From assembly GCF_000004075.3 (NCBI RefSeq), contig NC_026661.2, positions 21,914,307 to 21,978,306 of the forward strand: a stretch of DNA of 64,000 bases, written 5' to 3'. The translations under genes were made by a program, and so were the position numbers. Shown here piece by piece: positions 1-64,000 of the stretch. Within the stretch, counting starts at the first letter, position 1; each line of letters begins with the position of its first letter. The notes below the pieces were generated by a model that saw only the letters and a program-made list of their open reading frames with translations, ran no database searches and was not told the origin of the DNA. The stretch comes from Cucumis sativus (taxonomy: Eukaryota; Streptophyta; Magnoliopsida; Cucurbitales; Cucurbitaceae).

Positions 1-34
1 TCAAGTTTGAAAAATGTTTCGAAATGGTTGGTTC

Positions 35-114
35 GGTTCATTCATTTTATCGATATGTCATAGTGTTAATTCTAGGTTCATTCATTTTATCGATATGTCA
101 TAGTGTTAATTCTA
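35..114. repeat. Perfect 40-bp tandem duplication (2 copies)
   Basis: A 40-bp unit starting ggttcattcattttatcg occupies 35-74 and is repeated without a mismatch at 75-114. The rest of 1-1280 is AT-rich and I see no gene in it. A (TA)n microsatellite lies at 589-613. Confidence 0.95.
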
Positions 115-588
115 ATTTCAAAGTGAATTGCAAGAAAGAAGAAATTGTGTGAGAGGGAAACGAAAAAGTAAAATGAAAACTACATAAAAATAAATATAAA
201 GAAAACGACTAATGAAGAAAACGACTAATCAAGAAAACTATTTAAATTAATCATAATTGCCTCATCAACTTAAATTTATCACATCATAAGGAACTATTAG
301 AAGCCATAAGGAACTAATAGAAGATATACACTAAAATGTTGTTTTTTTATAGGCCAAATAAACATTTATAGATTTTTCTAAATACATGGAATTTAAAAAT
401 AAACATAAAATTTAAAAATAAAGATAGTTAAGGTAAAAAAACATACAATATCGCAAATGTAAATAATATAAATATTAAATATTTAACTGCTTTAAAAACA
501 TAAAATATGTATTTATTTAGTAAAATCAAAATTTCATCCTTTTTTACGAAGTTTTTCATTATACATCCACGTGGACATGTTATCAAAA

Positions 589-613
589 TATATATATATA
601 TATATATATATAT
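589..613. repeat. (TA)n microsatellite
   Basis: Uninterrupted TA dinucleotides of about 25 bp in AT-rich intergenic DNA upstream of the kinase gene. Confidence 0.95.
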
Positions 614-1517
614 TCAAGAGTTTAACATGATATTTTAACTTTTCATTGAGAATTATTAACTCGTCAGGTTTAATAGGAATTATAAAAAAATAGCAAAATT
701 GAAATTTTTTTTACCCCGAAATAAAAATGAAGTTTAATAAAATTTTGTTTTTAAGCGACCTTTTCTAATTTTTTAATGAAAATTTTCAATATTTCTATAT
801 ATTTAAGAGTTCTACATTTTTATTATAAGATATTTTAAATTATGAGCATGGACAGATTTAAAATATAGTATAAAATATTTACAATTTAAGCATGATAAAA
901 TTTGGTCTTTTTAGTTATTCTTTATATGGACTGTAAATAATGTATTATTATTATTATTATTTTGAAAGCGTAAATTTAAATTGGTAACTTCTTTTAAGTA
1001 CTAAATTAGAATTATTTTTCTAAAAAAAGAAATGGATATAATTATAAGTTGGACTATATGTGGATATATATTTTTACTTAAAAGTAAATTTAGAGTAAGT
1101 ACAAAAAAGGTTTTTCCAAAAGTAGCGCTAAACTATTATTTTGTCAAATATTACAATGTGATATTTATAATTAGAACTAAAATAATATGGCCAGCGAGTT
1201 TTGGGAAAACATAGCATTGCATATTTGCATTGGCGGGAAGACTCAACCGCTTCGCTATCAGTTTAGAAATTCCCCTTTACAGAGAGGTTAAGCTTCACAA
1301 TCTTCTTCATAAACCCTAATTTTAGCATTCACAGATTGGATTTGATGTTCTTAGCGAATAAGATGGTGTTCCTTTTCTTGTTTCTTCTCCCCAAATTTAG
1401 TAAGACAATCGTAATCAAACCCACTCCCCACTCCCCTTTCCGCAACTTACCATTTGTCCTCATTTCCCCTCACCCTATTCCAATTCCGTCACCGGTGCCC
1501 TGTGGAGTTTTCGAGCT

Positions 1518-4500
1518 ATGGCGACTCCCATGGCTGAAGAAGAATCCTTCGATTCCTATTCCACCAACAATACGGTGATTGCGATTAGTAGGGACAAGAA
1601 CAGTCACTATGCGGTTAAATGGGCTGTGGAACATTTGTTCAATAGGAAGAACACTGGCGAATGCGTTCTTATTCATGTTCGGACTCAGAGCTTGCATCCC
1701 CGTAGGTATCCGTCTCCCTTGTTGTTGACGTCGTTTGGCCGTCATTATTTCTTAAAATTTGAAATGTATATTGGTGTTTGGAGATGAATCAATGATTTCT
1801 TGTGATCTTGCCTTTGTATGCAGAGGAGGTGGATACGATTCCTAAGGAGTTTCGGCCACCAACTGAAGCTGAGTTGCACCAGTTCTTCCTTCCCTATCGA
1901 GGATTTTGCGCACGAAAAGGAGTAAACAATTTCCCAATTCTTTGTCATAACCAAATAATGGATAGTTCTTGTTTTTTTTGATGCGATGATGAATCATTTA
2001 TGAATTAGATCAAAGTGTTAGCAAACACTCCTTGAATATTATTATTCTATAATATTAGTTCGACATATATCAAATCAGGCACTATGAGCATGCCATATAG
2101 GACATTGAGTTGGTTCTAGGAAACACTTCGATTTAATGAGGGTTATTTCCTGCCGTATTCATCCATAAAATTCATTTTAAGTCAGCTTGTTTAAAGGAAA
2201 TATTTGTGTTTTTTGCAATTTTCAGATAGTTGCAAAGGAGATAATCATCCATGATATTGATGTTCCAAATGCACTTATTGACCATATCAGTAAACACTCC
2301 ATTAGCAATATTGTTGTGGGTGCTTCCAACCGGAATCCTATTATGAGGTTTGTCACTCTCGTTGCCTCGGTGGTACGGAAGATTTAATTTTAGTAGTGTA
2401 TTTAAGAAATTAATCTGAGCTATTAGCATCTGCATTAATGCAGGAAGCTCAAGAATCCTGATGTTGCAACGTGCTTACTCAAATCAGCTCCAGAATCATG
2501 TTCTGTATATGTCATAGCTAGAGGAAAAGTTCATACGAAGAGGTTGAGGAAGCGAAATAAGTCACAAACTGACATGACAGAAACACAAACCGGAACTCCA
2601 CGAATCAGCGGGTCTTTATCAAAAACACAAAAATCAGCATATTCTAGTATCTCTGGACAATCTGAAGATAAATACAGGTAAAAATTCAAAATATACATTT
2701 TTTTGGTATATAGAACATTCCACAACATTCATCTTTCTTATATATGACAAATTTATTTGATTAAACTTCTTTTTTTGCACCTTCCCTAATTTCCTCTATA
2801 GATAGAATTCTTATCATTAGCTGATTGGGATGCTGATGCAGTGGCTCTCTGGAATTGCATACTTGAAATGCAATCCAAGACAAAGGGCTGATGAAATTTT
2901 CTCAGAAGTTTGATTTCTATGTCTTCTTTTTACTGGTTTGCTAAGACAAGCCTAAATTTCTTTTTACGTTGCTCATTCAGTGGTCTTTGTTTGCGTAGTC
3001 ATAGGATATGCATACAGGATTTTAATGCTTTTCCCTCTTCATTCTTGATCAGTAGCTTTGGTTGCTGGCCTAGAACTGCCTTTAGAGGTGATGGTTGTAA
3101 GTTGTAACCATTGACTAAGAGCACTTTGTTTCAATTGCAGGTATAGTTCTGGCACCAGTAATGATTCAACGTCAGGAATTAGTGACTTTTCGGGGCCTCT
3201 CAGTTTCAAATCAATTGAAACATCCTTTGAGAACCAAGATTTTTCCCTAAGTTCCTCAGAGACTAGTACGAGGAGCTATGTTTCCTCTAGCACCCCAGTA
3301 AGTAAAAATTATTCAATTTCTTGCCCAGCAAAGGAGCTGTCTAATTTTGGTCAATTAATAGTTACATTTAGAACATCATCTGTATTTGAGTTTACATTTG
3401 GGTGATGAATTTTTATAAACTATATGTTATGTAGTTATAGAAATGGACGATTAACTAAATAAGTTAGCTTATCTGCATTTGTAGCCTACAATCGAATATG
3501 AGATGAAAAAGTTGAGGTTTGAACTCAAAAAAATGATGGAAATGTATGACTCGGCTTGCAAGGAAGCTGCAGTAGCAAAACAGAAGGTAAGAACCGATGA
3601 CTAAATTTTCTATATCAAATGATATACTCGTAGTCTCAGAAGTTCTAGATGGTACATTGTTTGAAGCCTGTTGATCCTGAAAGAAAAATACTATGTTTGA
3701 TGACTGATATCAGGCAAAAGAACTCCGACATTTGAAGATGGAAAAGGAAGAAGACAACAAAATTGAGTGCGGTAAATCTACTTATGAGGCTCTAACAACA
3801 TTGGCTGAGTTTGAGAAGCAAAAGAACAAGGCTGAAGCAGAAGCAACTTTAGTGGCACAGAAGTTGGCTGAATTAGAGACCCAGAAAAAACGAATTATTA
3901 CTGAAGAAAAAGCTAGGATTGAGGCAGAGGAGAGGAAGAAAACAATGGAGTTATTTGAACGCAGTAATATTTGTTATAGACGATTCAGCATTGATCAGAT
4001 CGAAGTTGCAACAGATCATTTTAACGAGTCAAACAAGATTGGTGAAGGTGGCTATGGACCTGTTTACCAAGCCTTACTTGAGCATACTTCTGTTGCCATT
4101 AAGATCTTGAGACCGGATAGATCACATGGGCAGCGACAATTCCAGCAAGAGGTAAATTTCCTTTTTCTCTGTTTATCTTGGCTGGAAATAATTACACAGA
4201 ATTATCAGCTATGCATAAGATTCCTGTAATAGTACATCGTTTAGTTGGTTGCTACTTCGTTGTCACGAGCTGTAATAACATGAAACTGAAGAAGAAACAT
4301 ATATTATAATAAACGACATCATGTAAAATTTCACCCATTTCATACATTCAGAAAGTTCCTGAAGGTTCGCTGTTTGTTGTTTGCAGATCGAGGTTCTAAG
4401 CCGGATGAGGCATCCAAACATGGTCCTCCTCTTAGGTGCCTGCCCAGAATACGGTTGCCTTGTTTATGAATATATGGAAAATGGGAGTTTGGAAGATCGT

Positions 4501-5492
4501 CTCTTCCGAAAAGATAACACTCCTCCAATCCCTTGGAGAATCCGCTTCAGGATAGCTTGTGACATTGCCACTGCCCTACTCTTCCTTCATCAAATGAAGC
4601 CAGAACCTGTGGTGCATCGTGATCTTAAGCCAGCCAACATTCTCTTAGATCACAACTATGTGAGCAAAATAGGTGACGTGGGTTTGGCCAGGCTAGTTCC
4701 ACCGACGGTTGCTGATAGTGTCACTCAATATCACATGACTGCTGCAGCTGGAACCTTTTGTTACATTGATCCAGAATATCAACAAACAGGAATGTTGGGT
4801 GTGAAATCAGATATTTACTCATTTGGTGTTCTTCTACTTCAGCTCATCACTGCAAGGTCACCGATGGGTCTTTCATATCAGGTCGAGGAGGCTATTGAAC
4901 ATGGCAAATTTCCAGAGATACTTGATCCGACAATAACAGATTGGCCTATTGAAGATACTCTTGGACTTGCTCAATTAGCCCTCAAGTGCTGTGAGCTAAG
5001 AAAAAGAGACAGGCCCGACCTTTGTACGGTTCTAATGCCAGAACTGTCCAGGTTAAAAAATCTGGGGTCGGGTGAAACACCACCGAAGAGCAAGCTCGCA
5101 ACTGTCAGCAGAGCACATGATCAACAAGTCCTTAACTCGGCTCCAGTCTTGAAGGGATCAGAAGGCGAGGTTAGTTTTCACTTAGCATCTTAGTCCCTAA
5201 ATCAAAACTGCAAATTGTTTGTTAATGTGTAGAGTTTTAAAAAAAAGAGAAAAAAGGAAGTATCATCATGAAATGGAGATGGGAAATTGCATGTTTAAAA
5301 TGTCATGCTAAAGCTTGTGTGAAAAAGGTTGAACAAAAAAGTTTGGACAATATTTATTGTTACCAGGCTTGGAACTTTTTTTACACAGGAGAAAAACCTT
5401 TGCATTTATATGTGTTGCTTATTATGTATAATCAGGAAGGAATGAGAAACAATCCTAACCTGCCAATGGAAATTCAACGTAGATCTATGTGA
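1518..5492 (+). CDS. USP-domain receptor-like cytoplasmic kinase (RLCK-IX / PUB-kinase family, no U-box)
   Basis: Predicted soluble Ser/Thr protein kinase of about 724 aa. Exons by eye: 1518-1701, 1824-1921, 2226-2347, 2444-2677, 3141-3297, 3485-3586, 3714-4151, 4387-5169, 5436-5492; phases agree throughout. Residues 1 to about 150 form a universal-stress-protein (adenine nucleotide alpha-hydrolase-like) domain, including VIAISRDKNSHYAVKWAV and SNIVVGASNRNPIMR. A Ser-rich linker and a Lys/Glu-rich coiled coil (exons 6-7) follow. The kinase domain has glycine loop GEGGYGPVYQA, ATP-binding lysine in VAIKIL, catalytic HRDLKPANIL and activation segment GTFCYIDPEYQQTG. The usual DFG is DVG (IGDVGLARLVP), which is typical of this family. 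Relatives often end in an E3 U-box; none is visible here. If the 5170 donor is not used, the frame stops at 5193 (713 aa). The substrate is unknown. A poly(A)-signal-like AATAAA lies near 5738. Confidence 0.9.
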
Positions 5493-7486
5493 GAAAAAGA
5501 TGGGAGCGATTGAAAGTGAGTACGAGATTTTGGAGCCAAAAGGGTGGTATCGGTTTGAATACCATTTCTTCACAGATAAAGAAAAAATGGAGCATACCAA
5601 GTATACCAATCAGTGGAAAACGAGTTGATGGATCGAAGAAGAAGCAGCAACCGCAGCAAATCTCTGAACGTTGTTGGTCTTTTGGAAGTTGTGCTTCTGC
5701 TGCTACGTTGGGGTTCAAGAAACTGCAGTCTTTTTCATAATAAACATGAGATTTTTTCAACTTGTACTGTCTAAATTTCATTCTTGTTTTAGTATTTGGG
5801 TTCTATCTCACAATCATCTAATCTCACTTGTGAATGTCTGCAAATTAAATATGGTGTTTGTTCTCACACACCCTTTTCCTTTCTCAAAAACTCATTTGTA
5901 ACTGTATTTCATTTCTTTACACTTGGGTTTTATTCTATTCATTATAAATCAGCGGTCTTTCTATTTCACAGATGAATCAATTTTCAGGCTTATTTGTTTC
6001 TTTCTTTTTCTTTTTAGTCTCTCTAGTTTTCTTTTAGTCGATTTTGATTGTATCACATTTGAACAAAATATGTCTTGGCCGCTAATATATACTCAATGAC
6101 AGTTGAGTTATGGTGGTTAGTTTATCACGAAGATACACAATTTGAGGCAAGAACATGACTAAAGATAGTCGTACATGTTATCTAGGACGCTTAAATCTCA
6201 GTCTTCTCTTATTTAGTTTAGAGATGACAACGTGTAAATGACTCATTTATTATTATTATTATGCTTTGACTTGGATGATAATGGTGCTAAAGATTATGTC
6301 AATTTAATGGGAATATTCATGTGCACCTATTAATTTCTTACCATTGGATAATTAATTTTGTTGAAAATAGCTAACATTTTAAAAACATGTTCCAATGGCA
6401 AAAGTAAATGAATATTAGGTCTCATAACTATGTGTATTTAAACGAAAAATATAACAAACATGTTAAATATTTATATTGTATAAAATATTTTTTTAAACAT
6501 AAAAAAGTATCAAAACTACTCCAAGTAACATGCTATACATCGACCACATGTGCGCGATACACAATAGCGTAGAGTGATCGTGATTTTGATACACGATCTC
6601 GGACATACCCTGTCCCGAGATATTCCGAGATGAAAGAATTATTCGTTTTGTTATTATATCTCAGACCTTAATGGCATCGAGATAGAATAATTTTTATTTT
6701 ATTTTATTCGATCTCAGACCTACATTGTCATGAGATAAAATATTTATGTTTTTAGTTATTCGATATCAAACTTTAATTGCATTTAGATGGTTCAAGATGA
6801 AAGAGCTCTACGTTTATTTTATTCATCGCCCATACATTGCCCTTAAGATTAATTGCACTAAAATAATTTGAGATTAATAAATCTCAACGAAGCTATAAAT
6901 CGAAGGAGCAAATATGAAATATACGAAAAAAATAATTCTTTTTTTGTTATATCTATGGTAAATATTTTGAGTTTTCATTATATTTATATAAATTGTTCTT
7001 TCAAAAAATTATTTTTATTCTTAAAAATTTGGCTGAGATATATTTTTTTTATTATTTACTTAAAAGAAAGAGGGAAAGACTTGTAAAAAATTGAAAATGA
7101 ATAAACTTAATTTTCCAAAATCAAAACAGAAACCAAGAGGATAACCATTTTGTTTCGTTGGCTTAAAGCATTACGTGAGACTAAATTAATCTGCGGCCTT
7201 ACAAAACCGACTTTGTAGCTTACGTGTTTCGGTTCGGCTAAGTTGAGCCGCCCTATAAGTATGGTTTAACTCGGTCAACCGGAGATACCAGAGACTGCTT
7301 GAAAGGTAAAATCCGAACCGGCAATCCGGTTTACCGGGCTATGTACTGAACCGAGAATCGGCGCGATTCTTTTCCCGCATAAAATAGTGAGAATCGCATT
7401 TCTTAAGAATCTCTCTCTCCGCTTCAATTCTTTCTCTCTCTTGGAGAGAATTGAGCGTAACCCTAAGCTTAGAACTCAAATCAACC
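5493..7486. other. Intergenic region: 3' UTR of the kinase, hairpin-repeat array, TIM23 promoter
   Basis: No coding region is supported. The first 250-400 bp is likely kinase 3' UTR. An array of diverged ATCTC...GAGAT palindromes lies at 6595-6850 (separate entry). From about 7140 the DNA becomes richer in G+C and leads into the TIM23 leader, which contains a CT-rich stretch at 7410-7440. Confidence 0.6.
6595..6850. repeat. Diverged array of short palindromic units
   Basis: About five related units begin near 6595, 6657, 6711, 6762 and 6824, spaced 51-62 bp apart. The clearest contain an inverted pair such as gatctcgg...cccgagat (6595-6622) or atctcaga...tcgagata (6658-6685), followed by an AT-rich spacer with ATTTTATT. 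Later units are progressively degraded. The class is unknown; it could be a decayed satellite or a foldback transposon relic. Confidence 0.6.
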
Positions 7487-8059
7487 ATGGCGGTCCATTC
7501 TTCCAATCGCGATACTGATTCAGAGTTTGATCATAGCTCATCCCAACCGCGTCTTTACAATCCCTACAAGGATCTCCAGGTTCCATATCGAAACTTCCAG
7601 CTTCCAACCTCCCCAGAGTTTCTTTTCGATGAAGAAGCTCGCCGCCAGCGTCGATCTTGGGGCGAGAATCTCACCTTCTACACTGGTTGCGGTTACCTCG
7701 CCGGTGCAGTAGGAGGCGCGTCTACAGGACTTGTATCCGGCGTTAAATCTTTTGAATCAGGTGATACTATGAAACTCCGGATCAATCGGATCCTGAACTC
7801 GTCTGGTCATTCGGGGCGTCTCTGGGGAAATCGGCTTGGCGTGATTGGGCTGCTATATGCGGGTTTGGAGAGCGGAATTGAGGCTGTGAGGGATACGGAC
7901 GATGTGTGGAACTGTGTTGCGGCCGGACTTGGTACTGGTGCGCTTTATCGTGCAGCAAGAGGGGTAAGATCGGCGGCGGTGGCTGGAGCTGTTGGCGGTG
8001 TCGTGGTTGGTTTGGCGGTGACGGGTAAGCAGATGTTGAAGCGGTATGTGCCGATATGA
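7487..8059 (+). CDS. TIM23: Mitochondrial import inner membrane translocase subunit TIM23
   Basis: Intronless gene for a 190-aa protein of the Tim17/Tim22/Tim23 family, the channel of the inner-membrane presequence translocase. The ATG at 7487 (context tcaaccatggcg) is the first in frame and matches the usual plant TIM23 length of about 190 aa. The N-terminal third is hydrophilic and holds [20 protein letters not shown] and [13 protein letters not shown], both characteristic of plant TIM23. The following PRAT domain (about 75-185) has four Gly/Ala-rich membrane segments, with [34 protein letters not shown] and [19 protein letters not shown]. No introns are needed, as in known plant homologues. 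The short 5' leader is CT-rich. Identity rests on family recall and is strong. Confidence 0.95.
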
Positions 8060-10860
8060 TGTGGGGAAAAGGAATGTTTTTTTTTTTTGCAATTTTGATC
8101 GATATACTTCGTTTTAGGGAGTCATAGTTTTATATGTGAAACTGTGATGAGAATGCTGAGGATTGAATTAACTAATTCACTTGATATTTTCTATACGAGT
8201 TTAACTCGTGCTTCTTCTTTGAGTGATGTAATTCGTCGAGTTCTCTGATAATGAATAATCTTCAAGAATTTAGACTTGTGGTATGGGAATGATCAAATTA
8301 TTTCCATTACTTCTGATGATTTGGTTGTAAGTAATGAGATTGTTTGAGGTTTGTTCGTTGTCGTATCTCATCAATTAGTAACTTATTGTTTGGCTGCTTC
8401 AATATATAATTTTCAAGTTTTTGAGAACAGAACACAGATCCACGTTTGATGCTTTCATGGCTTGATGGAGTACACAAGATTTGTGATTCCGTGGTCAATG
8501 CTTGTCGATAATGGTGAATTTTGTAGAAAATTATAATGCCCCTTTTGAGCTTAGGTATTCGGATAGTCTTATACGCCCTGTATGAGCAAATGAATTCAAC
8601 TTTAATCTCTTATCTGTTCACATTCTAATGGTGTTAATATGTGAGACTATTCAAGGTTGTAACTTTTACCTAGCCAAATCGCTGGTCATCCTTGATTCAC
8701 CCGTTCCAATCCTTTTGTTGTAGAGAACTTTTACCTTGCTTATTCTTGACCATTGTTTGATCATTAAACCAAAGCTCTTCAAATGAAATATGTTTTGTTC
8801 TTCCAAGTTAACTTGAAATCTTTGATCGGAATTTAGTTCATCTTTGCAAAAGTTAGGCATGTTTTTTGATTTCAATGAGAGGTGGTGGTATTTTGAGCAG
8901 GGTCGTTTTGAATGATTATGGTATCTCTTGAGTGTGTTGCTAGTAGTTGGTTTAGTTACAAATGAAATGGTGTCTCTGCAGAGTATAGAGTCTTGTGCTA
9001 TCTTGATTTCTATTACAATAAAAGTCTTGGTAAATGCCCCTTCAAAAATGATATTGCACATTGATTGAACTCGGAAAATTGCCAAATAGGAAAAGTATGC
9101 TTTAAAGCTCTCCGTACGCTACCCTTGATTCTTTCAGCACTTGGTGCATCAACATCATGATCCTCGCAGGTGCATTGCTTTTATCGTTTCTCGTAGATAT
9201 TTTACATCAAGTTTAACTGTTTTTCGTTTTAGCAACATTAACAGTTACAGGCAGTAAATGAACTGGCAGGTCCTCCCGAATTCCTACTCCACAAATGTTC
9301 TCATTGAGGCACATTCTTTGTCTTCATCAACCTGGTGGGATATTCTTCTTTATCATCCCAAGTGAAGCTATAGAAATGATTGTCATTGTAACAAAAATTT
9401 CATTGGATTTGACTGGATTTTGACATATGAACTACAGACAGTTTGGTAGCAAGTTGAGTAGAGGCATTCAATGTGACAAAAGGCAAAATCAACTGTTTGC
9501 TGAGGTATGTAAAAGGTTTCAATGAGATGTAATAGCTTCTCCTCTGTTCATAAAGCTCCATTTAAATCATTTGAAGTTGAAGCTATTCCTTTCCATCGAC
9601 CTTTTAATCAATCTTACAAGATGGTTGATTAAAAAAGAAAATAATGATATTTTATATCAGAAAGCACCCACCTGAATTTTGAACACAGAAGAACCTTTGT
9701 AAGTTTTTAAGTATGTTCTGTTCTACCACTTTTTTAATTTATGAACTTTCAAGTTTACTCTATTGTAAACTTTCAAAATGTCCAAAACGTCCATAGTAAT
9801 TCTTGTATTTTAGAGGTTGTTCCATTTTAGTCTTTACTTCTGTTCTAGTTTTAACGGATTAATGACAAAGCTTTGATTATGCATACTAACATATTTTGTT
9901 TCTTGCACTACAACGTTTGGTTGTCAAAGAAATTTATAGAAAATTAATTCATAGATAGTTGGTCACCGTAGATTGAACTCATAATTTTTTCGTAAGTTCA
10001 TTTGAGTGTACTAACGTGTTAATATGAACATTAACACGTAAAATAACATAAATCAACTAAAAAGTTGAAAGATTATAATATACATAAAATTTTCGACCTA
10101 GCACCTCCTTTGGTGAGGAAATTGAAATTAGCTATAGTAAATAATTCTACTTTATATTGTTGTTTTTGTTTAGGCACAATTTTAATAGCTAACAAAATAT
10201 TGCCAAGAATGGTGGCTACAAAATAATTAATTAATTATGTTTTTAGTAATATTTATATTAAGTTTACAATCAAAAGTTGAAAGAATTTGGATTATATTTT
10301 ATTTAAATAAATCAAACAATTGAATACTAATTCACTTCAGATAATACAAGTTTTATGTGTCCATAACCTAATGGGTGCTTAGAATATCTTTGAGAACATA
10401 ATTGCATTCCAAGTTTCGTTTTGTTGAGTTCTAACACACATCAGGAAAAAAGATGCAATGAATTATACATTAAAACTTAAAAAGTTAAATTTATTTATAT
10501 TTCACATAGCTGCTACTATCATAGATTGTCCAACAAGTAAGAAAAATCACAATCAAAGTGAAAAGAACACACAATCAAAAGGGAAAGTATTTAGTGGATG
10601 ATGACTATTTACTTTAGATTTAAGAAATCTAAATAAATCTAAAAAATGTTGAGAGAGAATTTTTATTTACTAGAAGTAAAATTGGTTTAATGTTTATATA
10701 AAAGAATTTACATAGTTAAAAAGAAGAGAAAAGAGAGAGAGAGAGAGAGAGAAGTACATGCAAGAGATTTGATTTGGAAGGAGCACATAATAGGACAAGA
10801 GAAGGGTAATTTCGGAATTTGGCTCAATTATTCTTAGTCTAAGGGTTACACTACAAAAAC
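8060..10860. other. Intergenic region between TIM23 and eIF4A
   Basis: I find no convincing gene. The first few hundred bases are probably TIM23 3' UTR. A minus-strand open frame at 8666-9085 has no recognisable domain and is not called. 9720-10100 is AT-rich and resembles dispersed plant repeat sequence. A (GA)n run lies at 10733-10751, upstream of the eIF4A leader. Confidence 0.5.
10733..10751. repeat. (GA)n microsatellite upstream of eIF4A
   Basis: Uninterrupted GA dinucleotides about 130 bp upstream of the presumed eIF4A leader. GA/CT runs near plant promoters can bind BPC/GAGA-type factors; that role here is inference. Confidence 0.9.
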
Positions 10861-10899
10861 CTAACAGCCTTCACAAAAATTTCCCTCTTTCGCTCGCTG

Positions 10900-11718
10900 C
10901 GCTTTGCCCAAACACTCGCCTCCAACTCCACGGATCAGATCCGAAGAGTTTGGCAAACCCTAGCTTCCTCTCTTCAATCTTCATCTCTACCTTCTCTAAC
11001 AATCCACAGGTTTGTTTTCCCTTCCTTTCTCTTTCGATTTTGCCTTCCACTTCTACTTATTCAACTCCACGAATATGGTTGTATGTACGTTTCCGCCTTC
11101 TTTTCATATCCCTTTTCTTGTTCCTTTAGCCTTGAACTACTCTGGGTTTTCTTTTTCTTGTTTCTTTTTTCTTTTATTATATCTCAGGATTTGACGCTAA
11201 TCTGGTCTGTGGTTGTGGGTTGAGTTCGTTTTTATTCATTTCTTGTTTGTTTGTTTATGGCTATGGTTTGTAATTGTTTCTGTAATCTACGTGAATCTGT
11301 TTTTGCTTTAGAACGTTCTTGTTGTTCAACTCGTACATGAATCGTTGTCTACGCTTGGTTTGGGTTTTGTGGTTTTTTTTTTTTTCTTTCGATAGTATCT
11401 TGCTTTGGGAAAAGGTTAATGCGGTGTCTGTTTTTTTTTTTCTGAGAGAAAAAGTTATTAGATATCGTTTAAGTCCTTTTCCTACATTGAGACAGAAGTT
11501 TAATGCTTGTTCTCCTCTTTATATGGATTGCAAGTTTGGCTTTTCTGTTACAGATTTCCTTTCTCAGGATAGCTTTTAACAAATTTGTAATGTTGTTCTA
11601 TTTATTCCTTGGTGGGGTTGATTAAATGGTAATGATTTTTTGTTTGTTGGCGGCATAGTTTTGGATATTTTTATCTGTTTGGTCTGTGTTCATATTTTGC
11701 ATTGTTTTCCACTTACAG
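10900..11718 (+). promoter_or_regulatory. eIF4A 5' leader exon with telo-box and 5'-UTR intron
   Basis: A pyrimidine-rich leader ends at a consensus donor at 11009/11010 (ccacag|gtttgt). A telo-box-like AAACCCTA sits at about 10955. The T-rich intron 11010-11718 ends ttacag two bases before the start codon. Leader introns and telo-boxes are common in plant translation-machinery genes and often raise expression. The transcription start is not determined. Confidence 0.7.
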
Positions 11719-11720
11719 CT

Positions 11721-13425
11721 ATGGCAGGTTTAGCTCCAGAAGGAACCCAATTTGATTCTCGCCAATACGATGCTAAAATGAATGAGATGTAAAGATTTTT
11801 CTCTTATTTCCCTTGTTTATATTTTTCCATTGCGATATTTCCCTGCTTCATGTTTGTGGACTTATTCAGTTCTATTTTCTTTCTCGATGCAGTCTTTCAG
11901 CCGAAGGGCAGGAATTTTTTACCTCATACGATGAAGTTTATGAAAGTTTTGATTCGATGGGGCTGCAAGAGAACCTCCTCAGAGGCATTTATGCCTATGG
12001 TAGATACTTATTTGCTTCATTTTTTTTTTCTCTATCAATTATGACTCTCTTTGGCCCAAAATATTTTTTTGTAGTTCCGTATATAATTCCTGGAGTTTTC
12101 CTAATTCTTTAAGGTTTTGAGAAACCTTCTGCAATTCAGCAAAGAGGTATAGTTCCCTTCTGCAAGGGCCTCGATGTGATTCAGCAGGCTCAATCTGGAA
12201 CTGGAAAAACTGCAACTTTCTGCTCTGGGATACTTCAGCAACTTGATTATGGTCTAGTCCAGTGCCAGGCATTAGTTTTGGCACCGACTAGGGAGCTGGC
12301 TCAACAAATTGAGAAGGTTATGAGAGCTCTTGGAGATTATCTTGGAGTTAAGGTTCATGCTTGCGTGGGAGGGACAAGTGTCCGTGAGGATCAACGCATT
12401 CTTCAAGCTGGTGTTCATGTAGTAGTTGGAACACCTGGTCGTGTGTTTGACATGTTGAGGAGGCAGTCTCTTCGCCCAGATTGTATTAAGATGTTTGTAT
12501 TGGATGAAGCTGATGAAATGCTTTCTCGAGGTTTCAAAGACCAGGTGAATTTCTCATCTTGTTGCAAGCATGTTATTGATGAACTAGCACTTTCATAATG
12601 AATGTGTTTAAGTAGGCAGGAAATCAGACATGAATATTGTATTATTAGGTTCATCAGTGCTGAATTCGTTTCTTGTGCCTGCTGAAAGTCAGATTCCTTA
12701 GCCTTGCTGCACGTTGGTATTTTGTTCTATTCATTTATCATAGAATTAAAGATTTTTAATTGTGTTCTATGTTTTTTGTGTGGTGGTAGATCTATGATAT
12801 TTTCCAGCTGTTGCCATCAAAAATTCAAGTTGGGGTATTCTCAGCCACAATGCCTCCGGAAGCTTTGGAGATCACTAGGAAATTCATGAACAAGCCTGTC
12901 AGAATCTTGGTAAAACGTGATGAGCTTACTTTGGAAGGTATCAAACAATTTTACGTAAATGTTGATAAGGAAGATTGGAAGCTTGAAACTCTATGTGATC
13001 TGTACGAGACTCTGGCTATCACTCAAAGTGTCATCTTTGTTAACACACGTCGCAAGGTTGATTGGCTTACGGACAAGATGAGAAGCCGTGATCATACCGT
13101 ATCGGCCACTCATGGTGACATGGACCAGAACACTCGTGATATAATCATGCGTGAATTTCGTTCTGGGTCGTCTCGTGTTCTTATCACAACTGACTTGTTA
13201 GCTCGTGGTATCGATGTTCAGCAAGTGTCCCTTGTCATAAATTATGATTTGCCGACCCAACCTGAAAATTACCTCCATCGAATTGGTCGAAGTGGGCGTT
13301 TTGGAAGAAAGGGTGTTGCCATCAATTTTGTTACAAATGATGATGAGAGAATGCTTTTTGATATTCAGAAGTTCTATAATGTGGTCATTGAGGAGCTGCC
13401 AGCCAATGTTGCAGATCTCCTATGA
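11721..13425 (+). CDS. EIF4A: Eukaryotic initiation factor 4A (DEAD-box RNA helicase)
   Basis: ATP-dependent RNA helicase of the cap-binding eIF4F complex that unwinds mRNA leaders. Exons 11721-11788, 11893-11999, 12114-12544 and 12790-13425 join in phase to 413 aa, the normal eIF4A length. All helicase motifs are present: Q motif ([14 protein letters not shown]), Walker A AQSGTGKT (about residue 83), [22 protein letters not shown] box [12 protein letters not shown] in [34 protein letters not shown] and [13 protein letters not shown]. The ending [11 protein letters not shown] is the classic plant eIF4A tail and separates it from eIF4A-III. The leader carries an extra intron. Confidence 0.98.
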
Positions 13426-15944
13426 TGAGGTTTTTGTTTGTTTTTGTTTTTGTTTTTGTTTATAGGGATGGGATTTCTCTCTTATCTCTGAATGACACTC
13501 TTTAGCCTCCCCCCACTTGAACTTCTCTATTTTTATCTTCACTTTGTTTTCATATATTAGTATTGTCAAACTGACATTTTGTTAATGATTTATTTCCTGC
13601 TTTCTGTGCAAAGATTGAGATTGTGTCAAGTTTTGTTGCGTTTGATCTTTGTAAATCTTTATATTTCTTTATTCTTTCTGAGGAAGAAGATGCCTTCTGC
13701 TGTTTATCCAATACAGTTCCACTTGATAAGAATGGTGCTTTTAATTTTATTATTAAAGTCAATTAGTGGATGAATACTATCCACTAGTAAACAACCTCGT
13801 GATAACTACTATTTTGATATCTTTTATTTATTTATTTACATGTGATCTTGGTGTCTAAAGAGATTCTTTTCTGTTTACTTTTTTTTCATGACAGTGGTCA
13901 TTATTCATTTTAATTTATTCTATCACAAATCGTTGTTTATTTTCTATTAAACATGGTTCAAGCTAACTTTAAATTCAAATGATAAAACAATTATCCAATT
14001 ATTGAAGTCGTGACATTTTGGTAATTCTAAAATATTTAGATTCACTTTGTTCATTCTCACAATTACTCTACGTTTTTACAATCTACATGTTTGCGAATAT
14101 CTTTATAAAACTTGTTCTTATCTTTTTCTTTCCAAGCATCTTTCTATGTCTTTTTTCTCACCTATTTCAAAGAAGGTAAAATTCAAGATATTTGAAGATT
14201 TAAACATCTTTATTTCCTAAAAACAAATTTGCTTGTAACATACTACAGATGTATGTAGAAGTAATCGTAACATTAAATTTACCTATTATCAATTCGTTTT
14301 CCATTATGTTTCTTCTTCTTACCACCATCAGAGGGTAATGATAATTTGTTCGACCAATCTATTAGCAAATGCACTCATCTCCAGGGTAAGTCATTTTCTA
14401 GGAAGCTATAGGTTGAGTTTGAAACTATGATAAAGTGACACTTGTACTCCCTTCAAACAAGAACCTTATACGCACCATTAGTCATTAAGCTTCATCACAT
14501 AAACTCTGATTTATTTCACATAACCATTGAAGGGTGTTAGGAGTACTACACCAGCACACAACTGATTTCTTGTATGTACCTCCAAGTCACCTCTTTCTCT
14601 TTCATCTTTGTTAGTCATGAATAACTTCGTCCTTTTAGCGAAGACATAGACAACTTTCCAACCAAAAATCTTAATATGATAGTCTACTCACTAGGACTGT
14701 CTCCACATTCCTTCACCAATCAAACTTTAGCAGAATGTCCTCCCAAGAACTCGTTACTATATTGAAGCCAATACTCTTTTATTTACTCCTTTAGGGGCCA
14801 CCATAATTGATGGCCAAAACCTTGGATCATTCATCAATTGGAATGTGTTACCAAAGCCAGCCAATGCCTAAGCTTAATGGACCATCTCACTTCACTGGCT
14901 TTAAATGAATGAACTAAATGAAAGGTTGTGCTATTGGGGCCCTCTACCTTTATCAAAGAAGAAAGGAGAACTATCAATTCAATTGAAGAGAGAATACAGC
15001 TGCAACTAGCTAAGAATTGAGGGCCATTGGATCAACTTTATTGTACTCTATACTCTAAAGACTACAATAATAGAAATAGATGGTGAGATTGATACCTTAA
15101 AAACCCCTCCACCATTTGATGGGCAGTTAGACCCACTTCACTCCACCAATCAATGAACAAGCAGTATGAATTTTCTTTTGTTTTTGTTTCAACTTTCTAA
15201 TTTTTCTTCCCAGACATTCAATTTTTCTGACAATTTACTTTTCTACGTTGACATTCAATTCCATTTCCAATACGCAAAGTTGTCGTGACAAATTGACACA
15301 AAATAGAACTTACTAGATCAAGAAAATTTTCGTCATATATTTTATCAGTATAGTTGAGAGAACTTTTAGCACCATACCAATGTGCAACTTTTTTCTTTTA
15401 ACTACGATAAAGTCAATTGTAATGTTTCTCTTTCTTTTTCCTTCTCGTTAGTTATGAATCACCTTGTTGTTGAGAGAGTTAAACAATAAAAAATTGTAAC
15501 ACGGTAAGTAATCTATTTTTCAAAAGACTAAACATTCTCATTTTCTATTAAGTAATCTATTAAGTCGTGATAAAATCAGACAAAGATAAAACTTACAAGG
15601 TTAGTATGTAGTAACTACAGGAAAACTTACTTCTTTACATTTACATTGTGATTTTCACGTCATTTTAAAATGTTTGTTTATGAGGGAGGAGCTGTTGGAG
15701 CCACTCACTTTCATGGGGATGTTGACTTGATGGAAAGGGTACTTTGTGAGCCTCGGTTGAAGTGTTTGTTATTCATTTAAATAACAAGTGTGACATTATG
15801 ACCTATTCCACGTGCCAAAGAGTCAACATTTTGCAGCTCATGCAATTCCCTCAACTGAAGACAATTTGAAATGGCAATCCCTAAATTTATTACTAAAGGT
15901 CTGGATCTTGAACTGCTCCAATCTAGAGAGAAACTTCAATATTA
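13426..15944. other. Intergenic region downstream of eIF4A
   Basis: It begins with the eIF4A 3' UTR, which holds a short (GTTTTT)n stretch at about 13433-13460. The remaining 2 kb is AT-rich with no open frame or RNA gene I can support. The stretch at 14330-14880 is less AT-rich and could be an old element fragment, but I recognise no domain. Confidence 0.5.
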
Positions 15945-15946
15945 CT

Positions 15947-15953
15947 TATAAAT
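15947..15953 (+). promoter_or_regulatory. TATA box of the DUF3511 gene
   Basis: tataaat in the context cttataaatacac, about 105 bp upstream of the ATG at 16059, a normal plant TATA-to-start distance with a leader of roughly 75 nt. Confidence 0.6.
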
Positions 15954-16058
15954 ACACATTACCCTCATCTAAAACCAGCATAAAAAGCACACCCCAAAAG
16001 TCTTTTTTTCCTTTTTCCTTTTTCCTATTTCCAATTTAGTATCTTTGAAGTTTGAGTA

Positions 16059-16409
16059 ATGGAGGATTTCAGATCCAAATCTTGCAGAGAAGAGAGAATG
16101 CAGATTGAGCGTTACAATGAGAATAGGATTGCCCCAACAAACATGCAAGATCTAAGGTCTTACAGTGTGAGCTATGCAAGTTCTGTTCAGCAAAATCAAT
16201 CAAACAAAGAGGTAAAGATGAAGAAAGGCAAAAGCAATATGGGGTCAACCTCTAAAAGCTGGAGTTTTAAGGATCCAGAATTGCAAAGAAAGACGAGGGT
16301 CGCTGGATATAAGGTTTATGCAGTGGAAGGGAAGATGAAAGGGTCTTTGAGAAAGAGTTTTAGATGGATCAAGAACACTTACACTCAAGTAGTGTATGGA
16401 TGGAGGTGA
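16059..16409 (+). CDS. Small DUF3511-domain protein
   Basis: Single-exon gene for a basic 116-aa protein. The C-terminal half (about 68-116) matches the plant DUF3511 signature: SWSFKDPELQRKTRVAGYKV, then EGKMKGSLRKSFRWIKNTY, ending TQVVYGWR. The N-terminal half is polar with no signal peptide or membrane segment. The function of DUF3511 proteins is not established. A TATA box at 15947 and a compact leader support the start chosen. Frame and family identity are clear. Confidence 0.92.
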   Translation: MEDFRSKSCREERMQIERYNENRIAPTNMQDLRSYSVSYASSVQQNQSNKEVKMKKGKSNMGSTSKSWSFKDPELQRKTRVAGYKVYAVEGKMKGSLRKSFRWIKNTYTQVVYGWR

Positions 16410-17766
16410 TGATTTATTATAGAAATTTGTTGTGTAAGTTTCTGTTTTGAATCTTGAATTTCCTGAATATTGTAAACTATATGAATCTTGATCTTCTTGT
16501 TCTTCAAGTTGGTGAGAAGAAAGAAAAAAGAAAATGAAAGTTTGAGTTTTGAATATGCTTTTTGTTTTTTTTCTCAGATTCCATTGAGTTTATCATTGTA
16601 ACTATGTTATCAGTAAGGTCGGTTTACTCTGTTTTTCCTTTTGATATCTATAAATCTCAATAGACAGAACAAAAAAGGCCTTGAAAGTTGGGGCATAGAA
16701 TGAGAGTTTGTAATGATCAAAACCAGTTTGAATTGAGCGCCCTAAGTGGATTTACTCTTTTCCACCGTTTTCAAGATTCGCGATTCATGTTTCTGTTTGC
16801 CCTCGATGTCATGCTCATTCCAACGCCATTGACTTCTGTAATTGTTTTCTGTTCAAAATTTGATGTAAATGGGAAAAGTGAAAACTGGGCTCTGTTTGAA
16901 ATGATATTTTTCTTCACAAAATCAATGTTTTCTGATCTTTTTCTGCATAGTGAAAGAGAGAGAGATGACAAAGAAGTTGCTTTCTCTCTCCTCTCCTTCT
17001 ACCGACACCAAACAAGAATGGAAGAGTAAGAAGGTGGAATGAATGATTCAGTCAAGAATTGGGAGACAGTTTCACATGACAATTATTGTTCTCATGTTCC
17101 AACCTAATAAATCAGGCATTGAAAATTATTTAGGCTCTCGAGTCGGTGTAAAACAGAATAAATCTTCAGCTGCAGATGATGGGGATGCCGCCTGTATTAT
17201 CCCAATCCGAAACTAGTTCACCGTTTTAAAGCTAAGTCAGAGCGAAAGATCCGGCTGAAATTAATGAAACTATGTATAGTTTATTAATCATATGGAATCA
17301 GGATTGAGCCGATCAAATTTGACAGTAAAACAAATGGTCATATCATCAGTGAATAGTGAATGTTGAATATATAGAAGAAAATATAAATCATATATAAATT
17401 TCAGATGATTAGAGTGAATGAAACAGAGTTGAATGGGGTGACATAGTCAGTGTTTTTGAATCTCTGAATATGAATAAAGGGGATATACAAACAAACAAAG
17501 TGGGGGAAAAGAATGGGAACAGCAACAAGCTTTTAGGGTATCAGCTATTCTACAAGCTCTTAACATTTCAAATTCTTTTTTAAGTTATGATACATACATA
17601 AGCTCCGGATTCACATTCTTTCTTGTTATAACCAATGGGGGGGTGGCAATAACCCATTTTCCATAACAGGAAAAAAAAATTCAAAATAAAAGAAAAAGAT
17701 TCAAATGGGCCGGAAACTCTAGAAAAAAAATTCCAAAAATTTTGAAGATTTAGGGTGGAGATATTT
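16410..17766. other. Convergent intergenic region between DUF3511 gene and flippase
   Basis: Holds the 3' UTRs of the plus-strand DUF3511 gene and the minus-strand ATPase. An open plus frame at 16688-17029 shows no domain and is judged spurious. Nothing else is supported. Confidence 0.5.
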
Positions 17767-20700
17767 TCATGATATAGCAGTAGTAGTAGCATTCGGAGGC
17801 ATGCCAAGGGAAGAGTGCTTCTTTTGCAGCCTTCCTTTTAACTGTCTGATCTTTGCTTCTACTCTGGCTGTGAATCCTATCTTTGTCTTTTGCCTTGCTT
17901 TTGATCTTTCCCTGGTCCACATGTGCGTATCTTCAACATCCTTTCTGTAGTACTTGATTTCTTGGATAATGTGATGATCCATTGGATGGAAGCTTCTCTG
18001 GAAGGATATGTGAGCAAGATACGGGAGATTACAGGTAATCGTTACTAAAATTGTGGCTATCCAATAAACAGGGGCAGGTCCTAGAGCTTCGACAAAGATT
18101 TTATACGCATTCCCAGAGGATATAATCATTCCATAGAGTAAGATGAACAAATACCACATCGCAATGCTACCCCAGACGAGAAGGTGTTGGATCCAGGTGA
18201 AATGGCTCATTGTGAGAGCAATCTGGCAATTTACTGCCCATATGATGCAAGTAAACATGGTGGTTCCTACAGCAGTCATATCTGCAGTTTGGCCGCCCGA
18301 ACGGAAGGCCTGGTCATAGAAGATGATGAGATTGAGAAAGAAAGTAACTAGAGATGAGTAGAGAGCATTCCCCATCCATCCGAAAATTCGAGGCCAGTCA
18401 AAGAACAAGTTTCGAGGTCCTTGCTGATATAGTGCAGGGAACTGCAAAATGTACGATGGTTGGTTAGCATATGAACTTGGAACACAAATCAGTTCGCTTA
18501 TTTACATTCAATGCTGCCTGTCTTTACCTGTAGGCACACCTCAGAAGGGACATCTTGCTCAAATACACCAAGGGAAATTACAGGCAATGAGGTGAGTATG
18601 ACATTAAATGATAGCATGTAGAAATCATCATAAATTGATTGCCCAGAAAATCCAGCATATGCTTCGAAGTAGAATAGCGTTAATCCAAATGCAATATTCT
18701 TATAGAAGAAATAGCAAATCTGGAAAATGAAAATAACCATTGTTAGATCAAAGTTAAATTAAGAACGTACTACTGATAATTCATAACTGGTTCATTGACC
18801 TTGGCTTCATTGAAGCAAAATTTGGCAAACATGACAGAACATAGAAACATAGTCTAACTTTACCATTTGTGCTATCCTCTTGTAGCACCAATGACCATGG
18901 ACTACCAGAAGCCTTTCAAGAAACCGAAATTGAGCTATAGAGAAATCACTAGCCATCACAGCCTGAAAGCATAAGGGGTTAAAAAAGAGGGGTAGAGATT
19001 TATTTAATAGACAAGGTTTAGAAAGGAGAGTCATTTGTGCGTACCTGCATACCTTCAACCCCACTGATACCGACACCAATATCGGCCTCTTGAATCATTC
19101 CTACATCGTTTGCACCATCGCCAATTGCTAAAGTAGTTTTCCCAGTACCTTCTTTCACTAACCTTGTTACCTACAGAAACGGAAGCAAAACCAGTTTACT
19201 ACTAAATCGTCCATTCAATGAACAGCTTGAGTATGATATATGAACAGTTGATAGTATACAAGGTGGTTAGCCCTAAAATGAGAATGGACGTCCTACCAGT
19301 GCCTTCTGCTTGGGGGAGACACGGCAGCAAATGACCGATGCACAATCAACAGCGAGTCCAAGGAATTGAAGCTTCATATCATCCTCAAGGGCGTATGTTA
19401 AAGTCTTCCCATCAATGATTAAAGCAAATGCAGCATGTGGATCATTTTCCAGCTTGATCATTTGTGCGGCATTGGTGATTTGATTCAAAATATTTTCTTT
19501 CATGGCCTGGGGTGTAACAAAAAACAAAAAATCCTAATTCGTATGAAATCAATTTCCTGTAGCTAGTTTCCTGTGCTCTCTCTCAAAGTATCAAATACCT
19601 CTTTCCCATCCTGTGCTAAGGAGTCTGAGGTTGTTGATATGCAGATCCGCTTCATTCCCTGTCGTAGTAAACTGCATGCATATCTGAAGACAGAAACAAT
19701 TTCTTTTAACACAGGAATATATATTTTTCAACATGGCATATAAGCTGTAAGAAATGGCTTCAATCAATTAGCAAGACCGACCCTATGTTGATAGCAGTTT
19801 CCATCTTATCTCCTGTCAGAACCCAGATCTTAAGACCAGCTTGTGCAAGTTTGTCTATACATTGAGGCACCTAGAGCAACCAAAAACATAATACTAGGTT
19901 AAACAAAACAAACCAGAGTGATAACAGACAATAATGGTTCTAGATAAATAGATATTATTCTCACCCCATTCTGTAACTTGTCCTCCACAGCAGTAGCACC
20001 AACAAGGATTAATTCTCGCTCCATGAGATCGGATACTCGCTCAAGCATTGCATCTCTATCTCCTCCGATTGACGTCTTAGCCTTCTGAAACTCATTGTTC
20101 CAAGCATTATATTCAGCTTCCTCGAGCTTCCTATAAGCAAGTGCCAGAGTTCGTAGCCCTGCTTCTCCATATTCATTCAAATGCCTTGTGGTTGCTTCCT
20201 CATACATTCTTCCATTCTTTGATAGTCGATCAAAGATGATGCTGCATGATTGGAATGCAAGAGATTCAGAATGAAGAAAAGTGTTTCTCGTCCATAAAAA
20301 AGGAAAAAGAAAAGTGCAGTTTGTTAGCCAGTCTTCCAAAGACAACCTGGGCTTTTTCTCACACGCTAACTTGCAAGAAGTAGCTGATATCTCTATAAAA
20401 TTCTAAAAAATTATCCGTACGAGCCTCTACTGATGAGACTCACCTATCGGCACCTTTGCAGAGAAGAAGAATCTGGCCCTCCTCGTCCTTAATAATTACA
20501 GACATTCTCTTTCTCTTGCTTGTGAAATCCAATAGATTCAAAATTTTGTATTCCCTGTACAGATTCCCAAGACACATCAGCAATGCATGACACAGAAAAT
20601 TCATGGAAAGATAGACCTGAGCGACATAAAGTTAATCTTACCTTTCAACTACTTGGTCAGGTGAAGGATACCTTTCACGGACAACCAAGGTTGACTGTGT

Positions 20701-22491
20701 TCTCTTACAAAATTCAAAACCAAATTCTCTAGCTGCAACAAGAAAAGCACCTTCATCCGGGGACTCTGCCTCGTATGTATAAACGCCGGTCTCCTCATTC
20801 AGTTCAGGAATTGCAGTGTGACAAATTGCTAAAATTCGGAAGAACAATAAAAGAACATCATGATTAGGCTCATTCAACCAGTTTCCACCAGTCAGGCGGC
20901 TGTCCTCAAAACTAAAATACTTTATGGCAGACTTCTGATCCTTGCCATCAGTTGAAGTAACAACAGTCTCCAGCTCAATCTCAGAACCTAATCTGCTATG
21001 TGGCATTGAAGACGGCTGGCTATTCTTTTGTCCATGGACATCGGAAAATTCTCCGTCCTGCTCCTCGAAGTCATATGCCATCTGCCTTGCAGCTGCAAGT
21101 TCAACCTCACTAGATTTAACACCATATGCAGTGCCAGCAATGGAACATTTCAGATAGTCCATTTGATTGCAAGTCAAAGTGCCTGTTTTGTCAGATAGGA
21201 TTGTGTCTACCTGACCCAATTCCTCATTCAAATTGGAAGTTCTAGCTTGAGCTGGATTGGCAGTCTCCTCACAATACATGTTAATATCTTGGTTAATGAA
21301 GGAAGCTTGGAGAACCTTAACAACCTCGATGGAAACATATAACGAGATGGGTATCAAATATCCATAAAGTATAAGAGCAGTGATTAAATGTATGAGCCCT
21401 GATAAGGTTGGCTTACGAGGGTTGTACAGTGGATCATGGTCATCACCAGTAGTTCGTAAATACCACCAGTCTGTCATTTGGTACTTAGTTTTCACAGCAA
21501 AACCTATTGAGCTTATCGATGAGATCAATATAAGTAGAGTGAAAAGGATGTAAATAATTTTGTCCATTTTTCTCTCTATTCTACTTCTTTTTGAAGGGGA
21601 TTTTGTAGCATTCTGCATGACTTTGCTATCATGTCCAGTAAATATCACCACCCCATAGGCATAAGCTGTATTCCTCAATTTTGAATCTCTGAGGAGAATC
21701 TGATTAGGATCAAGAGGATAAACCTGCCGATCATACTCAAAGTTACCTACAAAGGTGTAAAGATTTGGGTTTGGATCTTCACAGTAAATTTTTCCAGAAA
21801 AATCTTTGAAAGTTGCATCATCATCCAATGGTAAGGTTACTTCCAAAGCTCTCTTTACTTTGAGATTGGTTTCACCATCCAAATTCATCGTTTCCACATA
21901 ACATATACCATCCTCATAGCACGACGACAAGAGGAGTAGATCAGCTGGAAAGAACTGATCCTTCTGTACTTTCACTATATCTCCTACTCGGAGCTTGTGC
22001 CATGGTCTATGGCCAAAAACACCTTCCCCTTTGTGGACACTCGCTTTCCTGAGGTTAACCTTCATATCCTGCACAAATCGACGCCAGTCCTCAAGAGCTT
22101 CTTTAGCCATACTGAGCCCAACAACAAATACCAAAGGAGCAATCATGCTCACAGCAGAAAATGGGGCAACTGGTGTGAGCGATAACAACGCAGCCAAAAG
22201 AAAGTACAAATTGGCAACTCTTCGGAATTGCTCAAAGAGAGCCTTAGGCACAAAAGAAAGAACATTATACTTGGTCGTGGATATGTAATTTGTGCAGTAT
22301 TTCAATGGCTTTCTCTCATGGGTTTGAGGCTGATTACAACATACAACTCGTGAAAAGCCAGGTCCTGTTAAAGGATTTGAATCGTCAACCTCCCGCGCGC
22401 TGTCTGCACGGAGGCAAGCAGCAAACGTATAAAGATGGCTTCGGCGGATCCTCTGCCTTATCCTTCCCCGTCTCATTGACTCCATCTTCAT
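17767..22491 (-). CDS. Phospholipid-transporting P4-ATPase (flippase), ALA4/5/6/7 type
   Basis: Predicted aminophospholipid flippase moving lipids to the cytosolic leaflet. Ten coding exons (minus strand): 22491-20642, 20554-20444, 20241-19965, 19870-19782, 19683-19599, 19506-19297, 19170-19045, 18962-18864, 18719-18528, 18441-17767, in phase, 1237 aa, equal to the family norm. Motifs: [18 protein letters not shown] (M1), actuator [11 protein letters not shown]4-specific [12 protein letters not shown] in M4, phosphorylation site [13 protein letters not shown] (Asp about 434), nucleotide-binding [23 protein letters not shown], and hinge [19 protein letters not shown]. The C-terminal exon holds the last membrane segments and a basic tail. 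The N-terminal [19 protein letters not shown] and [20 protein letters not shown] favour the ALA4-7 clade. Translation may start at the ATG at 22491 or at the in-frame ATG six bases downstream. Confidence 0.96.
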
Positions 22492-23440
22492 CTTAAAAGG
22501 TGTATGATAAGGACACCAATGTCAACACAAAATCCTACCTGTTCTTACTGCAATCTCTCCATTTTCATCCTAATAACAACCATACAAATTAATTAACAAA
22601 GAAATCGTCCAGTTGGACAATGACACAAATCCACCCCCAGAAAACGAATACCCAGACGGGTAAGCATTCTAACAAACATTTGAGCTGCATTAAAAAAATC
22701 CATCTCACAACCATCAAGGTAAATCACGAAAAACCAATACAAATCATGAGAAACTCTAAAAAATTAAGCTAATACCCTCGGAACAAAACCAATTTATTTT
22801 TCTTCTAAAACGAGATTACACCCAGCAATCCTACCCACACCACAAAAGGGAAATAGATCAAAAGAAGACGCAAAAACACAGCTCAACAAATAGAATTCAC
22901 CTCAAATCTCAATCCCCATTGAGGGAAATCACGGCTCAAACAAAGAAAAAAGAAAGAGGGTAAATCCAATTATTACTGAAAACCAATAATGTAGAGCTGA
23001 AACATGAATACAATCATCACCAAAACCAGATTCCTAAGTCGAGAACACAAAAAAAATCGAAAAGAAGAGATTTTCATGAAGAATCAAGCCAAAAAAAAAA
23101 AACAGAAAAAAAAAAAGAAACCCAGAAAGCAAAAAAAAAAGAAGTAAGAGAAATATAAAGAATGGTACCTGGGAGAATCAGGAAAGAAATCCATCCATAA
23201 GCAATGGGTAAAAGAAAAGAAAAGAAAAGGAATGAAGAAGGGAAGTTGCAGATCAAGGAAGAAGAGGAAGAATGAAGAAGGAAGAAGAAGAGAGAGAGAG
23301 AGAGAAAATGGTGTTTATTTATTTGGTTATGTAGAGAGAGGAAATCTAGAGAAAGACAGAGAAACAGAGAAAAACAGGGTTTTAGGCCAAAAGAGAAAGA
23401 AAGAAGGAAAGAAAGAAAGAGAGAAAGAAAGAAAAACAAA
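22492..23440 (-). promoter_or_regulatory. Flippase 5' leader with leader intron and pyrimidine-rich first exon
   Basis: A leader exon upstream of 23169 ends at a clean donor (reading minus: ctcccag|gtacc). The intron appears to run to just before the coding exon; an acceptor ttttaag directly abuts the ATG at 22491. The leader exon, about 23169-23440, is strongly pyrimidine-rich in the mRNA sense (GA-rich on the plus strand, with (GA)n at 23288-23305). Exact transcription start and acceptor are unproven. Confidence 0.6.
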
Positions 23441-25466
23441 ATGTCCTTTCTCTCTCTTTCTCTCTTTCTCTGTCTCTCTCTTCTTTTCTTATTTTCTCTC
23501 CCTCTCTCTCCCTACCCTTCAAACTCAAAACCAATGACACGAAATTCCGGGCCCTCCCCTCTCTATATTTATATATATATATATATATATCGTTTATTTA
23601 CTCTTTTTTTTTTTTTCCTTTTCTTTTCTTTTAAATTAATTATTTTTCTTTTATGAAGAGAGAGAGAAGAAGAATAGAAATTACAAAATTACAAAATTAC
23701 AAAATTACAAGGTGGGTTTTGTTAATAAAAATGACCTGTCAAGTTTTTCAAAGTGGAAGAAAAGGCAACTCCCAACAGAGGGAAGAATCAGTCTCTTCCC
23801 CTTCCCATCCCCTTCGGGACCCACTTCTTCCTACGTGGCTTTTTTCTTTTTCTTCTTCTTCTTTTTCTTTTTTTTCTTTTTCTTCTCTTTTTTTTTTAAT
23901 CATATAATTTATATATATATATATTATATGTACATGTGGAAGAAGTGGGGTGGGCCCACCTAATCTTGGAAAACATGGCAGTTAAACCAAACTTCCTTAA
24001 TTTTAGACTCAATTGTATTTCCCCTCATTCTCTCTTAGATAGTTTTCTTTTTTCTTTTTTCTTTTTTCTTTTTACAACATTTATTTTTATACATAAATAT
24101 GTTTTTATACTTATATCTATCTATTATGTATATTCAAGTTGGATTTATAATTTACAAAACTTTACCATCTATACTTATTAGTTTTCAAAAATTATATTTA
24201 GTTTCTTTAATTCCCATATTTGTAGTTAATTGTCTATGACACTCGGAGCTTTAGCTATCGAGTTTGTTGGTAAGATTACGCTATAGATTTACTCAACTTC
24301 TATAAGGATGCAAACAAAGTGGGACATGTCGTAGGGTTCGAAATGATCTCCTTGTCACCATATGAAAATCAAGGGATGGTTTTGATTTTAAAAAATAATT
24401 TCAAGCAAAATATGATGTAAAGTAAATTAATTTAAACTACAAAATGTAAAGTAAATTGAAGGTGCAACGAATTGATCGATCGAGGATTAATTTAACAAGG
24501 TGTATTTCATAAAAAAGATCAAATTATTTCTTAGTATGGGTTGGGTATACTGAATTTAGGGTAAAGTTTGTCTATCTTTTTAATTAAATAAATGGTTGAA
24601 TTGACTACCATTTATTTCCACAAGTAAGAACAAAAGAAAAGTCCCTTTCTTTATTGTGTTTATTTGGGATTTTGCTTAAAAGAAAATCCAACATCATCAA
24701 GACTATTTTAGTCCAAAATATCTTTTCTATTGTTTTCTTATGGCATGTGTATCATTATTTTTGGATAATTCTACTTTGATATTATCTTATTCATATAGTT
24801 CATTTGTTCTATATATATATTAAATACCTCATTTAATTATCATAATTATTGATTATTTTCATATCTAAGTGTGATAATGAAATTTGGTTTGATTTTTACT
24901 ATATCAAATCAAACTAGTGAAAGATTCATTACCATAGTATTTTTTTACATAGTTTAGGTTCACATTTTTGCATATTATGCATTAGATTTTTTAAACTATT
25001 ATTTCAATGTATAGTATGCAATATTCTAAACAAAATATAAAACTTTTATTTCTATGTTATTTATAGGTAGGTTGGAAATTCTTCACCTAATCAATAAAAA
25101 AGGTAAGAAACAATATTTTTTTTTCAAATTTTCAAATTTAATTTGATCAAATAACTTTAAGATTTTCTTCATTTTATTTCTACAAAATATATACATATAT
25201 TTGTGAGATATATATAAATGAAACCCAACAAAAACAAAATAGTCATTTTCTGAAGTCATTTGAAAATTTTGAATATATAGTTGAATAGGACACAACATAA
25301 AGTCATCTCAACATCAAAATTCATATTTAACTTTGCTTCAACCTTACTTGTCTCATTATTTTGACAATTCCATTCAACTTAATTTGTTAAAGCAAAAACC
25401 TCTAAATGTGTTAGGTGAAAATTTCCATCTAGATGTTTTTATTTTATTTATTGCAATCTTTTTTAT

Positions 25467-25492
<26 letters not shown>
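25467..25492. repeat. (TA)n microsatellite
   Basis: About 26 bp of uninterrupted TA in intergenic DNA. Confidence 0.95.
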
Positions 25493-25498
<6 letters not shown>

Positions 25499-28076
25499 AA
25501 TTTTAGACACCCTATTGGATTGCCCATAGAAATGAATGCCATTTAGAAACCCCCATGTCCTTCACAATAACATTTATTCTCAATTATTTTTCCTTTTCTT
25601 GCCAACCATATCATTTGACTTTCAAATTCTTAAACTATTTTATTTATATTCATAAAGTTTAGTGTAGTAATGCTTCCATAGTTTAATTAAAAAATAAATA
25701 AATTAAAGGATGATTTTCAATAAGTTGAAATTAATTAGGTTAAGTATCCACATCTTCATATCCAACTAAGAAAGAAAGAGCTAAGTTGGAATTTTAGTAA
25801 AATAAATAAATAAATATAGTATTTGATACCTTACTTATTACCTAAGTATTATTTTGCCTTTTAGACCAATGAGCAACATTTTCCCTTTCCCTCCTCTCAT
25901 ATACTTTCACAGTGAGATTGAAATCTATACTTTTACTTTCAATAAATTTAAATTTAGTTCACACCACTATTTTATTACTATTATTTTTTTATTTTTTTAT
26001 TTTTTTATTTTTTTTTATTGTAGAACCAACTTGAAATGAAAAATGGGATTTAAATATTATGGTGATATTTGAATTTAATATAAAGTAAATAGATATGGGT
26101 ATTAAAGTTAGCATAAATGGAGGATGACATATACATTTAATAAAGTCATATATGAACTATTAGTAATGATAGTTCCTTATTCTGTGATGCAGTGTTGATT
26201 GGTTCAAACAAGTAGTGTGAAACAAAAAAAATTAATTCATAAAAACATCACATCATCTTTCCATGATTCAATTTAAGTAATGCTACCTAGTAAGAAGGAC
26301 TCAATACAAATGTCTTTTATACATCAATACTTTCACAAGTAAAATGAATACATTTAATAGTCTAAATCATTTAAAATAATTATGATTGCTTTGGAAACTT
26401 CAAACTTATAAGTGAATCCATTTATACTTTTATCGAAAACCTCAAATCTGGCGTATGTATAGGCTTTTTCCAATATCAAATTAGTATATTACTAATAGAT
26501 AAAGGTAAATTTAATATAATATCTAAAATTCTCTCTTATATATAATATTGTATGGACTTGAACTCAAAACACCCAAAACAATACGTTTTTTTAAATTACT
26601 AATTCAATCCAAAAGCTTAAACTTATAGATGAAAAAAAAAAATGAAATATGAAAATCCAACGGGTAAAAATCAATATTAAATGAAGAGAAAACAACGACA
26701 TAAACACTTGTTCTGGTACCATCTTAAACTACCAATTGATCAAAGAAGACGTAACCTATATCTAACCATTGTCAAGTATTAAGCCGAAGGTAAAGAATTC
26801 AATCATCTATGAAGCTAAAAACACAAATATCAAAATCAGAAGACTAATTTAAGGTGAGAGAGGACTAAATTATATGAGATTAGTGGGAGGTGAGGTTATC
26901 AAATGGATAGAGATAGATGAATTGAATATGGAAATTGGAACCTAGAAAGTGGAGCCCAGAACATGAGTTCCCAAGATTAAAATTTTGGGGGAACGTGTTT
27001 CAGCTTTCAATATAGGTGGGTGGAAAAGGAAAAGGAAAAACAAAATGATATGACTAAATTACAAAAATAATAATCAAAATACTAAACTCATGAAATTAAA
27101 TACAATAAAATTATTGACATATATAATCAAAATCTCTCCAACTCAATTATTGGAAAGATTGGTACAGATGAGACTGAGCCAGATGGAATTAAAGGCAGCA
27201 CGACATGGAAAAAATAATAATAAAGAAAAGAAATGGAAGAAGGGCAATTCTAAAGTCCAAATGGCATGGAATGAATTAAGTTAATGGTGGATGGTACAAG
27301 AGAAGAGAAGAGAAGAGAAGAGATGAGTACTATTATTAAGAAAATTTCCAAAGAAGGGATTTGGGGATTGGAACTTGGAAGGGCGGCAGATAAAGAACAA
27401 GAGTGGACCATATTGCTTGGCGTTTTATAGGAAAATCTTGTCTTTAACCATGTAAACCCCTGCTTTCATGGTCTTCTCAGTCTCCCACGTGCCATTTCTC
27501 CCTTGCAAACATTTCTAATTTCTAAACCCACACTATTCCTATATATATATATATATATAAGTAATGTCGAGTAGAATTTAAAATATGGATAGAGGCAGGT
27601 TGGATGCCTATCAGGTAGGGCCGGTTAATGGAAGATAAGTTTAAATATGCTCGTAGACTTTTAAAATGTTTCATTTAATTTAAAAGAAAAATGAAAATTT
27701 ATATTCACAAGTGAAGAAGTGTCTTGACTAATTATAATGGATACTTCATTTGATCTTAAAATACTTTAGTGTCAAAGAAACTGGTGATAGCCACCATGGA
27801 GGGGTATGCATAGTTGGATTCTACAATTTGTAGCAAAAATACCTTTAGAAAGTTCTATTTTTCTGTAAAATATAATGAAAATTGACTCCACCACTAAGGT
27901 GCAACAACTGGAAGGCATGTGAGAAACTATCGGGGTCAAATTGAAAACTAAAGGTATTTTTGTAGACAATATAAAAGGCATTTAATAATATATTTGGTAA
28001 AAACAGATCGCCCTTGGGACACGAGACAAGGTTACCAAAATGGCATTCAAAGAATATCGTTTAACATTAAAGTACA

Positions 28077-28115
28077 CCCCCCCCCCCCCCCCCCAAAAAA
28101 AAAAAAAAAAAAAAA
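28077..28115. repeat. Adjacent homopolymers C18-A21
   Basis: Eighteen C residues are followed directly by twenty-one A residues. Such a junction is prone to slippage in replication, cloning and sequencing, so its length may be inaccurate. Confidence 0.9.
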
Positions 28116-29120
28116 GAAAGAGAGAAAAAGAGACAACGTGTGAATGGCTATGTCATCGCTGATTGCTCACAGAATGGATCAAGAAAAAGCCCAATCAATA
28201 AAGATAGACAGAGACGGGGGAGTGGACCAAGAGGTCCAATATACAAGAAGCAAGATGTTCATAAATTAGGTTGTGACCTATGTCAAATTTTCGGACAGCA
28301 AAACTGTTCGATCTAAATAAATGCAATTGGGAAATGGATTCGGGTTTAGACAGTTTGAGCTGTTGCCTTTTAGAAAACACAAAAAACTGTACACAATCAA
28401 ATACTTCCAAGTCTTATTTTGCTTATTTGATACATCAAACTATGAGTATATTATTTACGAAGAAATGAATGGGGTATGTTGGACTTGGGACTTGAGTTAT
28501 GTTTGGCTTTTCTAGGTTGTCGATGTTTTCAAATACAAAGAAAAGTGTAGGAAGAAGTTCAAAATGCCCATCTAAATACAGCTAAGACCTCTATAGGAGA
28601 AAATTTAAGTTCTCAAGATACAAAGGATTCCCTTTATCTTTCCCAAATTTTCAAGATACCAAGGATTCAACCTCTACATAAGAGAAAAATAGAGTAAAAG
28701 AATACGAGAGATGGCAATTACCAAGGCAAACTGATTCACTTGCATCCCTAATGACAGCCTTCCCTTTTCAGAGTTTGAAACTGATTAATGTAACAGAGGC
28801 TCTAGAAATGTTCCTTTTACGGATAAACACATTCAAGAGGCACTACTAATTCCGTTTTGGAAGCCTTGAAATGTGAGGCCTAAAATTCGAGATGACTCAA
28901 ACAGTGATGTTTATGTTGCTGAGTGGCACCTTTCATTACAAATTCCTTTTTTCGCAAACAACACATAAATATAGGCATATACTCACCATAAAAAGAACCA
29001 AGTATAAAAGGAAAACAATCCAACAGAAGGTGAAGGAAATGTGGGTTTTATTGGTTAATATACATATATAGTGGTACCCACACAAGTAAACATGACCTTG
29101 ATAGTGTTTCTATGATTTTT

Positions 29121-29300
29121 ATTTTTTTTTACTGAAACAAACTTTTCATTGATATAATGAAAAGAGACTATAGCTTAAGATACAAAGTTCGGAATGCAAA
29201 GATACAAGATGGTCTTTCTATGCTGATTACATACTTTAAACAGAATGCAAGACAGATCAAACATAGTCCAATTTTCATGTCAATCTTCAAACAGTTATTT
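29121..29300 (-). mobile_element. Candidate 3' end of a LINE-like retroelement
   Basis: A poly-T block at about 29121-29130 (poly-A on the minus strand) is joined to a sequence with actgaaacaaacttttcatt and ataatgaaaagagactatag. This resembles the poly(A)-adjacent ends of dispersed non-LTR-type plant repeats I recall, but the recall is not specific. No coding domain is present. It may equally lie within the 3' UTR of the small minus-strand gene just upstream. Confidence 0.3.
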
Positions 29301-29428
29301 TCCGGCTAATGTTTTCAAAGAACAAGGTAGATGACATGGAGTTGCATAATAAAAAGAAACTAAGAATCTAAAAAAGAAAGCAAACCTTATTACAGCATGG
29401 AGTCAACCTCTTCCTTGCTTTAAAGAAA

Positions 29429-30264
29429 CTAATGACTACCAGAATCCTTCTTGGGATGAATTGCTCCTACGAGGGCCTCAACCTCTTCCTTGACTCTTCC
29501 AAACACTCCGGGGGCCTTTACTTCATCAGCAGGCGTAGTCTCGTCAATATCATCGCTTCTTCCATGTGTTTCTTTGTGATGCCGTGGGGATTTATTACAG
29601 TGGATCACAGCCTCTATCTCTTCTTTCGCTCTCTCAAAAATATTGGGCGATTTTGGTTCTCTTTCTTCTCATGGCACCCCAAGAGGGGAAAAAAAAAGAG
29701 AGAGAGACATCATGTCAGTCAGCCAAAAACCTCGAGCAAAATCAAACTATGAATCTACAAAAGGAATTGGATCAACACCTTAACACACATAAGTTCGAAA
29801 TTCATACACTGAAAATAATTTGCTCTAGAAAACTTAAAGGAAAAGTATCACTTCAGAAATGACAACAGATTCCTTTTGCACTAAACATAATGCACATTAA
29901 ATCGGTCAATCCTAAATATATAAACCAGATAATGCTTTTAAATCAAACATTGCCTTACAAACAGCTAACCAATCAACGCCAATAATTACTGCAAATACGG
30001 ACTATCAAGTGTTTTCTAGCTCGATTGCACGACAATCACCAACAAGAAATCACTGGAAAAGCTGAAATACGTTATCAACTATATGCCACTGGATGATCTT
30101 TACTTAATGCAACGATTTGAAGCTCATTTTATTCCAGAAACAGCATAACATCAGAGCAATCAAAACAATAGTGCCAAAAATGAAGTTGATGAGAACGATA
30201 AAGAGATTGAAAATTTGGAAATACCTGAAGAAGAGCCTTTGATCTCAGTCTTCGACTCCTCCAT
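29429..30264 (-). CDS. Small conserved plant protein of unknown function, internal 16-aa repeat
   Basis: Two-exon minus-strand gene. Exon 1 is 30264-30225 (ATG, MEESKTEIKGSSS plus one base) and ends at donor ttcag|gtatt. Exon 2 is 29667-29429, ending in TAG. The join is in phase and gives 92 aa. The acceptor follows a pyrimidine tract (about 29685-29705) and is a tandem GAG/AAG pair, so a 91-aa form skipping one Glu is also possible. The protein is acidic and hydrophilic, with no signal peptide or membrane segment. It contains two related 16-residue stretches, KSPNIFERAKEEIEAV and KAPGVFGRVKEEVEAL, each predicted helical, separated by HHKETHGRSDDIDETTP, and ends HPKKDSGSH. I recall similar short uncharacterised plant proteins but no function. 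TGGGCC-type elements lie 170-220 bp upstream, as in housekeeping genes. Confidence 0.75.
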
Positions 30265-30433
30265 TTGAACTTTTCCGTGGGATTGATTAACCTGGTCTTA
30301 CTCTTGTGCCCGTTCGCTGGGTGGGCTGGACTATCGCTTTCCCCGTTTTCGATGAGGCAATAACGGGCGGTAGGGACGTAACGACAGTTCCAGCTGCGGG
30401 ACGACTTGTCGTTTCGTTCTATCTATATGTTAT

Positions 30434-30485
30434 AAAGCCCAATTTGGGCCCAATATTTAACATTTAGGACACTTACGGCCCAAAT
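30434..30485. promoter_or_regulatory. Site II (GCCCA/TGGGC) cluster upstream of the small gene
   Basis: Three copies of the GCCCA/TGGGC core occur: aaagcccaatttgggcccaa at 30434-30453 and cggcccaaat at 30476-30485. Such TCP-type site II elements mark plant housekeeping and proliferation-linked promoters. They lie 170-220 bp upstream of the ATG at 30264. Confidence 0.6.
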
Positions 30486-31921
30486 CAAGGAATGGGAAGC
30501 ACCTTCCAATTTATTATTATTATATTTTTAACAATTTTTCTTTAATGACAAAAGGAGAACATAAACGAAAGCTGATCTCAAAAAATAAAAGAAAGCCATC
30601 GATAATGGACGTTTTTCGAACCATCTTGTTTGAGAAACTATCATTTTATAAGTATTGAAAAGCAAACTCGTGAGTATTTAAGTTATAGTTGTAATCGATC
30701 TAAGTTTATGAACTAAATCATAATGTCGTGTTCAGAGGAGGAGGTCAATAAAAGCTTGAGCTTTAGTATCATATTTTACTTTTACTATTAGAAGATTTTT
30801 GAATGTGGATGAAAATGGAATAATTTTCTACTAGAAAAGAAAAGATAATATGCCTCAAGATCTTTAGAAACATCTTTATGGAAAGTAATTGTCTCACAAA
30901 GGTATAGTTGAATCCATCAATCTTGTATAACTTTTCAAAGCTAACATGATATGGGTATTAGAATCGTGAATAACTAAAACTGCATCGACGTTCACTTTGA
31001 AGGAGTGGAGAGAAAGATGAGACCCACAAGTAACATTTTGAATTAATTTGAAAGTAGTATTTGGCGAAGTAGAAGAACTATAAGGTAGCCAAAGATTGAT
31101 ATGAGATCCAAATGTTCCACCGCTTTTAGAGCCTATCAAATAAGGTTTGTGTCTATTTAGTTTCTTAAGAAAAAACAAATAATGAATCCATGTTTTTTTT
31201 TTAATATTTTGAAAAGTGTTTTAATACAACTATACATTAAAAGTTTATTGATTGATCATATATATATCAATTTTTTGCATAGTTGATTTATGTGCAACAG
31301 ACAAAAATCCAAAAGTCAAGAAGAAAGTCAAAAACAATTCATCGTCATTTTTTAGAGAAACTCATGATATTTTCTATCGTTCTTATGAAAATGTTTAGAA
31401 TGAAATTTGATCTAATGACCTTTTTTTTTGGATAAGTTAATTAGAATCTTTAATATTTTTTACGCAATACATGAAAGATAAGATTCAAAACTCTCACATC
31501 GACTCGTAATCACTATTAGTTGTAAATCACTTAAACTATACTCGTTTTTTAATTAGAAAGAACTCAAAAGTTAAGGTTAATTGTGGACAATGAATACGGC
31601 GTCGTTTCATCTTTTGATTAGATTAAGAAAATTAAGCGCCGGAAGGCATTTAAAATCGAATTAGTTATTTAAATTCCGTAGCCGTTACATTCCACATTGC
31701 AGCCTTTCGTTTTTCCCTTTTTCTCTTTTTCACTTTAGAGACTTTTCGAATTTCAAAATTTAAACGGCTCTTTCAATGGGAGCCCAGCTTCCCTCTTCCA
31801 TTTATTCAATCTCCACCAACGCCATTACTCAGTTTCTTCTTTCTTTTCTAGACTAGATTCCTTCCATTCACAAACTTCTAAAACCCTACAAATCTGCACA
31901 TTCTTATACAGACTGATTCTA
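30486..31921. other. Divergent intergenic region before the IQD gene
   Basis: AT-rich up to about 31560, with no supported gene apart from a possible retroelement scrap at 30894-31178. The last 200 bp (about 31680-31921) is pyrimidine-rich and probably contains the IQD promoter and leader, with tctaaaaccctac at about 31878. Confidence 0.5.
30894..31178 (-). pseudogene. Possible fragment of a retroelement RNase H-like region
   Basis: A minus-strand open frame of 94 codons includes NLWLPYSSSTSPNTTFKL and HSFKVNVDAVLVIHD. The FKVNVDA pattern recalls the start of the RNase H domain in plant non-LTR retroelement proteins (FKLNVDGA-type). The rest is unrecognisable and no flanking domains are seen. 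The assignment is weak. Confidence 0.22.
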
Positions 31922-34119
31922 ATGGGTTCTTCCAGAAGCTGGCTAAAATCTCTCATCAGTCACAAAAAGTCTCATCCAGTTACCGAGCAAGTAAGCCTTG
32001 CGTTTGCTTTGTTTGTCTGAAAATTCTATGCTCTGATTTTCATTTCGACGGATAATGACGTTTTTTGGGTGTGATTCTGTAGGAGAAAGTTGGGGATCGG
32101 AGCAAGAAGAAATGGAGGTTATGGAGGAGCTTGTCTGATGGGTATGGATCTTCGGGTAAAATTACGAAGAGGGGATTTTCTGAATCGACAGAATCGCACG
32201 ATTCAAAGCTTTTGGCTAACGCTGTGGCTGCTGTGGCTCGAGCTCCGTTGAAGGATTTCGTGGTTGTGAGGCAACATTGGGCTGCCGTTCGAATCCAGAC
32301 GACTTTTCGTGGCTTTTTGGTATATAGTACTCTTACCCACTTCTCTAAATCTGTAAGCATGGATTTGGAAATCTGGATTTTTAGGATTCCTTCATTTATT
32401 GTGTGCAGTTTGTTTTATTTTCTTCTCCTCTTCATAATGGGCACATGGTTGACTCTATATTCTTCATTTTCGTCAATTGGACTTTGGGCTAGGAGAAGTG
32501 ATGCAATCTTTCACTTAAACTTCACTAATTGCCGCTATTTTTGCTTTCAATTACATTTTCACTTTTCAGGGAAATTGTTGGAAGACAGGTCTTCTCACAT
32601 ACGTTAGAGACTTCTGTGTGAGCTAATGAGTGTGCCTTTCCCCCCCAAGGAGGATCTGCGCTTGGGACCTGGATGTGATACGATTTGAGTAGAACTATTC
32701 TGTGACTCTCCTTAGGAGTCGCCATTTTTTGACCCACTAGTTATTTCATAATTTACTACTCTTACACCATGACTTAAGTTTTTGGATTTAGTTGCGATTA
32801 AGTGGAGTTGGTTACCATGTGATCTGGTCTGCCTATAACTGTTGGAAATGCCTTGATTCCAGTAGGTTTGCAGGGAAATTGTTGGATTTTTTTTTTTCTG
32901 TAATAAAACTGTTCTTCCTTCGTTGGTGTAGGTGTAGCTAACATATTGGTAGTAAACTACTGTCTCACCGCTTCCGAGATGTGCATTTTTTTCGAAGTGT
33001 TTTGATAACATTCTTTGGTTTGTGTTCTGCAGGCAAGACGGGCTCTGAGGGCATTGAAGGCAGTGGTGAGGATTCAGGCCATATTCCGGGGTCGGCAAGT
33101 GAGGAAGCAAGCGGCTGTGACACTGAGGTGTATGCAGGCACTTCTCCGAGTTCAAGCCAGAGTTAGAGCGAGATCAGTTACCGCAGATGCTGACCAAGAA
33201 GAAGTTGATCCAATCAAACAGGCTGAGGCAAATTTCTGAAACTAACATGACTCCTGTTCCCGTTGTGAACTTCGAATTCTAAAACATTATAATGTTATTG
33301 TCTTGCAGAAGGGATGGTGTGACAGTCGGGGAACCGTGGAAGAAGTGAAAAACAAGCATCAAATGAGAAGAGAGGGAGCTGTCAAAAGGGAAAGAGCTCT
33401 TGCTTATTCCATCTTACAACAGGTAAGAAGAGTTGTCTAAATATACATTTTAGTCGTTTATTCTTTAAGATGGCTTGATTTAGTTCTCTAAATTTCTTCC
33501 TATTCAGAGATCAAAATCATGTGCTAGTCCAAATAGAGGCACGAGCAAACAAATGCTCCACCATAGGAAGTATGACAAGAATTACAAGCAACAGGATTGG
33601 GGTTGGTTAGACCGGTGGATGGCGGCCAAATCATGGGAAACTGGTTCATTGGACACTGTACCACCGGAAATGACACCGTTTTCTCGGAGAAGTGAAAACG
33701 TTTGCGGCTACTATCCAGACAGTGTTAGAACCAGAAAGAATAATGTCACAACAAGAATCTCGGCTCAACAACCCTCCTTTTCATCCAATCAAATTTCTCG
33801 TACTCCATCTTCCTCAGAGTCTGTATACGACGAATACTCTCCCTCCACATCATCCTCCTCCTCGGCACCAGTGGTAGCAACAGGTGAAGAGGAGGTGGGA
33901 AGCAAGCCAAGTTATATGTATCCCACGGTGTCCATCAAAGCAAAGCAGAGAACTTGCGGAGGAGGGGGCAAGAATTTACCAATCCCAGGCAGTGTGAGGA
34001 CAACGCCAGTTGAAAATCGAGAAACGAGCAACAGTACATGCTCTGAAAATTCAGGGAGGTTGTGTCGTGATATGTATCAAGAAGTGCCATTTGGGCGGCG
34101 AGATTGGGTTAGATGCTGA
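31922..34119 (+). CDS. IQ67-domain (IQD) calmodulin-binding protein
   Basis: Plant IQD family scaffold that binds calmodulin and usually associates with microtubules, plasma membrane or nucleus. Exons 31922-31990, 32083-32319, 33033-33227, 33309-33422 and 33508-34119, all phase 0, give a basic 408-aa protein. The IQ67 domain (about residues 85-152) contains [14 protein letters not shown], then [20 protein letters not shown] and [16 protein letters not shown], interrupted by a phase-0 intron at the family's conserved place. Further family motifs are [26 protein letters not shown] and [15 protein letters not shown]. The C-terminal part is Ser-rich and basic. Intron 3 (33228-33308) appears to start with GC, not GT: gctgag|gcaaat. 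Without this splice the frame stops at 33239. Intron 2 carries a 288-bp insertion between 16-bp direct repeats. Confidence 0.95.
32567..32886. mobile_element. Insertion flanked by 16-bp direct repeats in IQD intron 2
   Basis: cagggaaattgttgga occurs at 32567-32582 and again, unchanged, at 32871-32886, bracketing 288 bp. This looks like a target-site duplication of a mobile element. I see no matching inverted termini, no poly(A) end and no coding sequence, so the class is unknown. It lies wholly inside the intron. Confidence 0.4.
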
Positions 34120-34950
34120 AACAAGCCACCGTCGGTTTGCTGCGAGTGTTTGTGATCTGAATTTTCCATTTTTTTTCCCTTTCAGTTCAACAACTTGTTG
34201 TTCTTTTTTGTGTGGTTTTTGTGGGTGGTGTGGTGTGTTTGATATATACAACAAACCTTGTGATGGGTGACAAAGAGGAAGATGTATGTAATATTGATAC
34301 TCTAAATACAAAATACAAGCATTCACATTTTCTTTTTTCAAGTGTTTGCACATTTTAAGCTACTTTTTATTCAACCATTATAGGAACAACACAATATCAA
34401 TATTTCAAATACGTGTTCTTAAGATAGTGTGTGCATTTTCAAGGAGTCAATGTTTGTAAATTGTTTTGAAAAGAAGAATGATGATACACACCACATGTTT
34501 GTTAAGCTGTTTTTGTAATTTTCCAACTTCTTTTAATTCATTGATTTGTGTGTGTATTTTTAATTTAGATATCAAAGTTTAATTTATCAGTGAGAGTAGA
34601 TTGTATGATTCTTAACAAAAATATTCATATACATTTCATTAATATCAATTTTTAACTGTCAACTCGAGCTAAGCTTAACTAATTGTTTGTTGTCGACAAT
34701 AGATTTTGGGTTCAAATCCTTCACTATAGTTGTACTTAAATCAGTTATCCACCTCAATCAAAATTTATTAGTTAATAGATATTAGTTGTAAAACTACTTT
34801 AATCTATTACCCATTGCCAGCACGAGTTGAACTTAATTTACATCTAAGATCCCGAGTTCAAATCCCTGACTCTAATTGTACTTAAAAAGAAATTTTCAAA
34901 AAATAAAATATCAATCGTCACTGATTCAATAGTGGCTCAAACGATAGAAA
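34120..34950. other. Intergenic region with IQD 3' UTR and SINE-like units
   Basis: The IQD 3' UTR probably reaches about 34350. The rest is AT-rich and holds two tRNA-like SINE candidates (separate entry). Confidence 0.5.
34671..34888. mobile_element. Two tRNA-like SINE candidates in tandem
   Basis: Two similar blocks, about 34671-34740 and 34815-34888, each have an A-box-like part (gctaagcttaactaattg; gagttgaacttaatt) and a B-box-like part (gggttcaaatcc; gagttcaaatccc), followed by a shared tail near gttgtacttaaa / attgtacttaaa. The B-box form GGTTCAAATCC matches the Pol III consensus closely. No poly(A) or target duplication was confirmed. Confidence 0.4.
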
Positions 34951-35070
34951 AAGGCCCACAAAAAAGTATTTATTGGGCCAGCAGGTCCATGTCTTTCCGT
35001 ATTGAATTTGGACCCATATTTAATAAGTCCATTAAATGTATAAAGAACTTGATGGGCTGACGGCCCAACT
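34951..35070. promoter_or_regulatory. Site II cluster in the RNA-binding protein promoter
   Basis: aaggcccaca (34951-34960), attgggccag (34972-34981) and gatgggctgacggcccaact (35051-35070) give four TGGGC/GCCCA cores within 120 bp, about 190-310 bp upstream of the ATG at 35263. These elements are typical of constitutively expressed plant genes. Confidence 0.6.
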
Positions 35071-35262
35071 TTCTGATTTTTTTCAGAATGATAACTAATA
35101 AATCGGAATCATATCAATTCAAAACTGAAAACGATAGCTCTGTTTCCGCGCGAGAAGCCCTTCCTCTGTTAGGGTTTTACTTAGTAGAGGAGAAACATTT
35201 TGAAAAAAATAAACGGGTAGATTATAGTTTTCATAAATTAGTACAAAGAATTTCCGGCTTCA

Positions 35263-37443
35263 ATGGCGGGAGAAAGGCATTACAATCCTGATTTCAACGC
35301 TTGCAATGGCGAAAATTTGGCCCAAATGTACGATCAGCAGAAACAATTTGATATGGGGAATGAATTGGAACAAGCAAATGTAGATAGTACAAGAAGTGAA
35401 ATTAAGAATTCAACGACTCAGTATGACTCTTCTTCCAGTGGGTTAGTTTTTATGGTTCCTTTTTGTCATTCTGGTAAATAAATACACTCATAATTTATGG
35501 GGAATTAGTTGTTGAATCAAACCTTTTTGGAGCTTAACACATTTTTTTTTCTTATTTGTTAGCAAACTTTTCGTTGGAGGTGTCGCTTGGGAGACCACTG
35601 AAGGTAAATGTAAATTTAGTAAGTTATTGATTGCTGGGGATTTGGGGATACTCTAGAAAAAAAACAGGTCCTTTTTGTTCGTTAACGATTAATCTTTATG
35701 GTTTTTTTGTATTTAAGTCATATGACGAAAGATAGAATCTTTGATACATTATTTTTCTTATAAGATGAACAGTTTCTTTAAGCTAGAACTACCAAAGAAA
35801 AAAAAAAGGAAAAGGAAAACATCTAATGTTAGATAAATCAACTAAAATATGTTTCTATAGTTGTACAAGTCTTCTTGTTATTAGTCTAGCTTTTATTCAT
35901 TGTCTTGTTATCAGTTCCCAGTTCCCACTATAGAGCCCTTTTTATTTTGTCTTCTAATTCCCTCATTAACTTCATGTGCATCTTGATTATGTTGCTTGGG
36001 GCCTAAATAGATGTCATTCCCTTGTTGCATAAATTATTGGATTTATGCTCATTTGATAATGCTGCTAATTCCAACTAGTTAACGTTAGCATAGCTCAATG
36101 ATAATTGGTGTTCAAATCCCATGCCCCATGTTTGTTGTAATCATAAGACTTGTTGACATGAAATAACTCTTCTTGGGTTGGATGTCCCCCAATCCCATCT
36201 CCCAGGCATCCTTAGGAAAAGAAAAAATAATCTTTCCTTTGTCACATTGCCATTGTGCTAATATGTTATTAATTCCAAGTTATTCTTTCTGAATTCTAAC
36301 TGTCATCATCCTGACATACATGTCTTAGAAACGATTTATCTATTATTATTATTTGGTATTCAGATACGTTTCGTGATTACTTTAGCAAGTACGGGGAGAT
36401 AGCAGATTCAGTCATAATGATAGACAAACACACTGGGAGGCCACGCGGGTTCGGTTTTGTAACATTCTGCGATCCTGCCATTGCTGACATGGTTCTGAAG
36501 ATAGATCATATTATAGATGGCAGAGCGGTAGCATAAGTTTCTTTTTTGTAATTCTAAGCTTGTTATCTATACGATGGGTAATGGTCAATGAAATATTTTT
36601 ATATCATTATCAGGTGGAAGTGAAGAGGACAGTTCCTAGGGCTGATATGAATGACAAAATGGTATCAAGAACAAAAAAGATTTTTGTTGGAGGAATACCA
36701 CCTGGTTTAACTGAAGGTAGTATTATTGTATAAAGTCAATATATATTTTCTTTTATGATTGATTCTTGATTTCAGAATTAATATTAATTGAAAGATGCTG
36801 TGTTTGGATGTCTCGTAAACATTGCAGAGGAGTTTAAGGATTACTTCTCTTCTTTTGGTAGAATTATAGAACACCAAATCATGATAGATTATAAAACGAA
36901 GCGATCAAGAGGATTTGGATTTATCACTTTTGAGAATGAAGATTCAGTTGAAAATATCTTTTCTGGTGATAGAATACACGAGCTTGGAGGCAAGCAGGTA
37001 AGTTCTATATATATTTTGCTTACATGAAAAAAAAACTTTATGAGATTGTTTACAGAACTTCTGTATGTCAACACCACCAAATGCAGGTGGAAATTAAGAA
37101 GGCTGTACCAAAAAGAGTTGCTTATGATTTCAATAGTAACAGTGGACAGACTTCAGGATATGACATGTATAGATGTGGAGGTTTATATGATGATATAATT
37201 GGCACAGATTTTGGTCCTTATGATTTATATGCACCGTATGGTGGCTTTGGTGTAAACTACGCCAGTTTTTACGGTGCATACAACTATGGTTTTGGTTATG
37301 GTGCTTCCATGTATATGAACGGTAGATATGGGATGAACGGCTACGGTACCCCCTCTGTTGGATATGGAATTAATGGATATGGAAAAGGATACGAAGGAAA
37401 TGGTGGTTCAATGCCTGAGAGATTTCATCCATATTGGTATTGA
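35263..37443 (+). CDS. Two-RRM glycine/tyrosine-rich RNA-binding protein (hnRNP/Musashi-like)
   Basis: Predicted single-strand RNA-binding protein, 337 aa. Exons 35263-35441, 35563-35603, 36364-36527, 36614-36716, 36828-36997 and 37087-37443 join in phase. RRM1 (about 60-140) has RNP2 KLFVGGV and RNP1 RGFGFVTF; RRM2 (about 148-228) has RNP2 KIFVGGI and RNP1 RGFGFITF. RRM2 is followed by VEIKKAVPKR, a family hallmark. The C-terminal 110 residues are rich in Gly, Tyr and Asn with GYG/NGYG-type repeats, a low-complexity tail typical of plant hnRNP-A/B-like proteins. The acidic N-terminal 58 residues have no domain. Intron 2 (35604-36363) contains a SINE-like block. The promoter has clustered site II elements. 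RNA targets cannot be inferred. Confidence 0.93.
36085..36121 (+). mobile_element. tRNA-like SINE head in intron 2 of the RNA-binding protein gene
   Basis: gcatagctcaatgataattg supplies an A-box match (TAGCTCAATGA) and the following tggtgttcaaatcccatg a B-box match, with about 10 bases between them. This fits the tRNA-derived head of a SINE. The 3' end was not located. Confidence 0.45.
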
Positions 37444-38220
37444 GCAGACTTTTCCTAGATGGTTTCTTTGGTGAAGAAAGTGATGATTGATTTTCAACAG
37501 GCACGAGTGTTATCCATCTTAGTTGCTGTGCAGTTCGAGATTTTTTAAGTGTAATATAAATATTGTAGACAATTTTTCATTCTCTTTTTATTTTTGTTGT
37601 TTTTCTTTCTTTGAGACATGAAATGATTTGATTGATAAAATAGAATGGTGAACATATCTTTGGTTCGAATCTCTACTTTCTTTTGTGATCACATTCGCGA
37701 ATAATGAATTCACCTGAAACATTGTAACTTTTCTCAACTGCTTCCATAGGAGAGGATAAAAAAGTTAAAAGGAGATATATCTTTAGATGTTTGTCTACTT
37801 GGACCCTTTGTTTGTAGGATGATGATGATGTTCATGATCATGTGACCAAATCATTCAAAAGGAGAATCGTATCATCGGATCAACAATTGTACAGTTTCAT
37901 TAGCTTTTTTCTTCCTTCTTTTGTGTGAGAGATAAAACGTGGGTTTCACTCTATTTTGATACGTTTTTTAATCATCACAAGAAAACACAAAAGGGAACAG
38001 CTTGAGCACATGGGAAAGGCAGAGTTATCACATGGATTACACAACCTACACATAATTTAGTGGCAAATCCAAGACAGTTTCAACAGAAGTCACACTAAAC
38101 ATTATATATATATATATATTTATAAAAGTTAGAAGGGATCTTTTATTCAATTACCAATTGGCTTGTCCAAGTGCATAAAAAGAGTAAACAATTATGGTTT
38201 ATCAAATTTCTGTCTTCTAT
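37444..38220. other. Convergent intergenic region
   Basis: Contains the 3' UTRs of the plus-strand RNA-binding protein and the minus-strand invertase. A short (TA)n lies at about 38104-38120. Nothing else is seen. Confidence 0.5.
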
Positions 38221-41200
38221 TTAATTGATACGAGCTTTCTTCATGCTCCAAGCAGTGAGCTTTGTAATGGTGACACTCTCTGTTCCATTGTTGAAAGCAT
38301 AGAGACCAACATTGTCTCCAATGGCCAACGTTGGATAAACTCTTGCTGTTATGCAACCTTTCCCCTTTAATCCAAAGCTTTCAACAACTGAGTGATCAAT
38401 CTGTAAACGTTTCACAAATTTTCATGTGCAATTAGTTCACAAATATGATCAAATAGAAACATAAATGGTTCGAGTTTAGTTGCATTTGTTCCTTTGTTAT
38501 TTCTTCGTTTAAACAACAATTTCTTTTTTATAAAAAGGACGGTGCATTATATTGGTAACAACAAAAGCTAACAATTGTAATATGATTAAACCGAACTAAA
38601 TTTCTTTTTCACCTTGTTTAACTACTACAAGTTCTTTTTTAGTTAAAATATCATTAGTTCCTCCACTTTAGAGTTTGTTCAATTTTAGTTCAGGATCTCT
38701 TGTGCTAAAAAACAAATCGATATCAGTTAAACTAAACTCTTGTCGACAATATATTCATAGATTATATACGTAGACATAAACTATCTATATTCCAAATAGT
38801 TCACGTGCGGTGAAAATAAAATTATGAATACGAGGTGTTGCATGTTATACACACAAGTGTATGCAATTTTTAAATTGATTATTAAATGGTGTACTAAGAA
38901 TAATTCATGTGTAAAATCACTTTTTCAACCAACTTCTTTGTCCTAAAGCCAAACCCCATTTAAGCTTTTTTTTTTTTTTGAACAAATTGATTCCATAAAT
39001 TCAGCTTGATTATATAATATCAAAACTCAGTAGAGAACAAAAGAAAACAAACTTAATACAACCAAATAAATAATAATTCATAAGAATCTCACCAAACTTC
39101 TCAGCGAAAGATCTTCACTATCGACATCTACATCCAAGAACGCTCCATATGTTGTCTTGTCATTAGTCGGGTTTAACGAAGATCTATCCACACAAAAAAA
39201 AGGTTCTTAAAGTAACATAAATTATTCAATTAAACTATCACAATATTTCATTGTTACAATAATGTTGTTTCAATCCCTTAAATAAATGGTCATACCTGCT
39301 TTGGTCGCTACACATAAGGGCAACGTATTTGCTTTGTTTTTTGAATATGGTAAAGGAGACAGAAGTGTACTCTTTGAAGTCATTTGAAGCCAAAACTAGA
39401 AGTCCAAATGGACCAACTCCACCCTTTGTAGTTGCTGCTCTTCCCTTTTGACTACAAAGCACTTGTGGGTTTTCCCAATATTGAGGTTTCAAAATTTGAG
39501 CTTTCTTCAAGTTTTTCACTTTAAATGAAACCTCAACATCTGCCTGTAGTAATTATAATGAAAGAATTAAAAAACAACTAAACTTCAACTGTTTGTGTTT
39601 AATTCAAACGGACTCTTAATTTTTACCTGCGACGGTGTTACACCTTTTACTTCAATCGTAGATCCTTTCTTCAATACTTTGTTTGTCAATGTAACTTTGT
39701 TCTTTCTAAGCTTTTGTATCTCCTCAATTGGCCATTGAATTAATTGCTTCCCAGAAGCATCCAACCAAATTGTTCTTGGAATTCCCTTCAAATAAATCAA
39801 TAAATAAATAGTTTTCATCAAATCCATATGTGACCCTACAAATATATAATAATAACAATATAAAATTTTCATTCTTAACTTTAATTCTTGACATTTTAAA
39901 ATAACTATTTTGGTCTAGAGTTTATGGCTTATTCCAATTTTGATTCTTCTCTGGTCTTCAATACTTTACTATTATGTTCTTAAATCCTTATCTTTTTTTT
40001 TTTAATATGGATAATGTGATTTTGATTAAGAAAATTAAGAGTCTATTTTTGTAAACCTTTTAAAGACAATTTTTTTTAAAAAAATAATGGATTCTACTAA
40101 AGTACTTTGTAATATATTTATAAACAAGTTAACTAATAAACATTAGAGGAAACATAAACTATTATTAACTAGTTAATTAATTTGACATAACATGTTTACA
40201 TTTCATAAAACAAAACTTGATTTTTGTATGAAGTTTAAAGATTTTGTTAAGGGTTCTATTTTATACAATTTTTTATATATAAATGTCATTTTTTTAATGA
40301 CTGAAAATATAAATTTATATAATTTTTTTACTCAGTTTACTTAAAACATAAAACCCTTGAGAAACTGAAGTAAAATAAAAACAAAATAGAATTCAAATCC
40401 ATCACTTTTCATGTCGGTAGGTTTCAAGACTTTTCTTTTCAACATCAACATATATACATATATATATATAATATAGAAATATTCTTTTTTAATGGTGAAA
40501 AAGTGAAAATGGGATTGGATCATTGACTTGGAGATTTGAAAAATTACCTGGATGCCAGACCATCCTTTCTTGATATCATCTTCAACACTTGATGATTCAT
40601 TCACCCAACCCCACAAAACTCTCCTCTTCTTTTGTCCGTCATAGAAAGTTTTTGAAGCATAATATTTCCCATAATCATATCTCAATCCACTGTAACCTTC
40701 TATTGATCCTTTGTTTGGTACGTAAATATCTTTTTCCACATCATATGTTCCGATCGTATATACGTCGTGCCTTGTATCATCCAAACTCACCTTCAATACA
40801 TGCTTCACGTTCTTTCCATTCACGGTCGTGTCAACCCCTCTTCGACCGGTCTTTGCTACCGGGTAGAAATCTGGACATTCCCACATTCCCGACCCATCAG
40901 CATAATGAAGCGGATGGTCAACCTATATATATCAAAGACCAAAACGGTGTTACAAGTTGAATATATATAGAAAACTCAAAACAATACTTGAGTGCATTCT
41001 AGGTTGCATCTATTTCATCCACACATAATATTATATATTAGAAAGTATAACTTTACTCGAGCTTTAACTCAAGAAAAGTTTAAAAGTCGTAAGTAAAAAT
41101 AGAGATAGGTAGATACTACTTTAAATTTAGTGGTAGTTTAACATAACCTGATCCCACTTGATGAAATCTTTACTTTGGAACATGAGGGCGAGTCCACGAG

Positions 41201-42106
41201 TGTGAACTTTGTTTCCAACAATGACTCGCCACTCCCCGTTGGGACCGAGCCAGGCGGTGGTGGGGTCTCGGAAGGAGCTGGCATTAATTTGGTTTTGTGG
41301 GGTGGGGGCCATGAGAGGGTTTTTTGGGGATTTGACCCATTCTCTTAGATATGGGTCAGAGAGGTTCTTGGGGACAGCCAAGTTTTGAACTTGTTGGTTT
41401 TTAGGGTTAATTCCTGTGTACAAAATCGCCGGTTTCTCCCCGGGGAGGATGGTGGCGGATCCTGACCAGCAGCCGTTGATATCAGACGGCTGAGATGGGA
41501 AGATGGCGTGATCATGGGGTTCCCAATTGATCAGGTCCGTTGATGTGGAGTGAGCCCACACAATGTTGCCCCACACTGCTCCTTTTGGGTTGTATTGGTA
41601 AAACAGATGATAAATTCCTTTGTATATCATTGGACCTGAAATATCCAACATTTTGGTATTGAAAAAAACCCCAAGAACCAAATTTGTAATAATCTTAGTA
41701 TTTATTTATGTTGAATAATTGAACAAATGTAGCAAAAAATTTAGAAAAGAAAACAGAGGAGGTGGAACTAACCATTTGGATCTGAGAATGATTTCGAGTG
41801 AATTTCATTATCAAAGCACATGTAAAAGAGAAAAGTTAGTGGAGAGAAAAAACCCAGAAGCAAAAAGCAAAAATTGAAAGAAATGAAGAAGAAGAAAGTG
41901 AGAGAAGAAGAAAAAAAACCATTGATCCAATTCTTGGGAGGTTGAAAATGGTAGGAAGTTCTATAAGGTTGTCGATGATGATAATGATAAGGAAGAGAGG
42001 TAGAAGTTTGAGGTTTGTGAACATGGTGAGAAGCTTGAAGTTGAAAAACTCCATGGCCAAACAAGAAACAGAGGAAAGAGATGAAACAGAGAGAGATGGA
42101 AGCCAT
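38221..42106 (-). CDS. Cell-wall acid invertase (beta-fructofuranosidase, GH32), copy 1
   Basis: Secreted apoplastic enzyme splitting sucrose to glucose and fructose. Eight exons (minus): 42106-41920, 41781-41773, 41635-41148, 40922-40548, 39785-39627, 39543-39296, 39183-39093, 38400-38221; in phase, 578 aa. Residues 1-26 form a hydrophobic signal peptide. The catalytic nucleophile motif NDPNG (62-66) is built across three exons, DPN coming from the 9-nt exon 2. Other GH32 motifs: [14 protein letters not shown], and WECPDF; proline here (not valine) indicates the cell-wall type with acidic optimum. The beta-sandwich domain ends WSMKKARIN. Introns 4 (762 bp) and 7 (692 bp) are much longer than in copy 2. 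Active acid/base Glu lies in WECPDF. A TATA box is at 42151-42157. Confidence 0.96.
41773..41781 (-). other. 9-nt mini-exon encoding DPN (invertase copy 1)
   Basis: Reading minus, ctcag|atccaaatg|gttag. The nine bases complete codons from the adjacent exons to give D-P-N of the catalytic motif. Plant acid invertases share this mini-exon. Confidence 0.95.
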
Positions 42107-42150
42107 TGGAGAGGAATTTGTTAACTCAGTATTGGGTATTTCAGATATAT

Positions 42151-42157
42151 ATTTATA
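42151..42157 (-). promoter_or_regulatory. TATA box of invertase copy 1
   Basis: Minus strand reads agttataaatatat, about 45 bp upstream of the ATG at 42106, implying a very short leader. Confidence 0.5.
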
Positions 42158-43033
42158 ACTAAAATTCTGATTTTGATTGGTCTTTTTTAGAGAGAGAGAA
42201 AAGGCAAAATCAAGAAACTTGAAAGGGTGAATTTGTATATTAATAAGTCAATTTGATGTTTGTGTCTAAGTCTTTGGGGGACGGTTTGGTTTGTGGGAAT
42301 AAAAAGGAAAATTATGGACTCGATTTTTGGATTACCACGTTTGTGACGAGCTAACAACTTAAAACAATGGGTTTGTATTGATATGTCATATTGATGCTTT
42401 TGTATAATTGTTGACTAAATTTGAGAGGATTGTTTTCTTCCTGGGAATAAAAAAAAATCATGAAATGGACAGCTAGAAATTCTTGAGCATCTTAAAATCC
42501 TCGTTTCAAAGGTAGTTTACGCCTTCGTAAAATTTAGGTTTTTAGATTCTCATATTGAGAGTATTACCATTGTTTTTGTTTTGTTAGAAAGTTATTCGAT
42601 TTATTTTATATAAAATAAAATTGATGGATGTTGTTTTGGTGAGAGAGTTGCTAATATAAACTATTTTGATATTTTTCAAACAAAAAATTAGTATAAAATA
42701 AATAGGAAAATTGCATCAAATTAGAAAAAAATTTAGAAAAAACTATTTTGATATTTATTTTTGCATATTGCAAATATGACAAGTCTGACAAGTAATTAAT
42801 GATATCAGACAATTATCGGACGGCTATCAAACACTTATTTACTTTTAAATTTGCTATTTTTACAATTTAAAAAATATAATGACATGGACCTAATTATCAT
42901 AATTTTTTTTGTTGTTGCTATTTTTGCAGATGCAAATATGTTATACATGTTTAAATTTTATTAAATAAATTATAAATTACGAGTAGTCGTAAGAAATTAT
43001 TACATATTTTATACTTTTAAAATCACAAATATG

Positions 43034-43119
43034 CTGTAAATTCAATTAAATACTAAGTAATTTTATTTTTAATTTTCTGTAAATTCAATTAAATACTAAG
43101 TAATTTTATTTTTAATTTT
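43034..43119. repeat. 43-bp tandem duplication (2 copies)
   Basis: The unit ctgtaaattcaattaaatac... begins at 43034 and again at 43077, with no differences seen over the unit. Confidence 0.9.
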
Positions 43120-44033
43120 CTGTTTTTGAAATTTATACTAATTTCTAGCCGGAAGTAAAAATTACATTTTCAAAAGCATTAGTAGAAAATAAATAGCAGA
43201 ATAAATATTTATAAGTGTGGAATTTAGATGTAGACGTGGTCTTTAATTATAAGATTACTTTTCAAAAACAAATTTATCAAAAGAAACCAAAAACGTTCAA
43301 ATTTGTATTATATAAGATTTATAAATTTTACAAGAATGTCAAATAAATCAATTGTTTAAAGATATATATTAATTAATTGATATGAATATACGATAATTTA
43401 GAATTATTTTTTAGTAAAAATAAGAAGTGAATAGTTAGATGAACATATTGATCATCAACATATATACTTTGTCTTTACCTTATAAAATCGACTCATAATG
43501 TAATCTCTTTGGCTTCGAGATAAAGAGGAGAAACACGCTGACACACACGTCTTGCTCGATTGTAGCTAGACGTAGAATTAATAATATTCTAAACTAACTT
43601 TGGATTATTTTGGATTTTTTTTTCAACTACATAGTAATTTAATTAATATTCAAGAAATAATGTTGAATTTGAGAGGTTTAAGTTATTAGACTAGAATGAT
43701 TAATTTTTTAAAAAAGAAGTTTTTAGACTATTCTACTTTGGGCTATCTACATCATTGAAAAATTTATTGTTGACTTTATGATCTAAAAAGAAAACCACAT
43801 CTCACTATAAACAACTTATCTATTCTTTTAACTTTCAAGAATTTATAAAAAATAGATATAAAGATGAGTCATGAAGCAACATTCAACCTTTTATTTGATT
43901 TAGACATTACGTTTAGGACTCTAATTACTATATATATATATATATACACTTGATTACATAATTTTATGTAACTTCTAATTAAATTTCATTCTTATTAAAT
44001 TTCATTCTTATTTAACCATAGTTTTTAGAGAAA

Positions 44034-44192
44034 TTTTAAAAAATAGCGAATTTTACAAAATATTTACAACCTATAGAAAATTCTATCACTGATAGTTATT
44101 GATATGTTATAGTGATAAAAGACTATTCGTGATAGAATCCAAAATTTTGTTATAGCTTGTAAATACTTTAATTTATTTTGTTATTTTAAAAA
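44034..44192. mobile_element. MITE-like element A
   Basis: About 40-bp imperfect terminal inverted repeats: the left end reads ...aatagcgaattttacaaaat then tatttacaacctat; the right end read backwards gives aataacaaaataaattaaag then tatttacaagctat. An inner pair ttctatcac / gtgatagaa extends the fold. No coding capacity. It is closely related to element B. Confidence 0.55.
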
Positions 44193-44304
44193 ATGTTTCT
44201 ACTTTTTTAGTCTTCAAACCACAAACATTATTTTTCTAACTATTAAATACATATATTAACCATTTGTCTTAATTAATTACTTTTAAGAAAATAATAAGAG
44301 AATT

Positions 44305-44465
44305 GTAAAAAATAACAAATTTGACAATATTTACAACATATACCAAAATTCAGATTCTATCAATAATAAACATTGGTAAACACTGATATGCGTCTATTTG
44401 TAACATTTATAATATAATTCAAAATTTTGTTATAACTTATAAATATTTTAATTTATTTTGCTATT
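44305..44465. mobile_element. MITE-like element B
   Basis: Same type and length as element A, about 110 bp further on. The left end has aataacaaatttgacaatat then ttacaacatata; the right end read backwards gives aatagcaaaataaattaaaa then tatttataagttataac. Confidence 0.55.
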
Positions 44466-45090
44466 GAATAATAATATTGTATTTTGATAAACTAATTAAT
44501 TTCATATTAAATTTGTTTGAACTAAAAAGAGATCATATTAATTAAATATAGGTATATATATTATATTGGTGTATGATTTTAATTTCAAATAATATTAAAA
44601 TAATAAATATAGGAATTGAAATATGAAATTATACTTATAAATTAAGCTATAAGAAAAAAAATGTTAATTTAGTTTTAATGATCAATATGAGATGAAATAA
44701 TAATATACTAAACAGCATCATTGAAACAACTATTACTTTTATCATTTAAAAAACATTAATAGATTGTATTAGTAATTAATTAAGGAGTTTTTTACATCTC
44801 ACCCTATAACTCATATTAGCAAAATGGAACACTTCTTAATTTTTATTGGTCACAAAACTAGTTAGAAGCTTATTTTCATGCACGACGGTCTATTTAAATA
44901 GTCAGTGGTCGTATCAATCAACTGATATTCATGTAAATAAAAAATTTAATAGACGATTTAAAATTGATAAACTTATAAAAGTTTAAAGTCTAACAGTGTT
45001 GTGAGAGCACATTTCTTGACAAGAATTATATATAACGAAACATTTAAACATGACGTGTAGTAAAAAACTAAAAAAGAAAATATTTTTTAT

Positions 45091-45356
45091 GTCGAATTAT
45101 AGATAACTGTGACACATTTAAAGCGTCAATATAAGAGTATTAATGACAATATATTGGTGTCGAGTTATAGATAATGGTGATACATTTAAAATGTTAACGT
45201 AAGAGTGTTGAATGATAATATATTAGCCTCAATAGATAGTGACATATTTATTGTGTCAATGGGTGTCATCTAAGCAGTGTCGTTAAATAGCCTTTCTTAA
45301 CAGGAGCTTCAATGATGTAAAAATTGTATTGTTGAAAATCCAAATTTCTAGTAGCG
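45091..45356. mobile_element. Possible CACTA-type element end with subterminal repeats
   Basis: A 68-bp unit beginning gtcgaattatagataa (45091) recurs diverged at 45159 (gtcgagttatagataatgg) and partly from 45228. The block ends in ccaaatttctagtagcg at about 45340-45356, whose complement cgctactagaaatttgg is one base from the usual CACTACTAGAAATTTGG terminus of CACTA elements. The opposite end was not found. Confidence 0.4.
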
Positions 45357-46523
45357 TTTATTTTCTCCACCTTTCTTCTCCATTTTAGCTTTTTAAATAA
45401 TACCCACATATATTTTAAATATAATATAAATCTTGATATATAACTATTACTTCGAAGTTTAAATGGTTTACAATTTTAAAAGTTAAACGTTTAAATCGAT
45501 AAGTTATTATTTTAAATTTATTAAATTTATAATGTGAGAAGAGTATGAAAGAGAGACTAAATTATGGACTAAACAAGACTTGGAATTTTCAAAAAGGCAA
45601 TGTGCTTTTTTAATCATAGAGAATTAATTTGACTTTTATGATTGAGGGTCTCATTAAAGAAAAGCATTAATGTATGTTTTGAATTAAAAGTACTTTTTAT
45701 AATACTAATGATAACATGCTTTTCTATTGGATTATGAGCCTAAATATTGTTTGGTAAGTTTGACTAATTAATTAATTGTTAAACCCTAAACTTATTTAAG
45801 AATTAATATATTTATTTCTTAGCTTTTTTTTCTTTTTTAATGCAGAATATATATTTAATTCTCTTTTTCTTTTGTGTTGTATACTTAGTAACATGGAAGT
45901 ATAATTTTTTTTTCAACAAGTTGACATAACCTAATGAGACAAACCATCATATAAACTATTAGAAAATACTCAAATCTTAGCTTACACCCAAAAAAAATTA
46001 AGAGAAAAAACTTATATATTGATACCTAGTAATCACTAAAAAAAAATTGTCTAGTTGGAGTTTGATCTTTGTTTAATCTCATCTTTGTTTCACATTTAAC
46101 TCGGTTATTAACTTAATTATATTTAGGTTAACTTATTGTAATACAAAAATTCGTTTTTCTTAATTAAAATAAATTATACATCTTATCATGTTAAATTTAC
46201 TAATGTACATTTGTTAATTTTTACCCAAAACTAGCTAGAACCACACTTTAAACAATCTAAATTACCATCACTTTAACTTTCATTTATTTAATGAAAAACA
46301 CTCTTTAAACGTAAAATACAACTTTTTAAGTATAATTAAGTAGGTAATTAAAACCTACCACAAAATTTAGGGTAAAGAAAATTTAATTACCCAAATTGGG
46401 TTTATTCAAAACCCACTACATAATAATACACACAAATGAGAAAAAAAAATGGGGAAAAAATATATATTATGTCCTCACTCATTTAATTTCCATCCTAATA
46501 AAGTTAGTAGTTGGGATTTTGGA

Positions 46524-49500
46524 TCAATTGATATGAGCTTTCTTCATGCTCCAAGCAGTGAGTTTTGTAATGGTGACACTGTCTGTTCCATTGTTGAAAG
46601 CATAGAGACTAACATTGTCTCCAATGGCTAATGTGGGATAAACTCTTGCTGTTATGCAACCCTTTCCTTTAATTCCAAAGCTTTCTACTATTGAGTGATC
46701 GATCTGTAATTGTTTCACAATTGTTGATCATATAAGTTTGACGGTCTTATTTTTAAGCTTCAAACAATGTTAAGATTGGACCTTAAACTTATAGCAATTA
46801 TAGAAATGCTTATATGAAGGCGTATAATTTAAACTACGACCATTACCGAATATATTTCTCTTAATGGATATATGTGGATGAAGATGATGCATAAATTAAT
46901 TAACGAAAATAGAATAATCTCACCAAGCTTCTTAGTGAAATATTTTCACGAGTTGGATCCACGTCTAAGAATGCTCCATATGTCGTCTTGTCATTATTCG
47001 AGTGAAGAGAAGACCTAAAATACATTTAGTAAAAAGAGTTTAAAAGTGAATAAATATATGGTTTAGCATTAATTACTTATTTTTATTATCCTATCTTATC
47101 TCATGTCTCTATATATTTGTATCATTCAACTCGTCAAAATAGTTGAGCTCAACTCAAATCTCTCATTTGTACTAATAGTATATGGATCGTACCTGCTTTG
47201 GTCACTACACATGAGAACAACATATTTGTGTGGTTTTTTGAATACTGTAAAGAAGACAGAAGTGTACTCTTTGAGGTCATTTGAAGCCAAAACTAAAAGC
47301 CCAAATGGACCAACTGATCCACCTTCTGTAGTTGACGATGTTCCCTTTTGGCTACAAAGCAACTGTGGGTCTTTCCATTCAGGTTTCAATATTTCAGCTT
47401 TCTTCAAATTTTCCACTTTGAATGAAATCTCCACATCTGCCTGTAATTATATCTATATATCAACAAAAAAACAAAACCAAAGATCCCTAAATCAAACAAC
47501 CCCTTGGTTATGCCATTTTTGACATATCTGTCTTCTAGTGCTTTAGAAATGTTCAAATCACCCTCATTGAACCTAGAAAGTTTTAGGTTGTACGTTTATT
47601 TAATTAACAATACAATAATTTAAGTGTTATATATTATGTTAAACAAAAATTTGGATACGATCTAGGCTTAGTTGTGTGTATTATACAGGAAAAACTTATT
47701 CAAAGCCTAGTCCGAAAGATTAAATTTTGATTGAACACACTTAATACTATGTTAAAGCTCTAACTCAAAATCTAAAACTCGTTGATTATGGTGAAACTTT
47801 TGAAAAAACAAAAAATTATTATACCTGTGCCGCTGTTACACCTTTCACTTCAATGGTTGATCCTTTCTTCAAAACTTCATTTGTCAATTTAACTTTGTTG
47901 TTTCGAAGCTTTTGAATTTCTACAATTGGCCATTGAATGAGTTGTTTTCCAGATGCATCTAGCCAAATAGCCCTTGGAATTGCCTACAAAAATCGATCGT
48001 AACCAAATAATAAGGAAAGAATGAAATTACATATAGAGTATAGCCAATCGTTCATAAGTTTAATTTTCAATAGAGCATATAGCCAATATTTGGACTGACA
48101 ATATTTTTTACAAAACAATTATCAAACGGGATCTTAAGAAATGAATCAAAATTACCTGGACACCGGACCAACCCTTCTTGATATCATCATCGACACTTGA
48201 AGATTCATTGACCCAACCCCACAAAACCCTTCTCTTCTTCTGGCTGTCAAAGAATGTTTTTGAAGCATAATACTTCCCATAATCATATCTTAACCCATTG
48301 TAACCTTCTATTGATCCTTTATTTGGAATGTAAATGTCTTTTTTCCAATTATATGTTCCAACCGTATAAACGTCGTGCTTGGTATCATCCAAGCTCACCT
48401 TCAGTATGTGCTTCACGTGCGATCCAGACACTTTCATCTCCACACCAGTTCGACCGGTTTTTGCCACAGGGAAGAAATCTGGACACTCCCACATTCCCAT
48501 GTCATCCTTGTAACGTAGAGGGTGGTCAACCTATAAAAAGAACCTAAATTACTTTTAAATATACCTTAATCGCAAAAATGATATGTTTTGATATCTCAAT
48601 ACATATATATTGGTATAGTTTAACGCAACCTGATTCCACCTGACGAAATCTTTACTTCGGTACATGATAGCGAGTCCACGGGCATCAATTTTGCTCCCAA
48701 TGATGACTCGCCACTCCCCGTCGCGACCCAGCCAGGCGGTGGTGGGGTCCCGGAAGGAGCTGACATTGATGTGGTTTTGTGGGGTGGGGGCCATGAGAGG
48801 GTTTTTTGGGGATTTGACCCATTCTCTTAGATATGGGTCAGAGAGGTTCTTGGGGACAGCCAAGTTTTGAACTTGTTGGTTTTTAGGGTTAATTCCTGTG
48901 TACAAAATCGCCGGTTTCTCCCCGGGGAGGATGGTGGCGGATCCCGACCAGCAGCCGTTGATATCAGACGGCTGAGATGGGAAGATGGCGTGATCATGGG
49001 GTTCCCAATTGATCAGGTCCGTTGATGTGGAGTGAGCCCACACAATGTTCCCCCACACTGCTCCTTTTGGATTGTATTGGTAAAAGAAATGATAAATTCC
49101 TTTGTATATCATTGGACCTGTAATGTTCCAAAATTAGATATACAACAATAATGATATATTTGGAATTAGACTATAACTTTGGTTTCCAAATTGTAAATAC
49201 TCTCAATAAATTTTTATTTTAATACTTTGTTTATATTAGTTGATCTCAACAAATGGTTGCTTGAGCTGTTATTGATATCTTCCGCCAAATTAAATTAGTA
49301 ACCAAATAAAACGAGTATATATAACTCAATTGATATCAAATACGTATACAAAATTTTTCAAACAAGAGGTTTTATCCCCATCTCACAAGTTATCAAAATA
49401 AAAATAGAATGCACCAAATATTGGTAAAAAGAAAAAAGATTGAGTTTGTAAGGTAGAGAAATGTAGAAAAAGTTAGAAAAAAAAAAGAAGAACAAAATTA

Positions 49501-49858
49501 AGGAGGAATTATTAGCAACTTACCATTTGGATCTGCATTTTTGCAGTGAATTCCATAGCCATATCACATGTCAAAGAAAAACGCTTCAAACTTCAATGAG
49601 AAAGAAGAAAACCCAAAAGAAAAAGAAGAAAAGAAATTGACACAAAGTACCATTAATCCAATTCTTGGGAGGTTGAAAATGATAGGAAGTTCTGTAAGGT
49701 TGTTGTTGGTGCTGATGAAGAACAAAGTGAGATGTTCTATGAGAAGCTCTATAAACATGGTGAAGAGCTTGGAGTTGCAAAAATTCATGGCCAAATAAGA
49801 GAAAGATCAAGAGAAAGATATTATTCAAGAAGCAAAGAGAGGATGAATAAGAAGCCAT
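46524..49858 (-). CDS. Cell-wall acid invertase (beta-fructofuranosidase, GH32), copy 2
   Basis: Tandem paralogue of the gene at 38221-42106, same strand. Exons (minus): 49858-49651, 49532-49524, 49117-48630, 48530-48156, 47983-47825, 47440-47193, 47014-46924, 46703-46524; in phase, 585 aa. Exons 2-8 have exactly the same lengths as in copy 1; only exon 1 is longer (208 versus 187 nt). It has a signal peptide ([17 protein letters not shown]), NDPNG with a 9-nt mini-exon, FRDPTTAW, and WECPDF, so it is also predicted to be an active cell-wall enzyme. Exon 4 differs from copy 1 at many residues, yet 346 nt of exon 3 are nearly identical, consistent with gene conversion. The C-terminus ends WSMKKAHIN. 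Introns 2 and 5 are longer than in copy 1. Confidence 0.96.
49524..49532 (-). other. 9-nt mini-exon encoding DPN (invertase copy 2)
   Basis: Reading minus, tgcag|atccaaatg|gtaag. It is the same nine bases as in copy 1, between introns of 118 and 406 bp. Confidence 0.95.
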
Positions 49859-49908
49859 TGAAGAGAGGGGATATTGATTATATTTGTGAAGAAGAAGAAG
49901 TTATTAAA

Positions 49909-49915
49909 TTATATA
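49909..49915 (-). promoter_or_regulatory. TATA box of invertase copy 2
   Basis: Minus strand reads caaatatataattta, about 50 bp upstream of the ATG at 49858, matching the spacing in copy 1. Confidence 0.45.
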
Positions 49916-50970
49916 TTTGGGTTTTTGGCCAAATAGCTATAAATGTAAATATAGTTTTGATTGTGATTGGTTATATATATACGATAGAGAGAGGAAAAAG
50001 GAAGAAACTAAGAAATAGAAATGGTGGGTCGTTGGGTTGATACTTATCAAATTTGAAGATAAATAAAGATCTTAATTTGAGATTGCTTTTACTTGGAGAA
50101 GTGCTTATCCATCCATTTGATGATCATTTCATTTTCTTTGTGACCTAAATATGGCTTATATATATCAAAACCATACATATATGAGGATATGTATAGATAT
50201 ATATAGTTTTTACTAGTTTTACGAGTAATATTATAGTTCGATCTTAAAACCAATTAATTACGACGATATATCTTCTCTATTTTTTTAATTACTAATAAAC
50301 GTTTCAATTAGTTTCTTTTTAATAGTAATTTCTAAACATATAATAAATAAAAAGGAGAAGTTAGATAATGTAATGTTTTTTATTTTTATTTATTTTTATT
50401 ATCCTCTTCTCAACAAGAAAAAAAAATCTTAGAGAGAAAAAATGTACTAGTAATTCTAGCAATTAATATTTTAATATTCTTTTATATATTTTTTATTTTG
50501 AAGAGTTGGATCCCACTAATATCAAATGTACTCTAAGTCCATTAAGATTTCATTAGAAGAGTCACAACCATCGATAAACAATAATGTAGGAATTTGTAAA
50601 AAACGTAAAGATAAAAGGGACATGTAAAGATTTTCTCTACAAGTCTACGTAACCTCTCAAATGTTCGGGACTTGGTTGAAAATGACAACTTTCAATATTA
50701 TTATTGGTTAATTAATAAATCATTTATTATCAATTAATTTTAGTTACTATGTGTCACGTCTTTGTTAATCATCGAATTACTAATAGATGTTAGACTTTGT
50801 TTAACAAAACACATACCTAACAATAACAACATTTTTTTTTTCTACGTCTATTTGACCAAAAATGTGAAGCTATACATAAATATACATACATATATAAAAG
50901 TTAGAGATGATTTGGGCCTATCCACGAGAGTAGTGATATGGGCCGAAGCCCATTAGTATTAGACACCAAT

Positions 50971-51055
50971 CTATGTTTGGATCGCCCACAGTGAGCCCAA
51001 AGCTGGAATACAGTAACTTTTTACTGGACAACACTAAACGGGTTGCCAAACATAG
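50971..51055. mobile_element. 85-bp foldback (miniature inverted-repeat) element
   Basis: The left end ctatgtttggatcgccc pairs with the right end gggttgccaaacatag: the outer ten bases are a perfect inverted repeat and the next six match mostly. No target duplication was confirmed and the family is unknown. Confidence 0.5.
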
Positions 51056-52265
51056 CTCAAAAGTCACAATCAAGCTTTTTTGTTTCTTAGAAAACAATAA
51101 ATTAATAACACTAATGAAAAACTTCCATTCCATGTTTATGTATTTTTCTCTCTTTGTATCCGAGCTAAAAACCAAAACCATCGATCCTAAGGACGATAAA
51201 TTTGTGTATCATCAATCAATTTAGAATAAAATTGGTAGATTAGATCTCTCATCCTCACAATTGTTGTATTAAAAAAAGTCAATCCAAACATTTATTTATA
51301 ATCCTAACCAAATCTCTTATGCAATAAAATGCAGAGGTTTCATGTATGAATTACTGCACGCATATTGTTACTCAAAAGAGGGAAAAGAAACCATTATATT
51401 TCATATATTTGAAATTAGATTTTATAAGTAAGTACAATTTTATCATTTGTAATTTAGGTTGAGAATTATAATTTATTTTATTAAATAGCAAAAAAGAAAA
51501 ATAAAATCTCTAACAAAATAAGACCCACATGTCTCCCTATAATTTTGGAAGGAAAAAGGGGTAAATCATGATGGGATTTGATTTGACAAAATTTACACTT
51601 TTTTTTCTTCCTTAAAAATACTTTTACACTATTGAACTATTTTAGAGAGAAAAAAAACAAAAAAAACAATGTATTTGTGAATAATTTCATCCTCACACAC
51701 TCTCAACAAAACGTTATTGTATTTACTTAAGTAAAAAATTAAAAAAATCCAATATTTAACATTAGAAAGATTACCTCAAATAATTTTCTTATTTTTTTTA
51801 TAAACTTTCAAAATCATAATAGGTCGTCGTATTTTCTAATTATTAATTTTAAATGAATAGATCCTTCAAGCCAAAAAATAGTCTAAGTATGATTTTTAAA
51901 TTTTTTATATTACATCTAGTAAGTACGTAGAGAATTATGTTTTAATTGTCAAATATAATTTCGAACACATTTGTATTTTGCAAATTGATAAGTATATTGA
52001 AAATTTTTTATGAACTTTTTAGAGATCTAAAATTATTTAAATAGCAAATAAGGAAAAAGGAAAAGAAAGTCAAAATTATTTGATATAATAGGAAGTAGGG
52101 AAAGAAAAAAAGAAAGGAAAATGTAAAAGGATTTTTTGAAAAAAATGAATGGAAATATTTGATATGATTGGGTTATGAAATTTCAAAAATATAATAATTA
52201 TGATTTGATCAGGAAATAATTTAAGCCATATAATATTGTAATAAGAAAAAAAGATTTAAAAAAAG

Positions 52266-52480
52266 ATGGCCGTACGATAAGCGGATTGGGTAAAAGGAGG
52301 GGCCCAGGGAAAGCAAGTGTCAAAAGGAATTATGCCGCCCCCATTCCCTCTCCAGTCAGGCACCGTGAAGGAGTCTGCTCCTCACAGACCACTCTTCGAA
52401 TGACACGTGTGGTTGTCGGGTCAAGTACGGCTTCCCTCACAGGTCACTCTCACGAGCATGCATGTAGAGAAGAACTAGAC
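52266..52480. promoter_or_regulatory. GC-richer block with ABRE-like and RY-like motifs
   Basis: Within AT-rich surroundings this block contains tgacacgtgtgg (ACGTG core, 52401-52412) and gcatgcatg (RY-type, 52456-52464). It could be a promoter or enhancer, or a transcribed non-coding exon. An open plus-strand frame through it has no recognisable domain. Confidence 0.3.
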
Positions 52481-55400
52481 ACTCACACACACCCTCAAAT
52501 ATTATTAACAACACTATTTTCCTTCTTTCTTTCTTTTTTTCTCTTCTCTTCTCTTCTGACAATTTACCGAAATAAATAAATAAATAAAATGATGGGTTTT
52601 TATTTTTTACTTACTATAACTTTTTTTTTAATATAATGAATAGTAAAAAATAACAATAGAATAAGAAAAAAGCAGCGTGCTCCTGAAAGTCATCATTAGC
52701 CGTTGACTCCCATCGTTTGTCATTACCCCATACATTTTCCACCGCTTGATTAGCCATGTCCCCACCCCTTCTCATTTTTCTATTTCTTTCCCTCTCCTTT
52801 AAATTATAAATCAAATCAAATCAATTAAATTATAAATATATACAATAAAAAGAGTATATTATTTTAGATAAGTTTGATTCTTTGTTAGAGTTAACTAATG
52901 TAATTATTGAAATTTTAAATTATTTCAAATTTCTTGATTTATAATTATTAATACTATTTTGTTGGTATGAAACACAATTCAAGAAGTAGAAATGTGTTGT
53001 GTGTCACATGGGCCTTATTTATGTGTGGTTCTATGCACAAATTGTTGAATTTATCTTACCTTTATATTTTGTATTTAGTCTTGTTAGTTACTTTACTTAA
53101 ATTTTTAAATTAGAAAGCTTGGGGTGTGACATTTCAATATTTTCATATGTAAGTTTATCAAAACTAAAAATGTTTAAAATGTACTATAGAAAATGCATAG
53201 TAGATGAATTTTCGTTTAAGTATTGTCGCACTTTTTGCGAGCAAATCCTTTTTCCATACAACTAATAGATGATTTCGATGAATTTCTTTATTTCTCACGT
53301 TTTATAAACAATTTTTTCAAGAACACGAATGAAGGTTTCGCCGCTTTCAAATTTTGAGCGATTGACTTGTTCATCGTATTCGAACAAGCATCGTACATCG
53401 TCTATCTATGTTGTGTGCCTAAAATAGGCTTTTCAATCCAATTTCTATTTGTGATGGTATGAAATAATAAAATGTGATTTAGAAAGGGTTTAATAGATGT
53501 TTTGATTTTGAACCATAAAATAAAAAGAAAAAGGAAAGTATATATATTTTTAATTGGGAATCTTTAAAATTATATTGAACAATCATTCAATGTGGGACCC
53601 TAAAACTTGGGTTATGCCTTCTCGTGAAGGCTCAGTGCTTGTGATTCAGATTTTTATCATTAGCCTTTCTCTCTCTTCTATTCAGTCACTTCCCATCCAA
53701 TTTTGGGCGCACAGGGCTTCCTTATTCTCACCCTTCGTAAAACCTTTCCCATATAACCTCCAATCTCTTCTCCCCTTTTCTTTCTTTCTCTTAATCACTT
53801 CTTAATCACTCTCTAATTATTCCCTTTTTCCTACTTTTAACTCTAATTATCTTTATTATTATAACATACTTTAAACACTCTCCATCTTCCACTTTTTCTT
53901 AATGATCTCAAATCCTTCCATACAAGAAGAAAAAACCCCCTCTTTCTTAATACATATTAGATAGATTAGGTTATGGAGTCAATTAATAAAAATGATGTTA
54001 TAAATTAAAAGGATAAACAATTCTAGTATTTTCTATTATTTAACATATAAATCCTCGTGCAAACATAAGGTATGTGCCTAGGTCATATAAGTCGTTGGTT
54101 GAAATAGATTATTAGGGTAGATGAATACTAATTAGCAACGAAATAAAACAATCACCGAACTAACCTACTACTTTTGAAAACGTTTGGAAGACTCAAATAG
54201 TAATCAATTAAAGACCATAATTAATTTTTTATACATGTGATAGAGATAATTAATTAACTGTGTATGTATATATATATTTATTTCATTTCCAGAATTTACA
54301 TCTACTTTTTTTGTCTAAGGGGAAAAAAAATACTATATGGTTGCAAGGCCACAATCACAAGTAGTTCACGGGACCTAAAAATAAGAGCCAGACTAAGAAT
54401 CCTAGAAATATTGTACTTCCTAATGGTACATCCTCATATTATCTTCCTTTAATTTATTTTTTAAGTATTGTTTTTTCATGCATTTTCCAGCTTTTTAAGT
54501 TTCTCAAATTATACCCATTAATATAATTTAATTCAAGAATAAAACCCAATAGAGACAAATGAGTAATGTTGATTTATTGTCATACTCTTGAGGTTTAGGA
54601 ATCACAACTATGTTTGTATATATAACACATGGAGCTTTTAGATTTTCATAGCAAAATATATGTTTCATGAATTGTTTACTTATATTCACAAAATTAAGAG
54701 TTTTGAGTCAACACAATGGGTCTTAGAAACAAAATATTTTGAAATTTTGATTAACACCTTCAATCTACTACTTCAAGGATTTATACGATATTTACACTAA
54801 TAATGACTACGAGGGATTTATTATTTAGTAAAAATTGATATGTTAAAAAGGGTTTTAAAAAAATGATTGAATTTTTCTCTAACTAGTTTTTGACATGAAG
54901 AGTCAACTATATAATGTTAGTAGGTCTAAGAATAATGATTGAATACTTGGAATAATGAACAATCCATAAAGTTATTATAGTTATTTGAAGAAATTGAAGA
55001 ATTAAATTAGGAGGTGTAGAATAATTATAAAAAGGAAAGAAAAGAAAAAGTGTTATTGTTGAAAGTTGATAATAAGTTAAAAAGAAATTGGAATGTAATA
55101 TATAGGTGAGGGCTGAGGGTGTAGAATGGGGTCAATTTCGGGTGGCCTTCAGTTAAGGGGTCACAAAATTGGCCAAACTTTTTGACATAAGAGTCAACTA
55201 ATTGCATTTCTTTTCTTTTCTGCATTGGACATCGTAAAACTCAAGTCATAATCTTTGATTAATTAAGCTCTAATAATACCTACTGATGTCACATTAATCT
55301 ATATATAATTAGGGTTTTCAATTTTCAATCATATTCTTTAATAACTTAATTGTTTTTTCTCAATATACTATTTGAAGTCTCCCTAACCTGCTCAAAACTA

Positions 55401-56242
55401 ACCCATTTTTAATTACCGTTTGATAAATTTTAAAATTTCTCATCATTTGAAATTATGGTTGTTAAGGATAGATTTGGAATAGAGAGTGGATGTTTGACTT
55501 TACTTGGACCAAGACATAGTTAGATAGATGATGAAACTCGAGCGAAATTTTACACCCATGACCTAGTAGGACATAGATAGAAGAAGAAAGGTTGGGTCAA
55601 AGGGAAACTAACTTGCTCTCATCTTCGACTAAAAGAAGAGGTTGGAGTTTTTCTTTCAATGTGTGTTCCCCAACACAACTATTGAGAATGAGGGAAAAAA
55701 GCTTAAATGACCGACTCGATTTAGGATGGAGTCGAAGCTAAGGTTCACCATTTGGTACGGGTAGTGCATGCAGTTGCATGCCTCATTCCATGCATTTGGG
55801 TCGATAATAAACGTAATTTGACTTCGAACCGTGATTTAGATACCTAGATAAAAAAAATTCTATAAATTAGTAAATTCATTTGCATCCTAAAAATGTTTGT
55901 CACAACAGAAAGTCTCTTACTTAGGCACCAAGGCATTGCAGCAAGTAGTACACATTTACATAGAAGTATATATTGTTTTGTAGGTTTTTGACATCAACGA
56001 TTGTTCTTCTTTTCTTCCTTGTGTTCACAATTCTGTTTAATCCATTTTTCAAGAATGAATACTATTGATCTGTCATCGTTTCGAAAACAAAAATATTTAA
56101 TTAAACACAAGTAACTACAATAAAATAACAAGTGTCATTTCAAAAGAAAAAAGAACACACAGGTTGAAAACAAATTAACTTTAGAGACACTTCGAAGCCA
56201 GCAAAGTAGCTTTATATACTACACGACTCCCAATTGTGGCCA

Positions 56243-56244
<2 letters not shown>

Positions 56245-56285
<41 letters not shown>
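56245..56285. repeat. (TA)n microsatellite
   Basis: About 41 bp of uninterrupted TA, the longest such run in the window. Confidence 0.95.
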
Positions 56286-56287
<2 letters not shown>

Positions 56288-57842
56288 TACAATCATTAAA
56301 ACATTCATTATTATCCTTAACTATAAAAAAAATGAATTAATAAAAGTCTGAGTGATTTGCATAACACAACATGACACTTTAATTGATAATGGATTGCACT
56401 AAATTTCCTTGCTGTATACCAAACAAAAAGAAAGAAATAAAAGATGTGACAAAAAAATGATGGAAAAAGAAAGATCATATAGTAAGAAAGAAAATTAATG
56501 GGAAAAAGAAAAAACAAAGTAAAAAGAATATAATAATTAATGAACCAATGATATATATTTGGATTTCAATTGCATGCAAACATAATAATGATGATGAGTT
56601 TGATTCCTTGGAAGTGTATCAAAATTAAATGCATAATAATATTCATACCATATTCCATATTCATATATATATATATATATTCTTTTTTGTTTACTTTAGG
56701 GGAAGAGAGAAAGGAAAGGTGATAGTGATTAAACATTAGGGTAAGCTGAGAAAAAATTGTCCAACTTTCTATCAGATTCAAATAAAGGGAAAAGGGTAGT
56801 TTTAGGGGAAAAAAAACGAAAAAACAAACCCCAATAATTTTTATTACTTAATAAACTTAACAAACTTTCTATTTGTTCATATTGGATTCTTCAACTTTAG
56901 TAATAATTAATATTAGAATGTTATGTATTATTCTCTTGAATAGAACTCGTAGATATAGTTAACATATATGTGGTTAGTGAACAACGTACATAATTTGTAT
57001 ATTTCGATTTCTAATTTGTTTTATCAGATTTCATTTGTAACTTTTTGTTAAATTGGAGAGAAATTGAACTAGTGAACATGAACAAGCCTCAAAGATTATT
57101 AAGGCGTTATAAACTCATTTCTTCTATTAAGACGTTAAATTACGATCAGTTGAAGTATATTCACATTCTTGTTTGACGGTTTGTTTCATTTTTAATAATT
57201 AAATTAATCGAGAAAAATTATGTGATTCATCAAGAATGTGTTAGTTATACGTTAATGGATAGGGATAAAAACTAATTTACTATTAGAGAGAATACGAGAG
57301 AGAAATTCAAAATACATAAGCACGGATAAAATTGATGAGAACTAGCCATGTATCGGCCGTTTCAAAAACATTACAAATCTTTTAAGTCATATTGCAGTAC
57401 GATATGGGTCGAACTATGTTTTTAAATATACCAAAATATTATAATGTATGTTTCGTAGTTTCGCTATTATATTGTGAAATTTTGTTATATTTAATTATAA
57501 ATATTTTTAGAAGAATTTTCAATATAAAAGATACGTACTGATTTTGTGTATATATATGTGTTTGAATCATAGTAAGACGACGTATTTTGAATGTTTAGAA
57601 GAAGAAGGAAAAATAAGGGTAAGATTAAAGTTGATATACAACAATGTTAATACAAAATAATAAGAAAGGGAAAAGACGACAGAAAGTGCAACGTCAGAAT
57701 TAGCCGTAGGGTTCCTGATGGCTTTTTTTTTCTAATGATAATAATATTATATATTTATTTTTTGAGGGTATATTTGAGAGTTTATCTTTTAGAATTGTGT
57801 TTTTGTGATTACATTCCACAGGGTTTCTTCATTTCTCATCCA

Positions 57843-57844
<2 letters not shown>

Positions 57845-57877
<33 letters not shown>

Positions 57878-58025
57878 CTTCTTTTTCTCTTTCTAGAATT
57901 TCAAGAACTGGGTTTTGTATTTTTCTTTCTTTTCTTTCTTTTCTTTCTTTCTTATATCATATAGTTCAAGATTTTGATTTTAATTTTAATTTGAAAAAAG
58001 AAAGAAAAAAGAGCAGAGTGTTTGA

Positions 58026-58056
<31 letters not shown>
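57845..58056 (+). repeat. Two (CT)n runs in the presumed IDD leader/promoter
   Basis: (CT)n at about 57845-57873 and 58028-58056, separated by CTTT-rich sequence, 300-500 bp upstream of the IDD start codon. CT-rich leaders and GAGA-type sites are common in plant regulatory genes. Poly-T runs at 58266-58281 and 58314-58331 follow. Confidence 0.85.
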
Positions 58057-58058
<2 letters not shown>

Positions 58059-58350
58059 TAAACAGCAGGCTGCTTGTTTCTTTTGAGCTTTCAAAAAAAC
58101 TAAAAGTTGTCTCTTTGGTTGGAGCCAAATCCAAGATTGAATGCACTAAAGAGCATATATACATCTTATAATTTTTCCTTTTTTTTTTTTGTCTTGAATT
58201 AGATCTTGGAAATTTTTTTTGTTAATTACTCAAAATACAAGAATTGTTTCTTCTTGATTAGATCTGTTTTTTTTTTTTTTTTGTTATCTCTCATGAAGCC
58301 ATTATAGGAAGGGTTTTTTTTTTTTTTTTTAAATTTCATAATATTTTAAG

Positions 58351-61300
58351 ATGATGATGAAAGGTAATTTTTTGTCTCAACAACAACAACAACAAATTGT
58401 AGTGATGGATGAAAATTTGTCCAATTTGACTTCTGCATCTGGTGAAGCTACTGCTAGTGTTTCTTCTGCTAATAAATCTGAATTTCCCAATCAGTATTTT
58501 GCTCCTCAAACAACCCAACAACAACAACCTCCTCCTCCTAAGAAGAAGCGCAACCTTCCTGGAAATCCCGGTAAGATTCTAGCTAGCTAGCTCTAATATA
58601 CCATGTTAGAATCGAGTACACTGCTCGAGCCACCGATGAAGAATTACACTGAATTCTACCCTTTTCTTTTGTTCATCTGGGTTTTGTGTTACGACGCTTC
58701 GTCCTTCATCAAACCTATAAATTAGTCTATGAATTGCCGTAAATCTAACGTTTCGATAGGTAAAGTTAATATTTTGATTCATATGAATATCTGGGTTAGA
58801 GTAAGTTTAACAGTTTGATTCATCGGAATTTATAGATTATAGTAAGTTTAATGTTTTGATAATTCATGTATATGAGAATCTGGGTTATAATAGATTTTGA
58901 CGTTTTTAGATTGAATTGAATTATGTAGACCCAGATGCTGAAGTGATAGCGTTATCGCCGAAGACATTGATGGCGACGAATAGGTTTGTGTGTGAGATAT
59001 GCAACAAAGGGTTTCAGAGAGATCAGAATCTACAACTACATAGAAGAGGACACAATTTGCCATGGAAACTAAAGCAAAGATCAAACAAAGAGATAATAAA
59101 GAAGAAAGTATATGTTTGTCCAGAAGTGAGTTGTGTTCATCACGATCCATCAAGAGCACTTGGAGATTTAACAGGAATTAAGAAGCACTTTTGTAGAAAG
59201 CATGGTGAAAAGAAATGGAAATGTGATAAATGCTCTAAGAAATATGCTGTTCAATCTGATTGGAAAGCTCATTCCAAGATCTGTGGCACTAAAGAGTATA
59301 GATGTGACTGTGGCACTCTCTTTTCAAGGTATTTTTTTTTAATAATTCAATTATAGTTATTTCATTCATTGATTAATCTCTCTCCCCACATTATTATGGT
59401 ATAATTGTTCTCAATTAATTTGCATTTATTATCATGAATCATATCTTTCTCTTCTTGATTAATTAAAGTCTTCATTTCAATCTTGGTATGTGTAATATTT
59501 GTCTTGTCTTTTTCACATATTCATTATTAGTAACTATATTCCCTTAATTAGAGAGTGTTTGTGAGAAAATACTTTTTTACATAATTTAATCTTATAACCT
59601 TTAAATGGGTTACATAATTTATCTTAATTTCGTCCCTACATTACAAAATGTAGTACTTCACATGGTTTTTACTTTCCAAGAGTAAAAATGTAAACTTTAA
59701 GAACTAACTTTGTGTTATATTTTGAAACGTAGGTACCAATGTGGAATTGTAATTAAAAATGTATATTTTTTACCTTAGAAATTAAATTATTTTACACAAA
59801 AAAAGGAAAATAAAAAATTGAAAGTGATTTCTGTTTACAGCTCTTCTAAATTTGTCTTTGTACTATTTGACATATCTTTGGCTTTTGTGTGTTTTTCTTT
59901 TTATTATTGTTTCTCTCTCTATGATGCAGGAGAGATAGTTTCATTACACATAGAGCTTTCTGTGATGCATTAGCAGATGAAAGTGCAAGATCAGCAATGG
60001 CATTAAACCCTCTTCTCTCATCTTACAACCACAATAACAATAATAGTAATTCACAAGATCATCAATTTTGTAATAATCTCGCTCTTAAACGAGATTTCGA
60101 CGACACCAACAACAGCAACAACAACAACCATTTGAGAGTGGAAATTCCACCGTGGCTACAGCCATCATCAGATCATCTGATGGTGGGGAGTGGCGGCCAA
60201 GGGGAGAACAATGATGAAACTGTAAACCCTAACCCTAGTAGTAATAGTAGTAGTAGGGGGTGCGGGGCCAACAGGAGAAGTGTTGGTGTTGGCGTTGGTA
60301 CTCCTAATAATCCTAATCATCCTTGTGAGTTATACCAATCGTCTTCACATATATCAGCGACTGCACTGCTGCAGAAGGCAGCCCAGATGGGTGCGACCAT
60401 GAGTAGTACCACTACCACGAGTGGCTCTTTCCCAAGGCCCCACAACCTTCTTCACGTGTCTACAGGTTCTAATTCACATTCTAATCCACTTTTTCTTTTC
60501 CTTTTTATAATATTCTTTTTAACACTATAAATTCTTTCTTATCTACGTAAAATTTTGCCTTTATCTTATATTTCTTTCTCAAAAAAAAAAATCTTTTATT
60601 CATACATATATTGAATTCTAATTGTTAATGTTAATTAAGCTACAGGAAGTGACCATATTATAGGATTGTTTACTGATCATATAATCCCAACACTTTTATT
60701 TATTGATGAGAAATAATATTGTAGAAATTCTCACCCAAAAGCATAAATTAATAGCTTATGGCATTCAAACTTCTAACATGAGAATGATGACAAATAATTT
60801 CTCATTATGTCCATTTCGATTCCTTTATGATTTTGTAGATAATTTGGCTCTGATATACCATTTTGGTTTGACAGGTAATTTTGGAGAGATAGGATTATGG
60901 TCAGGTGATGTTGAAATTGGTAGAGGAGGAGGAGGTGGAGGTGGAGGAGGAGGAGGAGGAGCTGTGAGTTGTAGCAGTAGTAGTTGTACTGATTACGGGA
61001 ATAAAGCTGCTGCTTCTGCTTCTGCTACTGCTTCTGCTTCCGCTTCGGCTTCCACCACTTTTCTTCACGACATTATTAACAATTCCCTATCTTCTCCTTC
61101 TCCTTCTCATCCTAACTTCCTCCAACAACACAACTCCTCCTTCCCCGACACCGCTTTCGCAGCTATGCATCATCATCAGCATCATCACAACGTACCCATC
61201 ATCCCCACCACTGCCCCGGCTTCAGGCGGTCGAAGCGACGGTTTAACCAGAGATTTCTTGGGACTTCGCCCTCTTTCCCATGGAGATATTCTAAGCCTTA

Positions 61301-61374
61301 CTGGTTTTGGAAATTGTATTGTTCCTAATTCCTCCAATCTTCACCCTCAAATCCAGAAGCCATGGCAGGGTTAG
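58351..61374 (+). CDS. INDETERMINATE DOMAIN (IDD) C2H2 zinc-finger transcription factor
   Basis: Nuclear plant transcription factor, 551 aa. Exons 58351-58570, 58929-59328, 59930-60465 and 60875-61374 join in phase. Residues about 66-72 hold the nuclear-localisation KKKRNLPG. The ID domain (about 92-245) carries four fingers: CEICNKGFQRDQNLQLHRRG (C2H2), VCPEVSCVHHDPSRALGDLT with GIKKHFCRKHG, CDKCSKKYAVQSDWKAHSKI (C2HC) and YRCDCGTLFSRRDSFITHRA with FC. The C-terminus has the family motif TRDFLGLRPLSHGDILSL. Between lie low-complexity runs: Asn/Gln-rich (exon 3), twelve Gly, then alternating Ala-Ser and a His cluster. IDDs act with GRAS proteins in root patterning, gibberellin response and flowering; which subtype this is cannot be fixed by eye. 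Two upstream methionines (MMMK) make the precise start uncertain by two residues. Confidence 0.96.
60925..60962 (+). repeat. Coding (GGA/GGT)n glycine tract
   Basis: Twelve consecutive glycine codons after GRGR-type context in IDD exon 4, mostly GGA, so likely to vary in length between accessions. It is followed at about 61005-61053 by a GCT/TCT-rich Ala-Ser tract. Confidence 0.9.
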
Positions 61375-63153
61375 AATTAGTAAACAACTACTTTCTTTCT
61401 TAATCTTTTTTTTTCCCCTCAAAAGCAAGGGGAAAAGATTAAATATGTAGTAATTGATATCTCATTATAAGAGATGAAGATTATTCTTATGTTCTTACCT
61501 CTTTTCTTACATGGAATATGTACTTTGACATTTTATAAGGTTAAATTAGTTATCATGAATTTTCTTTTATATGAGAAGGATATAATATATTTTTATATCA
61601 TCTAACCGTCTCATTCTATATATATTTATTTTAGTATTATTGGAGGTTTGTGAATTTGGAACCACTTAACTCGTAATCACGTAAAACAAGTCCTCGAATG
61701 CAAACTATGGTAATAAAAGTTTGGATTCTAACAAGAGTTTTTTTTTTTTTGGAAAAAGATACTCAAACGGAACGTTAACGATGCATCAAAACAAGAATGT
61801 TTTAGGGTTTGGTTTAATAATCGTTTAGTTTTTCATTTTTCTTAATTAAACATCTGAATTTTCTCTCAAAATTCAATACTATATATATATATATATAAAA
61901 GAATGTCATAGTTTAATTTTCAAAGACAAAAAATGCATATATTGTTTATTAGTTGGGTCGATCTTAATATTTCATGTATACTTCTTTATTAAAAAATATC
62001 ATTTCCATCTCGTAAATCGAAGTTGCACATAAAGAATAGTTTCGAATTAATTGTAACTCTTACCGTTGCTATTCTCTATGATAAAAATGTAACATACAGT
62101 GATCAATCTCCTCTCATTATAAGTTATATTATATACTAATGATTACAAATCACATGCATTATTCAAATAAGAAAATGAATGAAATATCAACTTTCAATAA
62201 ATAAAAGTACTTTTGAACTAAACTGATTTTGGTATAAACTCGATATAATATATATATACATACATGAAGAAAAAAATGAGTAAATTAATTGGCAATGAGA
62301 TTAAAGAGATATAGAAGAAGACATTTGAACGACTAATGAGCTAAGGAAAGCGAAGAATATACCAAATATAATCATATCCACATGGGAAATGAGTAAACAA
62401 ATGATAATGTAACATTTTGAGTAATTTCTTTCATCCAAATGGGATTTAATAATTTCATTTCTTTCAATTATATTGATTTTATTTTTACATTTTTCAATCA
62501 TTAAAAAATTTATGGTTTCTCTTGTTTGTCCTCCTTCAACTGTGGGGTCATTATTATTTTTATTTTTATTTGCCCATGAAAACCATTTCTAATTATAATC
62601 ATCAATAATACTTTTTTGGTTTTATTTCATTTTCTTTTCATAAAATTTTGGAAAATATGAGATTAAAGAAAAAAAGAGTACAATTTATCATAGAAACGTT
62701 GAAGTCTCTTAGTGGTAGAAATTAGAATTTAGAATCTTGCATTTTTTTTTTATTTGACCTATTTTCTATTATATTGTGGTTGGTGTTCCATTATTTTTTC
62801 TACCAAAAATAGTTTCGATATTTTCATTGATATATATTAAAATAAATAAATAAATAAATAAGATAGAGCTTCTTTATTATTGCATTAATATGGTAAATAA
62901 TTAAGATTGTCATATTTATTGTTTTGTAAGGAAGAAAATAACCTCACAAGGATTGCTTAAGAATAAAGAAAAATTACATATAATAATAACACACACAATT
63001 CTATGGCTTTAGCAAATTATAATAAATGTACAATATTTTAGCATCCTCTTCTTCTACTATTACCATCCACATCATCACATGTCTCTCTTCTCTCACCCGA
63101 TATTTATTTTTCTCTAAAAAAGTGGGAAAAAAAAAGAAAGAAAAATTGTATAT

Positions 63154-63190
<37 letters not shown>

Positions 63191-64000
63191 CTTATAAGAC
63201 GTATAATATATTCGTTGAGTACTAGCTCGTTTCAAGTTTTGAAAATATTAAAGGAATAAAAAGGGGGTTTTTTTTTTTTTCATGAAGAAAAGAAAGGAAT
63301 AAAAAGTGTTTCTTATGATGTGTATTTACATTTGCATGGTCAATATTTAAGAAAAAGTATTGATGAGATATTGAAGGGGGGAAAAGGTGGTGTATTTTTT
63401 ATGAATACCAAATGGAATTTTAGGGTAAAGAAAATATGAGGAATAGTGACATTTTGGAAAATGTTTAATAATGGGATGTTGTGATGTTATATATTATAAA
63501 CAATTTTAAAATTCACATGCCTTCTCTGAATTCACATGTCTGTCTACATCTTTCTCTCTGACCTTGAAAACAATGTCTCTCTCTCTCTCTCTCTTTCTCT
63601 CTTTCTCTCTTTCTCTCTTTCTCTCTGACCTTGGAAACATCAAACAATGCTCTTTCTCTCTCATCATCTTAAAAAGAAAAAAGTAATTTCTCTCACATTG
63701 ATTTAAAAAAGAAGTGAATGATGATGAAATACAGAGACAGATGGTGGGATAATGGGCTGGGCTGGGCTGAGATGGCCCAACAATTGCACAGTTCCCAAAC
63801 CCAAATGTCTTGTCCTTACTTGTCTCTTCTTTCTTTTTCTTTTTTGTCTCCCAGTTTTTTTTTTTTTTTTTTTTTTTTGATTCAATATTTTCCCCCAACA
63901 AATATATACACATAAAAGCTGAATTGGGTTTGTTTTGTTTTGTTTGTTTTTCTTTATGGACACAAACACAATCCTCCAAAAACTAGTTGACTTCAATCAT
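61375..64000. other. 3' intergenic region
   Basis: IDD 3' UTR, then AT-rich DNA with (TA)n at about 61881-61897 and 63161-63190 and a CT-rich block at 63550-63660. No gene is supported. Plus-strand gggctgggctgggctgagat at 63754-63773 with a following gcccaac gives site II-like cores that could belong to a gene beyond the window edge. Confidence 0.5.
63550..63648. repeat. CT-rich block with flanking duplicated 20-bp segment
   Basis: tttctctctgaccttgaaaa occurs at about 63550 and, with one change, at about 63617 (tttctctctgaccttggaaa), with (CT)n/(CTTT)n between. The arrangement suggests slippage-driven duplication. Confidence 0.8.

Follow-up and report, generated by a model that had tools for sequence, protein, structure and literature searches.

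Why should two neighbouring invertase genes of cucumber, well diverged over most of their length, be almost identical within part of a single exon? The original prediction, which noted the matching stretch, attributed it to probable recent gene conversion. Our analysis bears this out: the tract very probably reflects one recent, nonreciprocal interlocus gene conversion within an old tandem pair of cell-wall invertase genes, a reading supported by near-zero dS within the tract and by the lack of paralogue-wide constraint. The case is built on a single genome.

A tandem pair of predicted cell-wall invertase genes

Gene A, a GH32 invertase of the cell-wall type, occupies 38221..42106 on the minus strand of the window, that is, the whole 64,000-nt stretch of DNA that was analysed; its tandem paralogue, gene B, occupies 46524..49858 on the same strand. 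The two genes lie in the same orientation, 7.5 kb apart, approximately 0.5 Mb from the end of the 22.47 Mb contig C7, where the window covers 21.91-21.98 Mb. Both gene models were inferred from sequence, through pairwise conservation between A and B together with GT-AG splice sites. Each gene is predicted to contain 8 exons, encoding 578 amino acids in gene A and 585 in gene B, and exons 2-7 are of equal length in the two.

The GH32 N-terminal domain (PF00251) was found above the cut-off, exon by exon, in both A and B. Both also contain the motifs NDPNG, RDP and WECPD. In gene A, NDPNG falls at residues 62-66, completed by a 9-nt mini-exon (41773-41781), and RDP at residues 188-190. The proline form of the third motif, WECPD, is one that we take to mark invertases of the cell-wall type. 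The closest solved relative of gene A is AtcwINV1, Arabidopsis cell-wall invertase 1 (PDB 2ac1; E 1.6e-254 over residues 45-577). A and B are probably plant cell-wall invertases of family GH32, predicted to hydrolyse sucrose in the apoplast.

A scan of the assembly (226.6 Mb, 88 contigs) with PF00251 found at least seven GH32 genes: A, B, one each on contigs C2, C3 and C4, and two on C5. Five of these carry WECPD; the two with other forms, WECVDF and WECLDF, look vacuolar, on what we assume the motif to mean. An additional intron (40923-41147 in A, 48531-48629 in B) is common to A and B, in phase 0 between a Gln and a Val codon. It splits a large exon that the other five GH32 genes found in this genome have intact, and reflects either a gain that predates the A/B duplication or a loss elsewhere. 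In exon 4 of gene A (40548-40922), the motif SLDDTRHD has an Arg where gene B and AtcwINV1 have a Lys (SLDDTKHD), a residue presumably important for substrate specificity.

Extent of the near-identical tract

When positions 41290-41638 are set against 48772-49120, at an offset of 7482, exactly five differences are present (41463, 41568, 41589, 41604 and 41606), as had been claimed. The adjoining downstream part of exon 3 in gene A (41148..41289, minus strand), which contains RDP and appears unconverted, differs at 23 of 142 sites, again as claimed. Similarly, the reported unbroken 173-nt run is real: it spans 41290-41462 and is the longest identical coding run between A and B, followed by one of 104 nt (41464-41567) and then by one of 42 nt. 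The best low-divergence segment in the whole aligned coding sequence is 41290-41567, with 1 difference in 278 nt. We take this segment as the core converted tract of gene A (minus strand, residues 89-181, including WSGSA); its counterpart in gene B is 48772..49049 on the same strand.

The original prediction gave the tract as 349 nt and placed it just after NDPNG. The near-identity holds, but the length is shorter, about 280-300 nt by codon analysis. The placement was loose: the tract does lie past NDPNG, but at residues 89-181, between NDPNG and RDP. The last three positions of the longer interval, 41636-41638, are only the CAG splice acceptor. In addition, four of the five differences sit in the 68 exon bases that adjoin the upstream intron (41568..41635, minus strand), and the upstream edge therefore probably lies inside exon 3, in or near this piece.

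A two-rate model applied within exon 3 placed the downstream edge at 41290 (95% interval 41290-41311) and the upstream edge at 41588 (95% interval 41552-41627). Homologous but diverged sequence flanks the near-identity at both ends: the downstream edge is sharp, and the contrast is weaker upstream (4 of 68 sites, versus 23 of 142). Because the divergence of the 68-nt piece (5.9%) lies between that of the core and the background of 16.4%, its status is uncertain and the upstream edge is soft; an older or longer exchange may have reached towards the intron. Conversion through a cDNA, which would place the edges at exon borders, has no support: the downstream edge lies within the exon and the upstream 95% interval ends before the border at 41635.

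Silent divergence along the gene pair

If the tract arose by recent conversion, then dS near zero should be confined to it, as the original prediction stated, and this is what we found. We estimated dS and dN between A and B by Nei-Gojobori counting with our own script. In the core (41290-41567, 92 codons), dS was 0.016 and dN 0, with 1 silent change in 62.3 synonymous sites; in the coding sequence beyond 41290-41638, dS was 0.52 and dN 0.12, with 111 silent changes in 296 sites. Exon 3 as a whole gave a dS of 0.12 and a dN of 0.04, its 22-codon upstream piece (41568-41635) 0.29 and 0.02, and its 48-codon downstream part 0.31 and 0.15. For the other exons, dS and dN were, respectively, 0.40 and 0.27 (exon 1), 0.73 and 0.11 (exon 4), 0.83 and 0.08 (exon 5), 0.40 and 0.10 (exon 6), 0.93 and 0.18 (exon 7), and 0.34 and 0.04 (exon 8).

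A contrast of this size is not readily produced by chance. With 1731 aligned coding nucleotides and 240 differences, the observed segment score and the longest run were each reached in 0 of 20,000 codon permutations. Likewise, none of 20,000 permutations of silent differences only (452 same-residue codons, 96 of them differing) reached the observed score. These permutations cover the choice of a place within the gene, not the choice of the gene in the original prediction. When the comparison was limited to codons that specify the same residue, 1 of 87 differed in the core versus 95 of 365 elsewhere (Fisher p 3e-9); the contrast remained when exons 3-4 were taken alone (1 of 87 versus 39 of 144, p 4e-8).

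The background itself is uneven: dS among the other coding pieces ranges from 0.31 to 0.93 (heterogeneity p 0.047), and none comes near 0.016. Exons 6 (39296-39543) and 8 (38221-38400) show about half the A-B silent divergence of exons 4, 5 and 7. The difference between the two sets has a p of 0.006, for a grouping picked after the values were known, and the signal that these exons mark older conversion events is for that reason suggestive only. If it were genuine, then the exon 3 tract would be the latest of several exon-by-exon conversions, with those in exons 6 and 8 older, and repeated exchange would hold parts of the two invertases alike despite the divergence of their introns and remaining exons. 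We regard such a history as rather unlikely.

The silent divergence also gives rough ages. At an assumed rate of 7e-9 per site per year, the single change in 62.3 sites dates the tract to approximately 1.1 million years (0.03-6.4), and the background dS corresponds to approximately 37 million years. At 1.5e-8, the values, equally rough, are 0.5 million years (0.01-3.0) and 17 million years.

Copy number, introns and the quality of the assembly

In the 226.6 Mb assembly, near-identical sequence turned up in two places, and the other two matches listed were at 69%. No third near-identical copy, donor or fragment was found by this search, whose counts are lower bounds. A search for related plant sequence in viral and prokaryote collections gave 2 and 29 pattern matches, respectively, none of them a relative.

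The introns had been described as not aligning, and this is true of introns 2-7: their local alignment scores do not exceed the best of 60 shuffles, which intron 2 equals. Intron 1 keeps some similarity, with a local score of 34 versus a shuffled maximum of 23. This pattern, of introns 2-7 that align no better than shuffled sequence and a first intron that is partly similar, is consistent with a duplication of some age. Over exon 3, the BLAST match runs on by 17 nt into intron 2 and by 14 nt into intron 3.

Could the tract have been made during assembly or polishing, with the reads of one copy used to build both? Our data consist of assembled sequence, and in excerpts of PMC10487868 the CsaV3 gene set has one seemingly fitting identifier, which could point to a gap in the annotation or to a locus difficult to resolve. 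However, the assembly resolves the neighbouring exon parts and the introns of the two copies, which are diverged, and five differences persist over 41290-41638. Moreover, overwriting of this kind would need short reads to map across approximately 16% divergence, which is unlikely. We therefore consider an artefact very improbable.

Conversion, crossing-over and constraint

We favour gene conversion because the tract is short, is diverged on both sides, lies in tandem copies of the same orientation, and has no further donor that we could find in the assembly. The sequence of events would be as follows. An old tandem duplication of a cell-wall invertase gene would have given rise to A and B. Much later, one copy, probably after a DNA break within its exon 3, would have been repaired with the other copy as template; approximately 280-300 bp would thereby have been copied, with no exchange of the flanks, as in interlocus, nonreciprocal gene conversion. 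Repair of a break, a single event and a recent date are all inferred. Neither GC3 nor codon identity to the other paralogues was informative as to which gene was the donor: the tract is now the same in A and B, and the outgroups are almost saturated.

The tract could in principle have entered both genes by unequal crossing-over or by partial re-duplication, and tandem copies of the same orientation do in general permit unequal crossing-over. A single crossover, however, shifts everything on one side of its breakpoint, whereas here the tract is flanked by divergence on both sides; in addition, no third copy or fragment turned up in the assembly. This route is thus highly unlikely. A double crossover would leave the same trace as gene conversion and is indistinguishable from it.

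A final possibility is that the two tracts have been kept alike, with no exchange at all, by strong purifying selection that acts either on the protein or, through an overlapping RNA signal for instance, on silent sites. The encoded stretch is indeed well conserved and aligns closely to Arabidopsis cell-wall invertase 1, but protein constraint does not hold silent sites. Over exons 3-4, we compared the seven GH32 genes found in all 21 pairings. For the 92 codons of the tract, pS was 0.016 for A-B versus 0.697-0.928 in all 20 other pairs, and pS was higher inside the tract than outside it in 14 of these 20 and lower in 6. The original prediction had named equal silent-site conservation of the tract between paralogues in other species as an observation that would count against conversion; within this one genome, all 20 other pairs lack such conservation, and family-wide silent-site constraint is accordingly rejected. 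The 20 pairs are not independent, the tract being common to A and B, and all approach silent saturation; what the control rules out is therefore strong silent constraint across the family, as distinct from constraint specific to A and B. Selection of the latter kind escapes this control, and we judge selection as a whole to be a most improbable cause of the match.

Discussion

The A/B tract is a new and unusually clean case of an ordinary, known process. Excerpts of PMC6771003 describe intergenic gene conversion among Arabidopsis RPP8 copies, with simulations that use a default tract length of 100 bp. As at A/B, the exchange there is nonreciprocal and between duplicates on one chromosome. The RPP8 work as excerpted, however, concerns recurrent exchange in immune-receptor genes, seen with population data, whereas we infer one event, from one genome, in an enzyme of sugar metabolism. 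Moreover, exchange in those excerpts is scarce within the tandem pair and commoner with a copy at a distance of 2 Mb, whereas at A/B the exchange is within the tandem pair. Similarly, the excerpted pear study (PMC5816897) inferred conversion between tandem and other plant duplicates from silent divergence; in contrast to our partial tract within one genome, it scored whole genes with an outgroup species. Conversion between invertase genes is not described in the titles and abstract openings of the papers found by a search of the open-licence literature, which says little of all that is in print, and no paper on tandem cell-wall invertases of melon was found in the open-licence literature.

The cucumber invertases listed in excerpts of PMC10487868 comprise four cell-wall, six cytoplasmic and two vacuolar members. 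Of the chromosome 7 identifiers given there, three are called cytoplasmic; the fourth, CsaV3_7G034730, is given as collinear with CsaV3_4G035700. CsaV3_7G034730 is presumably of the cell-wall type, and probably corresponds to gene A or gene B. Because we found five WECPD genes versus the four cell-wall members in those excerpts, that gene set seems to lack A or B, or to contain one of them in merged form. In heat-stressed male flowers, CsaV3_7G034730 is among three invertases with changed expression, according to excerpts of PMC8570340.

The tract leaves views of gene conversion and of invertase function unchanged. It has practical consequences: phylogenies or Ks-based ages drawn from exon 3 would be misled by it, and short RNA-seq reads and primers that fall inside it cannot separate A from B. 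For cucumber, it provides a roughly datable exchange in a gene family that is studied for the supply of sugar to fruit and pollen.
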